NCBI GenBank assembly: GCA_026709505.1
Contig: JAPOSW010000072.1
Location: 1-64,000 of the forward strand
DNA length: 64,000 nt
Source of the DNA: Gammaproteobacteria bacterium
GTDB lineage: Bacteria > Pseudomonadota > Gammaproteobacteria > Arenicellales > Poriferihabitantaceae
Direction of reading: 5' to 3'
The notes under the pieces were generated by a model, which did no database searches, had not been told where the DNA came from, and worked only from the letters and a program-made list of their open reading frames with translations. The translations under genes were made by a program, and so were the position numbers. Positions 1 through 64,000 of this stretch are shown here, in pieces; within the stretch, counting starts at the first letter, position 1; each line of letters starts with the position of its first letter.

Positions 1-602
1 CTTGGCTGCCGTTGATGACTGGCAGCCAAGGATTTATGCGGGTGAAAAACAGTGATTGCTGGTATTGGTTTTGGTGGCAGTACAGGGACATCTCGGCCGA
101 AAAACTGTTGTGCCAAATAACGGTACAGTTGTTGTGCATTATCGGCACCTCCTTCGCGCAGGAACCGCCAACACTGGCGGCATACATCCATCGATACTGT
201 ACTTTTGTGCAAAAGATTCAGGTCTTCAGTATTATCACCTGAAAACATGAGTAAAGCGATTCCGCTACTGCGACACAATTCGACAACACGCTCTGTACCA
301 TAGGGCCAGTAACTTTCTCCCCCCAGATGATCAATAACGATCACTTGGGCATGTTGCAGTACTTGATCAATATACAGGTCGATGGAGGCGTGCTGTCGAA
401 GGTACAAGTAATTGGCTAAGCGCACTTCGGGATAGTTCTTTAAAATGGAGTCACCACTTACCAGCGGATGCTGTGCAGCAAGCAGGGCTAGGGTGGTGTC
501 AGCCGCACTGAGAATGACCAACTCGGCGGGGGTCTGGTCCAGACGCATGATGACCGAGTCATCATCGACAAAACCACCTGGTTGTGCGGCTAACATGTGC
601 AT
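1..602 (-). CDS. cobN: Cobaltochelatase subunit CobN, N-terminal part (runs off window)
   Basis: The minus strand is open from an ATG at 602 to the window edge, giving about 200 residues. The beginning, MHMLAAQPGGFVDDD, followed by an LSAADTTLALLAAQHP stretch and later LGGESYWPYG, is the typical start of CobN. CobN is the large subunit of the aerobic, ATP-dependent cobaltochelatase that inserts cobalt into hydrogenobyrinate a,c-diamide together with CobS and CobT. Its start lies 10 bases after the cobW stop, the usual cobW-cobN order, so the two are probably co-transcribed. The catalytic C-terminal part lies outside the window. Identification rests on remembered family sequence; confidence is high. 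Confidence 0.88.
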   Translation of the reverse strand, partial: MHMLAAQPGGFVDDDSVIMRLDQTPAELVILSAADTTLALLAAQHPLVSGDSILKNYPEVRLANYLYLRQHASIDLYIDQVLQHAQVIVIDHLGGESYWPYGTERVVELCRSSGIALLMFSGDNTEDLNLLHKSTVSMDVCRQCWRFLREGGADNAQQLYRYLAQQFFGRDVPVLPPKPIPAITVFHPHKSLAASHQRQP

Positions 603-612
603 CTTCTAATTC

Positions 613-1698
613 TCAAACATTCAGCTCAGTTTCTATCCATTTCTGTATTTCGTGTGAATTTAGGTCCTTGCCAATCATCACCAGACGAGTATAGGGAGTC
701 AAACCAGTTGGCCAGCGGCAGTCAAAATAACTGTCAAAACGAGTACCAACGCCATGCACCACTAAACGCATGAGCTTGTCCGGTAAGGCAACGAAGCCCT
801 TGATACGGTACAAGGTCTTCTCTTTAACCAGCTGTTCCAGAGCCGCAAATAGGGGTGCTTTCTCTACTGCTGCCAGTTCGATCACAATCGTATCGAACTG
901 GTCATGAGCATGATCCTCATGGTGATCGTGATCATCATGTCCATGTACCTGATCATGATGACTTGTGCGCAGATGAATATTCTCCTCGGACGCACTGTAA
1001 AGCCCCAACAGCAAATTCATATCAATACCGTCTCTAGTACTCTGGATGATTTTTACCTGATCCGGCAGTTGCTTTTTAACTATGCTGGTAACTTTGGCGG
1101 TCACTACTTCATCAACCAGATCGGTTTTGCTAAGTATGACCAAGTCGGCAGCACCGAGCTGATCTTCAAATAATTCATGTAATGACGATTGGTGGTCCAG
1201 GTAGTCATCAGCAAGTCGTTGCTCCTGCACGGCTTCGGGATTGGCAGCAAATCGCTCCTCTGCTACCGCTGGCGTGTCAACCATGCATATCACTGCATCC
1301 ACCGTACAGGCATTTCTAATTTCCGGCCAGCGAAAAGCCTGAACCAATGGTCTAGGTAGCGCCAACCCAGAGGTTTCAATCAGTATATGGTCAACCTCAT
1401 CGCGGCGCTCGATTAGTTTTTGCATCAGGGGGTAAAACTCTTCCTGTACAGTGCAGCAAAGACAACCATTGTTTAACTCATATAGATTCCCGGTTTCACC
1501 ACTCCCCTGTTCACAACCAAGTCCACAATCCTTGAGAATCTCGCCATCAATACCGAGTTCGCCGAACTCGTTAACAATGACAGCAAAGCGTATGCCTGCG
1601 GTATTTTTAAGAAGATTTCTCAATAATGTCGTCTTGCCGCTACCCAGAAAACCGGTTATAACTGTTACAGAAATTTTGCGATGGAACTTAGTACTCAT
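613..1698 (-). CDS. cobW: CobW-type COG0523 GTPase, metal chaperone for cobalamin synthesis
   Basis: A 361-residue protein with the P-loop GFLGSGKTT at residues 16-24, the COG0523 metal-binding motif GCLCC near residue 78, and a strongly histidine/aspartate-rich stretch around residues 246-266. The C-terminal CobW_C domain follows. CobW is a GTP-dependent metallochaperone thought to deliver cobalt to the CobNST chelatase. The gene lies directly before cobN and after the BtuFCD genes, which supports a role in cobalamin synthesis over zinc homeostasis. The 337 bases upstream suggest that cobW may have its own promoter. High confidence in family, good confidence in role. Confidence 0.92.
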
Positions 1699-2035
1699 AT
1701 TCAGGCACCCTTGGAAATAGTTTCGAAATACCAGGTCGAAAGGCGGGAGATTTGTTCACTCTTGAAAAGTATCTCCCCAGCTCGGTTTGCGCCTTGCACT
1801 GTTATACAACGCGACAGAATATGACCCATCCAATCCAGCAGCCATACTCTTGGCCTATTTCAGACATTGGAGAGACATGGACTTGGAGGGTCCTGATGTC
1901 CAAACTACGTAATTCCCGTTAACCCAAACCAATGCCGACTATGCCAGTTTAGGGGCTGACAAAGTCGACACCCCAGATAAGAGAAATTGGATTTATGGGC
2001 ACTATCTCTAACGATTTCATGAGCAGTCATGACCA
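1699..2035. other. Intergenic stretch between btuD and cobW, no gene recognised
   Basis: 337 bases with no ORF that resembles a protein family. I looked on both strands for a cobalamin riboswitch B12-box and did not see one. A short open stretch on the plus strand near 1922-2010 has coding-like composition but no start codon. The region probably holds the promoter and leader of cobW-cobN. Confidence 0.4.
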
Positions 2036-2854
2036 TCATCGATATTTCTCCTCATTGGAAGATCCCTCATTGCAGCAGGACCAAGGCAATATATATGATT
2101 GCTGCTGGTGCTCGCCGACCATGGCTTGCACTTGATAAACTTGTTGCAAATTAGCTGGAGTGAGGACTTGTCGCGGCATACCGCTGGCAACCGTGCGGCC
2201 CTTGTCCAGCAGCATCAGCCGGTCGCAGAAACGACTAGCCAAAGTAAGATCGTGCAACACAACGATACCTGCTCTACCATCACGACACAATTGACGAAAC
2301 AATTCCATAACCTGCAACTGGTGGAAGGGATCAAGTACAGAAACCGGCTCGTCGGCAAGCAACAAGGGTGTCTGGACCGCTAGGGCCCGCGCCAAGCGTA
2401 CACGGGCGAACTCTCCACCGGATAGTTCCGATACAGGTCGATCATCCAGACTACTTAGGCCAACCTGTTCAATAGCCATTTTAACCGCTTTCGAATCATA
2501 ATTTCGATGTCCATTCCGATACCAGGCCAAACGATGAGGCAGACGGCCTAGTGCGACATAGTCTCGCACTGCGATTGGCCAGCCGGTCTGAACAGACTGT
2601 TCCAGATAGGCTATCAATCTAGCTCGCTCGATAGCAGGGACCTGCTGCAATGACCTCCCCATACAACGTATCTCACCCCGATAAGGTAATAATTGGGCCA
2701 AGGCTTTCATAAATGTACTTTTTCCAGCACCATTTGGGCCCAGCAAACCCAGCAATTCCCCTTTGTGTAAACATAGCGATATGCCTCCGAGTATTCTGCG
2801 CTTTTGCTGCTCTACAAAGACGTTGTCCGCGCTTAACACAGGGGTCGCACTCAT
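2036..2854 (-). CDS. btuD: Cobalamin/iron-siderophore ABC transporter ATPase (BtuD type)
   Basis: A 272-residue ABC ATPase. Walker A is GPNGAGKST, the signature is LSGGEFARV and Walker B is LLLADEP, in the order expected for the FecE/BtuD family. The start MSATPVL at 2854 is chosen over a longer frame because its ATG overlaps the stop of the upstream permease gene (ATGA at 2851-2854), which indicates translational coupling. It energises the BtuC permease from the cytoplasmic side. FecCDE-type siderophore uptake uses the same fold; the surrounding cobO, cobW and cobN genes make a corrinoid substrate the best reading. Confidence 0.88.
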   Translation of the reverse strand: MSATPVLSADNVFVEQQKRRILGGISLCLHKGELLGLLGPNGAGKSTFMKALAQLLPYRGEIRCMGRSLQQVPAIERARLIAYLEQSVQTGWPIAVRDYVALGRLPHRLAWYRNGHRNYDSKAVKMAIEQVGLSSLDDRPVSELSGGEFARVRLARALAVQTPLLLADEPVSVLDPFHQLQVMELFRQLCRDGRAGIVVLHDLTLASRFCDRLMLLDKGRTVASGMPRQVLTPANLQQVYQVQAMVGEHQQQSYILPWSCCNEGSSNEEKYR

Positions 2855-3873
2855 GCCAACCTCCACTTCTGTTGTAATACCAGGATGAGAAAGAACGGTG
2901 CACCAATCAGCGCAGTAACCACACCAAGCATAATTTCCTGCGTACTGCTTAATAAACGCAGAGCAATATCGGCAAGTAACAATAGTGCTGCACCGCCCAA
3001 TGCACTGCTTAGCAACAAGCGGGATGGATGGTAATCTACCCAGCGACGCAACAAGTGAGGCACGACCAGCCCCACAAAACCAATTGTTCCAGTCACTGCG
3101 ACACAAGCACCAACGGATAGAGCAGTACCGACTATGATTTGCCGCTGTAACTTCGGTAGATTCACACCCAGACTCTGCGCCTCGGCCTCGCCCAAGGTTA
3201 ACGCATCTAGCTTAGCACCACAACTCATCAGCAATACAAGACCGGTCAGCACAAAGGGAAAACACAGTTGAATGTCGTTGAAGCTGCGATAATTTAGCGA
3301 TCCCAAAAGCCACAGCACCATATCCTGTACATCGGCCGGACTGGGTGCCAGGTTTAGTGCCAGCGAAGTGAGTGCAGCAGCCAAAGACGATAACGCGATG
3401 CCGCTAAGGATCAACGTCAGGCTACCGGCATGGTGACGTCCAATCCAGCAAAGCAAAAGGGTCGCAAGTGTAGCACCGGCCATGGCCATAGTCGGCAACA
3501 ACCACATACTCAACGTACTGAGCCCGAAGTAAAGGCAAATTACCGCACCGAGTCCTGCGCATGAAGAAACGCCAATTAAACCGGGTTCGGCAAGCGGATT
3601 ACGAAGCAATCCCTGTAATGCAGCCCCAGAAATTCCTAGTGAGGCACCCACTAGCATCGCTAACAGCAATCGCGGCAAACGCAACTCAATCAGGATCAAG
3701 TTATGACGCAATGTCTGGCTGGTCTCTTGGCTATTCACCAAGGCGTTGATCATGTCACTGACAGATATCGATACGGGTCCGATACGCAGAGAGACCATCG
3801 CCAGCAACAGTAACAAGATGACCAACCCATAATTCAACAGGGGATAACGTCGATACACTGTCTGTCCTTTCAC
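2851..3873 (-). CDS. btuC: Cobalamin-type ABC transporter permease (BtuC/FecCD family)
   Basis: A 340-residue, very hydrophobic protein of the FecCD family, with about ten membrane segments and the conserved region GLLRNPLAEPGLIGVSSCAG typical of BtuC. I place the start at the GTG at 3873, because it overlaps the stop of the binding-protein gene by GTGA and gives the usual length of 330-340 residues; the longer open frame adds 28 unlikely residues. It forms the membrane channel of the B12 importer with the neighbouring ATPase and binding protein. High confidence for family, good for substrate by context. Confidence 0.88.
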   Translation of the reverse strand: MKGQTVYRRYPLLNYGLVILLLLLAMVSLRIGPVSISVSDMINALVNSQETSQTLRHNLILIELRLPRLLLAMLVGASLGISGAALQGLLRNPLAEPGLIGVSSCAGLGAVICLYFGLSTLSMWLLPTMAMAGATLATLLLCWIGRHHAGSLTLILSGIALSSLAAALTSLALNLAPSPADVQDMVLWLLGSLNYRSFNDIQLCFPFVLTGLVLLMSCGAKLDALTLGEAEAQSLGVNLPKLQRQIIVGTALSVGACVAVTGTIGFVGLVVPHLLRRWVDYHPSRLLLSSALGGAALLLLADIALRLLSSTQEIMLGVVTALIGAPFFLILVLQQKWRLA

Positions 3874-4742
3874 TGACCCTGTCCATTTGCCAAACCCATC
3901 ACAGCCATTTGTTCGACAAGATATTCTGCAACATGGATAATCTGCCAGTCGGCGCAATAACCTGTGTCAGCAGGTAATAATAGAGTCGGGTACTCATCCA
4001 GCAATTGTTGTAGCAACGGATGACGAGACAGCCTGCTGTTGCTATGCGAATTATCACGAACATGACCACTAAGAAGAAAATAATCTGGTGGATGCATAAC
4101 GATGTTTTCCAACGATAGTTGGCCCCAGCCCTTCAGCCCCAGTGTAGATGCATGGTTTCGAAAACCCAACGCCTCAATGATCATATCGATATACGTACCC
4201 GCCCCGCTACTGCCACCATTGGGTCTCAGATATAGAAGGCTCTTCTTGGGTTTGCCTGACATGCTCTCTAATTCCCGCAACGCTTGGAGACGACGCTGCA
4301 CTTCCAATACCAAAGTGCGACCATGTTCCGAACGTCCGACCAGATCGGCAAACCACTGGGTATTAACGAAAATTTCCTGCCAACTGTTGGAAAGAGGAAC
4401 CACGATCACGCGAATATCTAACAGGTCGAACTGTTGTTGCTGGGGATGGTTTTGCCAACGTCGTGAAGCCAACACAATATTCGGTTTAAGCTGGATAATC
4501 TCTTCGCTTGTAGCGCGATTAGCAGGGTAAGCTTTTGCACTTGCAGCATAGCGAGACCGCTTAGGATCATGACTTTTGTAACTAAGCGAGAGAATCTGTT
4601 CAGGTACTGCCAAGCTTAGTACCAGTTGGTCGGCACAAAGGTGAGTCGAGACGATGCTCGGCAACATGTCAGTCTGCCCTGCAGCGGCAGCTGCACTTAG
4701 AAGACAGCAGAGCAAACTGATTCGCAAGTTACCCCTCAGCAT
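3870..4742 (-). CDS. btuF: Periplasmic cobalamin-binding protein (BtuF type)
   Basis: A 290-residue protein beginning with a signal peptide (MLRGNLRISLLCCLLSAAAA, cleavage likely near residue 22) and continuing as a class III periplasmic binding protein (HLCADQLVLSLA ... EEIIQLKPNIVLA). These proteins bind corrinoids or siderophores and hand them to a BtuCD-type permease. The gene starts on the last base of the cobO stop (TAATG) and overlaps btuC by four bases, so cobO-btuF-btuC-btuD read as one transcription unit. Substrate is inferred from neighbours. Confidence 0.86.
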   Translation of the reverse strand: MLRGNLRISLLCCLLSAAAAAGQTDMLPSIVSTHLCADQLVLSLAVPEQILSLSYKSHDPKRSRYAASAKAYPANRATSEEIIQLKPNIVLASRRWQNHPQQQQFDLLDIRVIVVPLSNSWQEIFVNTQWFADLVGRSEHGRTLVLEVQRRLQALRELESMSGKPKKSLLYLRPNGGSSGAGTYIDMIIEALGFRNHASTLGLKGWGQLSLENIVMHPPDYFLLSGHVRDNSHSNSRLSRHPLLQQLLDEYPTLLLPADTGYCADWQIIHVAEYLVEQMAVMGLANGQGQ

Positions 4743-5341
4743 TAGAAATCTATGCCGGCCTGGGCTTTCACGCCGTCTTGAAATGCGTGTTTAACAGCAG
4801 CTATCTCGCTAACGGTATCGGCAACTGAAATCAGTTCCGGTTTCGCTCCACGGCCAGTGATAATCACATTCTGTCTTGGTGCACGCTGAAGGATCGCTTG
4901 GATCACATCGGCTATATCCAAGTACTCGTAGGTAAGCATGTAGGTTAGTTCGTCCAGAACTAATAATTGGATTTCTGGGTCTGCTAGCATGCGTCTGGCC
5001 TGAATCCAAGCCTCTTCTGCAGCGGATTTATCCTTTTCCCAGTCCTGAGTGTCCCAGGTAAAGCCGGTGGCCATAGCATGATAGTCGAGCTGTGGATGCT
5101 GTTGCGTCAGATAGATGACTTCTCCAGTTGCCTGAGTGCCCTTGATAAATTGGATTATGCCAACGCGCATTCCATGCCCCAGAGCACGAAATGCGGTACC
5201 AAAAGCTGAAGTAGATTTGCCCTTGCCGTTACCGGTAATCAAAATCAAAACCCCGCGTTCCTGCTGTGCGCGAGCAATCTGCTCATCCACAATCAACTTC
5301 TTACGCTGCATGGCGGCATTGTGTTTATCCTTATATTCCAT
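4742..5341 (-). CDS. cobO: Cob(I)yrinic acid a,c-diamide adenosyltransferase (CobO/BtuR)
   Basis: A 199-residue member of the CobA/CobO/BtuR family, with the altered P-loop GNGKGKST near residue 38 and the conserved LLVLDEL and IITGRGA segments. It transfers the adenosyl group from ATP to the cobalt of corrinoids, for both de novo synthesis and salvage. It is first in the run cobO-btuF-btuC-btuD. Only about 39 bases separate its ATG from the end of an IS30 relic, and I see no good Shine-Dalgarno or B12 riboswitch there, so its natural leader may have been lost. High confidence. Confidence 0.93.
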   Translation of the reverse strand: MEYKDKHNAAMQRKKLIVDEQIARAQQERGVLILITGNGKGKSTSAFGTAFRALGHGMRVGIIQFIKGTQATGEVIYLTQQHPQLDYHAMATGFTWDTQDWEKDKSAAEEAWIQARRMLADPEIQLLVLDELTYMLTYEYLDIADVIQAILQRAPRQNVIITGRGAKPELISVADTVSEIAAVKHAFQDGVKAQAGIDF

Positions 5342-5379
5342 CGGTACGGCCCAACACGAGCATGTTCAACTTACCCCCC

Positions 5380-5401
5380 ATTCCACTCTGAAGTGCAACA
5401 C
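5380..5401 (+). repeat. Probable IS30 left terminal repeat, copy 1
   Basis: 22 bases containing TTCCACTCTGAAGTGCAACA. The same 22 bases occur once more at 27608-27629 in the same orientation. Its position just outside the transposase start and its length fit a terminal inverted repeat of an IS30-family element. Confidence 0.65.
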
Positions 5402-5478
5402 CCTAGGGATCGGTGGCGTGCTGCAAACGGCCAACAGGCGGATGGCAATCTCCATACTATCAACCACGGAGAACTGTC

Positions 5479-5817
5479 ATGCCCAAAAGCTGCCGCCAGC
5501 TGGCCTGCGATGAACGATGCCAGATCAAGGCCCTGATGTCCAGAGACATCTCGATGCGGGAGATTGCCCGATGCCTGGGCCGGACTCCTGCCACGATCAG
5601 CCGCGAGATCGCCCGCAACCGGGGAGGCCGCGGCTATCATCACCGGAAGGCCCAAGACAAGTCCTGTGCCCACCGCCGCGAGGCGTCGAGCGTTCCCCAC
5701 AAGCTGACCGTCGAGCTGTGGCAGCGCATCCAGAACCTGCTGAAGGAAGGCTGGAGTCCAGAGCAGACCGAGGGCCGCCTAAGGTGCCTGGGCGAGGAGA
5801 CGGTGGGCAGGGAGTAG
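5479..5817 (+). pseudogene. IS30-family transposase, broken
   Basis: 112 residues are open from the ATG at 5479: MPKSCRQLACDERCQIKAL, then MSREIARCLGRTPATISREI, the N-terminal helix-turn-helix of IS30 transposases. The frame ends at TAG 5815-5817, where the family continues; directly after it the same frame reads ICRQVQADRKAGGELYQ, the expected next segment, so TAG probably replaces a Trp codon. Further on, GRVDIAERPAVAEQKSRIG appears in another frame near 5900-5955, showing a frameshift. The catalytic DDE core is lost. It cannot be functional. Confidence 0.85.
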
Positions 5818-6012
5818 ATCTGCCGTCAGGTGCAGGCAGATCGCAAGGCGGGCGGCGAGCTGTACCAGCCGAACTGGCAGGACGGGGCCACATTCCGGGT
5901 CGGGTGGACATTGCCGAGCGTCCGGCGGTGGCGGAGCAGAAGAGCCGCATCGGTGCGAGGCACCGGGGGGGGGGGGCTGCTGTCCTCGGTGGAGCGGGCC
6001 TTCTGGTACACG

Positions 6013-6151
6013 ATTCGGGAACTTCTCCACGCGCCTTTCTCCATGCTTCCAGTTCTATCGCATCATAATCTGGCGGTTCTGGGCATTTAGCTGACATGGT
6101 GAATAATGCTTCTAGCCAACCTCCAGTCGCATCTTCTGCGATATTTCCCAT
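6013..6151 (-). pseudogene. Truncated 5' end of a gene following the methyltransferase
   Basis: On the minus strand a frame overlaps the end of the methyltransferase gene and reads MSAKCPEPPDYDAIELEAWR and about ten further residues from an internal ATG at 6097 (or from 6151) before running into reverse-strand IS30 sequence near 6013. The residues look like real protein. In a restriction-modification locus this position would suit a partner endonuclease, but too little is left to identify it; that is inference. Confidence 0.4.
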
Positions 6152-7025
6152 CCTTGCGAATTCCCTTGTAGCAGGTCATGAGCACATCATGGGTCTTATT
6201 CCTGAAATTATCCAAAAACCTGTTCCATTCACGGATCCTGACTTTTCCGTCAACGGAAATCTTCGTAATGTGTCGTCCGGTTGATTTGACCTTGTAGTCA
6301 GACAACTCGCCAACATCACAAAACCTGATTGACGCTTCTTCTGTATTGTCCAGAGCAATCAGTCCGACATTTCCATATGGATCGTTAAACCTGATCGTTG
6401 CCCCGGCAATATCGGGCTCAGGTTTCATTCCCTGTAGTTTTGACAAACGGCCGATCTTTTCTGTGCCCGACCATACTTCAACATCAGAAACGGGCTCTGG
6501 CACAAAAAGGGCAAGACCAACGGGATGTCCAGTATCGCTGAACATCTTGGCAGTTAAGGAAATGAAGGAATGAAGGCGGTCTTGAAACAGTCTCGCCGTA
6601 ATGAATGATTCTGGAATAAGCGCAGCCACATAAGGACAATGATCCAGGCATTTAGCAAGAGCAAACTTGTAAAGATCATCATAATCGCAATCAGGAAAGG
6701 GCAAGTTCCTTACTGTTGCACTGTTCTTTGCAAGCCAGGGAGGGTTGGTAATGCAAACCTCATAACCAGATGGAAAATTATCCAGGCTATCGTGCAAAAT
6801 CACATTTTCATCAGCAGGGAATATGTCAAATGATGCGTAACGATTGCACAGCCCCATGCCAGCAAGCTTCTTGATAAGACTGTTGCTTCCCGCAAAGGGT
6901 TCAAGGATTTGCTGTTCCGGCAGGTCGGCAAGCCTTGCCCATTCTCTGAATGGACGGCAACTGAACGGGTTGCCCTGAGTGTAATACTGACCGCTTGACC
7001 GCTTGGAATCGATTATAGTCACCAC
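6087..7025 (-). CDS. N6-adenine DNA methyltransferase, probably of a restriction-modification system
   Basis: A 312-residue protein with a GTG start. Motif I appears as LEPFAGSNSLIKKL near residues 41-54 and motif IV as TNPPW near residue 94, the signature of N6-adenine (or N4-cytosine) DNA methyltransferases; NPPW favours adenine. The early FSCRPFREWA segment and FxGxN order resemble orphan or type II enzymes. No intact restriction endonuclease lies next to it; a truncated ORF follows it and is cut by an IS30 relic. The gene sits between two IS relics inside the cob cluster, so it was probably acquired. It may now be an orphan methyltransferase. The recognition site cannot be read from the sequence. 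Confidence 0.85.
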   Translation of the reverse strand: MVTIIDSKRSSGQYYTQGNPFSCRPFREWARLADLPEQQILEPFAGSNSLIKKLAGMGLCNRYASFDIFPADENVILHDSLDNFPSGYEVCITNPPWLAKNSATVRNLPFPDCDYDDLYKFALAKCLDHCPYVAALIPESFITARLFQDRLHSFISLTAKMFSDTGHPVGLALFVPEPVSDVEVWSGTEKIGRLSKLQGMKPEPDIAGATIRFNDPYGNVGLIALDNTEEASIRFCDVGELSDYKVKSTGRHITKISVDGKVRIREWNRFLDNFRNKTHDVLMTCYKGIRKDGKYRRRCDWRLARSIIHHVS

Positions 7026-7036
7026 GATCTTGAATA

Positions 7037-7243
7037 CTATGATCTCACTTCCCGTATAACAGGCTTCAGATCCAGGCCTGACTCCACCTTGAACTTGAGC
7101 ATCAGGCTTTCCGGGGTAGACACTGACGCTTGTTTGAAGCGCTTGCTGTCAACAGGCATTGGAGACAACGCTCCGACCACTCTATCCATTTTCCGTTTCA
7201 TGAACGTCTCGGATGGTAATGGCAATAGTGAATTCTTTGTCAA
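7037..7243 (-). CDS. Small hypothetical protein between IS1595 relic and methyltransferase
   Basis: 68 residues from an ATG that overlaps the stop of the IS1595-like fragment (ATGA at 7240-7243). It is basic and contains no motif I recognise. It could be a passenger ORF of the IS1595 element or a small gene of the methyltransferase locus, which starts 11 bases further on. Low confidence that it is expressed. Confidence 0.35.
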   Translation of the reverse strand: MTKNSLLPLPSETFMKRKMDRVVGALSPMPVDSKRFKQASVSTPESLMLKFKVESGLDLKPVIREVRS

Positions 7244-7467
7244 TCAGTTATTTGTCGAAAGCAATCTTGTGACCAGCCATTTTTCTGAAAAGAACATAGT
7301 GTGTCCAATGTATCTTTCCTGAAGTTCTCTGCATTCCGTCTGAATGCAGACTCATTGGCATATTTCTGGCAATGCTTACTGTTCCAGTTGTGATACACGC
7401 CATTATAACCCCTTTTCAGTTTTCCCAAGCGCCCGCTCTCAACCCCGCGACCCCATGCCGCTTGCAA
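7240..7467 (-). pseudogene. IS1595-family transposase, C-terminal fragment
   Basis: The 75-residue frame contains LGKLKRGYNGVYHNWNSKH and CQKYANESAFRRN, which match the C-terminal part of IS1595 (ISPna2-type) transposases, where LKRGY-GTYHH--KHL-RY-NEF-GR-N is conserved. The zinc-binding N-terminus and most of the DDE domain are missing; upstream the fragment abuts the end of cobQ. It is an inactive relic. Confidence 0.7.
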
Positions 7468-7526
7468 ATCTACCTTTTAGTCAATTGCACAGATCTCCAT
7501 GGCATAGGATGCCCCAGCAACTCGAG

Positions 7527-8981
7527 TCAATGCGCCAGATCAAACAAGCCATCAACATCAAGGTGACATTGCATATGATCAGCCAGGTCATCCAGCACAT
7601 TTTCCACTGATGCGTCATAGCCAAAACCCGATCCCTGCGTCCCGCATTCTTCCAGAAACCGGGTTCTGAATTTGTCATCCGTAAACATGCCGTGCAAATA
7701 CAGCCCGGTAATCAGGCCATCTTCACTTATCGCGCCTTCTGCCCTGCCATCAACAAAGGCATAGGGTCGGCTGCAATCCTCTCCCGTTGTAGTGCCCATG
7801 TGAATCTCATATCCGTCAAAGTTATGCCCCGACTTCGCGTGAACTGCCTTGACTTGCGTCAACTGCTTGTTTTCGCTGAGCGTCGTCCCGACATTGAGTA
7901 ATCCCAATCCCTGTGTTTTCCCGGGTTTACCTTCTAAACCCTTGGGGTCCGATACAGTTCGACCCAGCATTTGGTATCCGCCGCATATCCCCAGAATTCG
8001 TCCACCGCGGCGTTTATGGGCATATAGATCAATATCCCATCCCTGCTGGCGCAAGAAATCAAGATCACCACGTGTCGATTTGCTGCCCGGTATTATGACT
8101 AAATCGGCATCTCCCGGTATTGGGCGCCCTGGATGCAGGATCGTTAAACGAACTGAAGGCTCCTGCGATAAAGGATCAAGGTCATCAATATTGGCAACTC
8201 GTGACAATTGCAGACATACTACATGAATTGTCCCATCTGAGATGGGGCGAGCAAGATCAGGCGCATCTTCAGCAGGTAATTTCCATGCATCCTTAAACCA
8301 GGGCAGTACTCCGAAGCCTGGCCAGCCAGTTTTCGCACTAATCAAAGCGTAACCATCATCAAAAAGTTGGGAATCTCCTCGGAACTTATTGATCAGAAAC
8401 CCTGAAACCATCTCGTGATCCCGGTAATCAAGCAATTCACAGGTACCCACGATCTGGGCGATCACTCCACCCCTGTCAATATCTCCAACCAGTACAACCG
8501 GCACTCCGGCCTTGGCCGCGAAACCCATGTTGGCAATATCGTTTTTCCGGAGGTTGACTTCTGCAGGACTGCCGGCTCCCTCGACCAGAATCAATTCATG
8601 CTGATGACGAAGACGTTGATAGCTCTCCAGAACAGATGCCAGCAGCTTTGCCTTGAGTGATGAATAGCTTGCCGCTCCTGTTGATGCAAGGCGCTTGCCC
8701 TGAACAATAACCTGAGCCATTTGATCGGTCTCGGGTTTTAGCAAAACCGGATTCATGTCAGTGTGCGAATCGAGCCCGGCTGCTCGAGCCTGCAATGCCT
8801 GGGCACGGCCAATTTCTCCGCCATCAACCGTTACAGCCGCATTGTTGGACATGTTTTGCGGCTTAAATGGCGCAACGTCTATTCCACGCTGGCGGGCTAA
8901 CCGACACAAGCCCGCTACCAGCATCGATTTCCCGACATGAGAACCAGTGCCCTGGATCATCAATGATGCAGCTTCCGGCAC
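7527..8981 (-). CDS. cobQ: Cobyric acid synthase (adenosylcobyrate amidase) CobQ
   Basis: A 484-residue protein with the N-terminal dethiobiotin-synthetase-like ATPase domain ([30 protein letters not shown]) and the C-terminal glutamine amidotransferase domain with the nucleophile motif [12 protein letters not shown] near residue 330. It amidates four side chains of adenosylcobyrinate diamide using glutamine and ATP. A GTG start at 8981 gives seven residues before the conserved MIQGTGS and fits the usual 480-510 length. It is separated from cobO by a 2-kb accessory insert and lies 87 bases after the hydratase gene on the same strand. High confidence. Confidence 0.95.
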
Positions 8982-9068
8982 TCTCGCTTCAAGGGTAAAA
9001 TATGATTGAGACTTTTAAAATGCCGAAATACACCTGAACTAGACAAGCCTTACAGGACAAGGTTTCCT

Positions 9069-9857
9069 TCAATACTTCCAGGGCGGAGGCTTTCTGTCAA
9101 AAAATGCCCGTATTCCACTTTGAGCTTCTTCAGTCTCCCATACCTCTGCCAACAGCTCTGCCGTGTATTTTCGATTCTCATCTGCGGACTGTGCTGAAAC
9201 TCTCCGGAGCAACTGTTTGGTAGTTGCGACTGCGCCCGGGGCACAATCCAGGCAGCTTTGTATCTCGGCTTCGACCACTTGATCGAGTTCTCCGGGATCG
9301 ACTCTTTTGTGGATTAACCCCATGCTCAGCGCCTCCTGGGCACCAAAAAAGTGTGAATTCAGCAGTATTCTTCTGCAGTTACTCATCCCGAGTCGTTCCA
9401 TGACATAGGGCGAAATGTTCGCGGGAGTAAGGCCGAGCCGGGTTTCAGTAAGAGCAAAACGAGCAGTTTTCACGCTGATTGCAATGTCGCACACGCAAAT
9501 CAAGCCGACTCCACCGGCATAGGCTTGACCATTTATTCTTGCAATCGTAATCTTGTCCAGACCGTTCAGGGCCTCCAGCATGTCCGCAAGCATACTGCTC
9601 TCGGCCATTCTCTCCTCTCGACTGCGCTCGAAATTTTCCCTCATCCAGCCCAGGTCAGCACCGGCCGAAAAACTCTTCTCTCCGGATCCCGTCAGCACCA
9701 CTGCACGCACCGATTCAAGGTCTGACAGTTCTTTACAAGCTCCCAGAATTTCCCTCATCATTTGAGAGTTCATGGAATTATGCTTGGCTTCTCGGTTTAA
9801 GGTCAGCCAGGCCACGCCTTGCTGATCGGTCTCAAGCTTGATTTCCTTGTATTCCAT
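9069..9857 (-). CDS. liuC: Enoyl-CoA hydratase, methylglutaconyl-CoA hydratase-like (LiuC type)
   Basis: A 262-residue crotonase-fold protein. The oxyanion-hole region reads FSAGADLGWMREN, the second glycine-rich segment GQAYAGGVGLICVCDIAI, then LTETRLGLTPANISPYV, and the C-terminus ends FFDRKPPPW. This pattern is close to LiuC/methylglutaconyl-CoA hydratases of leucine degradation. The ATG at 9857 is preferred because a GGGGTAAGG ribosome site precedes it and it lies ten bases after the PaaK-like stop; a start at 9875 would overlap that gene. The liu operon at 29-36 kb has no hydratase, so this gene can fill the step. Specificity is inferred. Confidence 0.78.
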   Translation of the reverse strand: MEYKEIKLETDQQGVAWLTLNREAKHNSMNSQMMREILGACKELSDLESVRAVVLTGSGEKSFSAGADLGWMRENFERSREERMAESSMLADMLEALNGLDKITIARINGQAYAGGVGLICVCDIAISVKTARFALTETRLGLTPANISPYVMERLGMSNCRRILLNSHFFGAQEALSMGLIHKRVDPGELDQVVEAEIQSCLDCAPGAVATTKQLLRRVSAQSADENRKYTAELLAEVWETEEAQSGIRAFFDRKPPPWKY

Positions 9858-9867
9858 CGCCTTACCC

Positions 9868-11103
9868 CTATTCATACTTGCGACTGTCTTCAATAACGAT
9901 TCCATCATTTGGAATCGAGCCCGGTTCAACCAGCTTGACTGATCCACGCACTCGGCAGAACTCCCTGATGCTTTCGGAAACTGCTTCCTCGAGACCCTGA
10001 ACACGATTCACGGCTTCACACAGCAAGGTCATATGATCCTGCCGATCTACCCATTCAACGATCAAGCGGGCCTTTTGAATTTCAGGATGACGATCGACAA
10101 TCCTGTTTACCTGTTCCGGGTGAATGAACATCCCCCGTACCTTGGCGGTTTGATCCGCTCGGCCCATCCAGCCCTTGATTCGCCGGTTGGTTCGGCCACA
10201 TGGGCTTTGCCCATCAAGAAATGCAGACATATCACCGGTCGCAAAACGAATTAATGGATAGTCCGGATTGAACGATGTCACTACGACCTCACCGACTTCT
10301 CCCGAAGGAACGGGATCTCCACTACCCGGGCGTACAATTTCGACATAGACGCCCTCATCAAGAATCAAACCGGTATCCGCAACCGTCTCATAGGCGATCA
10401 CTCCCAAGTCTGCTGTTGCATAGGCCTGGAGAACATCAATACCGTTCTCCTTGAACTGTTCACGTAAAGTTGGTGGCAATGCTTCACCGGAAACCAGTCC
10501 CTTATTGAGACTGGACACATCCATTCCGCTCCCTACAGATTTTTCAATGATGATCTTGAGAAATGAGGGGGTGCCGACATACCCATTCGGTCTTAAGTCA
10601 TTAATGGTCTGGAGTTGCAGTTCAGTCTGGCCAACCCCGGCTGGAATCACTGCGCAGCCAAGTGCATGGCAACCGCTGTCGAGCATGGCCCCGGCTGGCG
10701 TCAGGTGATAGGAGAAACTGTTGTGTACCAGATCACCCTTGCGAAAACCTGCAGCATACAGGGCACGGGCAAGACGCCAGAAATCTTCACGGGCAGAGCA
10801 GGCCTCATAGATTGGCCCGGGCGATGCATGAATGTAACGAATTGTTTCTGATTCCAAAGGACTGACGCCGCCTAATGGCGGCATCTTCTTTTGCATTTCA
10901 ACAAGAGCAGATTTGCGAAGGACAGGATAGTTCCTGAATTCATCCAAACTCGAGAATCCCTCACAATCATGGGAAGCCAGAGTTTGCGAAAACAGCGGAC
11001 TGCTCCTGCGCGCATGAACGAGTTGTGCTCGCAATGCATCAATGTGCGAATGTTCACGCTCTTCTTCACTTCGTGTTTCAAATTCGTCGAAATAGTCGCT
11101 CAT
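9868..11103 (-). CDS. PaaK-like AMP-binding acyl-CoA ligase with unusual phosphate loop
   Basis: 411 residues of the COG1541 phenylacetate-CoA ligase family. Recognisable parts are the central GYVGTPSFLK segment, the YATADLGVIAYE region, and the C-terminal GDMSAF ... RIKGWMGRADQTAKVRG hinge. Where PaaK has the phosphate loop SSGTTG, this protein has YIHASPGPIYEA, a change I recall as shared by a distinct subfamily found beside LIV-type transporters. It would activate an acid as acyl-adenylate and then CoA ester, but the loop change leaves the chemistry open. It is coupled to the LiuC-like gene downstream. Substrate unknown. Confidence 0.78.
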   Translation of the reverse strand: MSDYFDEFETRSEEEREHSHIDALRAQLVHARRSSPLFSQTLASHDCEGFSSLDEFRNYPVLRKSALVEMQKKMPPLGGVSPLESETIRYIHASPGPIYEACSAREDFWRLARALYAAGFRKGDLVHNSFSYHLTPAGAMLDSGCHALGCAVIPAGVGQTELQLQTINDLRPNGYVGTPSFLKIIIEKSVGSGMDVSSLNKGLVSGEALPPTLREQFKENGIDVLQAYATADLGVIAYETVADTGLILDEGVYVEIVRPGSGDPVPSGEVGEVVVTSFNPDYPLIRFATGDMSAFLDGQSPCGRTNRRIKGWMGRADQTAKVRGMFIHPEQVNRIVDRHPEIQKARLIVEWVDRQDHMTLLCEAVNRVQGLEEAVSESIREFCRVRGSVKLVEPGSIPNDGIVIEDSRKYE

Positions 11104-11225
11104 AGGAAGAATTATGTAACTCGATTGTATTTAGTAAGTTTCCTTATTGCCGCATCCCATTGGTAATATTAAGACAGGGAATATAAACGCAATGATGATT
11201 CTGGATTTCATGTATAGATTTCTGA

Positions 11226-12395
11226 TCAATTATTGAGCGATTCTATCTGCCAACCCTCGTTACTTAACTGATTTTGCGCTTCAAGTAATGGTTTCTTCAA
11301 TGCGTTCTCAAGTTTGGTCATGTATTCAAGATGCCATTGAATATACCCTTGCCAAAGATCTTCGTCATATCCATCCATTTTGCAAGAAAACTGGATTTTG
11401 CTAGAAATCTTTTCGTCTAATCTCCGCCATTCCATTGTCTCCCCGAAATTACCCTCAATCTCCTCTTTACTTTTATGCAGGAAATCAAACACAAGCTTGT
11501 TTTCTTTAGTTGAACTGCGCCCAAGCACAATCTCAACGCGGAGTTCATTTTTTCCGAAAATAAGACTATATGGACAACCTCTCATCCCTGAACCTGCCGA
11601 TAACCAGTGATCCTTGCTAGCATTGATATTGTTGTATAAATCACATGAACTGCCTTGGAAAGACTCCAGACAAAGCTCCCAATATTTAAGGCGCAACTTT
11701 TCGGATTTTCTAAGTTCTATTTGAGTATTTTTCTCTTGTTCTTCCTTCTGCCTAATGCTGATCATCAATTCATCCGCTTCAGGCATCGGGATGATCTGTT
11801 CCACACTAATTAGAATCTTTTCGCCAAGGGAATAAGGAGTGACCTTATGGCACTGGATATTAATGCCATAATCAATCAGCCACAGAGCCGCACATGTTAC
11901 TTCCTTTCGGAAACTACGGGCTACCATGATAATACGCTGACCATGCCCAGGATTGAGTCGCACTTCATCCAGGTCAGAAGCATTCATAAATTCACAAATC
12001 TGTGAGGATGCATCAACATCATCCCCATCATTGAACTCTCCCACGTGACCGTCTAGGTACTGTTGAAATATATCGACGATTTCGCCCTTCTTGAGGCTGC
12101 GGCAGTAGGAAGCATATTTAATTGCCTGCCACGCGACATCACGACCGCTATCATCGAGTTTGTTCTCGATTATTACCAGGTTACCGTCTTTATCGAGAGC
12201 CAAAAGATCAAGGCGTTCCCGCGTATCAGTAAAACCCGCAAATTCCTTCTGTATTATCAATAGTTCTTCGCCAAGCGCAGAAGGCTCATGTGCAAGCCAT
12301 TCTTGAAGGTGGTCCCGCTCTCTCAAACCCAGCTCGTCAAATGTTGTGGCAGTCACGGGTGAAATTCGATTTGATTCACGATCAACTGTAAACAC
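11226..12395 (-). CDS. DUF4268 protein with PD-(D/E)XK nuclease-like core
   Basis: 389 residues with GTG start preceded by AGGAG at six bases. Residues 1-120 carry FDELGLRERDHLQEWLA, GEELLIIQKEF, then ERLDLLALDKDG and VIIENKLDDSGRDVAWQ, the D...ExK arrangement of the PD-(D/E)XK fold; the rest is the DUF4268 domain with long helices. The family is often found near restriction or defence genes but its activity is not established. Base composition is more AT-rich than its neighbours, and the gene splits an otherwise continuous transporter-ligase unit, so it looks like an insertion. It probably has its own promoter in the 262 bases upstream. Confidence 0.75.
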   Translation of the reverse strand: MFTVDRESNRISPVTATTFDELGLRERDHLQEWLAHEPSALGEELLIIQKEFAGFTDTRERLDLLALDKDGNLVIIENKLDDSGRDVAWQAIKYASYCRSLKKGEIVDIFQQYLDGHVGEFNDGDDVDASSQICEFMNASDLDEVRLNPGHGQRIIMVARSFRKEVTCAALWLIDYGINIQCHKVTPYSLGEKILISVEQIIPMPEADELMISIRQKEEQEKNTQIELRKSEKLRLKYWELCLESFQGSSCDLYNNINASKDHWLSAGSGMRGCPYSLIFGKNELRVEIVLGRSSTKENKLVFDFLHKSKEEIEGNFGETMEWRRLDEKISSKIQFSCKMDGYDEDLWQGYIQWHLEYMTKLENALKKPLLEAQNQLSNEGWQIESLNN

Positions 12396-12657
12396 TTTGA
12401 ACTCCTAATGGGGATAGATCAATCTGAGCAGTTAAGTCCTTTAAACCGGGCTAATAGTACAAAAGCTCATAGATTCAATATAAATTCACATATTCATTTG
12501 TGCATCAAGCATCGTCTGCATCCTGATCACCCTATCAAGCGAAAAAAGCTTGAGTCAATATATAAATACTGAAAAATCAAACATCACAAAATCCGTCATT
12601 ATGACTACCTTAATGACGAGAACTCCTTGAGGTTGAACAACAGAGCTAGAAACCCCT

Positions 12658-13476
12658 TCAAGCCAGCCAGCGCTTTCTTCGCCGGTAATGCTTTACATCC
12701 CTGAAGCTCTTCTTGTCGCCGCCGCTGATTCCCAGATAGAATTCCTTTACATCTTCGTTCTCGGCCAGAGAATGTGCCTCGCCGTCCATGACCACACGGC
12801 CATTCTCCAGAATGTAGCCGTAAGTTGCATAGCGCAAGGCCACGGTGGTATTCTGCTCTGCCAGCAGAAACGTGACTTTCTCCTTTTCATTCAGGTCACG
12901 GACAATCTCGAAAATCTCTTCAACCAGCTGAGGGGCAAGCCCCATAGAAGGCTCATCAAGCAGAATGACCTTTGGCCTGGCCATCAAGGCCCGGCCGACT
13001 GCCGTCATCTGCTGCTCACCGCCGGAGGTATAGCCCGCCTGGCTCCTGGCACGCTGCTTCAGCTTTGGAAAGTACGAGTACACCATTTCCAGGTCATCAC
13101 GGACTTGCTTCTTGCTTTCCTTGCGAATAAAAGCCCCGGTCAGCAGGTTTTCCTCAACCGTCAAGTGTTCAAAACAGTGACGTCCTTCCATGACCTGCAC
13201 CACGCCACGCTTCACCAGTTCGGTCGGAGTGAGATTCTCGATTTTCTCACCCATGAATTCGATGGAACCCTTGGTTACCTCCCCTCTTTCGGTTCCAAGA
13301 ATATTGGATATGGACTTGATGGTGGTAGTCTTGCCAGCACCGTTTGCACCGAGCAAGGCAACAATCCCTCCTTCGGGCACTTCAAGCGACACGCCCTTGA
13401 GCACCAGAATAACGTGATCGTAAATGACCTCGATATTATTGACGGTCAGAACGACTTTCGTATCAGCGACAGACAT
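12658..13476 (-). CDS. livF: LIV-type ABC transporter ATPase (LivF)
   Basis: 272 residues. Walker A is LLGANGAGKTT, followed by GVVQVMEGRHCFEHLTVEENL, signature TSGGEQQM and Walker B VILLDEPSMGL, in LivF order. The C-terminal tail SFRDVKHYRRRKRWLA is characteristic of LivF proteins encoded beside an acyl-CoA ligase, not of classical leucine LivF. The start MSVADTK at 13476 is chosen because upstream residues are not conserved in the family. It is the second ATPase of the importer whose other parts are encoded at 13.6-17.9 kb. Confidence 0.9.
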   Translation of the reverse strand: MSVADTKVVLTVNNIEVIYDHVILVLKGVSLEVPEGGIVALLGANGAGKTTTIKSISNILGTERGEVTKGSIEFMGEKIENLTPTELVKRGVVQVMEGRHCFEHLTVEENLLTGAFIRKESKKQVRDDLEMVYSYFPKLKQRARSQAGYTSGGEQQMTAVGRALMARPKVILLDEPSMGLAPQLVEEIFEIVRDLNEKEKVTFLLAEQNTTVALRYATYGYILENGRVVMDGEAHSLAENEDVKEFYLGISGGDKKSFRDVKHYRRRKRWLA

Positions 13477-13557
13477 CGATAAATACCAGTCGGAAAAGAA
13501 GCGCATTCGGAACGATAGCAAGCCCCGAATACGCTTATGCTGATCAAGTGTAACTGC

Positions 13558-14844
13558 CTAGCAGTCTCGAGGAGTGATGTTGTTTTCAGCAGCAAATGCG
13601 GCCGAATCCTCTGCAATCAGAGCATCGACTACCTCACGGTCAGCACCGGTAAAGTCCGTAATCAAGGACCAGCTTTGGGTGTTGGCATCCCACTGCTGAA
13701 TAGCCCCAAGACCTGGCCCGCCATGATTTTCACAAGTCACCTGTATGGGTGGGCCAAAGTCGGGCAGTCCCAATTCCGCCAGACGCGCTTCATCAATGCT
13801 GAGAGCTTCCATGCCATCACGCATCTGTTCAGAACTAATGTCGGCTACTCCGCTTAACGCTTGCGCTGTGCGAATGGCCTCCGAGGCGAGCATGGCAGCA
13901 TACAGTCCCCGATTGTAGAGAATCTTGCCCAGATTTGAGCCATCACCTGCTGCCTTTCCTGCATCCAGCACATATTTTCTCATGTCATCATAAATTGGAT
14001 AATCGTCACCCACTCCATGCATGGCAATGGCCTTGTAGCCGTGTGCTCCCTGACCGATGGGGATTACATCATTTTCCGAGGCAGACCACCATACACCAAT
14101 GAAGTTCTCCATTGGAAAGCGAATGTTTGACGCTTCCTGAATAGCGACCTGATTCATGACTCCCCACCCCCACATCATGACATAGTCAGGACGTTCACGC
14201 CGAATCTGGAGCCATTGTGATTTTTGCTCCTGACCGGGATGGTCGACAGCAATCAGGGTGAGGGTGTAACCGTGTTTTTCAGAGAGCTTTTCAAGAGTAC
14301 GGATCGGCTCCTTGCCGTAGGCCGAGTTATGATACACCAGTGCAATGGTTTTGCCGTTGAGGTCACCGCCTTCCTGATCCAGAATGTGCTTCACAATGAT
14401 CGAAGCCGCATCCCAGTAGGTTCCCGGATAGTTGAAGACATGGCTGAATACTCTTCCATTTGCGGCAGACGTCCGGCCATATCCCATCGAATGAATCGGG
14501 ATTCCATCAGCGGTTGCCTTGGGAATTAGCTGATAGGTTATACCGGTCGAAAGAGGCTGATATACCAGTGAGCCCTCACCCTTTGTTGACTCATAGCATT
14601 CAACGCCTTTTTCAGTGTTGTATGCAGTCTCGCAAGGCAGGAAACGAATGGGTACGCCACCTATCCCTCCATCACGCTCGTTGAGTAAGGTGAAATAGTC
14701 GGCATAGCCATCAGCAAAATGGATGCCGTTGGGAGCATAAGGTCCAGTCCGGTAATCCAGCGATGGGATCACCAGGTCGGAATAAGCCACTCCGACGACT
14801 GACATCGACAGTGCCAGCGAAGCAAGTAGTTTTGTAAATTTCAT
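13558..14844 (-). CDS. Periplasmic substrate-binding protein of LIV-type ABC transporter
   Basis: 428 residues with a clear signal peptide (MKFTKLLASLALSMSVVGVA) and the type I periplasmic binding fold (DYRTGPYAPNG ... YADYFTLLNERDGGIGG ... LIPKATADGIP). The start at 14844 is supported by GGAGG seven bases upstream. It belongs to the Peripla_BP_6 group but is more like binding proteins of ligase-linked LIV systems than the leucine/isoleucine/valine protein LivJ. The ligand is unknown; neighbouring acyl-CoA ligases suggest an acid, aromatic or aliphatic. Confidence 0.85.
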   Translation of the reverse strand: MKFTKLLASLALSMSVVGVAYSDLVIPSLDYRTGPYAPNGIHFADGYADYFTLLNERDGGIGGVPIRFLPCETAYNTEKGVECYESTKGEGSLVYQPLSTGITYQLIPKATADGIPIHSMGYGRTSAANGRVFSHVFNYPGTYWDAASIIVKHILDQEGGDLNGKTIALVYHNSAYGKEPIRTLEKLSEKHGYTLTLIAVDHPGQEQKSQWLQIRRERPDYVMMWGWGVMNQVAIQEASNIRFPMENFIGVWWSASENDVIPIGQGAHGYKAIAMHGVGDDYPIYDDMRKYVLDAGKAAGDGSNLGKILYNRGLYAAMLASEAIRTAQALSGVADISSEQMRDGMEALSIDEARLAELGLPDFGPPIQVTCENHGGPGLGAIQQWDANTQSWSLITDFTGADREVVDALIAEDSAAFAAENNITPRDC

Positions 14845-14926
14845 GATTCCTCCAGTTGTTGTTAAATTAGGTTTTATCATTTATCAGTGTTTAACGTATA
14901 GTGAATGGTTTTTTTGTCAAAATTGA

Positions 14927-16003
14927 CTAGTGAGGGAAAGGCCACAAACGGAGTTTTTCCTTTGCAACCCGCCATAATTGTGCAAGACCATGAGGTTCGA
15001 CAATGAGAAAGAACATAATCAATCCACCAACGATCATCAGGATCAAGTGAGCAACAATATCGGGTGACCAGCCAACACCATTGACCAGGATATTCTTGAT
15101 CAGGACGGGCATCAGAAACATGAATGCAGCACCAATAAATGATCCCAGAATGGAACCAAGCCCTCCAATGATGATCATGAACAGCACCAGAAAGGACTTG
15201 TCTATGCCAAATGCTTCCGTAGGTTCTACAGCCCCCAAATATACCAGAAAGAACAGGGCACCGGCGATACCAATATAGAATGAACTGATGCAAAACGCCG
15301 ACAGCTTGGCCTTCAGTGGTGCCACGCCGATAATCTCGGCTGCAATATCCATGTCCCGAATTGCCATCCAGGATCGCCCGAACCGCCCCCGTGTCAGGTT
15401 TTTTGCGACCAGGGCAAACACCACTACAAAAATGAGGCAGAACAGATAGGTTGCCCAGGGCGGTGCATTCGGTCCGGTGATTGCAATTCCAGCAATCAAT
15501 CGCTCGGGGGCATTGATCTGCCCGGAAGCCGAATAGTTGTAGAACCAGGGTACCTTGTTGAACAGCCAGACCAGGAAAAACTGTGAAGCCAGTGTTGCAA
15601 CAGCCAGATAAAATCCCTTGATTCTCAGGCTTGGCAGTCCAAACAGGATACCGACCATTGCGGTAACGCCCCCAGAAAGCAGGACCACGATAAACAGATT
15701 GAGTTCAGGAAAAGCAGTTGTGAACTTGTAGGAGGCATAGGCACCGACAGCCATGAATCCTCCCGTGCCCAGACTGACCTGTCCGCAATAGCCTGTCAGA
15801 ATATTCAGGCCAATCGCGGCAAGAGACCAGATCAACACCGGCAACAGAACCGACTTTTCCCAGTAGTCGTTGATGAGAAACGGCACCACCAGAAAAGCAA
15901 ATGCAATGACTACAGCGACAAACACGCGGTCCTGCAATATTGGAAATATCTGCTGGTCCTGGAGGTAGGATGTCTTGAAGTCGCCGGATTCCCTATAGAA
16001 CAT
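14927..16003 (-). CDS. livM: LIV-type ABC transporter permease (LivM)
   Basis: 358 residues with about nine to ten hydrophobic helices. The conserved LIV permease block NILTGYCGQVSLGTGGFMAVGAY is present near residues 67-90, and GRFGRSWMAIRDMDIAAEIIGV, the cytoplasmic EAA-like loop, near residue 210. Its start lies five bases after the livH stop. It forms the channel with LivH in the inner membrane. Confidence 0.9.
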   Translation of the reverse strand: MFYRESGDFKTSYLQDQQIFPILQDRVFVAVVIAFAFLVVPFLINDYWEKSVLLPVLIWSLAAIGLNILTGYCGQVSLGTGGFMAVGAYASYKFTTAFPELNLFIVVLLSGGVTAMVGILFGLPSLRIKGFYLAVATLASQFFLVWLFNKVPWFYNYSASGQINAPERLIAGIAITGPNAPPWATYLFCLIFVVVFALVAKNLTRGRFGRSWMAIRDMDIAAEIIGVAPLKAKLSAFCISSFYIGIAGALFFLVYLGAVEPTEAFGIDKSFLVLFMIIIGGLGSILGSFIGAAFMFLMPVLIKNILVNGVGWSPDIVAHLILMIVGGLIMFFLIVEPHGLAQLWRVAKEKLRLWPFPH

Positions 16004-16008
16004 TTGTC

Positions 16009-17010
16009 TTAAACTCTCTCAATGATGCGTTCACCGAACAACCCCTGGGGCCTGAACATCAGGAAGAACAATGCCAACACGTAAGCAAACCAGTTTTCGG
16101 TAGCACCTCCAATCAAAGGACCAACCCAGAACTCGAATAATTTCTCGCCGACTCCGATAATCAGGCCCCCAATTATGGCACCCGGAATGGAAGTAAACCC
16201 CCCCAGTATCAGAACCGGCAATGCTTTCAGGGCAATCAGGGAAAGTGAGAACTGGACCCCGGATTTTGACCCCCACATGATGCCGGCCACTAATGCCACG
16301 ACTCCCGCGATTGACCAAACGATAACCCAGATGCTTCTCAGGGATATGCCGACAGTAAGCGCAGCCTGATGATCGTCAGCGACAGCCCGCAAGGCCCGGC
16401 CGGTTTTTGTATATTGGGAAAACAGGGTAAGAATGGTTACCAGCAATACAGCGATCCCGGCGGCCCATACGTCCAAAAGATCAATGTACATGCCGTAATA
16501 TTCGTAACCTTCGGAAACCCAGGTTCGCGTTACATCTTCCCACCAGAATGAACCACCTGACGGAATACCAACATCCAGGGTCTTGAGGTCTGCACCCCAC
16601 ATCAGGTCGCCAACACCCTCCATGAAGAATGCCAGGCCAATGGTCGCCATGAACAGGATGATCGGTTCCTGATTAACCAAATGCTGCAGCACCAGTTTCT
16701 CAACCAGCCACGCGAACAGAATCATCACCAGTATGGTCAGCAATATGGCGATCAGGTTATTCATACCCGAACCCCAGTGATGAACCTGGGTGCCGAATAT
16801 TTGGTTGACAAGATGTGCAAAGGGTATTTGTCCGGTCTGAAAACCGACCAGTGTTAAAGCGGCAAACAGTGCCATAACACCCTGTGCATAGTTAAAAATA
16901 CCTGATGCCTTGAAGATCAATACAAAGCCCAAAGCCACCAGCGAATACATCACGCCGGTCATTAGGCCGTTCAGGATCACTTCGATGGTGTTCAGAAAAT
17001 CAGGAGTCAT
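16009..17010 (-). CDS. livH: LIV-type ABC transporter permease (LivH)
   Basis: 333 residues and about eight membrane segments, beginning with NTIEVILNGLMTGVMYSLVALGFVLI, the usual LivH start, followed by KASGIFNYAQGVM and the loop YTKTGRALRAVADDHQAA. An inserted region near residues 140-170 (FWWEDVTRTWVSEGYEYYG) is longer than in E. coli LivH and typical of the ligase-linked subfamily as I recall it. It partners LivM. Confidence 0.9.
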   Translation of the reverse strand: MTPDFLNTIEVILNGLMTGVMYSLVALGFVLIFKASGIFNYAQGVMALFAALTLVGFQTGQIPFAHLVNQIFGTQVHHWGSGMNNLIAILLTILVMILFAWLVEKLVLQHLVNQEPIILFMATIGLAFFMEGVGDLMWGADLKTLDVGIPSGGSFWWEDVTRTWVSEGYEYYGMYIDLLDVWAAGIAVLLVTILTLFSQYTKTGRALRAVADDHQAALTVGISLRSIWVIVWSIAGVVALVAGIMWGSKSGVQFSLSLIALKALPVLILGGFTSIPGAIIGGLIIGVGEKLFEFWVGPLIGGATENWFAYVLALFFLMFRPQGLFGERIIERV

Positions 17011-17072
17011 TGAGCCTTTTCCAAAGAACAGCTGTGATACGGATACGATAACCCCTGCATAAATAAACTTGA

Positions 17073-17864
17073 CTAGTCATGGCTGACTCCAAGATAGGCG
17101 TCAATAACTTCCTCATTGTTTCTTACCTCGTCAGGAGAACCGTCAGCAAGTTTCTTGCCGTAGTCTAACACCACCACCCGATTCGAAATGTCCATGACTA
17201 CACCCATATCGTGCTCAATCAGGGCAATAGTGGTTCCAAACTGCTCGTTCACGTCAAGAACAAAACGACACATGTCTTCTTTTTCCTCAAGGTTCATTCC
17301 GGCCATCGGCTCGTCCAGCAAAAGCAATTTGGATTCGGCAGCCAACGCTCGACCCAACTCAACCCGCTTCTGCATGCCATAAGGAAGCTTTCCGACCGGC
17401 GTCTTGCGGATTGACTGGATTTTGAGAAAATCGATAATCTCCTCAACCTTTTGTCGATGCTCGATTTCCTCTCGCTGGGCAGGACCTATCCAGGCCATCT
17501 GTGAAAACAGATTGGCATGCATCTTGATGTACCGGCCGGTCATCAGGTTATCCAGAGTACTCATGCCCTTGAACAGGGCAATGTTCTGGAAGGTCCGTGC
17601 AATTCCAAGCTTGGCAACTTGATGAGGCTTCATGTGATGCCGCAGTTTGCCATCAAACCAGATTTCGCCCTCTTGCGGGTGATAGAACCCATTGATCACG
17701 TTGAGCATGGAGCTCTTGCCTGCACCATTTGGACCAATGATGGCACGAACCTCTCCCTTGCGAATATCGAAACTGATATTCTCAAGGGCCTTGACACCCC
17801 CAAAGGAGAGCGAAATATTTCGAACTTCAAGCAGGATGTCGTCTTCCTTAACCGTATCTTGCAT
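17073..17864 (-). CDS. livG: LIV-type ABC transporter ATPase (LivG)
   Basis: 263 residues. Walker A is IGPNGAGKSSMLN, followed by GIARTFQNIALF (the LivG Q-loop), a degenerate signature LPYGMQKRVELGRAL and Walker B LLLLDEPMAGMN. The ABC signature LSGGQ is replaced by LPYG, which is common in LivG of this group. It lies 20 bases after the acyl-CoA ligase stop and precedes livH. With LivF it powers the importer. Confidence 0.9.
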   Translation of the reverse strand: MQDTVKEDDILLEVRNISLSFGGVKALENISFDIRKGEVRAIIGPNGAGKSSMLNVINGFYHPQEGEIWFDGKLRHHMKPHQVAKLGIARTFQNIALFKGMSTLDNLMTGRYIKMHANLFSQMAWIGPAQREEIEHRQKVEEIIDFLKIQSIRKTPVGKLPYGMQKRVELGRALAAESKLLLLDEPMAGMNLEEKEDMCRFVLDVNEQFGTTIALIEHDMGVVMDISNRVVVLDYGKKLADGSPDEVRNNEEVIDAYLGVSHD

Positions 17865-17884
17865 TTAATTTGTCCAATTTCCGT

Positions 17885-19819
17885 TCAGCTTGCCGCTTTC
17901 AGAGGCTCATAGGTTTCGGTATCTTCAATCCGAATATCGCCGTCAATCGTGCCTTTTTTGCCATCCTCGAAGGTGACCTCGGTAGAAATCTGACACTGGG
18001 TAGCACCAGAGTAAAAGGCATTGATCAGCACGTCATATTTTTCCGCGATAATTCTGCGCCTGACTTTTCGGGTTCGGGTCAGTTCTCCATCGTCTGCATC
18101 AAGTTCCTTGTGCAGAATAAGAAATCGATGAATCTGACAGTCCGATAAAACCGAATCCTCACTCAAATCCCGGTTTACCTGTTCTATATTGGCCTTGATC
18201 ATTGCATAAATCCGAGAATGAGCGGCCAGTTCCTGATAACTGGAGTAGGCAATATTGTTGCGTTCCGCCCAGTTGCCTACGGCATCAAGATCAATGTTTA
18301 CAATCAACGATACGTAATCCATATCCCGCCCGAGAGCAACTGCCTCCTTGATTTCAGGGAAAAATTTCAGCTTGTTCTCGATATATTTAGGAGCGAATAG
18401 AGCCCCGTTCTTCAATTTGCCGACATCTTTCGCACGGTCTATGATCTTGAGGTGGCCTTTATCGTCAAAGTAGCCGGCATCGCCGGTCATCACCCAGCCC
18501 TCTTCATTCTTCGCTTCCCGGGTTGCCTCATCATTCTTGTAGTAGCATTGAAACACGCCAGGGCTTTTATAGATGACTTCACCATCATCCGTAATCTTGA
18601 CTTCAACCTCAGGAGAAGGCTTGCCCACTGTATCGGCATATACCTCGCCATCGGGTTGTGCAGTAATGAACACTGCGGCTTCGGTTTGTCCATACAGTTG
18701 CTTGATGTTGACTCCGAGTGATCGAAAAAAATCGAAAATTTCGGGGCCGATGGCCTCGCCAGCCGTGTAGGCGACACGAATGCGGCTGAAGCCCATCGTG
18801 TTCTTGAGTGGTGCATAAACCAGCAGGTCGCCGATTTTGTAGGCTATGCGGTCCATGAGCGGCACATGATTGCCATCCAGGATATCCGTGCCACAGCGTT
18901 TTGCCACTTCCATGAAATGATGAAACAGGCGCTGCTTGAGACGACTGGCATCCTCCATTCGAATCATGACATTAGTCAGCAGCTGCTCGAACACTCTTGG
19001 CGGAGCGAAGTAATAGGTTGGCCCAATCTCACGTATGTCCCAATGTACGGTCGCCTGACTTTCCGGACAGTTAGAACACATTCCTGTTACATAGGCTTGA
19101 CCATAGGAAAAAATATGGTCTCCAACCCAGGCCAGTGGCAGATAGGACAGCATATCTTCCTTTTCAGTCAACCTGTCCTCTTTCGCACTATTCAATGAGG
19201 TGATGAGAACATTGTCGTGTGTCAGGACAACTCCCTTGGGTTTTCCGGTTGTTCCGGATGTATAGAGTATGATGGCAATATCGCTACCCTGCCCCTTTTC
19301 AATTTCCTGTTGGAGAAAGTCAGGGTGCTCTTTTGCGTGTTTTCTTCCGCGTACCTGAACTTCGGCAAAGTCATGAAGAAACGATTCCGGGTAATCTTTC
19401 AGTCCCCGCGTGTCATCGTAAATAATGCCAGTTACATGACCCACATCCTGTTTTACTTCCAGAACCTTGTCAACCTGCTCCTGATCTTCGGCAAGAACGA
19501 TACTGGCTTCTGCATGGTCAAGCACGTAGCGTAATTCTTCCGCTACCGAATCCGCATAAACCGGAACCGGTATTGCACCTAGACATTGCGCAGCACAAAT
19601 ACCCCAGTACAGCCGTGGTCGATTGGTACCGATGATAGCCAGTTTGTCGCCTCTCTTGAGGCCAAGGCTCGCCAGACCATTTGCGAAATCAAGAACTTCA
19701 TCATGCATCTCCTGCCACGACCAGGTTTGCCATATCCCCAGATCCTTCTCTCTTATAGCCGGCCGATCGGCAAATTGCCGAGCATTACGCAGAAGAAGTT
19801 TCGGAAATGTGTCGTTCAT
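17885..19819 (-). CDS. Long-chain-type acyl-CoA synthetase (AMP-forming), linked to LIV transporter
   Basis: 644 residues of the ANL superfamily. The phosphate loop is IILYTSGTTGKPKGV near residue 185, then YLPLAWVGDH, the adenine motif KQLYGQTEA and the hinge region YFDDKGHLKIIDRAKDVGKLKNG. The length and the ADVGK(L) motif resemble FadD15/long-chain synthetases with an extended C-terminal domain. The start MNDTFPKLL at 19819 fits family N-termini. It is first in the unit ligase-livG-livH-livM-binding protein-livF. The likely role is to trap the imported acid as its CoA ester; the substrate is not known. Confidence 0.88.
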   Translation of the reverse strand: MNDTFPKLLLRNARQFADRPAIREKDLGIWQTWSWQEMHDEVLDFANGLASLGLKRGDKLAIIGTNRPRLYWGICAAQCLGAIPVPVYADSVAEELRYVLDHAEASIVLAEDQEQVDKVLEVKQDVGHVTGIIYDDTRGLKDYPESFLHDFAEVQVRGRKHAKEHPDFLQQEIEKGQGSDIAIILYTSGTTGKPKGVVLTHDNVLITSLNSAKEDRLTEKEDMLSYLPLAWVGDHIFSYGQAYVTGMCSNCPESQATVHWDIREIGPTYYFAPPRVFEQLLTNVMIRMEDASRLKQRLFHHFMEVAKRCGTDILDGNHVPLMDRIAYKIGDLLVYAPLKNTMGFSRIRVAYTAGEAIGPEIFDFFRSLGVNIKQLYGQTEAAVFITAQPDGEVYADTVGKPSPEVEVKITDDGEVIYKSPGVFQCYYKNDEATREAKNEEGWVMTGDAGYFDDKGHLKIIDRAKDVGKLKNGALFAPKYIENKLKFFPEIKEAVALGRDMDYVSLIVNIDLDAVGNWAERNNIAYSSYQELAAHSRIYAMIKANIEQVNRDLSEDSVLSDCQIHRFLILHKELDADDGELTRTRKVRRRIIAEKYDVLINAFYSGATQCQISTEVTFEDGKKGTIDGDIRIEDTETYEPLKAAS

Positions 19820-19995
19820 GCCTGAGCGCACCAGAATTGTGCAAGGGGTTGAAATTATACTATACAGCCAAGCAAGTATTCGGACCGGAAAAGGCGGATT
19901 CTATCAAGTTCCAATTGGAGTATTGGATATTGGGGTTGATGCGATTTTCTGTCCCAGAACAAGTAGAGTCATATTGATTGTGATCATATGCCTTC

Positions 19996-20475
19996 ATGAT
20001 GAACCTGGAATTTAAATCAGCACTGCGTCCGCTACCCATCGGTATCCACACATTTGCAACTCTTCGGTCTACGAGATGCTGCTACGTCCACAAGATACCC
20101 ATGATTCGGGCAGAGATGAAACGCGGATGGTTCTACTTTGTTTCTCCCTCTCGCCGTCTCGCAAGAGCCTGCCTATCAACATCCTGTCTTGATTACTGAA
20201 GGGAAATCAAACCCTTTTTCGAGGACTGGATATCCATGAATATTCGGCCTCTGGTCGATCAAGCGTTAGGTTCTCCGCCTGATCTATTGACTGATCTATT
20301 GACTGATGAATACGACAAACCCGTTTTGGATGTATTGGAGAATGTGGAGATGACCACGGCAAAACAGAACTACCTGAAAGGAGTTTATAGCATCATAGAG
20401 GGCAATCAGGAACATATTCACTTTTTAATTTGTCAAGGCATCAGTATGGTTCGAATAAGTGGCAAGTACATTTAG
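19996..20475 (+). pseudogene. Relic of AAA-ATPase_like / PDDEXK_9 family gene
   Basis: Two open pieces in the same frame are separated by TGA at 20197-20199. The first reads LPIGIHTF and YVHKIPMIRAEMKRGWFYFV with SPSRRLAR, matching the family pattern LPIG-QTF, YVDKT-LI--L---GKYYFLSRPRRFGKS; the P-loop lysine is lost. The second (20236-20475) reads LLTDEYDKPVLDVLENVEM and NYLKGVYSIIEGNQEHIHF, matching the Walker B and following helices (LIDEYDKPILD). The nuclease half is absent. The gene is clearly dead. In the second piece a 12-base tandem duplication gives DLLTDLLTDE. Confidence 0.75.
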
Positions 20476-20541
20476 AAAGTATGCATAATGTCTATTCTCC
20501 AACAGTATCCAGGAATTGTTGCTCCAAGTCTCAATACGCTA

Positions 20542-21450
20542 CTAGCTCCGGCATTTTGGCAACTGGGCAGAAGTACCGAGAATTAGCCCCTCATTTTTCA
20601 CCTGCTTAACAAGCGAATTCCAAAGTGAACGTCTTGTGCCTTCACCAAGATTTGGACCGCCAAGCGCACAACCTTTTGGAGCTTGCCAGTTTCGGGGACT
20701 GAAGTATGTTTCTTCAAGACATATTGCAGGACGAGAAAAACATGATCGTTTACTGGCCAGCCTAGCTGGAAAGAAACTAAACATTCCATTAACCGGAAAG
20801 TCCGGAGTCGCACCACGATAGAGGCGAAGTCGGGAGCATTCATTTATACATCCATTGTTTCGCCTCAAATTCTGCCTCAAGGGTTTAATGGACACTTCCA
20901 GAAAACAATCCGGCACTTTGCCCTCAAGTTTCCTCAAGGGGTTGAGCGGGTCATAGTCAATATAGTCCCTGACTACAAATACGGTATCGAGTACCCACTT
21001 CCTCTTTCCTTTTATTTCCTTTCCACTGCCAAACGCCATTATCGAACCTTTTCCGAGATTTCTCAGACCGGCACCGCCTTGAGATGTTTGACGACAATTC
21101 GAATAGAGAAAACAGTCGCCAAAAATAAAGGGATCGGTGTTGTGTAAACCCCAATAGCTATCTCTCGCCACCCAATAAGGCTCCCAAAGGTAACGAGGAG
21201 CATGCGAACATTGTTCCTCTAATTCAAACTCGGCAATGACTCTCGACTCCGGTTCCCACTCTCCCCAAACATCCATTTTCTCGTTTTTATGTGTCTCTCC
21301 ATCCTTGAAAATTCGGTAGTCACCCTGCACCCGCATAAACTTCCGCTTATGGGGGTTGTGAAGCTTGTTCCAATCTACCGTACCATCCCGTCCGGGCTTC
21401 TGCTCTCCTCCGGGATGCGGAAACTGGACAAAACGATAAATGTCAGGCAT
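20542..21450 (-). CDS. Hypothetical protein, coupled to the VGLNPS protein
   Basis: 302 residues, basic, with many aromatic residues. Visible segments are WEPYWVARDSYWG, DPFIFGDCFLYSNC, LGKGSIMAFGSG and WVLDTVFVVRDYID, which look like a folded, conserved enzyme-like core, but I do not recognise the family with certainty. Its ATG overlaps the end of the preceding gene by eight bases, so both products are probably made together. No signal peptide or membrane segment is seen. Position behind an ATPase and beside a dead AAA/PDDEXK gene suggests an accessory island. Confidence 0.6.
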   Translation of the reverse strand: MPDIYRFVQFPHPGGEQKPGRDGTVDWNKLHNPHKRKFMRVQGDYRIFKDGETHKNEKMDVWGEWEPESRVIAEFELEEQCSHAPRYLWEPYWVARDSYWGLHNTDPFIFGDCFLYSNCRQTSQGGAGLRNLGKGSIMAFGSGKEIKGKRKWVLDTVFVVRDYIDYDPLNPLRKLEGKVPDCFLEVSIKPLRQNLRRNNGCINECSRLRLYRGATPDFPVNGMFSFFPARLASKRSCFSRPAICLEETYFSPRNWQAPKGCALGGPNLGEGTRRSLWNSLVKQVKNEGLILGTSAQLPKCRS

Positions 21451-22264
21451 TTCGATACCCCTCCAGCGCTATTTCGCCGACTTTCTGTTTTTGTCTGGCG
21501 GATATTAGACCAAAAGGCTTATGTGCAGCCCTGCCAAAAATGAACAGGGATCGACCACCTTGAATTTCATGCCACTTCGCTGAAATATCGTAAGGCTGGG
21601 CACGGCGATTACCATTGTCTGTTTCATGGAATCTATGAATGATCTCCCATCCGGACAGAGAATTAAATCTGATACGATCAAGATGTGACTTAGCAACAGA
21701 AAGAGCTACTAATTCTGGCCGAAGCTCTTGCAACAGCATGTGCCAGAGACAGTCACCTCTTTTCACGAGTGAATTGCGAACATTTTTGCTGAGTCTGCTC
21801 CAGGTTGGGTTCGTTGCAACTGGCGAACAGATATCCGTATGCAGCGCAACGGACTCAAAACCCTGATCATGATAGTAACTTGATCCCATGCCATTAAGCA
21901 AAGGCTCGAAGCTATTGAACCAGCTACGGTACGGGGCAATACAGAAGTACCGGGACATTGCTTCAAGATAGCAATACAGATCTCGGTTCTTGCTGTCTCC
22001 GATCGCAGGAAATCGAAGAAATGGCGTATTAGCGGGAAACTCATGCAGTGAGGGATTCAATCCGACTGTCAGTATGCGAAGCCTTGATTTTCGATACGCA
22101 TGCAGATCTCCGAAGAACAGGATAGGCGCGGCGGGAGTGATACATTCCCTGAAGCAGACGGCATCGTCAAATATTTGCCAAGCTAATTCAGCCTGCTTGA
22201 ATAACGGTTCACTACGAAAAGCCGAGATATTCAGACAGGCATTACTCGGCGCTTCATTCATCAT
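21443..22264 (-). CDS. Hypothetical protein with VGLNPS motif (uracil-DNA-glycosylase-like?)
   Basis: 273 residues. The stretch RILTVGLNPSLHEFP near residues 62-76 resembles motif 1 of the uracil-DNA glycosylase superfamily (VGxNPG), and later LHTDICSPVATNP and ELVALSVAKSHL could be the core strands, but no clear second motif is seen, so this is only a suggestion. It overlaps the next gene by eight bases and follows the ATPase gene by 122 bases, all on the minus strand. No membrane segments. Function unknown. Confidence 0.55.
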   Translation of the reverse strand: MMNEAPSNACLNISAFRSEPLFKQAELAWQIFDDAVCFRECITPAAPILFFGDLHAYRKSRLRILTVGLNPSLHEFPANTPFLRFPAIGDSKNRDLYCYLEAMSRYFCIAPYRSWFNSFEPLLNGMGSSYYHDQGFESVALHTDICSPVATNPTWSRLSKNVRNSLVKRGDCLWHMLLQELRPELVALSVAKSHLDRIRFNSLSGWEIIHRFHETDNGNRRAQPYDISAKWHEIQGGRSLFIFGRAAHKPFGLISARQKQKVGEIALEGYRNA

Positions 22265-22386
22265 CAGCTGCAGGAAACCAATAGCAATTAATCATAGTGC
22301 GAAATAGTAATGGATATTTGTGAGCAACAGAGTAGATTTGTTCTGCTTGATCCAGCAATTACGTGGAGGCCTGCTCAGGGTTTGCA

Positions 22387-23592
22387 CTACATTTGCATTA
22401 TAACGAATGTCATCAGACTCGGAATACCCGGCTCATAACAAACCAGGGAATACCCCCCTTTTTCTTCATTTGGAACGGAAATCTCCCAGACATATCCGAT
22501 ATGCAACAGATTCCTGATGTTTTTCCTGATGCTTTCATTCGTTGCAGGCGCTCCCTGATCTTCCAGTGCCTTTCCAATCAATTTCTCGAATTCTTTTTCC
22601 GGAATATATTCCTTTTCCGCCTTGCTGAATGCCTGAGCTATATGATTAGCCAGAGGTCGCAAACTCATTTCCCTTAATTCACCGTATCGATCAAGGTACA
22701 TTTGATCGCATTTCATCATTGCCGTTTTCTCAACCTCTCTGATGGTATCCATCGTCACTCTGAGCGAATCCGTTTCATACAATCTGTTGGCAATACAGTT
22801 CCCCCATACCTGGATGAAGTATGGATAACGGTGAACTCGGCTTAGCAACCCTGATTCAGCCTCTTGGGAAAACGTGACCTGATGCAGTTTTAATGGTATG
22901 GTGAGGGCATCATATGAATCCTCATGCGAAAGACGACCCAGGGGGAATAATTCACTTCTACTCCAAAACGTGGCATTGGCATTGCATAATTCCGTCCTGA
23001 GATTTGGAGTACCTGCAAGCACAAGGAAAAACAGGCAGCCGTCAACCCGGATATCCTGGCTAGCGTTCAGCAGAACCCTTGCCATATCCGGATCCAGCGT
23101 ATGCGCTTCATCCATAATCAGAATGAAGGGCTTGTTCCTGCTCTTTTCGAGAAACAGGGCTTTGAGTGCAAGCATCACTCTCGGGCGATTCAATGACGTT
23201 GCAATCGATGCCGCTCCAACATTGGCAGCAACTGAAAAATTATCAAGCAGAGGCTTAAACAAATTCTGGACTTTCTGGAACAGGCTCTGATCATTTCCGA
23301 TGATCAGGCTGGCCAGTTCTCCCAAGTCCTTGAATTCCGAGGGCGTGACCCAGAAAACTTCTATTTTGTTGTCGGTCTGCCTAAGGGTTTCCTTCTGCAG
23401 ATAACGCAACATGGCGGTTTTACCATTACCGCGTGGACCATAGATGATCATGTTTTGATCCAGAGGCGATTTCCGCATCAATAGATCAACGCAATCCTGA
23501 AAATATTGCCGCTCTTGCCCTCGCCCGGCAAAATATGGCGGAATTCTTCCATCGCCAGGGTGAAATAGATTTTTCAGGCTTGCATTAGACAT
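22387..23592 (-). CDS. AAA-type P-loop ATPase (Orc1/STAND-like)
   Basis: 401 residues. Walker A MIIYGPRGNGKTAMLRYL lies near residues 48-65 and Walker B FILIMDEAHTLD near residue 155; sensor-like LVLAGTPNL and an arginine-rich segment follow. The C-terminal third has the helical character of a winged-helix domain (IRKNIRNLLHIGYVWEI). It resembles archaeal Orc1-like or MalT-type STAND ATPases that act as sensors or loaders. On the minus strand it is the first of three genes, ahead of two unknown proteins, so it may drive a small multi-gene system. Specific role unknown. Confidence 0.75.
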   Translation of the reverse strand: MSNASLKNLFHPGDGRIPPYFAGRGQERQYFQDCVDLLMRKSPLDQNMIIYGPRGNGKTAMLRYLQKETLRQTDNKIEVFWVTPSEFKDLGELASLIIGNDQSLFQKVQNLFKPLLDNFSVAANVGAASIATSLNRPRVMLALKALFLEKSRNKPFILIMDEAHTLDPDMARVLLNASQDIRVDGCLFFLVLAGTPNLRTELCNANATFWSRSELFPLGRLSHEDSYDALTIPLKLHQVTFSQEAESGLLSRVHRYPYFIQVWGNCIANRLYETDSLRVTMDTIREVEKTAMMKCDQMYLDRYGELREMSLRPLANHIAQAFSKAEKEYIPEKEFEKLIGKALEDQGAPATNESIRKNIRNLLHIGYVWEISVPNEEKGGYSLVCYEPGIPSLMTFVIMQM

Positions 23593-23893
23593 ATCAGAAC
23601 AGTTATGGAAAATAAATAATTCCCGGAGCAGTAAAAGAGATTGTTATACTGAATTCCCTGCGAACCAAAACCCAAAGGCATGGCACATGCCTGAATAACC
23701 CTTATCCTGCTGGCGATGCAATAAATATTAATTTTAGTTTACATGGTGTACTGAGGGATATTCTCAATATTATGGCGGAAATTTTCAATAATCCAGTCCT
23801 TGTACAGTCTCGGCAAAGAACAGGCAACTATGCGGTCCGGCCAGGTGGGTTGAGATTCCCTCGATCAGCCCTCAGCGTGGAGAGATTGCGATA
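23593..23893. other. Intergenic region between divergent ATPase and TRAP operon
   Basis: 301 AT-rich bases between divergently transcribed genes, presumably holding both promoters. I see no ORF or clear operator. A GGAG sequence lies 11 bases before the dctQ ATG. Confidence 0.5.
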
Positions 23894-24475
23894 ATGGGAG
23901 TGCTGCTTGCCTTTGCGCGTGTTGTTGACAGGGCCAGCAACTGGATCGGCCTGATTGTGATGTACAGCATATTCATCCTGATGGGAATCCTGCTATGGTC
24001 CTCCATTTCCAAGACATTTCTCACACCGTCCCTGTGGACCCTGGAAATGGCGCAGTTCACGATGGTCGCCTACTACATGCTGGGCGGGGCTTATTCGATC
24101 CTGATTGGATCAAATGTTCGCATGGATCTCTTTTACGGCAACTGGACGTTACGACGCAAAGCGTTCATTGACTGCATAACCGTTCTGTTTCTGATCTTTT
24201 ACCTTTGCGTTCTGATCTATGGGGCTCTTGAATCAACCGCCTATTCACTTGGCTACTGGGGCAAGGCACCCATCGAATTCTTTACGGACCTGGCTACAGG
24301 TTCTGAAGAAATCGGTCGTCTGGAGCGTTCTTCAACTGCATGGAGGCCTTACATCTGGCCAATCAAGTCAATGATGATCGTGGGCCTTTTCCTGATTCTC
24401 CTGCAGGCTCTGTCCGAACTCATCAAGGATCTGGCGCGTACTTTAGGGATGGAAATAACAGAACCAAAGCCATGA
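23894..24475 (+). CDS. dctQ: TRAP transporter small permease (DctQ)
   Basis: 193 residues with four hydrophobic helices and the DctQ pattern WTLEMAQFTMVAYYMLGGAYSILIGSNVRMDLFY, where the helix-loop with V-R-x-D is characteristic. A longer than usual loop near residues 120-150 links helices three and four. Its stop overlaps the dctM start by ATGA. It is the small membrane subunit of a TRAP importer. Confidence 0.88.
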   Translation: MGVLLAFARVVDRASNWIGLIVMYSIFILMGILLWSSISKTFLTPSLWTLEMAQFTMVAYYMLGGAYSILIGSNVRMDLFYGNWTLRRKAFIDCITVLFLIFYLCVLIYGALESTAYSLGYWGKAPIEFFTDLATGSEEIGRLERSSTAWRPYIWPIKSMMIVGLFLILLQALSELIKDLARTLGMEITEPKP

Positions 24476-25791
24476 CTCACGAACATATTGCGCTTTTCAT
24501 GTTTGCATCCATGATGCTGATGCTCTTCACTGGCCAGCGAGTGTTCGGCGCGATCGGCGCCATTGCCGCGATTTCCGCAATCGCGCTTTGGGGAACCAGC
24601 GGACACAATATTCCCTTTTCAGCGGCAATGAAGCTCATGAAGTGGTACCCGCTACTGACTCTGCCGATGTTCATTTTCATGGGATATGTGCTGTCGGAGA
24701 GCCGGTTGGCCGATGACCTGTATCGCATGTTCCACGTCTGGTTCGGCAAGGTAAACGGCGGGCTGGCCATCGGCACGATCGGACTCATGGTATTAATCTC
24801 GGCCATGAATGGGCTGAGTGTTGCAGGAATGGCCATTGGAGCGACAATCGCGCTACCCGAATTACTGCGCCGCGGCTATGACAAAATCATGGTCACTGGG
24901 GTAATTCAGGCAGGCTCGTCCTTGGGGATTCTCGTGCCGCCGTCCGTGGTACTGGTACTCTATGCCATGATTGCACGTCAACCGGTTGGCCAACTATGGC
25001 TTGCCGGTATCATTCCCGGATTGCTAATGGCAATCATGTTCGTAATCTATATCTGGATTCGCTGCCGAATCAATCCCAGACTAGGTCCCGTAGCAGATGA
25101 TCTTGACGATGTGTCCCCGCAGGAAAAACGCCGCCTGCTTGGAGCCGGAATCCTTCCGTTGGCGATCTTCGCTGCGATGATGGTACCGTTTGTCAATGGA
25201 TGGACGTCTCTGGTAGAAAGCTCAGCCATTGGTGCTCTGGCAGCATTGCTGGCTTCAATACTCAAGCGGCGCATGAATTGGTCCATCTTGCACAGATGCA
25301 CCAAGCAGACCCTGGGAATTTCATGCATGTTCATGTGGATTATCCTTGCCGCATTGGGCTTCGGCGCAGTATTTGACGGGCTGGGTGCGGTCAAGGCTAT
25401 TGACAGTCTTTTCACCGAAAGACTTGATCTTTCTCCATGGATGATCCTGATCTTGATGCAATTGAGCTTCATCTTGATGGGCACATTCCTTGACGATACG
25501 GCAATGCTGGTAATCGTGGCACCTCTTTACGTACCACTTGTCGGAGCCTTGGGATTCGACCTGATCTGGTATGGGGTGCTTTACACCATCACGACCCAGA
25601 TCGCCTACATGACGCCACCATTTGGATATAACCTCTTCCTGATGCGCTCCATGGCCCCGCCTGAGATAAAGCTGAATCATATTTACAGATCAATCCTTCC
25701 TTTTGTTGGCGTGATGGTCCTTGCCTTGGCGACAATCATGATTTTTCCAGAACTGGCACTATGGCTGCCCAACCATGTGTACGGAAAGTAG
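24472..25791 (+). CDS. dctM: TRAP transporter large permease (DctM)
   Basis: 439 residues with about 12 membrane segments, including LPMFIFMGYVLSESRLADDLY and GSSLGILVPPSVVLVLYAMI, both hallmarks of DctM/TRAP-T large permeases. The ATG at 24472 is chosen for the four-base overlap with dctQ; an ORF starting earlier lies in the wrong context. It carries the sodium-coupled substrate path. Confidence 0.9.
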   Translation: MTHEHIALFMFASMMLMLFTGQRVFGAIGAIAAISAIALWGTSGHNIPFSAAMKLMKWYPLLTLPMFIFMGYVLSESRLADDLYRMFHVWFGKVNGGLAIGTIGLMVLISAMNGLSVAGMAIGATIALPELLRRGYDKIMVTGVIQAGSSLGILVPPSVVLVLYAMIARQPVGQLWLAGIIPGLLMAIMFVIYIWIRCRINPRLGPVADDLDDVSPQEKRRLLGAGILPLAIFAAMMVPFVNGWTSLVESSAIGALAALLASILKRRMNWSILHRCTKQTLGISCMFMWIILAALGFGAVFDGLGAVKAIDSLFTERLDLSPWMILILMQLSFILMGTFLDDTAMLVIVAPLYVPLVGALGFDLIWYGVLYTITTQIAYMTPPFGYNLFLMRSMAPPEIKLNHIYRSILPFVGVMVLALATIMIFPELALWLPNHVYGK

Positions 25792-25909
25792 CAACCGCAA
25801 AAATAAAGTAGCGAAACTAGTCCCACTGAGGCATAATTCATAACTCAGACAAGCATGACAGCAAAATAGAAAAACAGATTCAACGAGTAACAATAGGAGA
25901 AAGCCAGAT

Positions 25910-26971
25910 ATGAAAAAGACATCACACCAAACTACAAACACATCAAGACGAAGGTTCCTTAAGACAGCTGCTGCCGGTGCCGTTGCTGCACCGCTTGCAG
26001 CGCCGGCAATCGCGCAAAACAAGATCGTATGGCGAATGCAGACCTATGCAGGTCCAGCATTGGCCGCTCATGTCATCGACCCAGCCATTGAGATGTTCAA
26101 CAAGATTGCCGGGGACCGAATGCAGATTGAACTGTCGTATGCCGATCAGCTGGTTCCGACAGGCGAGCTGTTCCGCGCCATGCAAAGCGGTACTATTGAT
26201 GCCGTGCAGTCAGACGATGACTCCATGGCATCGCCAACCGATGTGACAGTATTTGGCGGCTATTTTCCATTTGCATCGCGTTACTCCCTGGACGTGCCGG
26301 TTCTGTTCAACCAGTATGGCCTGAATCAGATATGGGACCAGCAATATTCAGCAGTGGGCGTCAAGCACATCAGTGCCGGGGCCTGGGACCCTTGCCACTT
26401 TGCTACCAAGGATCCGATTCGCAGCCTTGAAGACCTCAACGGCAAGCGTGTCTTTACCTTTCCAACTGCAGGGCGCTTTCTGTCGCAGTTCGGGGTTGTC
26501 CCAGTGACCCTGCCCTGGGAAGACATTGAAGTTGCCGTTCAGACTGGCGAACTTGACGGCGTAGCCTGGTCAGGCATAACCGAAGACTACACCGTCGGAT
26601 GGGCGGATGTTACCAACTATTTCCTGACCAATAATATTTCAGGGGCATGGGCTGGATCCTTCTTCGCCAACATGGACCGCTGGAACGAACTGCCCGAAGA
26701 TCTGCAGACTCTGTTCCGTGTTTGCTGCGATCAGTCGCATTACTATCGCCAGTGGTGGTACTGGGGTGGCGAAGCCGACTTGCGGGTCAACGGCACCAAG
26801 ATGCAGCTGACTTCAATCCCGGACGAAGAGTGGGCGCAGGTCGAAAATGCCGCGGTTGCCTTCTGGGACGAGATCGCCGCCGAAGGCCCGGTACAGGCCA
26901 AGGTCGTCGAGATCTTTCGCAAATACAATGATGCCATGCAAAAAGCCGGACGTCCGTACCGTTACGGCTAA
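25910..26971 (+). CDS. dctP: TRAP transporter periplasmic binding protein, Tat-exported
   Basis: 353 residues. The N-terminus SRRRFLKTAAAGAVAAPLAAPAIAQ carries a twin-arginine signal with an AxA cleavage site near residue 36. The rest is a DctP-type binding protein (QIELSYADQLVPTGELFRAMQSGTIDAVQ; GVAWSGITEDYTVGW). This subgroup resembles TakP-like 2-oxoacid-binding proteins, which use Tat signals and dimerise; that match is by memory. AGGAG lies nine bases before the ATG. The substrate is probably an organic acid; exact ligand unknown. A strong hairpin follows. Confidence 0.87.
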   Translation: MKKTSHQTTNTSRRRFLKTAAAGAVAAPLAAPAIAQNKIVWRMQTYAGPALAAHVIDPAIEMFNKIAGDRMQIELSYADQLVPTGELFRAMQSGTIDAVQSDDDSMASPTDVTVFGGYFPFASRYSLDVPVLFNQYGLNQIWDQQYSAVGVKHISAGAWDPCHFATKDPIRSLEDLNGKRVFTFPTAGRFLSQFGVVPVTLPWEDIEVAVQTGELDGVAWSGITEDYTVGWADVTNYFLTNNISGAWAGSFFANMDRWNELPEDLQTLFRVCCDQSHYYRQWWYWGGEADLRVNGTKMQLTSIPDEEWAQVENAAVAFWDEIAAEGPVQAKVVEIFRKYNDAMQKAGRPYRYG

Positions 26972-26989
26972 TATCAACAAGAACCATGA

Positions 26990-27014
26990 GCGCTCCGGAT
27001 TGAGTCCGGAGCGC
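26990..27014. terminator. Strong hairpin after dctP, probable bidirectional terminator
   Basis: A perfect 10-base-pair stem (GCGCTCCGGA / TCCGGAGCGC) with a five-base loop lies between the convergent dctP and thioesterase genes. There is no long T run, but the location and stability support a terminator for both directions. Confidence 0.6.
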
Positions 27015-27049
27015 GTATTCATTGGCAACACCCTTCATGGAAGGGCTGT

Positions 27050-27451
27050 TCAAGCAGGAGGAATTGAATAAGTCGCTGTTGCATGGGCCACCGGCTCCTC
27101 CATGCCCTGCGAGAAAACAAGGATCTCACTAATCACAAGACGTTTGCCGGCTTTCAGGAGCCGAGCGTCGGCCAGCAAATCCCGGTCGGCAGACGGCTTT
27201 CGCAGAAAATTGATATTCAAGCTGGTGGTGACCGCCAATGCCACCTTTCCATAGTGCCCGAGTATTGCAAAATAGGCCGCGCAGTCTGCCAGCATCATCA
27301 TGGTAGGCCCCGATACCGTACCTCCAGGGCGCAAGTGCATTTCATCAATGGGTTGAGCAACCCTGGCAGTTCCAGGGCCAATATCCTCTACAACACAATT
27401 CACTTGCGGGAACTCCTGTTTCAGAAATTCCCTTGCTTCTTCCAGCTTCAT
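27050..27451 (-). CDS. PaaI-type hotdog thioesterase
   Basis: 133 residues from MKLEEAREF at 27451, the usual length for PaaI/YbgC-like acyl-CoA thioesterases. The hotdog core is visible: HLRPGGTVSGPTMMMLADCAAYFAIL followed by VTTSLNINFLRKPSADRD. The longer frame adds an N-terminal part that is not family-like. It converges with the TRAP operon. It would hydrolyse an acyl-CoA ester; substrate unknown. Confidence 0.8.
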   Translation of the reverse strand: MKLEEAREFLKQEFPQVNCVVEDIGPGTARVAQPIDEMHLRPGGTVSGPTMMMLADCAAYFAILGHYGKVALAVTTSLNINFLRKPSADRDLLADARLLKAGKRLVISEILVFSQGMEEPVAHATATYSIPPA

Positions 27452-27607
27452 TTTCGGAATATTTTCCTTTGTGTGCAATGACCAAACCAGGGTATCAGCC
27501 CGCCGGGCCAAACATGGGGTCGCCAAGAATCATCTCGCTGATTTTTGCTGTTGAAATGGGTTTTTCGTCAAGGATCAGAACGTAAGATTAGGGAATTATA
27601 TACCCGA

Positions 27608-27629
27608 ATTCCACTCTGAAGTGCAACAC
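27608..27629 (+). repeat. Probable IS30 terminal repeat, copy 2 (solo)
   Basis: Identical over 22 bases to 5380-5401 and in the same orientation, but no transposase follows; the next bases belong to another gene's tail. It is best read as the remnant of an IS30 insertion and deletion. Confidence 0.6.
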
Positions 27630-27631
27630 TC

Positions 27632-27666
27632 TGGGCTTGCTGATCGCCGGCATCCCGATGGCCTAA
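27632..27666 (+). pseudogene. 3' tail of a paralogue of the coiled-coil/TM protein
   Basis: The 35 bases match 28176-28210 at 28 positions and encode GLLIAGIPMA-stop against GLLIAGIPAA-stop in the intact gene. The rest of the paralogue is missing; the match begins two bases after the IS30 end. Confidence 0.65.
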
Positions 27667-27701
27667 AAAATACTACCTGCGGGACCTCCGGGTTGCTGCC
27701 T

Positions 27702-27723
27702 CCCCTCCGGGAAACCGGAGGGG
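27702..27723. terminator. Nine-base-pair GAAA-loop hairpin
   Basis: CCCCTCCGG, then GAAA, then CCGGAGGGG: a perfect stem capped by a GNRA tetraloop. It lies about 36 bases after the relic gene stop and could be that gene's old terminator, though no T tract follows. Confidence 0.45.
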
Positions 27724-27976
27724 AAACTTCCTCAATGATTGATCTTGAGAGATCCAGTACCACCGGGTCTTTTCTTTCTGTTCTGCGGCGGATATTGGCA
27801 GCCGATGTACGAGGTAATCAAGATATATTCCGACCACCCCACCGTAAGGAGATCGTATGGATGTTCTTCCGCTGTTTCCATGATTACCGATCATTCCGTA
27901 CAGATTGCCAACATCTCGAGAACTCAATTTGAAATACAGGACTGGAAAAACTGCTCGGCAATCGTTAGGATAGGGC

Positions 27977-28210
27977 ATGAATGAATCCATTAACCGGGGT
28001 CTGGATAACCGGGTCCGGAAAGTTGAAGAACAGAATCACGAACTATCGGAACGGATTTCCGTTCTGGAGGAAAAGATGAATACCTCGTATGAGCGACTTC
28101 GAGCCGACATGGCCAAGCGCGAGAATCGATTGATTATCACGATACTCGGTGGCCTTGCGGTGGCCACCACGGTACTGGGATTGCTGATCGCCGGAATACC
28201 CGCGGCATAA
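27977..28210 (+). CDS. Small coiled-coil protein with C-terminal membrane segment
   Basis: 77 residues. Residues 12-50 are a heptad-like charged coil (RVRKVEEQNHELSERISVLEEKM), then a basic stretch, then a hydrophobic segment IITILGGLAVATTVLGLLIAG ending the protein. It is likely to sit in the membrane with the coil in the cytoplasm. A paralogue tail lies 330 bases upstream. The layout recalls small accessory proteins of unknown function next to mobile DNA. No function can be assigned. Confidence 0.6.
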   Translation: MNESINRGLDNRVRKVEEQNHELSERISVLEEKMNTSYERLRADMAKRENRLIITILGGLAVATTVLGLLIAGIPAA

Positions 28211-28221
28211 GCTCCTATTAC

Positions 28222-28239
28222 CGCCGCCAGCTGGCGGCG
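28222..28239. terminator. GC-rich perfect palindrome after the small membrane protein
   Basis: CGCCGCCAGCTGGCGGCG, 18 bases, starts 11 bases after the stop codon at 28210. As RNA it forms a seven-base-pair stem with an AGCT loop. No T tract, so terminator activity is only likely. Confidence 0.45.
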
Positions 28240-28467
28240 CAACCAGACTACTTCTGATATTTGCTAACGTCCGGATATTGGGTTGTCTCGGGTCTCGATC
28301 GAGGGGCTGGTGATTCCAACCTCTGATCATAACGCGTTTTCCAAAGGCGAAATGATGTCAGGATTGAAATTTTGTTTGGGGGGTAGATAAGATCTGATTG
28401 TGATTACCGATAATTGCCCTTATAGTTAATGACATGGCAGTCAGCCGCCGCCCCGGAGTACCGCAAA

Positions 28468-28878
28468 ATGTCCCAAGACCTCCAAGCCGTATTGACTGCA
28501 CTCTCAAACTGGACCGGCAATCGCGGCTTAACCGACTCGGTCATGACCGATTATCTGCAAGAGCGCTTTGGCAATGGCAAGAGCGTCACCAGCCTGAAAC
28601 TGGCCGTTGCCATGCTGACGCTCGGCAATGCCGTTGACGGTGCGATCATAGCGCTTGCCTTCATGGCTGGGCTGTTTTCACCGCTTAGCCCCTTACCCAT
28701 AAGACAGTTATGCAGAAAGTACACAGGAATATTCCGCATGGTTTATTTCGCCGCAATTCAGCACAATGCAGGTAGCACACCCGGTCATGGCGAACTTTCA
28801 TTCTGGCTATGCCAAGTCAGATATGCAATTCCGTTTGCGATGATGCAATACGGCATATTCAAAAAACCTGAAGCATAG
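28468..28878 (+). CDS. Hypothetical protein, possibly chimeric
   Basis: 136 residues from an ATG preceded by GGAG. The first half (MSQDLQAVLTALSNWTGNRG, DYLQERFGNGKSVTSLKLAV) looks like a soluble helical protein, then a hydrophobic piece AVDGAIIALAFMAGLF; the second half has less regular composition and may be a fused remnant. I do not recognise it. It is followed by a stem-loop and the liu operon promoter. Confidence 0.35.
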   Translation: MSQDLQAVLTALSNWTGNRGLTDSVMTDYLQERFGNGKSVTSLKLAVAMLTLGNAVDGAIIALAFMAGLFSPLSPLPIRQLCRKYTGIFRMVYFAAIQHNAGSTPGHGELSFWLCQVRYAIPFAMMQYGIFKKPEA

Positions 28879-28889
28879 ACTTCAACTAC

Positions 28890-28918
28890 CCGTTCTCGCT
28901 GCCAATAGCGAGAAACGG
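28890..28918. terminator. Stem-loop between hypothetical gene and liu operon
   Basis: CCGTTCTCGCT pairs with AGCGAGAAACGG with one bulged A and a six-base loop. It starts 12 bases after the stop at 28878 and could end that transcript. No T tract is visible. Confidence 0.45.
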
Positions 28919-28977
28919 AATGCGGCTGGATAAAATGTAAACGCTAAATTATCGGCAACCCGGTTATTGAAATATCT

Positions 28978-28997
28978 TTACGTTTACGTTAACGTAA
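28978..28997. promoter_or_regulatory. Palindromic operator, possible LiuR-type (MerR family) site
   Basis: The 20 bases TTACGTTTACGTTAACGTAA match their reverse complement at 18 positions, and the last 14 (TTACGTTAACGTAA) form a perfect palindrome, 40 bases before the isovaleryl-CoA dehydrogenase start. It would sit between a -35-like TTTACG (28977) and a -10-like TATCCA (29002) with a long spacer of 19 bases, as in MerR-family promoters. Liu operons of proteobacteria are known to be controlled by the MerR-type LiuR. No liuR gene is in the window. Confidence 0.55.
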
Positions 28998-29036
28998 GGG
29001 TTATCCAGCGACGAATCGAGAATATCGAGACAATCC

Positions 29037-30197
29037 ATGTATCCAAATTCACTAAATTACCATCTCGGAGACGATATTGACCTGCTCAGAGACACTGTGT
29101 GGAGCTTTGCCGAGCAGGAAATACTGCCCATCGCCGATCAAGTCGACAAGTCCAATGAATTCCCGATCGATCTCTGGAAGAAATTCGGCGAACTGGGACT
29201 TCTTGGAATCACCGTACCCGAAGATTCCGGAGGTGCCGGCATGGGATACCTGGCTCATATCGTTGCCATGGAAGAAATAAGCCGGGCATCCGCCTCCATC
29301 GGACTGAGCTATGGCGCCCATTCGAACCTGTGCGTCAACCAGATCAGTCGCAATGGAACCCCCGAGCAAATCGAGAAGTACCTGCCCAAGCTGATCTCCG
29401 GTCAACACATTGGAGCATTGGCCATGTCAGAGCCGGGATCCGGTTCAGACATTGTTGGCTTGAAAATGCACGCCGAGAAAAAAGGCGATGTCTATGTGCT
29501 GAATGGCACGAAAATGTGGATCACTAACGGACCCGATGCCGATATTGTCGTGATATACGCGAAAACCGACAGGGATGCCGGCTCAAAGGGCATTTCAACA
29601 TTTATCGTGGAGCGTGAGTTCGGTTTTCGCTCGGGGATAAAACTCGACAAGCTCGGAATGCGTGGCTCCAATACCGGGGAATTGATTTTTGAAAACGTCG
29701 AAGTACCCCGTGAAAACCTGCTAGGCAGGGAAAACCATGGGGTAGGCGTATTGATGAGCGGGCTTGATTATGAACGCGTGGTCCTGTCAGGCGGACCTCT
29801 TGGCATAATGCAGAGATGCATGGATATCGTCGTTCCGTATGTCCATGAACGCAAGCAGTTTGGCGAGCCCATCGGCACTTTCCAGCTGATGCAGGGAAAG
29901 CTTGCAGACATGTATTCCACCATGAACGCCTGCCGCGCCTACGGGTATGCGGTGGCCAATGCCTGTGATCGTGGTGGCACCACTCGAAAGGATTCGGCAG
30001 GAGCAATTCTCTACTGCGCAGAAAAGGCAACCTGGATGGCTCTTGAAGCGATCCAGGCGCTCGGGGGCAACGGTTATATAAACGACTATCCAACCGGCCG
30101 ATTATTGAGAGACGCCAAACTGTATGAGATCGGCGCCGGAACATCCGAGATTCGGCGCATGCTCATTGGCCGGGAAATTTTCGAGGAAAGCGCATGA
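29037..30197 (+). CDS. liuA: Isovaleryl-CoA dehydrogenase
   Basis: 386 residues of the acyl-CoA dehydrogenase family. FAD-binding segments are [18 protein letters not shown] and [18 protein letters not shown]; the C-terminus has [23 protein letters not shown] and [17 protein letters not shown]. The catalytic Glu lies in [15 protein letters not shown], the position peculiar to isovaleryl-CoA dehydrogenases and not that of other family members, which gives the specificity. It converts isovaleryl-CoA to 3-methylcrotonyl-CoA, passing electrons to ETF. First gene of the operon and overlaps the thiolase by ATGA. Confidence 0.93.
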
Positions 30198-31384
30198 ATT
30201 CAAGCTCCGATCCTGTCGTGATTGTCTCTGCTGCCCGGACTCCCATGGGAAGTTTTCAGGGCTGTTTCAGCAACCTCAGTGCAAGCGAACTGGGCTCAGC
30301 TGCCATAAGCGCAGCCCTTGAGCGAACCGGTCTTGCCAGTGACCGGATTGAAGAAGTCATCATGGGCAACGTGTTAATGGCAGGACAGGGCCAGGCCCCT
30401 GCCCGCCAGTCTGCTCTTGGCGGAGGGCTGGCTCTTTCCACAAACTGCACAACCATCAACAAGATGTGCGGATCGGGCATGAAAGCGGTAATGCTGGCAC
30501 ACGACCTATTGATTGCGAAAACCAGCCGCATCATGATAGCCGGGGGCATGGAAAGCATGACCAATGCACCCTACCTGCTGCCGAAAGCCCGATCAGGTCA
30601 TCGCATGGGACATGGCCAGGTGGTCGATTCCATGTTCCATGACGGGCTTGAAGATGCTTACCAGAGAGGCCAATTAATGGGCAGCTTTGCCGAGCTCTGT
30701 GCTGACAAGTATGCCTTTACCCGTGAACAGCAGGATGAATTTGCGATTCGATCTCTGAAACGTGCCCGTGCAGCCAGTGACTCCGGAGACTTCGATCGGG
30801 AGATTGCTCCTGTAACTGTACGTACCCGAAACGATGAAATTGCCATCAGTAAAGATGAGCAGCCGTTCAGCGCAAATATCGAGAAAATACCGCATCTAAA
30901 GCCGGCGTTCCGTAAAGGCGGTACCGTCACGCCTGCCAACTCAAGCTCGATTTCGGATGGAGCAGCGGCTCTGGTTCTCATGCTCGAGTCAACAGCAGTT
31001 GCTGAAAACCTTGCCCCTCTGGCCAGAATCGCTGGGCATGCCACTCATGCGCACGAACCGTCATGGTTTACTACAGCACCATCCGAGTCAATCAGGAAAG
31101 TCCTGAAGCAAACCGGCTTGACGGTCCAGGATGTGGATTTGCATGAGGTCAATGAAGCGTTTGCAGTAGTCACCATGTCGGCAATGCGGGATCTTGACAT
31201 ATCTCCCGATAGAATGAATGTTCGTGGGGGGGCCTGTGCCTTGGGGCACCCAATTGGCGCATCGGGGGCTCGCATACTGACGACCCTGATTTCTGCCATG
31301 CATGATCGCTCCTCGAAGACAGGCGTGGCTTCACTGTGCATCGGAGGCGGCGAAGCAACAGCCATGGTTCTTGAACGCTACTAG
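30194..31384 (+). CDS. Acetyl-CoA C-acetyltransferase (thiolase)
   Basis: 396 residues of thiolase type II. The nucleophile lies in [12 protein letters not shown] near residue 91, [10 protein letters not shown] supplies the His, and [16 protein letters not shown] carries the second catalytic Cys/His. In this operon it most likely splits acetoacetyl-CoA, made after activation of acetoacetate from the HMG-CoA lyase reaction, into two acetyl-CoA. It overlaps liuA by four bases and is followed eight bases later by the carboxylase beta gene. An acetoacetate-activating enzyme is not seen in the window. Confidence 0.9.
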
Positions 31385-31392
31385 CCGCTATC

Positions 31393-33000
31393 ATGACTAT
31401 TCTGAAAAGCAGCTTGCAGCCCGGAACCCCGGAATACCGCATCAATGCGGAAGCCATGCAGGCCAAGGTCAGTGATTTCCATAGCCAGCTGACGAAAATC
31501 ATGCAGGGAGGCAGCAAGTCCGCACGAGAAAAACATGCGGAACGCGGCAAGCTTCTGGTTCGTGACCGAATCAACAACCTGATTGATCGAGGGACAAGCT
31601 TTCTTGAGCTGTCACAGTTTGCAGGCTGGAATATGCATGGTGGAGAAGTCGCCGCTGGCGGAATTATTACTGGCATTGGTCGAGTCTCGGGACTCGAATG
31701 CGTAATTGTTGCCAACGATGCGACCGTCAAGGGCGGTACTTATTTTCCGATTACGGTCAAGAAACATCTGCGGGCACAGGAGATCGCCCTGCAAAACCAC
31801 CTGCCCTGCATCTATCTGGTTGACTCTGGCGGCGCCTTTCTGCCATTGCAGGATGAAGTGTTTCCGGACCGGGACCACTTTGGACGAATTTTCTACAACC
31901 AGGCGAACCTGTCTGCGGCCGGCATTCCTCAAGTAGCTGTGACCATGGGCAGCTGCACAGCCGGAGGTGCCTACATACCAGCCATGTGTGACGAGAGCAT
32001 TATCGTGCGTGATCAGGGCACAATCTTTTTGGGGGGTCCACCACTGGTCAAGGCAGCAACCGGCGAAGAGGTCACCGCAGAGGAACTCGGGGGAGCCCAG
32101 GTCCACGGCACGGTATCGGGCGTAGTCGACCATATCGCGGAAAACGATCAGCATGCCCTGAAAACTGCCCGTTCCATCATCGCCAGCCTGAATCGGGGGA
32201 AAACAGTTGACCTGACTATGGTAACGCCCGTCGAGCCAGCTTACCCTTCACATGAACTCCTTGGCATCGTGCCTGAAGACTCGCGCAAGCCTTTCGATAT
32301 CCGGGAAGTGATCGCACGTATTGTTGATGCCAGCAACTTTGAGGAATTCAAGGAAAGCTATGGCCCCACTCTGGTTTGTGGCTTTGCCCGACTACATGGA
32401 TACCCGATCGGCATTATTGCCAGTAATGGCATCTTGTTTTCGGAATCCGCACTCAAAGGGACTCACTTTGTCGAACTCTGCTGTCAGAGAAAAATACCTC
32501 TAGTCTTTCTTCAGAACATCACCGGATTCATGGTTGGCAAAAAATATGAATCCCGGGGAATCGCCAAGGATGGAGCAAAAATGGTAACCGCGGTGTCTTG
32601 CGCCATGGTTCCAAAATTCACCGTTGTGATCGGAGGCAGCTTCGGTGCAGGAAATTATGCGATGTGTGGACGCGCATTTGGCGCCCGCTTCCTCTGGATG
32701 TGGCCCAATGCACGAATCTCGGTTATGGGTGGGGAACAGGCTTCCAATGTTCTGGCACAAATACGAATGGACGTAAAGCAATCCAGAGGGGAATCCTGGT
32801 CCGAAAAAGAACAGGAAGAATTCAAAAAACCGATTCGGGAGCAGTATGAAACCCAGGGCCATCCCTATTATGCGAGTGCAAGATTATGGGACGACGGCAT
32901 TATTGACCCACGCGATACCCGCCAAGTGCTCGGTTTGGGCATCTCAGCTTCGCTGAATGCCCCAATCCCGGATACTCGGTTCGGAATCTTCAGAATGTAG
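31393..33000 (+). CDS. liuB: 3-Methylcrotonyl-CoA carboxylase beta subunit
   Basis: 535 residues, the length of MccB. Carboxyltransferase motifs include [19 protein letters not shown]-like [33 protein letters not shown] and [37 protein letters not shown], the last typical of methylcrotonyl-CoA rather than propionyl-CoA carboxylases. It transfers the carboxyl group from biotin to 3-methylcrotonyl-CoA, forming 3-methylglutaconyl-CoA. In most liu operons a liuC hydratase gene follows; here the alpha subunit follows directly. Confidence 0.93.
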
Positions 33001-33008
33001 GTTGAGCC

Positions 33009-35006
33009 TTGTTTAAGAAAATACTGATTGCAAACCGTGGCGAAATAGCATGTCGTATCGCACGAACGGCCAGCCGACTCGGAATTGATACCGTAGCGGT
33101 TTGCTCGGACCCTGACCGAGAAGCGCCATTCACTGGGGCTTGCGATGTCACCATCCCAATTGGGGGTGCAACACCGATGGAAAGCTATCTGGATATTGGC
33201 AATATTCTTGAAGCAGCCGAACAATCCGGGGCGGAAGCCATTCACCCCGGTTATGGCTTCTTGTCCGAAAATGCGGAATTTGCAGAACGGTGCAAGGCAG
33301 CTGGGCTGGTATTTATCGGACCGGAACCCGAAGCAATCCGGATTATGGGACTGAAAGACAGCGCACGCACTGCTGCAATCAACTCTGGCGTACCGGTATT
33401 GCCGGGGTATGATGGCGAGGATCAAGGCCCTGATGCGCTGCTGAGCGAGGCGGAGAAAACCGGCTATCCAGTCTTGATCAAGGCTGCTGCAGGCGGCGGC
33501 GGCAAAGGCATGCGTGTTGTCGCTGCTCCAGATGAATTCCTGCCGTCGTTGGAGTCGGTAAAGCGTGAAAGTCTGTCTGCATTTGGAAATGACAGCGTGC
33601 TTGTCGAAAAATACTTTCCATCGTCTCGCCACATTGAAATCCAGGTGTTCGCGGACAGCCATGGCAACACTGTTCATTTGTTTGAGCGCGACTGCTCCAT
33701 GCAGAGACGCTATCAGAAGGTGGTCGAAGAATCTCCCGCCCCCCTTTTAACAGACACGCTGCGCGGCAAAATGACTGCGGCAGCAGTCGAATGCGCAAAG
33801 GCGATTGGCTATGTCGGTGCTGGCACTATCGAGTTTCTGGTCGATTCTGGTCAATTTTATTTTCTGGAAATGAATACTCGACTGCAGGTTGAGCACCCGG
33901 TCACGGAGATGGTCACCGGTCAGGACCTGGTTGAGTGGCAGCTCAAGATTGCATGCGGAGAGCCACTTCCCTGCAAACAGGAAGATATCAAGCAGAATGG
34001 CCATGCCATGGAAGTCAGGGTCTATGCTGAGAATCCGGACCGAGGGTTTCTGCCGGCAACCGGCACTATTCTCGATATCTCGCATCCTGAAATCAATATT
34101 AGTGGACTGGGAAGCATTGCCCGCATCGATACCGGTGTTGTGAAAGGCAGTCAAATTTCCGCCTATTACGATCCCATGATCTCGAAATTGATTACCTGGG
34201 CGGAAGATCGTGAAAAAGCCAGAGAGCAAATGCTTGGCACATTGCACTTTTATCGGATTCTGGGTGTACCAACCAATATCAGCTTTCTGCAATCGACCCT
34301 GAATCAACCCGACTTTATTCAGTCGAGCAATGATACTCAGTATCTCACCCGCAATCTTGAACAGGTTTTATCCGACATCCCAACCAACGACAAAATCCCT
34401 TATTTTGCGTGTACCTGGCTGTTTCTCCAGGACCTCAACGCGCAACGGGTCAAACAGGACACACAAAACGACCATCACACACCCTGGCTGGCCATTCAGC
34501 CTCTGCGCACTGAATCCACCCGCGAATACAGTTTCGAATACGCCATTGATGCAGAACCCCGGGCTATGGAGTTTACCTATAACCAAGGGCGATTTGAATT
34601 CGAAGACGGATTAAGGATGGATGCTGAAGTCACAAGCCTTCACGAAATGTCGGTAACGATTCGGGGCGAACAAACCACATTGAACGTGGCTCATAGCGAT
34701 AATACGGTTTTTCTGCATGTCAATGGACAGCACCATCGGCTTGATATACTGAATATTGATCATGCAGGGCATGACCGGCTTGATGCATCAGGCACCATAT
34801 TCTCGCCGATGCCGGGCATGGTGATCGAAGTTCGGGTCGAGCCCGGTCAATCTGTGTCCAAGGGCGATCGCCTGCTCTGTATTGAAGCCATGAAAATGGA
34901 ACATGACATTTTGGCGCCGAGCTCCGGAATGGTGAAATCCATTCACTGCAAATCCGGTGATTCGGTGACCGAAAATACCTCACTTGTCATCATCGAATTC
35001 GCATGA
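33009..35006 (+). CDS. liuD: 3-Methylcrotonyl-CoA carboxylase alpha subunit (biotin carboxylase/BCCP)
   Basis: 665 residues with a TTG start: the frame begins FKKILIANRGEIACRIART, the canonical biotin carboxylase start, eight bases after the beta stop. The ATP-grasp region has KAAAGGGGKGMRVV and the C-terminal biotinyl domain has CIEAMKMEHDILAP, with the biotinylated Lys near residue 631. It carboxylates biotin with bicarbonate and ATP. Its stop overlaps the HMG-CoA lyase start by ATGA. Strong identification. Confidence 0.93.
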   Translation: MFKKILIANRGEIACRIARTASRLGIDTVAVCSDPDREAPFTGACDVTIPIGGATPMESYLDIGNILEAAEQSGAEAIHPGYGFLSENAEFAERCKAAGLVFIGPEPEAIRIMGLKDSARTAAINSGVPVLPGYDGEDQGPDALLSEAEKTGYPVLIKAAAGGGGKGMRVVAAPDEFLPSLESVKRESLSAFGNDSVLVEKYFPSSRHIEIQVFADSHGNTVHLFERDCSMQRRYQKVVEESPAPLLTDTLRGKMTAAAVECAKAIGYVGAGTIEFLVDSGQFYFLEMNTRLQVEHPVTEMVTGQDLVEWQLKIACGEPLPCKQEDIKQNGHAMEVRVYAENPDRGFLPATGTILDISHPEINISGLGSIARIDTGVVKGSQISAYYDPMISKLITWAEDREKAREQMLGTLHFYRILGVPTNISFLQSTLNQPDFIQSSNDTQYLTRNLEQVLSDIPTNDKIPYFACTWLFLQDLNAQRVKQDTQNDHHTPWLAIQPLRTESTREYSFEYAIDAEPRAMEFTYNQGRFEFEDGLRMDAEVTSLHEMSVTIRGEQTTLNVAHSDNTVFLHVNGQHHRLDILNIDHAGHDRLDASGTIFSPMPGMVIEVRVEPGQSVSKGDRLLCIEAMKMEHDILAPSSGMVKSIHCKSGDSVTENTSLVIIEFA

Positions 35007-35911
35007 TTCCGAAGTCAGTCAACATTGTCGAAGTCGGGCCGCGAGACGGGTTGCAGAATGAATCGAGGGTTCTTCCTGTCCGAGAACGCATCAGACTGAT
35101 TGAAAACCTAGCCGAGGCTGGCCTGAAGCAAATCGAAGCCGGCAGCTTTGTTCGCCCTGACCTTCTTCCCCAAGTGTCAGAGACAGATCAGGTGCTTGCC
35201 GGTCTGAACCTGAATGCGGGAATTGGGTATCCGGTATTGGTTCCCAATATGCGCGGGCTTGATAATGCCTTGTCTGCCGGCGCAAGGGAAATTGCCGTTT
35301 TTGCCGCCGCATCGGAAACATTCAGCCAGAAAAACATCAATTGCAGCATCAGCGATAGCATCCAGCGCTTCACCGAGATCGCAAAAAAAGCGATTGATGA
35401 GGGACTCAAGGTGCGCGGATACATTTCCTGTGTACTGGGCTGTCCCTATTCGGGCGCCATGCCCCCCGAAAAGGTCCTGCATGTTGCGAGCTGCCTGCAA
35501 GGCATTGGGTGTTATGAAATTTCTCTGGGGGACACTATAGGAGTTGGTACACCGGTTGCCACCCAAGAATTGATTGATACAGTCAGTCGAGATATTCCAG
35601 TCGACCGGCTGGCCGTGCATTTTCATGATACTTACGGGCAAGCACTGGCTAATATTCTAGTTTCCCTTCAAGCAGGAATCAGTGTTGTTGATTCCTCCGT
35701 AGCGGGGCTTGGCGGGTGTCCTTACGCGAGAGGAGCTAGCGGTAATGTAGCTACAGAGGATGTAGTTTACATGCTTGATGGCATGGGTATTCACCATGGC
35801 ATTGATCTGAACATGCTCATCGCCACCGGGCAAGCCATTTGCGACTTGCTTGATCGTCCGGTCATGTCCAAGGTAAGCCTTGCTAGATTGCCCATTGAGT
35901 GCGAGGGATAA
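35003..35911 (+). CDS. liuE: Hydroxymethylglutaryl-CoA lyase
   Basis: 302 residues. The N-terminal EVGPRDGLQNES metal/substrate motif, SLGDTIGVGTP, VHFHDTYGQALAN and the catalytic-cysteine loop VAGLGGCPYARGASGNVATEDVVYML are all present. It cleaves HMG-CoA to acetyl-CoA and acetoacetate, the last step of leucine degradation. Four-base overlap with the alpha subunit gene indicates coupling. (The liuE symbol follows the liuRABCDE nomenclature.). Confidence 0.94.
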   Translation: MIPKSVNIVEVGPRDGLQNESRVLPVRERIRLIENLAEAGLKQIEAGSFVRPDLLPQVSETDQVLAGLNLNAGIGYPVLVPNMRGLDNALSAGAREIAVFAAASETFSQKNINCSISDSIQRFTEIAKKAIDEGLKVRGYISCVLGCPYSGAMPPEKVLHVASCLQGIGCYEISLGDTIGVGTPVATQELIDTVSRDIPVDRLAVHFHDTYGQALANILVSLQAGISVVDSSVAGLGGCPYARGASGNVATEDVVYMLDGMGIHHGIDLNMLIATGQAICDLLDRPVMSKVSLARLPIECEG

Positions 35912-35912
35912 C

Positions 35913-36584
35913 ATGAAACAGGTATTGGGATTTGATGTTTACGGAACATTGATTGATACGCATGGAGTGATCAGCCTTCTCGAGACCATGATCGGAGATT
36001 CTGCTGCTCGTTTTTCGATTGCCTGGCGAGAAAAACAGCTGGAATACACATTCCGGCGGGGTCTGATGCAGTGCTATCGGGAATTTTCGGCATGCACGCG
36101 GCATGCCTTGCAGCATACTGCAGAATCCCTGGGACATTCATTCACTGAGGATCAGTTTCAAACCCTGATTGCCGCATATCAAGCACTGCCTGCATTTCCG
36201 GATGCCGTTCCCGGACTCGAAAAACTAAAGGATACTGGCTGTGAAATGCATGCATTTTCCAACGGACAACGAGAAGCGGTTGACCAAGTGCTGGAAAATG
36301 CCGGAATTCGCAGCTATTTTGGTGAAACTGTGAGTGTTGATGACGTAAAAACCTTTAAGCCCTCGCCCAAAACCTATCGTTATTTCATGGAATTTACAGC
36401 AAGCAGCCCAGACAATGCCTGGCTGATATCCAGTAACGGGTTTGACATTATTGGTGCTTCAGCCATGAACATGAAAACACTCTGGATTCATCGAAACAAG
36501 CAAATCGTATTGGACCCATGGGAATTCAAGCCAACGGCTGTGATCGATTCCCTGGAGCAGATTGTCGAGCATATCGGAGATTGA
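35913..36584 (+). CDS. HAD-family hydrolase, haloacid dehalogenase type II-like
   Basis: 223 residues. The nucleophile motif is GFDVYGTLIDTHG at residues 6-18, motif II is AFSNGQREAVDQVLENAG, motif III is FKPSPKTYRYF and motif IV is LISSNGFDIIGASAMNM, in the order of L-2-haloacid dehalogenases. ATG at 35913 follows the HMG-CoA lyase stop by one base and GAGGG precedes it. In this operon a dehalogenase role is not obvious; many members are phosphatases. Substrate unknown. Confidence 0.82.
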   Translation: MKQVLGFDVYGTLIDTHGVISLLETMIGDSAARFSIAWREKQLEYTFRRGLMQCYREFSACTRHALQHTAESLGHSFTEDQFQTLIAAYQALPAFPDAVPGLEKLKDTGCEMHAFSNGQREAVDQVLENAGIRSYFGETVSVDDVKTFKPSPKTYRYFMEFTASSPDNAWLISSNGFDIIGASAMNMKTLWIHRNKQIVLDPWEFKPTAVIDSLEQIVEHIGD

Positions 36585-36587
36585 CAG

Positions 36588-37007
36588 ATGGAATTTACCC
36601 CTGAATTCATCAATAACCGAGACAAGAATAATCTGCCGGGACAACTTGGCATTGATGCTGTCGAAATCGGGGAGTCGTATGCCGTTCTTGAAATGCCCAT
36701 TAAAACCACTCATCTGAACATTCTGAGATCTGTTCATGGGGGGAGTGTTGTGGCTCTGGCTGACACGACTGCCGGATACGCAACCTATGCAAATCTTCCA
36801 GAGGAAGCCGAAGCATTCACCACACTGGAACTCAAGTGCAACTTTATTCGAGGTGTTGGAGAGGGAACATTGCAATGTCGAGCTGATTGTGTCCACAAGG
36901 GTAAAAAGACTCAAGTCTGGGATGCAACCGTGTTTGAAAAGACCACCGGACAAAAGATTGCCATGTTTCGCTGTACCCAGTTCATTCTCTATCCGAGAAA
37001 AAAATGA
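36588..37007 (+). CDS. PaaI-type hotdog thioesterase, second copy
   Basis: 139 residues. The hotdog helix and loop LRSVHGGSVVALADTTAGYATY, then TTLELKCNFIRGVGEGTLQC, mark the PaaI family. It starts three bases after the HAD gene and overlaps the DUF2889 gene by ATGA. It may release CoA from dead-end or inhibitory acyl-CoAs of the branched-chain pathway; inference from context. Only distantly similar to the thioesterase at 27.1 kb. Confidence 0.84.
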   Translation: MEFTPEFINNRDKNNLPGQLGIDAVEIGESYAVLEMPIKTTHLNILRSVHGGSVVALADTTAGYATYANLPEEAEAFTTLELKCNFIRGVGEGTLQCRADCVHKGKKTQVWDATVFEKTTGQKIAMFRCTQFILYPRKK

Positions 37008-37567
37008 AGAACCAGAATACAGAAAAGCGCAAGCACCTGCATACCCGCTCAATCCAGTGCCATGGATATGAGAGAGATGACGGGTTGTGGGATATTGAAG
37101 CCACTTTGATTGATAACAAAACCTACAGCATATCCAATCATGAGCGCGGAGAAATCCAGCCCGGCAATTCGATTCACAACATGACCGTTTGCCTGACTCT
37201 TGATCTGGACATGGTGATTCGAGATGTCCATATAGAAATGCCCTCTACACCATTTTCACTGTGCAGAAGTGCCAGCGATGTAATGGACCGTCTGGTTGGC
37301 CTCAAGATTGAGGGGGGCTGGATGCGCAAGGCCCGGGAATTGATTGCTCGAACCGAAAGCTGCACTCATGTCATGGAGTTACTGGGTCCGGTGTCGACCA
37401 CTGCCTATCAGACTATGCATTGGGCGATCGAGGAAAGAGAACGAGAACAATCCAGCAGGGATACGCCAGCGATTATTGATCAATGCAAGTCTCTAGCCAG
37501 AGGCAGCGCTATCGTCAAGGTCATGTGGCCCGAGTTTCATGAAGATAATCCGGCAGTTACTGAATGA
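37004..37567 (+). CDS. DUF2889 family protein
   Basis: 187 residues starting KNQNTEKRKHLHTRSIQC, then ERDDGLWDIEATLIDNKTY and a middle segment VCLTLDLDMVIRDVHIEMPSTPFSLC; GGWMRKARELI and CTHVMELLGPVSTTAYQT follow. This agrees with DUF2889, a family of unknown function. It has conserved His and Cys residues that could bind metal. It is translationally coupled to the thioesterase, so it probably works in acyl-CoA metabolism, but no activity is established. Confidence 0.78.
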   Translation: MKNQNTEKRKHLHTRSIQCHGYERDDGLWDIEATLIDNKTYSISNHERGEIQPGNSIHNMTVCLTLDLDMVIRDVHIEMPSTPFSLCRSASDVMDRLVGLKIEGGWMRKARELIARTESCTHVMELLGPVSTTAYQTMHWAIEEREREQSSRDTPAIIDQCKSLARGSAIVKVMWPEFHEDNPAVTE

Positions 37568-37606
37568 TGCTGCATTTGGGCATGCAAGATATCCAACTCC
37601 AGAAGC

Positions 37607-38440
37607 ATGTTGACCAGAACTCTTGAATACAAGATTGACTCGCGTTTTGAGGAAACGCCGAGTATTGGACTGATTGTTCTGGCGACTGACTATACGGTTG
37701 AGGACGAATTCCGGCTAATCCTTGAGAAATTCCCCGCTGTTCGCCTGCACCACAGTCGTATAGCCAATACTGACTCGATCACACCGGAAAGCCTGGCTGA
37801 CATGGCGGGCAGAATCATGAATTGCGCCTCCATCCTGACCCCGGGCAGCGAGATTGACGTGATTGCCTATGGATGCACATCTGCGACTGCGACCATAGGC
37901 GAAGAGAATATATTTGAGCTCATCAGGAACGCCAAGCCTCAGTCAATAGCGACAACTCCCATTACTGCCGCTTTTGCGGCTTTTCGCGCGTTTGATGCAA
38001 GGCGCATAGGATTGATTACCCCATATATTGAGGAGGTCAACAGGACCGTTGCCAGATACATTCAGAGAGGTGGATTTGATGTACCGGTGCTAGGGACATT
38101 CGAAGAAAAACGGGATTCGGTAGTCTCTCGCATCTCTCAAGCCTCTATTGAAAATGCTGTTTGGGAAATAACGCAATCAAATGATCTAGATGCGGTATTC
38201 GTCTCTTGTACTTCCATCAAGATGGTGGAATTTTGCGAGCAACTGGAGAAAGATGTGAGACTCCCGATCACGTCCTCCAATCATGCAATGGCATGGCACG
38301 CCTTGAGACTGGCTGGACTTACGACAAAACCGGAGGGTCTGGGCTCACTCTACAGCAAATTGCTTGACTCCAGAGAAGCAGAGACACTTCCGGCGAATAC
38401 GAATTCCTCGAATGAGGAAATCATCCATGAGCAGTTGTAG
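37607..38440 (+). CDS. Asp/Glu racemase superfamily protein (maleate isomerase/arylmalonate decarboxylase-like)
   Basis: 277 residues. Two cysteine motifs, VIAYGCTSATATIG near residue 88 and AVFVSCTSIKMVEF near residue 203, occupy the positions of the two catalytic cysteines of maleate cis-trans isomerase and related enzymes, and ITTPITAAFAAFRAF-like ATTPITAAFAAFRAF lies between. These enzymes isomerise or racemise small dicarboxylates. It follows the DUF2889 gene by 39 bases and probably ends the operon. A weak six-base-pair hairpin follows near 38455-38474. Substrate unknown. Confidence 0.8.
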   Translation: MLTRTLEYKIDSRFEETPSIGLIVLATDYTVEDEFRLILEKFPAVRLHHSRIANTDSITPESLADMAGRIMNCASILTPGSEIDVIAYGCTSATATIGEENIFELIRNAKPQSIATTPITAAFAAFRAFDARRIGLITPYIEEVNRTVARYIQRGGFDVPVLGTFEEKRDSVVSRISQASIENAVWEITQSNDLDAVFVSCTSIKMVEFCEQLEKDVRLPITSSNHAMAWHALRLAGLTTKPEGLGSLYSKLLDSREAETLPANTNSSNEEIIHEQL

Positions 38441-38868
38441 AACTATCGAGCCGATGTTGGGGGCTTGTCCAACAGGCAGGTTCCACGCTAATTTCCAGAT
38501 GCGATCACATCAGTGTGGACCATTAATGGCACATCCATAGCATTGACATGGTATATTCTTGTCTCACGTTTTGTTAATTCAAGGGGGGTAATCCAGAGAA
38601 TTCAGTTAGCGTGGGATCATCCTGCTTGTACAATGCCGCATGAATCCGAACAAAATGGGGATTTCCAGCGTGAATTGAGCCTTTGGAAGTCAAACCTTCC
38701 TTCCAGGGCCTGGATATGAGATCATCGTGATATAATTATCATGATGGAAAAGGAAAGAGCAGAAACCCTGCTTGGAGCATACTCCGCTGAGATAAAAGTC
38801 GGCCATATTTGTGGTCCAGCCGAAACTGCCACTGCGAATTTTGCGACATTCGACATTTCAAGACCGCC
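38441..38868. other. Intergenic region, no gene recognised
   Basis: 428 bases. There is a -10-like TATAAT at 38731 with a weak upstream -35 and a 45-codon frame from ATG 38741 that overlaps the next gene; I do not think it is a real gene. On the minus strand about 50 codons are open near 38590-38720 without a start codon. It probably contains the promoter of the thioredoxin-like gene. Confidence 0.4.
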
Positions 38869-39468
38869 ATGTCCCTGACCCCTTCCAACATGCTTCCGAT
38901 CGGAACGCGAGCCCCGGATTTTTCACTGCCCTCGACCGAGGGAACGATGGTTGATTTAGCTAGTCAGTGCGGCGAGAGAGGAACAGTGGTGCTGTTCATC
39001 TGCAATCACTGCCCTTATGTCATCCACATTGCTGATACCCTCGCCGGAACCGCTCGGGAATACATGGCGAAAGGCATTGGATTCGTCGCCATCAACAGCA
39101 ACGATACATCGGCGTATCCTGAAGACGGCATGGAGTACATGATCCGTGAAAAGCAGGATCGAAACTACCCGTTTCCCTACCTCATCGACGACTCGCAGGA
39201 AGTGGCCCGAGCATATGATGCAGCCTGTACTCCGGACATCTATCTCTTCGATAGTGATCTCAGACTGGTGTACCGTGGACAATTCGATGACAGTCGTCCT
39301 GGCCGAGTTTCCTCAGGAAACTACGATTCTACCGGCAAACAGCCCACTGGCAGGGATCTCAGGGCCGCTATGGATTGTCTTCTTCAAGAAATACGGGTCC
39401 CCGATGACCAGAAGCCCTCAATAGGCTGCAACATCAAGTGGAAGCCTAGTTTCGAACCTTCAGGCTGA
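38869..39468 (+). CDS. Thioredoxin-fold peroxiredoxin-like protein
   Basis: 199 residues from MSLTPSNMLPIG at 38869. IGTRAPDFSLPSTEGTMVDL is the AhpC/TSA start; the redox motif is FICNHCPYV with a CxxC, followed by GIGFVAINSND and YLIDDSQEVARAYDAACTPDIYLFD. This matches the family of soluble thioredoxin-like proteins with CNHCPYV, used as thiol reductases or peroxidases in the cytosol. A short upstream extension in the same frame is not conserved. Stands alone on the plus strand. Confidence 0.83.
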   Translation: MSLTPSNMLPIGTRAPDFSLPSTEGTMVDLASQCGERGTVVLFICNHCPYVIHIADTLAGTAREYMAKGIGFVAINSNDTSAYPEDGMEYMIREKQDRNYPFPYLIDDSQEVARAYDAACTPDIYLFDSDLRLVYRGQFDDSRPGRVSSGNYDSTGKQPTGRDLRAAMDCLLQEIRVPDDQKPSIGCNIKWKPSFEPSG

Positions 39469-39488
39469 GACTTGCCATTGTCCAGCGG

Positions 39489-40652
39489 TCACCCCCGCCA
39501 GCACGGAAGTTCCTGCTGCAATTGCCCGATGGCCACTGCACGGACCTTCTCCGCCAAGTCGAATGACGATTCTCCAGGGTAAACCAAGAACAGATGATCC
39601 AGCCGAAGGTCGGCAAGTGCGGTTTTCATGGAGCGGGCTATTCCAGGAGTGGATGTCCGCTTGAATTCGAACCCCCAACGTTTTCTTCCTCTTATCAACA
39701 ACAGGTCCAGTTCTGCTCCCGTGTGGGTTGCCCAGAAAAAACATTCGTGGGGCCTAGCGCCGGAAATCTCGATCGCCTGAGTAAGCGCAAAGCCCTCCCA
39801 AGAGGCACCTAGCCGGGGATGACATTCAAGGTCTGCCAGATTTTCAATACCGATCAATGCATGCAGAAGCCCGGTATCGGTAAAAAAGACTTTTGGAGCC
39901 TTGACCTGACGCTTGCGGATATTCTCGTGCCATGGCTGGAGTTGACGGACGACCAATGCCGAAGTCAGGATATCCAGATAACGACGGATTGTAATGTGGC
40001 TGACGCCAAAGCTTCGAGCGAATTCGGAAGCGTTCCAGATCTGACCGTGATAATGAGCCAGCATGGTCCAGAATCTTCTCAACGCGGGAGCACCGACCTG
40101 AATTCCTAGTTGAGGCATGTCCTTTTCGAGAAATGTGAAAATGAACTCCTCCCGCCAGTTGAAACTTTCCGAATCACTTGGAGACAAGAATGATTTGGGA
40201 AAGCCGCCCCTCAACCAGAGCTGGTCATGATTGCTCAACCCGATCTCCTGCAAGGAAAATCCCTCTAGCTTATGAAATGCCACTCTTCCAGCCAGAGATT
40301 CGTTCCCCTGACGCAGAAGTTCTGGTGCGGCGCTTCCAAGAATCAGGAACCGGGCCGGTAGTGGCTGACGATCTACGAGTACGCGCAACAGAGGAAACAA
40401 GTCCGGCAATCGCTGTATTTCGTCTAGTACGACCAGACCTTCGAGCGGTTCCAGTGCAAGTTCTGGATCAGACAAGCGAGCAAGATCTCTCGGTCTCTCC
40501 AGATCGAATATATGGCAATTCCCAGTCCACTGACCAGCTATCTGTTTCGCCAGAGTAGTTTTTCCGACTTGTCTGGCACCCAAGAGGATAACAATCGGAT
40601 GATGGCGCAGGAGCCTTTTTATTCGGTTCAGGTGGTTTATTCGTTCGATCAT
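39489..40652 (-). CDS. ATP-binding protein with AAA_14 and DUF4143 domains
   Basis: 387 residues. Walker A ILLGARQVGKTTLAKQIA lies near residues 22-39 and Walker B GLVVLDEIQRLP near residue 73, then the arginine-rich SAAPELLRQGNESLAGRV; the C-terminal half is the DUF4143 domain with RRYLDILTSALVVRQLQPW and the nuclease-like strand GAELDLLLIRG ... FEFKRT. Family members are widespread accessory ATPases, some tied to defence or mobile DNA, with no defined reaction. It converges with the thioredoxin-like gene. Confidence 0.88.
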   Translation of the reverse strand: MIERINHLNRIKRLLRHHPIVILLGARQVGKTTLAKQIAGQWTGNCHIFDLERPRDLARLSDPELALEPLEGLVVLDEIQRLPDLFPLLRVLVDRQPLPARFLILGSAAPELLRQGNESLAGRVAFHKLEGFSLQEIGLSNHDQLWLRGGFPKSFLSPSDSESFNWREEFIFTFLEKDMPQLGIQVGAPALRRFWTMLAHYHGQIWNASEFARSFGVSHITIRRYLDILTSALVVRQLQPWHENIRKRQVKAPKVFFTDTGLLHALIGIENLADLECHPRLGASWEGFALTQAIEISGARPHECFFWATHTGAELDLLLIRGRKRWGFEFKRTSTPGIARSMKTALADLRLDHLFLVYPGESSFDLAEKVRAVAIGQLQQELPCWRG

Positions 40653-40899
40653 GCACCAATTATATCCTGAAATTTGATAGTCAGTCTTTCATATTTCTCG
40701 ATTTATCCTGCTCAAACAGTATTCTTTCAACCTCAAGTTAGATTTTAATTCTTATGAAGATGTAATTTTATCACTTTGTTTACATGTAAAATTTTTTAAA
40801 ATAGGCATCAATGCTTCCAGATGGGTCGGACTTGCATCTGGGCATAAGGCATATGAATGCCTTCTTGGCAGGCTGTTTTACCCAATCCGGGGAATAAGG

Positions 40900-41574
40900 C
40901 TAAAACTCTGCCTCACGTTTTCTTGCCAGCATCAACCCATCACCAACAGCTATCATGGAACTTTCAACTCTTGAATCTTTATGAATTAAACGCGTCAAGT
41001 CACGAATTGCCTCAGTAGCAACCTCTGTATTGTCAGGATCGGCTACCGCCCCTCCCCAAAATGCATTATCAGCAATGACCAAACCACCCGGTCGCAATAG
41101 CTGTAGTGAACGTTCATAGTAAGCAATTCCATTCTCCTTATCGGCATCAATGAAGACCATATCGACTGATTCCTTAAAGCCTGATTGCAGTAATTCATCC
41201 AGAGTATCAAGAGCCGGAGCCAGACGAAGATCGATGTTTTGACTCACACCAGCCTGTTCCCAATACGGTCGCCCAACCAATGTCCATTCCCTAGAGATAT
41301 CACAGGCAATTAACCTGCCATCCGGTGGCAGCGCCTGTGCCATTGCTAAAGCACTATAGCCTGTAAAGGTTCCAATCTCGACGATGGTCTTAGCTCCCAT
41401 CAATTTGACCATCAATGCCATGAATTGCCCCTGGTCCGGAGAAATCTGCATCATGGATTGCTCCATGGTTAATGTTGTCTCACGGAGCAAACGCAAAGAC
41501 TCAGATTCATCAAGCGTATTGTCCAGAATATAGCGGTACATTTGTTCCGGGTTCTCAACAGGGTTCTTGGCCAT
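40900..41574 (-). CDS. Class I SAM-dependent O-methyltransferase (CCoAOMT-like)
   Basis: 224 residues. The SAM-binding motif is IVEIGTFTGYSALAMAQALP, followed by RLIACDISREWT, and VDMVFIDADKENGIAYYERSL gives the metal-binding aspartates; DNAFWGGAV closes the core. It belongs to the metal-dependent O-methyltransferases related to caffeoyl-CoA OMT and catechol OMT. The acceptor is unknown. It is monocistronic by position. Confidence 0.88.
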   Translation of the reverse strand: MAKNPVENPEQMYRYILDNTLDESESLRLLRETTLTMEQSMMQISPDQGQFMALMVKLMGAKTIVEIGTFTGYSALAMAQALPPDGRLIACDISREWTLVGRPYWEQAGVSQNIDLRLAPALDTLDELLQSGFKESVDMVFIDADKENGIAYYERSLQLLRPGGLVIADNAFWGGAVADPDNTEVATEAIRDLTRLIHKDSRVESSMIAVGDGLMLARKREAEF

Positions 41575-41733
41575 AATCCTAATCGTCAGATGAAGTTCCT
41601 GAAAAATAATATGACATTGTTTTGGATAGTTGATTGGCAGGGTCCGGATTGTCGACGGAGATGCAGTCGATCATCAACAGTAGATCTGCAATGGCCATGG
41701 CTTTCAATTCAGGATCGGGTACGGTGCTTTTCG

Positions 41734-42005
41734 TCAATCAGCACCTAAGCCCTCTTGCATCACCCGGGAATTGGGCCTAGTGCGGCGCTGATCATGCATC
41801 GCGTCCTGAACCTCGGCCCGAAACCAGGCATCGTAGGCATCTGGATCGGCAGGCCTGAGGGCACTCCGCCCCCTGCCGCCATGCGGGCCAAGAGGATGCG
41901 TATGGTTTCCGAGGCTGCCAGGCCAACGCCAGCGAGTGCGTCCAAGACTTGATCCTTGAGCTGATTGTCAAGCCGAGAATAGAACTTGGATGTTTGGGCT
42001 GGCAT
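41734..42005 (-). pseudogene. RelB/DinJ-type antitoxin, frameshifted
   Basis: From ATG 42005 the frame reads MPAQTSKFYSRLDNQLKDQV, then GLAASETIRILLARMAAGGG, the ribbon-helix-helix start of RelB/DinJ antitoxins. After about residue 50 the proper continuation, DPDAYDAWFRAEVQDAMHDQ and RRTRPNSRVMQEGLGAD-stop (TGA 41734), is found in another frame, so one frameshift near 41850-41870 (a G-rich spot) broke the gene. No RelE/ParE toxin is recognisable beside it. Confidence 0.72.
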
Positions 42006-42164
42006 GTCAGTACTGCTGATCAGGGCCTATAGTTGTATCTCATTTGAGGCTCGCTTTCAATCCGATCCGCAACATTTCCAGGAAGTTTCCAGGTATTATC
42101 CCACACGTGATTTGCCTCTGTAATGCCTATTTTTAGATTAGGAGCAAATTTGACAAGCAGTGGG

Positions 42165-42818
42165 CTAGCGCAACCGTACAATCCGGCCATTTTGTCCAGA
42201 AAGCACCGCTTCAAGGCACGATGTCTGTCCATCTTCTATTCCATGAACAGTTACCTCTTCTCTCGCACCAATAGTCTCTAAAACATCTTCAAGCCAGTCT
42301 GGTCGGTGGTGGTAAAGCTGCAGCGACAATATCTTCCATCCTAGGTCTTCCATTCTGCTTGCTGGGTGAAAATCAACTTTCCACTGCATGCAAAGCGGGA
42401 CAAAACCAGCGCCAGGCATGGACCCATCCTTGCGAAATGCCACTCTCCATCGCAATTCGTCACGGCTAGCAGAAATGATTTCTCCAAGCGGCACTGCGGA
42501 GGATCCAACCAATGAATCAAGATCAGCCGTATTCACGGCCCATGTCAGCAATCTAGGCGATTCTTCGAGGGCATCTCTAACATGTGGATCATCTAATCCA
42601 AACCAGCGGGGATGGTTAGGAGGATTGAGCGACCGATCAATGGAAATGACTTCAAGATAAACATGTTTACCCAAAGCCATGACCGAGTTATGCGTACCCA
42701 TGAACTTGTGTTGCCCACCTCGCGGTATATCAACCCCCAGTTTGTCCCGAATATAAGAAACTCCCTGATCATGGGTTTTCGCAGCGATCACGATGTGGTC
42801 CAATACAGAAGACGTCAT
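42165..42818 (-). CDS. VOC/glyoxalase-like domain protein
   Basis: 217 residues. The start SSVLDHIVIAAKTHDQGVSYI and GGQHKFMGTHNSVMALGKHVYLEVIS match the Glyoxalase-like (Glyoxalase_3) domain, including the His and Glu that bind metal in the VOC fold. The second half is less conserved. Members are annotated only as VOC family; no substrate is known. No operon partner. Confidence 0.8.
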   Translation of the reverse strand: MTSSVLDHIVIAAKTHDQGVSYIRDKLGVDIPRGGQHKFMGTHNSVMALGKHVYLEVISIDRSLNPPNHPRWFGLDDPHVRDALEESPRLLTWAVNTADLDSLVGSSAVPLGEIISASRDELRWRVAFRKDGSMPGAGFVPLCMQWKVDFHPASRMEDLGWKILSLQLYHHRPDWLEDVLETIGAREEVTVHGIEDGQTSCLEAVLSGQNGRIVRLR

Positions 42819-42984
42819 TTGTTTAACCAGCCTGACGATTGTTGGTACTCAGGATTATGGCGGACCGCTTTCAATGCGATCCGATGGCGGGGCCATTGGC
42901 AATGTGGGCTATAAGAAGGCCGAATCAGCTACAACCAGGTTGAGTTTGCAAATGAACTGAAGAGCATCCTTCTTCAGCCGGATG

Positions 42985-43683
42985 CTATTGATCTCTAAGC
43001 TGCAAATCCGCCCGAATAAGATCGGCTACTGATCGGCCAGTCATGTCAACCCGAGCAATGTCTTCAATTCTAGGGGTCATGACATTCATCACGGAGTCGT
43101 CAACCAGATCATTCCACAGCCCATACACCGAGGTCAGGTTGATAATCATCATGTCCCGCACACTTGGTGTTTCCTCGCACAACAGAATTCCTGCAATACG
43201 ACGACGAATATCGCGAAAATGCACGCCATTACTTGAAACAAAATGACGACTGCCCATAACAAAGTAACGACCGCCCGAGCGGTGAACCAGAATGCCGCGT
43301 TCAACCAAAAGCCCTGACAACTCCCGCTGAATGGCATCGGCCTCGGCAAACAGGCGGCCAATCCAATCATCGACATTATGTCGAATGGCATTTTTTCCAA
43401 TCCAAGATAACGCACGATCAAGAAATGGGTATCCCGTTGTTGCAGGGTTAATGATGACCAAACTTCCGTTATCGATCTTGATTCTGTTTTGTTCACATAA
43501 ATCAAGCAGGATTGCGCCGGCCATCATCCCGCGTACGGTACGGGGAGACAGGTCGTAATTGGCGCATCCATTGTCATAATGCAGAATTAACAGTAAAACT
43601 TCTTCGCTGATAGTGATCATGAAGGACTTGTCGGCGACTAAACCCACATCAGCGACGATTCCTCGATTAGTTTCTGTTTTCAT
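42985..43683 (-). CDS. GPP34 (Golgi phosphoprotein 3-like) family protein
   Basis: 232 residues. The N-terminal part EEVLLLILHYDNGCANYDLS, RTVRGMMAGAILLDLCEQNRIKI, VIINPATTGYPFLDRALSWIG and VDDWIGRLF follows the GPP34 pattern (a small helical fold that binds phosphoinositides in eukaryotes). Bacterial members are mostly known from actinobacteria and have no defined role; finding one in a gammaproteobacterial context is unusual. It stands alone with AT-rich upstream DNA. Confidence 0.78.
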   Translation of the reverse strand: MKTETNRGIVADVGLVADKSFMITISEEVLLLILHYDNGCANYDLSPRTVRGMMAGAILLDLCEQNRIKIDNGSLVIINPATTGYPFLDRALSWIGKNAIRHNVDDWIGRLFAEADAIQRELSGLLVERGILVHRSGGRYFVMGSRHFVSSNGVHFRDIRRRIAGILLCEETPSVRDMMIINLTSVYGLWNDLVDDSVMNVMTPRIEDIARVDMTGRSVADLIRADLQLRDQ

Positions 43684-44076
43684 GGTTCATCTGATTGAAT
43701 ATGATTGCTTTATGTTTTTTATTATTACAGTATTGTTACAATTATATTCTATTTACATTACATTTTGCAAGCATTTTTTCCAGGCTGTTTTTAAAGGCAA
43801 TCTGTCTGCCTGATTGTCTGGCTCAATACTGGACTGTATTACGAGAAGCGCTTGCTTTGAGTAAGCAGTTGAGAATTTCAGAACAGATTCAGGCTGTCAT
43901 CATTGTTGATGCCCTTCAACGCGAGGAAAACCCGGTCACCATCATGGGTTGACTTGCACGGTTGAAAGCAGCATCAGCCCCCTCCCCCATTCCATGCTTT
44001 TACAATGTCAAAATCAATCGGCTCGTTGTACAATCCTGACTATCGGCCAATTCGAAATGCTCCGAGGACCAGCGCC
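43684..44076. other. AT-rich intergenic region with possible coding remnant
   Basis: 393 bases. The left half is strongly AT-rich. At 43790-43952 (plus) a frame ending LAQYWTVLREALALSKQL and SEQIQAVIIVDALQ looks like the C-terminus of some protein but lacks a proper start; it may be a relic. A frame running into the next gene from 44005 is not conserved. Confidence 0.35.
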
Positions 44077-44481
44077 ATGAAACTACATATTTCCCTGAAA
44101 GTCGAAGATCTTGATCAATCAATCCAGTTTTATTCAACCCTGTTTGACAAGTCACCGGATATCGTTCGCAAGGATTATGCAAAGTGGGATGTTGAAGATC
44201 CTTGTGTCAACTTCGTGATCGAATCAGGTCGAGGAGAAATCGGATTTGACCACCTCGGCATTCAGGCTGAGAATCAACAGCAACTGGACAAGCTGATGGT
44301 TCGAATCAATCAATCAGATCGACCACAACTGGAACTCGAAACCACGGCTTGCTGCTATGCGGTATCCGACAAGGCCTGGGTCAGAGGCACCGCCAATGAA
44401 CGCTGGGAAGCCTTCCTCACACACAGCCATGACAACGAGGAGTATGGCCAAGACAGTGCCCACCTCTTGCCGACCGAATAG
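44077..44481 (+). CDS. VOC protein resembling the C-As lyase ArsI / CadI
   Basis: 134 residues from MKLHISLKVEDLDQSIQFYS. The metal-site segments are the N-terminal His, GFDHLGIQAEN and the final Glu in ERWEAFLTHSHD; near the end TACCYAVSDKAWVRG resembles the vicinal cysteine pair TCCYA that binds trivalent organoarsenicals in ArsI. It sits 25 bases before an AqpS-like channel gene, which strengthens an arsenic role. The pairing of ArsI and AqpS without arsR or arsC nearby is noted. Activity is inferred. Confidence 0.72.
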   Translation: MKLHISLKVEDLDQSIQFYSTLFDKSPDIVRKDYAKWDVEDPCVNFVIESGRGEIGFDHLGIQAENQQQLDKLMVRINQSDRPQLELETTACCYAVSDKAWVRGTANERWEAFLTHSHDNEEYGQDSAHLLPTE

Positions 44482-44506
44482 AATCCCATAATCAAGATCC
44501 CGCGTC

Positions 44507-45178
44507 ATGTATTCGGCTAAACAGAAATATCTGGCTGAATTCATCGGTACGTTTTTCCTGCTCGCCACGGTGATCGGTTCGGGGATAATGGCCGAGAACC
44601 TCTCTGGCAATATCGTTGCTCTGTCCCTGCTCGGCAATACCATTCCAACCGGTGCCATTCTTGTCGTTCTAATCACAATGTTCAGTCCCATCTCAGGCGC
44701 TCATTTCAATCCGGCAGTCACACTGGTTTTCCTGTTGCGTCGCGAGATTGATGGACCTGATTCTGTCGCTTACGTGATGATGCAGATTGCTGGTGGACTG
44801 CTTGGTGCAGTGGCGGCACATGCCATGTTTGAGATGGAGATTGTACAAGCCTCGGCAAAACTGCGAAGCGGAGGCGCTCAGTGGCTATCCGAGAGCATTG
44901 CGACCTTTGGTCTGGTGCTGGCTATTCTGCTGACGCTGCAATTTCGCAGGAGTGCAGTAGCCATGGTTGTCGGCCTCTACATCACTGCCGCATACTGGTT
45001 TGTGGCCTCCACTTCGTTTGCAAACCCTGCTGTGACCATTGCGAGAAGTTTCACCGATACTTTCTCGGGAATATACCTGGCCCATGTACCCGCATTCATC
45101 GCTGCACAAATTATCGGCGCACTCTGTGCGCTTGGGGTCTGTTCGATACTGCTCAAAAGGGATATGGATTCAGCCTGA
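44507..45178 (+). CDS. MIP-family channel, AqpS-like aquaglyceroporin
   Basis: 223 residues with six membrane helices and both pore boxes: HFNPAVTLVFLLRREID in the first half and FANPAVTIARSFTDTFSGI in the second. This short form beginning YLAEFIGTFFLLATVIGSGIMAE is typical of the AqpS group found in arsenic-resistance operons, where it lets arsenite leave the cell. It is probably co-transcribed with the ArsI-like gene. Water or glycerol transport cannot be excluded. Confidence 0.83.
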   Translation: MYSAKQKYLAEFIGTFFLLATVIGSGIMAENLSGNIVALSLLGNTIPTGAILVVLITMFSPISGAHFNPAVTLVFLLRREIDGPDSVAYVMMQIAGGLLGAVAAHAMFEMEIVQASAKLRSGGAQWLSESIATFGLVLAILLTLQFRRSAVAMVVGLYITAAYWFVASTSFANPAVTIARSFTDTFSGIYLAHVPAFIAAQIIGALCALGVCSILLKRDMDSA

Positions 45179-45206
45179 TTCCACTGCCCTTTCTCTTATT
45201 GGCTGC

Positions 45207-45584
45207 TCAACCAGTGCGGCTCGCGCCCGAACCTGTTTTTCGAGTTCTTTTTATCATCTTCTGAATCGCGGATTGACAGACCATTCGGATGCGTTCTGCC
45301 GGTATCGCCAACTGTTGGACTAGGCAGTCCCTGAAATCATTGCTGTATGGTTGTTCCTCAAGTGCAAGACACAAGCACTTTAGCCAGGCGAATCTTTCCG
45401 ACACGCCAATATCGAGATGTTGATGGATGCCGGGAATGCTGATTGGTCCGTATTTTTTCTGGTATGGCTTCGACCCTACCAACCACTCACACAGAAATCG
45501 TGCCAAATTGTCTCGTGCCCCATCCATATCTTCGGAGCGCATTTCATGGATGTCTCTTCCTCGGGAAGCAGGCCTTGCCGGCAT
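45207..45584 (-). pseudogene. Group II truncated haemoglobin, N-terminus lost
   Basis: The frame contains DNLARFLCEWLVGSKPYQKKYGP, SIPGIHQHLDIGVSERFAWL, EEQPYSNDFRDCLVQQL and IPAERIRMV, which follow bacterial group II truncated globins (FL-GWLGGP, YG-P-LR--H, IG--ER--W) including the proximal His. The N-terminal helices with the distal site are not in frame: a TGA lies just before the possible ATG at 45584 and plausible pieces (LLPEEE) occur in another frame. I read it as a frameshifted globin, but a non-canonical short protein is possible. Confidence 0.6.
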
Positions 45585-45680
45585 GAATCATTTTCCAACA
45601 ATCCTCAATTCATGGATACACTTCCATACACTGGTGCAGAACATCTATTTCTGTGGAATTGTTGTCGTTGGTGAATAATT

Positions 45681-46805
45681 TTGAATCCCTCCGCAAGACT
45701 GCTGGTTAACGAACGGGCAAATTCCGTGCATCGTAATGATCTTGCTCTGCCATTTTCATGCGATCCACAGCAAGTTCTGGATTTCCTGTCACACTGCCCC
45801 AGACATCAACCGACACCGCTCCTTGACTCTAGGTACATGGCCTTGCAAGGCAGTCTCGAGCACGTCTGGATCAAGGATGAATCAAGCCGAATGAGACTTG
45901 GCAGCTTCAAGGCGCTGGGGGGAATCTACGCCGTTGCCCGTATTCTTCAAAATGCAGCTGCATCCAGTCTGGGCCGAACCATTGCTTCAGATGAACTGAT
46001 AGATCCAGAGATTAAAAAGCTCGCGTCAAAGATCAGATTTGTGACTGCAAGCTCCGGAAACCATGGTATATCTGTTGCGACCGGGGCAAATCTGTTCGGC
46101 GCACAAGCGACCATTGTCCTCTCTCGTACTGTGCCGAAAGAATTTGTGGATCGCCTGAAGCAAGTACCCTGCTCTGTCATACGGCACGGGGAGGACTATG
46201 AACAGAGCGTTGCACATGCGATCGAATTATCTAGGAAGCCTGGACGAATTCTGCTTGCCGATGGCTCCTGGGAGGGGTACATGGACTTGCCTGGATTGGT
46301 CATGGAAGGCTATTCCGTCATCCCCGAAGAATGCATGAACCACTTCCTTGCAGAAGATAGCTGGCCCACACTCATTTTCCTGCAGGCGGGCGTAGGCGGG
46401 TTTGCGGCTTCTTTTGCCGCGCATGTTCGAGCGTATTGGCCTGTCCAGCCCACCATCATCATAATCGAGCCCGAAACTGCACCATGTCTGATGGAAAGCG
46501 TTCGCCGGGGAAGATTGACAACTGTTGGCGGATCGATTTCGGTAATGGGGCGATTGGACTGCAAGCAGGCATCACTAATTGCGTTCAATACTCTCACTGA
46601 AGTGGCTGATGGATTCATGGTGATATCCGATGATGAGTCGAGGCTTGGCCGACAATCCGTTCGAAATGCAGGCATTGAAACCACCGAATCAGGAGCGGCT
46701 GGGCTTGCAGGACTATTGATTGCATTATCCTGTCCTGACACCGCAACAAAGATTGGACTTGACACAGACAGTCGATGTCTCGCGGTAGTATCTGAACGAG
46801 AATAG
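45681..46805 (+). CDS. Diaminopropionate ammonia-lyase-like PLP enzyme
   Basis: 374 residues with TTG as the only good start after an upstream stop. The PLP lysine lies in RLGSFKALGGIYAVAR near residue 76, the asparagine loop in VTASSGNHGISVATGANLFG, and QAGVGGFAASFAAHVRAYWP is the phosphate-binding region; LPGLVMEGYSVIPEE is typical of DpaL (YgeX) proteins. The fold-type II family also includes threonine dehydratases. It would deaminate 2,3-diaminopropionate or D-serine-like substrates to pyruvate and ammonia. Slightly shorter than DpaL (about 400); N-terminus uncertain. Confidence 0.82.
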   Translation: MNPSARLLVNERANSVHRNDLALPFSCDPQQVLDFLSHCPRHQPTPLLDSRYMALQGSLEHVWIKDESSRMRLGSFKALGGIYAVARILQNAAASSLGRTIASDELIDPEIKKLASKIRFVTASSGNHGISVATGANLFGAQATIVLSRTVPKEFVDRLKQVPCSVIRHGEDYEQSVAHAIELSRKPGRILLADGSWEGYMDLPGLVMEGYSVIPEECMNHFLAEDSWPTLIFLQAGVGGFAASFAAHVRAYWPVQPTIIIIEPETAPCLMESVRRGRLTTVGGSISVMGRLDCKQASLIAFNTLTEVADGFMVISDDESRLGRQSVRNAGIETTESGAAGLAGLLIALSCPDTATKIGLDTDSRCLAVVSERE

Positions 46806-47086
46806 ATACTTACGTCCAAAATGTCTTGAACAGAAGCAAGCTCAAGCCTCAAGCATTCCTCCTCCCGATCACTGGAATGCGAGCGGTGTTTATACGATAG
46901 CGGGGGCTGGAACAAAAATTCGACCTTCGGGAATCAGGACAACATCAAAATGCCCCATATCCAGTGCATATGGCATGTTTCACCAGCAACACCGGGGGGA
47001 CAAGCGGCAATTTCAATGATGGGTTGCGATCCACTCCCTGCCAGTCGACCAATTGGGAGGCTTGATTTGCCAGATGAATATCACAA
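46806..47086. other. Convergent intergenic region with a possible coding remnant
   Basis: 281 bases between convergent genes. On the minus strand a 28-codon frame (46883-46969) reads MPYALDMGHFDVVLIPEGRI then stops; it looks protein-like but I cannot assign it. No terminator hairpin was identified with confidence. Confidence 0.3.
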
Positions 47087-48091
47087 TCACGGAATCAGAA
47101 TTGTTGCCCCCTGGGTTTCGCCACTTTCAAGGCCTTTATGTGCAATTACCGCATCCCGCAAAGGATATTCATAATTGATATTGGAGCGAATTGTCCGATT
47201 CTTGATTGCCTCAAATACGCTGCTGGCCGCATTTTCAAGGTCTTCGCGCTTGGCAACATAGTGCATGATTGCAGGACGGGTAATGAATAATGATCCACGA
47301 TGCCCAAGATCCTGGATAATGTCTATCGGTTCTGGAGGCCCTGAGACATGACCATAGGCAACACATGTCCCCATCGGACGCAGACAGTCAAGCGATTGCA
47401 TGATGGTGTCCTTTCCAATTGACTCATAAACCACGGTCGCCCCCTCCCCTTGCGTGACTTCAAGAACAACATCAACAAAACTCTGCCTGCGACGAACCAC
47501 CGGGTAATCACAACCCGATTCAGCGGCAACTTCTGCTTTCTGTTCAGTACTGACAGTGCCAACAACGATGGCACCAAGCGCTTTTGCCCATTGGCAAAGG
47601 AGCAGCCCCATACCCCCAGCAGCCGCATGTACGACAATAATGTCGTTTTCCTTGACTGCATATGTGCGGTGAAGCAGGTAATGCGCCGTCATGCCCTTCA
47701 TGATGAGCGAAGCCACTTCGCGATCTTCTAGCCATTCCGGCAGATGAAGCAGCCTGTCGGCCGGATAGTTTCTGATCTCGCTGTAACTGCCCAGTGGAGG
47801 TATGCCATAGGCAACCCGGTCTCCAGCCTTGAAATTGAAAACGTCCTTGCCGACATCCTCAACAATGCCCACGCCTTCAAAGCCAATGACAACTGGACAA
47901 GGGGGTACTTTCCAGGGGTGGGAAATGCCTGCACGATGATAGGCATCGGCAAAATTAACCCCGATGGCCGTGTGTCGCAATCTCACTTCATGAGGCTGAA
48001 CACCCGGAACTGGCCACTGCTGCCATCGCATGGCTTCAGGAGTACCTAGTTCATGGATCACCTGTGCATGACTGCTCTCGGGCTGAGACAT
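47087..48091 (-). CDS. NADPH:quinone reductase (zinc-free MDR family, Qor-like)
   Basis: 334 residues. The N-terminal GroES-like domain has AIGVNFADAYHRAGIS and PPCPVVIGFEGVGIVEDVG; the Rossmann motif is VVHAAAGGMGLLLCQWAKALGA. No catalytic zinc Cys residues are seen, as in quinone reductases (QorA/CryZ). Catalyses NADPH-dependent one- or two-electron reduction of quinones or enones. Starts divergently from nothing; lies beyond the dipeptide ABC operon on the same strand, 60 bases after its stop. Confidence 0.86.
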   Translation of the reverse strand: MSQPESSHAQVIHELGTPEAMRWQQWPVPGVQPHEVRLRHTAIGVNFADAYHRAGISHPWKVPPCPVVIGFEGVGIVEDVGKDVFNFKAGDRVAYGIPPLGSYSEIRNYPADRLLHLPEWLEDREVASLIMKGMTAHYLLHRTYAVKENDIIVVHAAAGGMGLLLCQWAKALGAIVVGTVSTEQKAEVAAESGCDYPVVRRRQSFVDVVLEVTQGEGATVVYESIGKDTIMQSLDCLRPMGTCVAYGHVSGPPEPIDIIQDLGHRGSLFITRPAIMHYVAKREDLENAASSVFEAIKNRTIRSNINYEYPLRDAVIAHKGLESGETQGATILIP

Positions 48092-48151
48092 TAAGCAGGG
48101 ATCAAGCAGTAATTTTTCAGGAATCTTGTCTGACCAAAATGCGGATGGCGG

Positions 48152-50029
48152 TCAGACTAGTGCTTCATCAGCATTTTGACTTGCCAACGCCTTCTGCACC
48201 TCAAACTCCACTGCTTCAAGTTCTTCGATAGTCCGGTGACAGGTAATCTGATGCCCTGAACTCAAGTCGCGAACAGGAGGGTTCTGCTTCTCACAGGCCC
48301 CCTCTATGCCTATTGGACAGCGATTGAAAAATGGACAGCCAACTGAAGTAATCTCGACATCCTTGGCAATCCCGACCGACATTTCCCTTTTCTGCATGGT
48401 GTCTTCGAGCCAGCCCAGTCGCAGCTCTGGTACAGAACTGATCAGGAGTCGGGTATAGGGATGATATGGCGGAGTCAACACTTCATCGGTTGGACCTTGC
48501 TCGACAACGCGGCCGGCATAGAGCACCACAATCTCGTCTGCAAATGATGCAACGGTAGATAGGTCATGACTTATAAAAACGAAGGAGACGCCCGTCTTGT
48601 CGCGCAATGCGGTAAGAAGCTTGATCACGTTTGCGCCAACGATTGAATCAAGTGCCGAAGTCACTTCATCGCACAGCATGACTTCCGGGTTGGCCGCCAG
48701 CGAACGGGCCATGTTGACGCGCTGCTTCTGGCCACCCGACAATTCCATCGGATAGCGCGATGCAAAATCTGCCGGCAGCTCAACCATCTCCAGAATCTCC
48801 ACTACTTTGGCATGTTTCTGTTTGCCCTTCAGACCATGGTAGAACTCAAGCGGCCGACCGATGATATCGCCGATGACCTGTTTGGGGTTCAAGGCGGTAT
48901 CAGCCATCTGGAATACAAACTGAATCTTCTGTAACTCTTCAAGCTTTCTGTTTCGAAGATCGCCATCGAGTTCTACGGCATCCAGTTCGACCGTGCCACG
49001 GGCCTGAGGCAAGAGCCCCGCCATGACACGCGCCAGAGTTGATTTACCGCATCCTGATTCACCAATGACGCCAACCACATGACCGTTCTTTACCGATACA
49101 TTGACATCCCGCAGAATCGGAATCTTGGGCTCTCCATTGACTATGCCTCCGTAACCTGCCGTCATGTCCGTAATTCTGATCGCCGGAATTTCTCTTTCGT
49201 GTTCGACTCCTACTGAACTCCCAAGCCCTGCCTGAGGTTTTGGACGCACGGCCGCCATCAGACGCTGGGTATAGACATGACCCGGATTGTTGATGATTTC
49301 ATCTGCATTGCCCTGTTCCATGACTTCGCCACCGTAAAGCACCACAATGTAGTCGGCAATCTGGGCAACCACTGCAAGATCGTGGGTTACATAGATCGCC
49401 GCTGAATTCTCTTCGTGGATAACCTTCTTGAATGCCTTGAGCACCTCAATCTGCGTTGTGACATCAAGTGCCGTGGTTGGTTCATCGAGCACCATAAGAT
49501 CCGGTTTGCCGCAAAGCGCCATGGCAGCCATCAATCGCTGCAGCTGTCCACCTGATACCTGATGCGGATACCGAAAACCGATTCGTTCCGGATCGGGCAG
49601 CTCCAGTGCGTGATATAACTCTACTGCACGTTTATCCGCTTCGTTTTGCGAAAGCAGTCCATGCAAAACAGCGGATTCAGTGACTTGCTCGCCAATGGTA
49701 ATCGCCGGATTGAATGTCGCGGCAGCACTTTGCGCCAGATAGGCAACCTTTGATCCACGAATCTCCCGAGTCCGCAAGGGTTCAGCCTTGAGCATGTCTT
49801 CACCATCAACCAGCAATTCGCCTCCCGCAAAGTAAAGTCCGGGCTTGGTATAAGCCAAGGAGGCTAGGGAGATGGTCGTTTTACCGGAACCAGATTCGCC
49901 AATCAGCGCAACCACTTCTCCCTTGTGAATGTCGAACGACACCCCTTTGACAATCGGAATGACATCCCCATCGTCATTTTTTGCATTGATCTTGAGATCC
50001 TTGACTTCGACAAGCTTTTCTTTCTGCAT
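48152..50029 (-). CDS. Fused dipeptide/oligopeptide ABC transporter ATPase (DppD-DppF)
   Basis: 625 residues with two complete ABC domains. The first has Walker A ALIGESGSGKTT, signature VSGGQLQRLM and LMVLDEPTTALD; the second has GVIGESGCGKSTLARVMAGL, LSGGQKQRVNM and VMLCDEVTSALD. The C-terminus holds the oligopeptide-transporter cysteine motif GCPFFNRCPIGIEGACE. The start MQKEKLVEV at 50029 lies four bases after the permease stop. Both ATPases of a heterodimeric importer are thus on one chain. The substrate may be a peptide, nickel or an opine-like compound. Confidence 0.9.
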   Translation of the reverse strand: MQKEKLVEVKDLKINAKNDDGDVIPIVKGVSFDIHKGEVVALIGESGSGKTTISLASLAYTKPGLYFAGGELLVDGEDMLKAEPLRTREIRGSKVAYLAQSAAATFNPAITIGEQVTESAVLHGLLSQNEADKRAVELYHALELPDPERIGFRYPHQVSGGQLQRLMAAMALCGKPDLMVLDEPTTALDVTTQIEVLKAFKKVIHEENSAAIYVTHDLAVVAQIADYIVVLYGGEVMEQGNADEIINNPGHVYTQRLMAAVRPKPQAGLGSSVGVEHEREIPAIRITDMTAGYGGIVNGEPKIPILRDVNVSVKNGHVVGVIGESGCGKSTLARVMAGLLPQARGTVELDAVELDGDLRNRKLEELQKIQFVFQMADTALNPKQVIGDIIGRPLEFYHGLKGKQKHAKVVEILEMVELPADFASRYPMELSGGQKQRVNMARSLAANPEVMLCDEVTSALDSIVGANVIKLLTALRDKTGVSFVFISHDLSTVASFADEIVVLYAGRVVEQGPTDEVLTPPYHPYTRLLISSVPELRLGWLEDTMQKREMSVGIAKDVEITSVGCPFFNRCPIGIEGACEKQNPPVRDLSSGHQITCHRTIEELEAVEFEVQKALASQNADEALV

Positions 50030-50033
50030 CGGC

Positions 50034-50972
50034 CTATACCATCTTTGAGGCCAGACTGCCGCCAGACTTGGCTGAAATATCGTCGACAATCAAGTTGATC
50101 GGAATGGTGAAAGTGGCTATTGCCAAAGCCGGCCAGATGGCCGCATAGGAACCGTATGGAAGACCCTGCAGATTCTCGCGCACCATGCTTCCCCAGTCAG
50201 CTGCAGGCGGCTGGACACCGAGACCCAGAAAGCTCAATGAGGAAATAAACAGCACCACAAAAACGAGCCGCAATCCAAAATCAGTCGCTAGCGGCATGGC
50301 GGCATTGGGCAGTACTTCAGATCGAATTACCCACCAGACACCCTCGCCTCGTGCCTTGGCTGCTTCCACGAAATCCTGCACCATGATGTCCTGGCCCAAT
50401 GCCCGGGCAATTCGGAATACGCTCGATGCATAAATTATGGAGGCCGTGCCAACCAGAACGGGTATTGAGGAACCAAGCCAGGCTATGGCAATCAGACCGA
50501 GCATGATCGTGGGCAAAGACAGTATTGCGTCGTTGACCCGGCTGATGCCCATGTCAATCCACCCCCCCTTAACCGCGGCCAGAATGCCGAGAGTTATGCC
50601 AATGAGGTAGGCCAGAAGGGTAGAAGCCAGAGATATGCCGATCGTGTTGCGGGCACCGTAAATGACGCGTGACAGGGTATCCCGCCCCAGATAGTCAGTT
50701 CCCAGATAAAAGGTTCCGTATTCATTGGTATGGTAGCCCATAAAGCCATCATCGCCATCTATATCCATTTCATGAAATGGTGCAATAGAAGGACCGATCA
50801 GGCATATAACCAGCCAGAGTGCAACTATGGCCGCGGAAGCCTTGCCCAGCCAGGATAGCCTGACGCGACGCTTCGGGGGTGCCGTAGGCAGCTCGTCGAC
50901 CGCATCGATTTCAGCCAAGATGTCTTTCTCCGGCATGCTTGATTCTTCGGCTAGTTCTGGATTTTCGGTCAT
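50034..50972 (-). CDS. dppC: Dipeptide-type ABC transporter permease (DppC)
   Basis: 312 residues with an N-terminal cytoplasmic extension of about 40 residues, six membrane helices and the EAA loop EAAKARGEGVWWVIRSEVLPNAAMPL. The GTDYLGRDTLSRVIYGARNT segment is the DppC hallmark. It pairs with the DppB-like protein encoded just upstream (12 bases) and the fused ATPase downstream. Confidence 0.9.
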   Translation of the reverse strand: MTENPELAEESSMPEKDILAEIDAVDELPTAPPKRRVRLSWLGKASAAIVALWLVICLIGPSIAPFHEMDIDGDDGFMGYHTNEYGTFYLGTDYLGRDTLSRVIYGARNTIGISLASTLLAYLIGITLGILAAVKGGWIDMGISRVNDAILSLPTIMLGLIAIAWLGSSIPVLVGTASIIYASSVFRIARALGQDIMVQDFVEAAKARGEGVWWVIRSEVLPNAAMPLATDFGLRLVFVVLFISSLSFLGLGVQPPAADWGSMVRENLQGLPYGSYAAIWPALAIATFTIPINLIVDDISAKSGGSLASKMV

Positions 50973-50984
50973 TGTTCAGCTGTA

Positions 50985-51935
50985 TTACTTCGGATTGCGA
51001 AGCCGGGGATTGGACATGATGGAAGCAACATCCGCCATGAGGATCAATATCACGTAGGCACCGCAGAAAATCATTGCACAGGCCTGCACCAGAGGCAAAT
51101 CCCGAGTCTGGACGCCATCGATCATCAGCTTTGCCAGTCCCGGATACGAGAATATTGTCTCTACCACAACGACACCGCTAACCAGATAAGCCAGATTCAG
51201 GGCAATGACATTGACGATCGGGCCAATCGCATTGAAGAAGGCATGGCGCAGGATAATGCGACGACGAGGCACGCCCTTCAGGATTGCCATCTCGATATAG
51301 GGGGAACTCATGACATTCAGAATTCCAGCACGGGTCATCCTGATCATCTGCGCCGAGACAACGATTACCAGAGTGATCAGCGGCATCGCCATGGCTTTGA
51401 AAAATTCCAGAAATGTTTCATCTCCGGTCAAATACGTGGTTGCCGGCAGCCAGTGAAGTTCAACCGCCAGAATCAGGACCAGAATTGTCGCAATGAAGAA
51501 TTCAGGAACAGAGATCAGGCTCAGCGTCCCAAAGGTAACAATTCGGTCCAGCAGTGCACCTGGATGCATGGCCGCCCACAGTCCCAGTGCAATTGAAATC
51601 GGAATGGATATTGCCGCAACCAGTCCGGACATTACCATGGTATTCCCCAGTCTTCCGGAAATCAGGCTTTCTATCGTTGCCCCGCCGGCTTTGGAGATGC
51701 CAAGATCTCCTGTAGCCATGTTGCCGAGCCACTGAAAGTACCGGACATATCCTGGCTGATCCATCCCCAGTTCCTTGCGCAGGGCAGCGAGCGTTTCAGG
51801 GGTGGCACTTTGCCCCAGGATGATTTGTGCGACATCACCGGGCAAAACGCTGGTCATCAGAAAAACAATGATGGAAACCACGACCAGGGTAGCGAACCCG
51901 ATCGCAATCCTGCGAAGCACCATTTTCTTCATCAT
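50985..51935 (-). CDS. dppB: Dipeptide-type ABC transporter permease (DppB)
   Basis: 316 residues. MVLRRIAIGFATLVVVSIIVFLMTSVLPGD is the typical first helix; LGMDQPGYVRYFQWLGNMATGDLG and the EAA loop YIEMAILKGVPRRRIILRHAFFNAIGPI follow, and the C-terminal VETIFSYPGLAKLM. It is first in the minus-strand unit dppB-dppC-dppDF. No binding-protein gene precedes it; the 261 bases up to lspA contain no recognisable gene. Confidence 0.9.
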   Translation of the reverse strand: MMKKMVLRRIAIGFATLVVVSIIVFLMTSVLPGDVAQIILGQSATPETLAALRKELGMDQPGYVRYFQWLGNMATGDLGISKAGGATIESLISGRLGNTMVMSGLVAAISIPISIALGLWAAMHPGALLDRIVTFGTLSLISVPEFFIATILVLILAVELHWLPATTYLTGDETFLEFFKAMAMPLITLVIVVSAQMIRMTRAGILNVMSSPYIEMAILKGVPRRRIILRHAFFNAIGPIVNVIALNLAYLVSGVVVVETIFSYPGLAKLMIDGVQTRDLPLVQACAMIFCGAYVILILMADVASIMSNPRLRNPK

Positions 51936-52196
51936 GGCCTGTTATCCTTTTCCAGTTAGTCTTTTCATCTTGACACTTCAAACGCACCTGCACAGCATGA
52001 CGTTCCAAAATGTCGAGTGCTTCAGTAAATTGACGGGGTTTATGGATCATTATGCCACAACGGGAGCGATTTCACAAACATGGTCTGCCTGAGCAGTCAC
52101 AATTCACCTGCATTCTCTCGGCTGCCGGCAAATTTGCGCAAATTTTGAGCAATGATGGAGAAGTCAAGTACCGACCATTCGGTCATTGGTTCCCGA

Positions 52197-52685
52197 TTAC
52201 TGGCTCTCGCCGTCATTATGGAAGAATGCGTGAATCAAGTAGAGGATGACGCCGAATGTGATCGCAATGTCTGCGATATTGAAGGCTGGAAAATACCAGT
52301 CCCGGTAATGCAGGTTAATGAAGTCCACGACATATTGATGCCGTATGCGGTCAATCAGGTTGCCGATTCCGCCGGCCAGTATCAGAGCCAACCCCAATGA
52401 CAGAAATCTTGCCGTATCCGGAACACGCCATAGCCAAACCAGGATAATCGAGATGACGATGACCGCAATGCCGATAAACAGGTAAAGCTGAAATCCTCCT
52501 GCCCCATGCAGAAAACCAAATGCGGCTCCGGTGTTGTAGACCAGAAACCACTGCAGGACGGGCAATACTTCAATTGGCGGCTTGCCCGACAAATGTGCAA
52601 TCGCAAGATTCTTCAGCGATTGATCAACAGCGATGATCAGCACCGCCAGAAACAGATATCCAAGATAGCGGGTTATATGACTCAC
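52197..52685 (-). CDS. lspA: Lipoprotein signal peptidase LspA
   Basis: 162 residues with four membrane helices. The catalytic aspartates lie in GGIGNLIDRIRHQYVVDFINLHY and WYFPAFNIADIAITFGV, both canonical. It removes signal peptides from diacylglyceryl-modified prolipoproteins at the periplasmic face of the inner membrane. It lies seven bases after the ribF stop; in most gammaproteobacteria ileS sits between these two genes, so the junction is unusual. Confidence 0.95.
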   Translation of the reverse strand: MSHITRYLGYLFLAVLIIAVDQSLKNLAIAHLSGKPPIEVLPVLQWFLVYNTGAAFGFLHGAGGFQLYLFIGIAVIVISIILVWLWRVPDTARFLSLGLALILAGGIGNLIDRIRHQYVVDFINLHYRDWYFPAFNIADIAITFGVILYLIHAFFHNDGESQ

Positions 52686-52692
52686 AACACCA

Positions 52693-53616
52693 TCATCCGG
52701 ATTTGTGAATCAGTTGGGCAGTTTTGCAGTCTTCAGCAATCTGTTGCTTCAGCGCATCAAATGAGTCAAAACGCTGCTCATCACGTATCTTCTGGATAAA
52801 TTCGACACGCACGCGCCGGCCGTAAACTTCCTGACTGAAGTCAAATAAGTGAACCTCCAGCAAAATCCTTTCGCCATCGACCGTTGGCCTTGCGCCCAGA
52901 TTCGCCACTCCTTCATGCATTTGCGCATCGATATCTACCCTTACGGCAAACACGCCAAACATTGGCGGTTTGTGCATGAATGGAAGATTCAGGGTCGGAA
53001 AACCCCATCTGCGCCCCCTTTGATCGCCATGCTGTACTCGCCCAATTATCTCATATCGACGTCCGAGCAATCGTTCGGCCAGTTTAAGATCACCGTCATT
53101 GAGTGCTTGCCGGATCCGGGTACTGCTGATTCGTCCTCCCGCCTCTTCAACTGTTGTGCACCGCGTTAGCTCGAAACCATGATCGAGGCCAAATGATTTC
53201 AGCATTGCGTAATCGCCCCTTCGCCGTGAACCGAATCTGAAGTCATGGCCTGCCATGAGAAAGCGAGTGTTCAAGCCTTCAACAATGTATTCGAGAATGA
53301 AGTCCTCAGCAGAGGTTTGGGCAAGAGACCTGTTGAATGGCAGCGCGATCAGCGTATCAATGCCCGAATCCTTGAGATAAAGATATCTTGTAGTCAGAGA
53401 AGTCAGTCTAGGAGCAGCCTCTTCTGCCCGGAAATACTCCTGGGGGGTTGGAAAAAACGTCATCAAAATAGCGGGCAGACCCATTTTTCTCGAGCGTTCA
53501 ACAAGACCACGGACAACCTCCCGATGGCCACGATGTACGCCGTCAAAGTTGCCGATTGTCAGCACACAGCCCATTTCTGGTTTACCACATGCCTGTATTG
53601 ACCTTGCCAGTTTCAT
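52693..53616 (-). CDS. ribF: Bifunctional riboflavin kinase / FAD synthetase RibF
   Basis: 307 residues. The N-terminal nucleotidyltransferase domain has LTIGNFDGVHRGHREVVRG and FSSTRIRQAL-like ISSTRIRQALNDGDL; the C-terminal flavokinase domain has GRVQHGDQRGRRWGFPTLNL. It phosphorylates riboflavin to FMN and adenylates it to FAD. Its ATG overlaps the murJ stop by four bases, the usual murJ-ribF coupling. Confidence 0.95.
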   Translation of the reverse strand: MKLARSIQACGKPEMGCVLTIGNFDGVHRGHREVVRGLVERSRKMGLPAILMTFFPTPQEYFRAEEAAPRLTSLTTRYLYLKDSGIDTLIALPFNRSLAQTSAEDFILEYIVEGLNTRFLMAGHDFRFGSRRRGDYAMLKSFGLDHGFELTRCTTVEEAGGRISSTRIRQALNDGDLKLAERLLGRRYEIIGRVQHGDQRGRRWGFPTLNLPFMHKPPMFGVFAVRVDIDAQMHEGVANLGARPTVDGERILLEVHLFDFSQEVYGRRVRVEFIQKIRDEQRFDSFDALKQQIAEDCKTAQLIHKSG

Positions 53617-55181
53617 GATTCATTCGTCTCGGGCATCGTCAGCTGGCGAGGTCGCAGGCCAGATAAAAGCAGGGCCAGAATATAGATAATTCCAGCCACT
53701 AAGATCAATCCCAGCAATCGCATTGCTCGATCAGCAATTGAAAGTTCAATCCACAGTCCTGTGTTACCCCTGAACAGCCAGAGGAAAATGCCCATCAGCA
53801 GGCAAGCCACGATGCACCTGCACAAGAACACAAGCCAGCCCGGCTCCGGCCTGTACAGTTTCTTGCGCCTGAGCAGAAGAAAAAGCCAAGCCGAATTAAA
53901 AAACATTGAAAGTGAAGTGGCAAGCGCCAGCCCAACATGTTTCAAGGGCATCACCAGAATCAGGCAGAAAACAATATTCAGTCCCATTGCATACATCGCA
54001 ACCTTGACCGGGGTTCGGGTATCCTCATGTGCAAAGAAACCAGCAGCATGAACCTTGACCATCACTATGGCCGGCATTCCCACAGAGAATGCAATCAGGC
54101 CCAAGGCGGTCATTCGAACCCCGTTGGTCGTGAACCCTCCATGATAGAAAATCGTTGCAACCAGCGCTTCAGCCAGCATGACGAGACCGATCATGGCTGG
54201 AATGCAAATCAGCACCACCCAGCGACTGGCCCAGTCAAGACTGCTTGAAAAGGCATTTCCGCTCGTTGCATGACGAATTCTAGACAGATGCGGCAATATT
54301 ACTGTAGACAATGCAATTCCAAACACGCCAACCGGAAATTCCATTAGCCGGTCCGCATAATACAGCCAGGAAATGCTGCCGGTTACCAGAAATGAAGCGA
54401 GGATAGTGTTAATGAACACGCTGACTTGAGCAACCGAAACACCATAGATGGCAGGAATGATCAACTTGCCGACTTTCTTCACTCCATCCAGTCCCGCCTT
54501 GTCTTCGGGCTTTGCGACGACTCTTGGACGAATGGTGAGACCTTCACGGCGAATGAAGGGGACTTGAAAAGCCAGTTGAACAACACCCGCTGCCACAACG
54601 CCAACCGCTAGGGCACTGGGTGAACTCGATACCCGGGGAACCAGGAGTACTGCAGCGCCAATCAGACAGAGATTCAATAAAATCGGCGTCGCAGCGGGGG
54701 CGGCAAATCGACCGCAGGTATTGAGCATTCCGGCGGCTACAGCAACCAGAGAAATAAAAAACAGATACGGAAACGTGATACGGGTTGCCGAGACTGCTGC
54801 ATTGAATTTCTCGGGATCATCCAGAAATCCTGCAGCCACAATCGAGACCAGTAGTGGCGCACCCGCCACTCCAATTGCCGATATAGCCAGCAGCAGCAAT
54901 CCAAAACGACCCAGCATCAGCTGCAGGAAGGACGAAACATCTTCCCGGGTGCGATGCATTCGATAATCAGTGAAGACTGGGACAAACGCTGCAGACAGAG
55001 CGCCTTCCCCCAAAATGCGCCTGAAGAAATTAGGGATACGGAAAGCCACAAAAAACACATCGGCTGCGGCCTTGTCACCCAGAATGCTGGCAAAAATGAT
55101 ATCCCGGATCAATCCTGTAATGCGAGACAACAGGGTCATCAAGCCTACTGTCGATACGGACTTGATTATCTTGGATGACAT
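53613..55181 (-). CDS. murJ: Lipid II flippase MurJ
   Basis: 522 residues from MSSKIIKSVSTVGLMTLLSRITGLIRD at 55181, with 14 predicted membrane segments; FFRRILGEGALSAAFVPVF is the conserved charged cavity region. It flips lipid II across the inner membrane for peptidoglycan synthesis. Divergent from rpsT as in other gammaproteobacteria. Confidence 0.95.
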   Translation of the reverse strand: MSSKIIKSVSTVGLMTLLSRITGLIRDIIFASILGDKAAADVFFVAFRIPNFFRRILGEGALSAAFVPVFTDYRMHRTREDVSSFLQLMLGRFGLLLLAISAIGVAGAPLLVSIVAAGFLDDPEKFNAAVSATRITFPYLFFISLVAVAAGMLNTCGRFAAPAATPILLNLCLIGAAVLLVPRVSSSPSALAVGVVAAGVVQLAFQVPFIRREGLTIRPRVVAKPEDKAGLDGVKKVGKLIIPAIYGVSVAQVSVFINTILASFLVTGSISWLYYADRLMEFPVGVFGIALSTVILPHLSRIRHATSGNAFSSSLDWASRWVVLICIPAMIGLVMLAEALVATIFYHGGFTTNGVRMTALGLIAFSVGMPAIVMVKVHAAGFFAHEDTRTPVKVAMYAMGLNIVFCLILVMPLKHVGLALATSLSMFFNSAWLFLLLRRKKLYRPEPGWLVFLCRCIVACLLMGIFLWLFRGNTGLWIELSIADRAMRLLGLILVAGIIYILALLLSGLRPRQLTMPETNES

Positions 55182-55213
55182 CCGGAAACCAGCGGCAGCA
55201 AAAGATTTCGCGC

Positions 55214-55242
55214 TTGACAAATACCCTGAAATCGGGGATATT
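55214..55242 (+). promoter_or_regulatory. Probable sigma-70 promoter of rpsT
   Basis: TTGACA at 55214-55219, a 17-base spacer and GATATT at 55237-55242 precede rpsT by about 42 bases. The -35 is perfect and the -10 matches four of six positions. It lies just upstream of the divergent murJ gene. Confidence 0.6.
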
Positions 55243-55283
55243 CCGTCTCCCGATAAATTGACCGACCTTTTGAGGACGATCCC

Positions 55284-55550
55284 TTGGCCAATTCACCCCA
55301 AGCAAGAAAGCGAGCCCGGCAAAATGCCAGGCAACGCGAACACAATGTGAGCCAGCGTTCTGCGTTGCGTTCATCGATCAAGAAGCTTCTGAAGATCATG
55401 GATTCCGGTGATCGAGGGGCCTCTGAACAGGCATACCGTGAGACAGTTTCCAAAATTGACGGTTCTACATCCAAGGGCCTGCACCATCGGAATCGCGCAT
55501 CGCGATTAAAATCCAGGCTCAATAATCGACTTCGTGCTCTGAGCGCCTGA
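55284..55550 (+). CDS. rpsT: Small ribosomal subunit protein bS20
   Basis: 88 residues, the usual length, beginning MANSPQARKRARQNARQRE and ending HHRNRASRLKSRLNNRLRAL. The start codon is TTG at 55284, with GAGGA seven bases upstream; E. coli rpsT also starts with UUG, which is linked to its feedback control by S20. It binds 16S rRNA. Converges with proB, leaving ten bases between the genes. Confidence 0.95.
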   Translation: MANSPQARKRARQNARQREHNVSQRSALRSSIKKLLKIMDSGDRGASEQAYRETVSKIDGSTSKGLHHRNRASRLKSRLNNRLRALSA

Positions 55551-55560
55551 ACATTCCAGC

Positions 55561-56691
55561 TCATGCCGTTACTGCGATATTGTCGCGATGGATAAGTTCG
55601 CTCTCTCCGTAATAGCCTAATATACGCTCGATATTTTGGCTCGGCTGCCCGATGATTCGGCGTGCCTCGTCCGAGTTGTAGTTCACTAGTCCGCGAGCGA
55701 TCTCCTGGCCCTTGCGGTCAATGCATGTCACAATCTCGCCGCGAGTGAATTCTCCTTCAACAGCGGTCACGCCTACGGGCAGCAGACTTTTTCCTGCATC
55801 CTTGAGTACACTGACTGCGCCATTATCAAGTATCAGTTTTCCATTGCCGCGCAATTGACCAGCCAGCCATTGCTTGCGAGCAGCAATTCGCTCCTTTCCC
55901 GGTGAAAGCAGTGTTCCCATTTCTTCGCCGCCTCGCAATCGAAGCAATACGTCCTGTTCCTGGCCAGAAGCGATGATCGTACAGGACCCGGAACGGGATG
56001 CTTTTTGGGCGGCCTGCAGTTTCGTAATCATGCCTCCACGACCGGATTCTCCGGCCTCTCCTGCAAGTTCCAGCAGAGAGGGGTCATCGGCCTTGCCATA
56101 GCGGACAAGCTGTGCTTGGTCTGACTGTCTTGGATTCACGTCATAGAGCCCATTCTGATCGGTCAGTAAAATCAGGCATTCTGCATCAATCAGATTTGCA
56201 GCGAGAGCAGACAGCGTATCGTTGTCTCCAAAGCGAATTTCCTCATTGACCACAGCATCATTTTCATTAACGATTGGCACTACCCCCAGGTCCAATAATT
56301 CGCGGATGGTATTTCGGGCATTCAGATAGCGTTGCCGGCTTGCTAAATCAGCATGAGTGAGCAGTATCTGTGCTGCGTGAACACCGCGCTGCTGAAATGC
56401 GGCCTCGTAGCTGTGGACCAGTCCAATTTGGCCAATGGCTGCCGCTGCCTGCAGGAGATGTACCTTGTCGGGTCTATGTTTCCATCCAAGACGTCTCATG
56501 CCCTCACCTATTGACCCTGAAGAAACCAAAACCACCTGCATGCCGTCATTCAACAGGCAACATACCTGATCAGACAGGGATTCCATCACATCTCGACGCA
56601 GTCCTGCATGGGAGTCGGTGAGCAGCGCAGTTCCAATCTTGATTACCCACCGAGTTGATTGAGTCAGGATTGACCGATCGCTTTTTTCCAC
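55561..56691 (-). CDS. proB: Glutamate 5-kinase
   Basis: 376 residues: an amino-acid kinase domain (WVIKIGTALLTDSHAGLRRDV, VLVSSGSIGEGMRRLG, VNENDAVVNEEIRFGDNDTLSA, GRGGMITKLQAAQ) and a C-terminal PUA domain (FTRGEIVTCIDRKGQEIARGLVNY). Start is GTG at 56691 with an AGGTAAAG ribosome site. First enzyme of proline synthesis from glutamate. It follows obgE as in many gammaproteobacteria. Confidence 0.95.
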   Translation of the reverse strand: MEKSDRSILTQSTRWVIKIGTALLTDSHAGLRRDVMESLSDQVCCLLNDGMQVVLVSSGSIGEGMRRLGWKHRPDKVHLLQAAAAIGQIGLVHSYEAAFQQRGVHAAQILLTHADLASRQRYLNARNTIRELLDLGVVPIVNENDAVVNEEIRFGDNDTLSALAANLIDAECLILLTDQNGLYDVNPRQSDQAQLVRYGKADDPSLLELAGEAGESGRGGMITKLQAAQKASRSGSCTIIASGQEQDVLLRLRGGEEMGTLLSPGKERIAARKQWLAGQLRGNGKLILDNGAVSVLKDAGKSLLPVGVTAVEGEFTRGEIVTCIDRKGQEIARGLVNYNSDEARRIIGQPSQNIERILGYYGESELIHRDNIAVTA

Positions 56692-56710
56692 CCTTTACCT
56701 CGCTCGACTC

Positions 56711-57919
<1,209 letters not shown>

Positions 57920-57991
57920 CTATTTGAGTGAACGAAAATAACCTGAATGAACACCGCTCTTGAGCGACTGCAACTTATACATGATTCCGGC

Positions 57992-58258
57992 TTATGCTGT
58001 GGACTCGGGGATAATGCTCACTGTACGACGCTGCATTGGGCCTTTAACCTCGAACTTGACGCGTCCTGGCGCTGTCGCAAAAAGCGTGTAGTCTCTGCCT
58101 AGCCTGGCATTTTGGCCCGGATGAAATTTGCTTCCGCGCTGTCGAACAATGATGCTGCCGGCAGTAACGGATTCACCGCCGAACCGCTTTATGCCAAGTC
58201 GCTTGGAGATGGAGTCGCGCCCATTTCTGGATGAGCCTCCTGCTTTCTTGTGTGCCAT
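57992..58258 (-). CDS. rpmA: Large ribosomal subunit protein bL27
   Basis: 88 residues, starting [20 protein letters not shown] and with [24 protein letters not shown]. The N-terminal MAHKKAGG start shows that no processed leader is present. Lies 55 bases after rplU. It reaches the peptidyl-transferase centre. Confidence 0.95.
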
Positions 58259-58313
58259 TTACCTAACCTGCAATCGTATTGAATGGAGAACTACTGGATG
58301 AGCGGCTATGCCG

Positions 58314-58778
58314 TTATTCTGCTTTCGCGCCGTTTTCTTCTTTTTTGGTCGAACTTTCCTTTTCACTGTGATCCTTGGTTTCCTGAGTTTCAACAGGATC
58401 CTGTTCGCTTGCTTCGACTTTTTCTGTTTTCTGAACGGGCTCCGGAACAGCTTCATATGCTACAAACTCATGATTGCCAATGCCAACGATCTCGATTTCC
58501 GTAAAATCCTGACGATGCCCCTGAGTTCGGCGATATCCTTTGCGTCGTTTCTTTTTGAAAATCTTTATCTTTTTCCCACGCCCGTGGCCAATTACTCTTG
58601 CCTTAACCGGCTTATCGGGCACATTCTTTCCAAAAGTGATTTGATCGCCTTCAGCTATCATGAGAACACGATTAATTTCTACGGATTTGCCTTCCTCAAC
58701 CGCAAGTTTCTCGACCTTTAGCCGATCACCAAGACCAACCTTGTACTGCTTGCCGCCCGTTTCAATGACTGCATACAT
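58314..58778 (-). CDS. rplU: Large ribosomal subunit protein bL21 with charged C-terminal extension
   Basis: 154 residues. The first 103 are ordinary L21 (MYAVIETGGKQYKVGLGDRL, KKRRKGYRRTQGHRQDFTEI), then about 45 residues rich in Glu, Lys, Thr and Ser without Trp or Phe, expected to be disordered. Standard L21 is about 103 residues, so this tail is an addition. Transcription probably starts from the promoter at 58878-58906. Confidence 0.93.
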   Translation of the reverse strand: MYAVIETGGKQYKVGLGDRLKVEKLAVEEGKSVEINRVLMIAEGDQITFGKNVPDKPVKARVIGHGRGKKIKIFKKKRRKGYRRTQGHRQDFTEIEIVGIGNHEFVAYEAVPEPVQKTEKVEASEQDPVETQETKDHSEKESSTKKEENGAKAE

Positions 58779-58877
58779 GATAGTTACCGATTTAAGTTTG
58801 GAAGATAGCTCGCTGGCCGGTGAAGGTGGGAGCTATACGAGGCCCTTAATTTGATTAGGGATCAATAAAGGGGAATA

Positions 58878-58906
58878 ATTATAACGATGACTAGATTTTC
58901 AGTCAA
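58878..58906 (-). promoter_or_regulatory. Consensus sigma-70 promoter of rplU-rpmA
   Basis: On the minus strand TTGACT (58906-58901), a 17-base spacer and TATAAT (58883-58878) lie about 100 bases upstream of rplU. Five of six and six of six matches with ideal spacing. Confidence 0.8.
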
Positions 58907-59229
58907 TCTTGAATTTCAACCCTAATCCATAGATAGAGATTTTCTTGTCCGCTCCAGGCCGGGATTCTGTCGGACGCGGGGCTGGAGTGTTCCGGATCTG
59001 TCCGGAAGGCTGGATTCGGGGCATGGCGGCGCCGGTTTCCATGCCGGAACGCGGTGGCGGGTCGTGTTTCCTGGCTTGATGGCGAATTCCGGGCGAGCGA
59101 ATCCGTGGCCGTTTCCGGCAGGCCCCTAGCGGGTCCGGAAGGAACGGGAGATCAGGGCTGCCGGCAGGTGCGCATCCGCCAGAGGGCTTCACCGAGCAGG
59201 CCAGGCTGGACGGGACGGCCTTCAGGACC

Positions 59230-59642
59230 CGCTGCCGGGCATGGCAGACCACCTGCCCGGCCATCAGGGCCGCCTCCAGCACCCGGCGATTGACCTCCTG
59301 CAGGACATCCCTCGACGGCCGGCTCCTGCCGACCCGCTGCAGCCAGCCGCCCAGCATGGCGGCGCACGGCAGCGACTGGAACCCCGTCAGCCCGGCGAGT
59401 GCCTGCTCCCCGTGGAAATGGCGCACGTCCTCCAGGCACTTCGCCCCCTCGCGGGACGTCAGCATGAAGGTCTCGAAGATCGTGCCGTGGCGATGGCCCC
59501 GGCTGCTGCCCGGAGCCGGCATCAGCTCGTCGACGGCCTCCCCGAGTCCCAGCCGCCCGGGGAGCGTCGCGGGCACCATGAGGCCTGCCCGGGAAGTGAA
59601 ATTGTGGCGGCTTTTCGCGACTGAATGGTGTAGAATGTTCAT
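59230..59642 (-). pseudogene. IS1380-family transposase, N-terminal fragment
   Basis: From ATG 59642 the frame reads FTSRAGLMVPATLPGRLGLG, then RGHRHGTIFETFMLTSREGAK, CLEDVRHFHGEQALAGLTGF and MLGGWLQRVGRSRPSRDVL, following the IS1380 pattern (TS-AGL, GY---D-----L-L--GG--LED-R, GDWLRR). After about residue 135 similarity ends and the DDE residues are missing. Inactive. Confidence 0.75.
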
Positions 59643-59671
59643 GGCCTTGCTGTTTTGAGGTTGATGGAATG

Positions 59672-59688
59672 TTCACCCATTGGGTGAA
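59672..59688. repeat. 17-base palindrome TTCACCCA-T-TGGGTGAA
   Basis: Perfect eight-base arms around one T. It lies between the IS1380 relic and the AlbA_2 gene. It could be an operator or a short IS end. Confidence 0.45.
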
Positions 59689-59842
59689 GTCGGAAAAACA
59701 TAATTTTTCAATAATTTAACAAGGATTTCTTCTTTTTTCACGATTCCTATTTTTAGATCAGGGTTCAAACATATCGTACCCAACGCCCGATTCACCATGC
59801 GCTTGACTTGCAAGAACAGAGAATGACTCCGAGCATACAAGA

Positions 59843-61237
59843 ATGACACTCGATCAAATTGAGGCTCTGGTTGCAACAGGCGAGTCAGAAATGCTGGAGT
59901 TCAAGGCCACGACAGGAGCTCGGCGCGAGGCGGCGAAGACCATTTGCGCCATGCTTAACAATAAGGGCGGGCATGTGCTGTTCGGCATCAGCCCAAGCGA
60001 CGGGGTGATGGGCCAAAATGTCAGTGAACGTACAATGGAAGAACTAAGTGCCGAAATTCAACGGATCGAACCATCATCGCCTGTTGAGATCGAGACAGTT
60101 CGTATTTCAGGTGACCGACAGGTGATTGTGGTTCACTTGGAGCCCGGTTTATTGCCTCCCTATCGATATAAGGGGTTTTCCTATCGACGGGTCGGTAATA
60201 CCACACGACGCATGTCGGGTGACGAATATAACCGTATGCTTTTCGAGCGCATGCATGCCGAGCAACGATGGGAAAATCAGTTCGCTAGAGGGTGGTCATT
60301 GGATGATCTCGATCTTGCCGAAATTCGCAACACGGTCGCTGAGGCGGTTCGCGTTGGCCGCTTGAACGCGCCGGGAAGCGAAAAACCAGAAGAATTGTTA
60401 CGTGGTTTGGGGCTAATGAGTGGTGGTGAACTGTATCGGGCCGCAATAGTGCTTTTTGGCAAGACCGAGCGGCTCGACCCGGAAATGCCGCAGTGTATGC
60501 TCCGCGTAGCGCGTTTTCGCGGCCTAGACCGATCCGACTTCATAGACAATCGACAGTTCCATGGAAACGCCTTCAGCCTTCTTGCTAACGCAGAGCGCTT
60601 CTTTCGCGAGACCTTGCCCATTTCAAGCCGATTTGTATCGGGGCGCATCCAACGCATTGACGAACCGGTGTACCCGCCTCTGGCTATCCGTGAAGCACTC
60701 GCGAATGCTCTGTGTCATCGCGATTACGCAATAGTTGGTGGTTCCATTGGTTTAGCCGTCTACGACGACCGGCTAGAAGTCACATCCACTGGACCATTGC
60801 ACTTTGGGCTTGCTCCGAGGGATTTATTTGACTCGCACGAGTCGAAACCATGGAACCCGCTCATCGCCCGTACATTCTACCGACGTGGAATAATTGAGGA
60901 GTGGGGTCGAGGCACACTTACGATGAGGGATCTGGTGGTGACCGCTGGCCTGCCAAAACCAGAAATCGAAGAGCGAAACGACTGCGTGACCGTACGATTT
61001 CGACGCTTTAACCACCAGACTGAAAGAGATCTTGGGGGTGGTCTGACAGAACAGCAACTTGCAATCCTAACGCTTTTGCATCGTTCTGATCGCTCTCTTG
61101 CTCTTGGAGAAATTCGTACGCTATTGGGACAAACAGAAAATAAAAGACGAGTGAGAGAGGATCTTGCCACCCTAAAAATCAAAGGCCTAGCCGAATCCAC
61201 AGGACACGGACGAGGGGCGCGCTGGAAACCCCGCTAA
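59843..61237 (+). CDS. AlbA_2/Schlafen-type DNA-binding protein with divergent ATPase domain
   Basis: 464 residues. Residues 10-120 are an AlbA_2 (Schlafen-like) domain: SEMLEFKATTGARREAAKTI, MLNNKGGHVLFGIS, PYRYKGFSYRRVGNTTRRM. The following part is the HATPase_c_4 region with YPPLAIREALANALCHRDYAI and RRGIIEEWGRGT, as in RecG-like annotated ATP-binding transcription-regulator homologues; the C-terminus ends in a winged helix (LGEIRTLLGQTENKRRVREDL). These proteins are often accessory and sometimes defence-linked. Phased repeats follow directly. Confidence 0.85.
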   Translation: MTLDQIEALVATGESEMLEFKATTGARREAAKTICAMLNNKGGHVLFGISPSDGVMGQNVSERTMEELSAEIQRIEPSSPVEIETVRISGDRQVIVVHLEPGLLPPYRYKGFSYRRVGNTTRRMSGDEYNRMLFERMHAEQRWENQFARGWSLDDLDLAEIRNTVAEAVRVGRLNAPGSEKPEELLRGLGLMSGGELYRAAIVLFGKTERLDPEMPQCMLRVARFRGLDRSDFIDNRQFHGNAFSLLANAERFFRETLPISSRFVSGRIQRIDEPVYPPLAIREALANALCHRDYAIVGGSIGLAVYDDRLEVTSTGPLHFGLAPRDLFDSHESKPWNPLIARTFYRRGIIEEWGRGTLTMRDLVVTAGLPKPEIEERNDCVTVRFRRFNHQTERDLGGGLTEQQLAILTLLHRSDRSLALGEIRTLLGQTENKRRVREDLATLKIKGLAESTGHGRGARWKPR

Positions 61238-61248
61238 CTTTCCCTGCG

Positions 61249-61403
61249 GGCTTATTTCCGGCTTATTCTATGGCTTATTTCCGGCTTATTCTATGGCTTA
61301 TTCATAGATCATTAACCAACTGATTATTAATTATTTATTGACTATTCCTGATTTATTTCCGGCTTATTCTATGGCTTATTCCTGGCTTATTCTACGGCTT
61401 ATT
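61249..61403. repeat. Nine phased GGCTTATT repeats in two clusters
   Basis: GGCTTATT starts at 61249, 61260, 61272, 61283, 61295 and again at 61361, 61373, 61384, 61396, so spacing alternates 11 and 12 bases (a 23-base double unit, GGCTTATTTCC plus GGCTTATTCTAT). A degenerate copy GATTTATT lies at 61350. The 66-base gap is also close to six units. A small hairpin, CCTCTT-ATC-AAGAGG, follows at 61408-61422. No coding function is seen. Confidence 0.85.
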
Positions 61404-61639
61404 CCAACCTCTTATCAAGAGGATGCAGGCCGATACGATTTACGAGCCTTGCCCAAACACTCATAAACAGTCGATGCTTCTGTAACTGTAGATAGTCATT
61501 TCATAACTGGAAAAGAAGCTGTAAGCATGAGATGAGTTAGTCAAATACGAGGCAACCAGGTGGAGCTGATGATCCGCAGGCAGGCAGATTAGATTACATT
61601 ACACCGCAGACAGAGGCGTGATTTCCGAGAGGTCAAGGA
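61404..61639. other. No gene recognised
   Basis: Between the repeats and the higA relic I see no ORF, terminator with T tract, or RNA gene, apart from the small hairpin at 61408-61422. Confidence 0.4.
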
Positions 61640-61900
61640 CTTCAATTAGGGCTTCACTTGCCCTTGCAATAATCGTAGGATCGCTGCAAGTTGACCCAGT
61701 ATTCTGAGGATGTGCTGTAAAACTCGCTTGGCGCATCGAAGCATCTGCACTTTAGGTACTTTCTTGCCTGACGACCCGCTCAATGCAGGAGCGTGGCACC
61801 TTTAGACAGCGAGCCAGTTCAATCGCACTCATTCGAGTTGGCTTAAGATAAAGTTCTTGAAGCACTTCCCAGAACGACAAAGAGGTTTTAGCAAAGACAC
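61640..61900 (-). pseudogene. higA: HigA-type antitoxin, decayed
   Basis: A strong ribosome site (AGGAGGTG) still precedes a GTG at 61900. In pieces over more than one frame the strand reads WEVLQELYLKPTRMSAIELA and RCLKVPRSCIERVVRQE (the helix-turn-helix of HigA/VapI antitoxins), a TAG-like stop, then STSSEYWVNLQRSYD, the conserved end of the domain. At least one frameshift and one stop break it. Confidence 0.68.
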
Positions 61901-62085
61901 AATTCACCTCCTAAGTGGTAGTCTACAACTTCGATTTTTGCCGGCACTGTTCCTTCAATGTACAGCATACTTGCCATTGGTTGTTAATGCCTTGCCAAAT
62001 TCTGTCCATTGCTGTCCTCTCCCAGTTGCTCAAGACTCATACCTGATAAAGCGAAGGCCATCAAGAGAAACCGATGTTCTGATAA
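61888..62085 (-). pseudogene. higB: HigB-type toxin, decayed
   Basis: Pieces in shifting frames read GMSLEQLGEDSNGQ, INNQWQVCC and VPAKIEVVDYH, matching the HigB pattern N-LE-L-GDR-GQ-SIRINDQWR-CF and VEIVDYH. It lies directly before the HigA relic, the order usual for higBA. Not functional. Confidence 0.65.
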
Positions 62086-62142
62086 ACTTGACCATTCAAA
62101 TGCATTAGCAAATTACACATTTCTCTTCATAGAAAACAGCCT

Positions 62143-63186
62143 ATGTATGTGACCACTAATCTAGCTTCAAGTCTAGACCAAAATGCCCTGAACACGGATT
62201 TAGGTCAAAGTGCCGAAAACCTGCTTGCAACGAGCATGATGCTCGTAAATGAGGAGATGATGGGGGTTAATCGGACAATAGAAAAAAGACTGGACTCCGA
62301 TATATCGCTGATTAATGAAATGTCGGAATACATCATCCAAAGTGGAGGCAAGCGTCTGAGGCCTCTTATCCTTCTTCTCTGTGCCAAGTGCTGCGGATAT
62401 CAGGGCACAAAGCATATCCAGCTTGCAGCCGTCATTGAATTCATACATACGGCAACTTTATTGCATGATGATGTCGTCGATGCCTCAGGTACCCGGCGCG
62501 GCCGACCAAGTGCCAATCATGTCTGGGGCAATGGCGCGAGCATTCTGGTGGGGGATTTCCTGTATTCAAGAGCATTTGAAATGATGATTGAAACCGATAG
62601 CATGGAAGTCATGCAAATCATGGCCAGTGCGACCAATGCAATCGCAGAGGGAGAAGTCCTTCAACTTATCAACAGTTTCTCTGCCGGGACGACCGAAGAC
62701 CAGTATATGGATACCATTGAGCGCAAGACGGCAAAGTTGTTCGAGTCTGCGGCACATATCGCTGGAGTAATTACCAATCAAAAACCGGAAATCAATCGCT
62801 GTCTTGCCAGATATGGACTCCACCTCGGTATCTCCTTTCAGCTGATTGACGATATTCTGGATTACATAGCTGACGATGCATTCATGGGTAAAGACCCAGG
62901 AGACGATCTGGCAGAGGGCAAACTGACTCTGCCATTGATTCACGCCCTTGAGAGAGTAGATGCAAAACACAGACAGTCGCTATGTGATGCGATTGGGAAT
63001 CGTGACAGAAAGCGCATTTCGGAAATTCTGGAAATCGTGAAGGCAGCTGGCTCTATCGACTACACGCTGGAGAAGGCCTATACCCATACTGAAACCGCAA
63101 GGCAATTCGCCAATCAATTGCCTGCAAACCAATACCGAGATGCACTTCTGTCTCTTGCGGAATTCTCCGTGATTCGAAACCGGTAA
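62143..63186 (+). CDS. ispB: Octaprenyl diphosphate synthase IspB
   Basis: 347 residues. The first aspartate-rich motif is LLHDDVVDASGTRRGRPSANH and the second QLIDDILDYIADD; GGKRLRPLILLL is also typical. It makes the polyprenyl side chain of ubiquinone. Start at 62143 gives about 20-30 residues more than usual IspB; a start at MMLVNEEMMGVN (residue 32) is possible. In gammaproteobacteria it is divergent from rplU; here 3.3 kb of accessory DNA separates them. Confidence 0.93.
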   Translation: MYVTTNLASSLDQNALNTDLGQSAENLLATSMMLVNEEMMGVNRTIEKRLDSDISLINEMSEYIIQSGGKRLRPLILLLCAKCCGYQGTKHIQLAAVIEFIHTATLLHDDVVDASGTRRGRPSANHVWGNGASILVGDFLYSRAFEMMIETDSMEVMQIMASATNAIAEGEVLQLINSFSAGTTEDQYMDTIERKTAKLFESAAHIAGVITNQKPEINRCLARYGLHLGISFQLIDDILDYIADDAFMGKDPGDDLAEGKLTLPLIHALERVDAKHRQSLCDAIGNRDRKRISEILEIVKAAGSIDYTLEKAYTHTETARQFANQLPANQYRDALLSLAEFSVIRNR

Positions 63187-63224
63187 ATTATTCCAGGAAG
63201 TTTGATTCTGCCGTAATTGCAAGT

Positions 63225-64000
63225 TCACAAATCAAGCAGTACTCTGAAGCGATCCCTGATTTTTTGATCTGCAGCTCTATCCAGATAACCCGGAGAATCC
63301 TGTTGAAGTATCTCTTCAACCTGCAAATGGGCTTTTTGTTGAATATTCAAGCTGCCTGGCAACTTCCAGGCTTCTGGCGATTCACGGTCGGCTAGTTCCG
63401 GATAGAAATACTCTTTTTGCATTGCTTCCAGAGTGTGTCCACCTCCCAGAAAATGCCCCTCCCCTGTGACAGCGTTCATGATTGCATCAAGTCCCAGGGT
63501 TTCCTGATTGACTTCGATACCTCGAATCATGCGATAGACATGCGAGAGCATTTCATCATCGATAACAAACGACTCGAAAGAGACTCCCAATAGACTTGCC
63601 ATCATTCCGGAAGATTCATAAATCATGTTGGCACCGGATAATCCAGTAGCAAGAGCCGACAGTGCCTTCTCAAATCCCATTTGGGCATTCGGTACCTTGG
63701 CATCAGCCATGCACGCAGCAACACCTGATGGCAGTCCGAGGTGGTTCGTCAACTGCGCTGAAGCGGCATTCAGCAAGGCAATATCGCCGCCGCCACCGGC
63801 AAATGCACCAATACGCAGGTCAATTACAAATGGCCAGTTGGAGAAAATCATTGGATACCCCGGAGCAAATACATTAACCATGGTCAATGCGGCTAATGTC
63901 TCGGCGAGAGTCGCTGCCAGCATTCCGGCTAGAGTTGCCGGGGATGTTGCTCCTGACTGGGCTACAATGATTGCATTTATAGGCATACCGTACTTTATCG
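63225..64000 (-). CDS. MttB-family trimethylamine/corrinoid methyltransferase, C-terminal part
   Basis: The strand is open across the right edge; about 258 codons are inside. AQSGATSPATLAGMLAATLAETLA, FAPGYPMIFSNWPFVIDLR and VTGEGHFLGGGHTLEAM match the MttB superfamily (TIM barrel; the HTLEAM motif near the end). Members transfer a methyl group from trimethylamine, glycine betaine or related compounds to a corrinoid protein. No pyrrolysine TAG can be judged in this part. The N-terminus and any corrinoid protein lie outside the window. Confidence 0.88.
   Translation of the reverse strand, partial: IKYGMPINAIIVAQSGATSPATLAGMLAATLAETLAALTMVNVFAPGYPMIFSNWPFVIDLRIGAFAGGGGDIALLNAASAQLTNHLGLPSGVAACMADAKVPNAQMGFEKALSALATGLSGANMIYESSGMMASLLGVSFESFVIDDEMLSHVYRMIRGIEVNQETLGLDAIMNAVTGEGHFLGGGHTLEAMQKEYFYPELADRESPEAWKLPGSLNIQQKAHLQVEEILQQDSPGYLDRAADQKIRDRFRVLLDL

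Follow-up and report, generated by a model that had tools for sequence, protein, structure and literature searches.

Base-excision defence in bacteria

Defence against phages by base excision has been demonstrated only between 2024 and 2026, with Brig1 and Brig3 both originating from a soil DNA library. Brig1 is a single-gene system that removes alpha-glucosyl-5hmC (PMC11078745). The brig3 gene (GenBank PX942695) is overlapped by bapA, a second gene whose product was initially of unknown structure and function and was then identified as a glucosyl hydrolase, releasing 5hmC from glucosyl-5hmC (PMC13160076). BapA is modelled as an ASCH-like protein with two beta-barrels, in which D101 is essential and Q252 dispensable (PMC13160076). 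The crystal structure of Brig3, presented in the same preprint of February 2026, identifies the residues responsible for holding and excising 5hmC (F31, N50, P51, S52, E55, Y97, W100, F101, H125 and D127) and those that contact DNA (R53, S139, R140, A174, E175, R197, A224, N225, G229, T230 and N233; PMC13160076).

The locus and its genes

The window analysed here is a stretch of 64,000 nucleotides from a gammaproteobacterial contig (JAPOSW010000072.1). Three minus-strand open reading frames, A, B and C, are present where a sequence-only reading had placed them (Table 1), and the overlap of eight bases that it had reported between B and C is exactly 8 bp long, ATGCCTGA. A strong Shine-Dalgarno-like sequence, GGAGGGG, lies 7 bases 5' of the C start, and the gap between A and B measures 122 bp. 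The G+C content of the three genes (46–47%) is lower than that of the flanking genes measured (49–55%). The neighbouring gene, regarded earlier as a dead AAA/PDDEXK gene, retains a recognizable AAA part, which covers positions 144–196 of the PF09820 profile (E 1.4e-8); the PDDEXK part was not seen. This remnant is taken to be a trace of older cargo at the site of B and C.

Table 1. Features of the locus and cassettes that contain distant relatives of B (B')
Feature	Position	Strand	Remark
Gene A, AAA ATPase, 401 aa	22387-23592	-	dispersed multi-copy family
Gene B, VGLNPS protein, 273 aa, predicted base-excision effector	21443-22264	-	Brig3-like residues
Gene C, coupled partner of B, 302 aa	20542-21450	-	without family match
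B stop/C start overlap, ATGCCTGA, 8 bp	21443-21450	-	
Remnant of AAA-ATPase_like (PF09820) gene	20236-20475	+	Pfam
Variable accessory site, acyl-CoA synthetase to TRAP transporter dctQ	19832-23893	n/a	cargo differs between species
TS-B'-aGPT-Pplase3 cassette, Leptospira plasmid	L032:7021-11194		
TS-B'-aGPT-Pplase3 cassette, genome of the window's class (G052; L022/L040)	L040:358-4564		
TS-B'-aGPT-Pplase3 cassette, tailed-phage contig	L034:6882-11210		

Elsewhere in the window, a DUF4268 gene (11226-12395, E 1e-33) stands amid housekeeping genes, and the region preceding DUF4268 resembles a nuclease-type domain, by eye only. A protein of 312 aa (6087-7025) resembles an orphan adenine methylase by eye and has no match in Pfam. 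Two further genes are of typical accessory character: an AAA_14/DUF4143 ATPase (39489-40652) and a Schlafen AlbA_2 protein resembling the RecG C-terminus (59843-61237).

Gene B and the active site of Brig3

Scans of B against Pfam, NCBIfam, PADLOC and PHROGs gave no usable match, a PDB sequence search returned none, and the AlphaFold model, based on an alignment of 3 rows, has a pLDDT of 34. The pocket and excision residues of Brig3 nevertheless have counterparts in B, namely F51 (or F50), N70, P71, S72, E75, Y112, W115, F116, H142 and D144. These ten residues follow each other in the same order as in Brig3, at offsets of +15 to +20, and each occupies an invariant column of the alignment of the B family (A4). 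Among the DNA contacts, the phosphate contacts S139, R140 and R197 have fitting counterparts in S156, R157 and R220/R221, and further counterparts are A191, A247 and G252. Five contacts differ: R53 is replaced by L73, E175 by K192, N225 by H248, T230 by L253 and N233 by A256. The position of the intercalating N225, a histidine in B, is occupied by glutamine in a relative from Defluviicoccus.

Scored only at the residues named and numbered in PMC13160076, B attains 10 of 11 in the first four blocks, those of the pocket. The maximum was 7 among 300 shuffles and 6 both among 48 ordinary proteins of the UDG superfamily and among the other window ORFs of at least 200 aa. When the later DNA contacts are included the score is 16 of 21, against a maximum of 13 in 1000 shuffles; the motifs of B were already known when the comparison was drawn up, and its controls protect against chance but not against the choice of template. 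The proposal that B is a base-excision-like protein gains support from the presence of this constellation, and B is best described as a putative Brig3-like DNA glycosylase of the UDG superfamily, with a predicted fold and substrate. Brig1 and Brig2 (the latter in PMC13160076) are likewise UDG-superfamily glycosylases directed against phages with modified bases, as B would be; for the Brig1 residues Y121, N145 and E147 (PMC11078745) no placement on B was obtained.

The Defluviicoccus relative (L009), 58% identical, is encoded directly behind an integrase-like frame and is not accompanied by C, and more distant ones, at 24–30% identity, occur on a Leptospira plasmid, in genome G052 and on a tailed-phage contig. 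Invariant across the family are the motifs FG, GLNPSxxEF, RF, PYxxWF, HxD and PxAT. Scans of viral contigs with the single proteins A, B and C revealed no relative; scans with alignments recovered L034/L035 and L037.

The likeness of B to UDG families 2, 5 and 6 (PF03167, TIGR04274) resides in motif 1, in an N-terminal alignment to family 5 and in a weak family 6 match of one relative. A PF03167 protein (L111) contains the identical string VGLNPS. The profile of the B family aligns with the motif-1 region of family 5 with a probability of 23% and an hhalign score of 33, which none of 100 column shuffles reached (maximum 24); the signal is confined to the N-terminal third. With family 2 the hhalign signal was weak, the TS-linked subset not rising above shuffles, and with family 4, family 6 and the GQAPG group none was detected. 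The Leptospira relative (L032:8007-8810) gives a weak match (E 8e-4) to TIGR04274, a model of deoxyinosine glycosylase. B differs from the superfamily at large in having no Pfam UDG match and in possessing pocket residues that are absent from the 48 ordinary members.

The distant relatives on the Leptospira plasmid, in G052 and on the tailed-phage contig share the NPSxxEF, PYxxWF and HxD motifs with B, but their partners are different, C being replaced by a thymidylate synthase (TS) and aGPT-Pplase3. The order in these cassettes is thymidylate synthase (PF00303), the relative of B and aGPT-Pplase3 (PF18746), followed by a convergent HTH-IrrE gene, next to which a small gene occupies the HigB position. 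The aGPT-Pplase3 proteins also match the Amino acid:DNA transferase model PF18724, and in G052 the HTH-IrrE protein gives a match to PD-Lambda-2_B of PADLOC (E 2.5e-36). DefensePredictor lists aGPT-Pplase and UDG domains among predicted, bench-untested defence systems; for one validated system it mentions a thymidylate synthase domain (PMC13092281).

Gene C and its possible likeness to BapA

No family had been recognized for C, and none emerged here: Pfam, NCBIfam, PADLOC and PHROGs scans and a PDB sequence search were without match, and the AlphaFold model (alignment of 2 rows) has a pLDDT of 29. Nmad3 was considered as an identity for C and rejected, hhalign giving no signal. Relatives were found in the sister species G278 (59% identity), on the viral contig L037 (37%) and, in a broken frame, on a Synechocystis plasmid (33%). 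They share the motifs GEWEPxS, NTDPFxFG, FGS, LDTVFVV and RLYxG. The homologue on the viral contig (L037:4053-5084, 343 aa) has no B beside it and is flanked by a portal-like gene on one side and a tape-measure-like gene on the other, as judged by eye; it is a possible phage-borne accessory gene.

As in the Brig3–BapA pair, the gene of a UDG-superfamily glycosylase, putative in the case of B, overlaps a second gene without recognized family. D106 of C, invariant and part of NTDPF, stands at the place of BapA D101, although for a single residue a positional coincidence is not negligible. Q256 stands at the place of the dispensable Q252 and is not conserved in the viral homologue. Gene order, overlap, size and these two residues are suggestive of a BapA-like protein, which may process modified bases. 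The site of B and C, variable and chromosomal, is different from that of Brig3–BapA.

Variability of the site in related species

In G278 the genes A, B and C are found at the same site with the same flanks, distributed over two contigs, one with the acyl-CoA synthetase and the other with the TRAP transporter. The 8-bp overlap of B and C is preserved there (ATGGTTGA, L039 326-333), and therefore the overlap is not a product of chance. A is interrupted by a frameshift near residue 335 and B by another near residue 176, and C is intact; since the break in B is close to a contig end, it may be an assembly fault. Identity between counterparts amounts to 73% for A, 50–69% for B and 59% for C, compared with 86–95% for the flanking genes, so that B and C diverge faster than their surroundings. 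The dN/dS values of 0.22 for C and 0.12–0.17 for B, obtained with dS near saturation, indicate that both frames are under constraint at the protein level. In another species (G275), whose acyl-CoA synthetase is 91% identical, the place of the three genes is taken by an AAA_21 ATPase and by a remnant that resembles IS30 on inspection by eye (L052:5917-7717). This different accessory cargo in a related species, together with the Brig3 constellation in B, supports the earlier suggestion that the genes are related to defence.

Genes of the two types are rare. With the window genome counted, B-type genes occur in 2 of 274 genomes of the class and 1 of 398 of the phylum, and C-type genes in 1 of 274, 1 of 398 and 2 of 60 close relatives. 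In these limited samples, B and C were not found together outside the genus. The sequence-only reading had looked for support to co-occurrence of all three genes in unrelated genomes; even the pair was found elsewhere in G278 alone.

A proposed two-gene anti-phage operon

The gene anatomy, the conserved overlap, the active-site residues and the variable site are what is observed. The explanation that we favour, with moderate confidence, is a translationally coupled anti-phage operon of the Brig3–BapA kind made up of B and C; the fold of B, the substrate, the role of C and the defensive function are inferred. B would be a monofunctional DNA glycosylase that flips a hydroxymethylated pyrimidine of phage DNA into an aromatic pocket formed by F51, Y112, W115, F116 and H142. 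E75 would read the hydroxymethyl group, N70 and D144 would cut the glycosidic bond, and the resulting abasic sites would bring phage replication to a stop. C would act on the same modified bases, most likely by stripping a bulky group such as a sugar and so preparing the base for B, as BapA does; alternatively, it could present or select modified bases for B. With H248 in place of the intercalating N225, B may recognize a different base pair. A system of an undescribed kind had been thought plausible; because Brig3–BapA was reported in February 2026 (PMC13160076), its type is not undescribed.

A variant of this explanation, tentative and in our judgement clearly less probable, holds that B and C constitute a distinct branch of glycosylase defence directed against another hypermodified base, for example 5-hydroxymethyluracil or a thymine derivative. 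In that case a difference in the opposite base would explain the change from N to H or Q, C would act as a new demodifying enzyme, and a second branch, joining the glycosylase to thymine-modification enzymes, would be represented by the TS-B'-aGPT-Pplase3 cassettes.

The Brig3–BapA comparison is weakened by the occurrence of each gene without the other, B in Defluviicoccus and in the TS cassettes and C on the viral contig and the Synechocystis plasmid, and by the apparent frameshifts in A and B of the sister species, in which C is intact. The separate occurrences lend themselves to the view, which we consider unlikely, that B is a Brig3-like glycosylase acting alone and C an independent gene coupled to it by chance, for example a regulator or an immunity factor; moreover, the first open reading frame of the Brig3 system alone sufficed against phage with unglucosylated 5hmC (PMC13160076). 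Order and overlap, however, have been kept in G278 although sequence identity has fallen to 50–69%, and C is under constraint.

Less probable still is a pathway by which a mobile element modifies its own bases, perhaps to hypermodified thymine, so that B and C would serve self-marking and not attack. The position of distant relatives of B between thymidylate synthase and aGPT-Pplase3 in three settings speaks for such a role, yet neither enzyme was found near the window genes, and base removal is the activity suggested by the excision residues that B has kept.

The ATPase as a neighbour

A had been read as a P-loop ATPase with a winged-helix-like C-terminus. The ATPase part is borne out by a Walker A motif (GPRGNGKT, from residue 52), a Walker B motif (ILIMDEAH, from residue 157) and Pfam matches to AAA_16, AAA_22 and ORC-CDC6-like; a winged helix was not detected by Pfam.

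The window genome contains 13 matches to A at about 12 loci, A itself included, and B and C are each present in a single copy. The seven copies closest to A are 51–59% identical to it and the remoter ones 25–41%. This family of ORC-CDC6-like AAA ATPases has undergone a lineage-specific expansion to about 12 scattered copies, and fragments of it occur in sister species. In the neighbourhoods read (C125, C68, C128 with two copies, C13, C18, C76 and parts of others) the copies are mostly lone genes among ordinary genes, the one on C76 adjoining leuA. A mobile or transposable unit was considered and dropped, as the flanks of 12 copies are almost devoid of common sequence, sharing only one inverted match of 155 bases and one match of 27 bases. 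Genes of the family occur in 9 of the 30 genomes searched (window genome counted), many as fragments. More distant relatives are annotated simply as 'ATP-binding protein' and reside on plasmids, in many cases actinobacterial; the sole one inspected, on a Rhodococcus plasmid, stands alone.

A, B and C were found together only in the window genome and in G278, and none of the B or C homologues outside the genus has A. The three-gene cassette proposed earlier is not supported by these findings, and the result that was to refute it, failure to find the three genes together elsewhere, is what was obtained beyond one sister species. Given the dispersal of its family and its absence beside those homologues, A is probably an unrelated neighbour and not a component of the B–C system. 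A single system with the ATPase as its motor or sensor could appeal to the order of the genes, preserved at the same site in G278; it is very improbable in view of the dispersed, mostly lone copies without common flanks, the solitary Rhodococcus relative, the frameshift in A of G278 and the homologues without A. Equally doubtful is an ordinary repair glycosylase for uracil or hypoxanthine beside an unrelated C, which would account for the superfamily motif and the weak TIGR04274 match but sits poorly with four PF03167 matches already present in the window genome, with the great rarity of B and its variable site, and with a pocket that fits Brig3 and that ordinary UDGs do not fit.

Significance

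If the explanation of B and C as a Brig3–BapA-like operon is correct, such a pair would be placed in a chromosome, with data from a sister species, and would define a searchable family with a conserved active site. Variation of the intercalating residue could set base specificity. The association of the distant relatives with thymidylate synthase and aGPT-Pplase3 would render the action of these glycosylases against thymine-modified phages directly testable.
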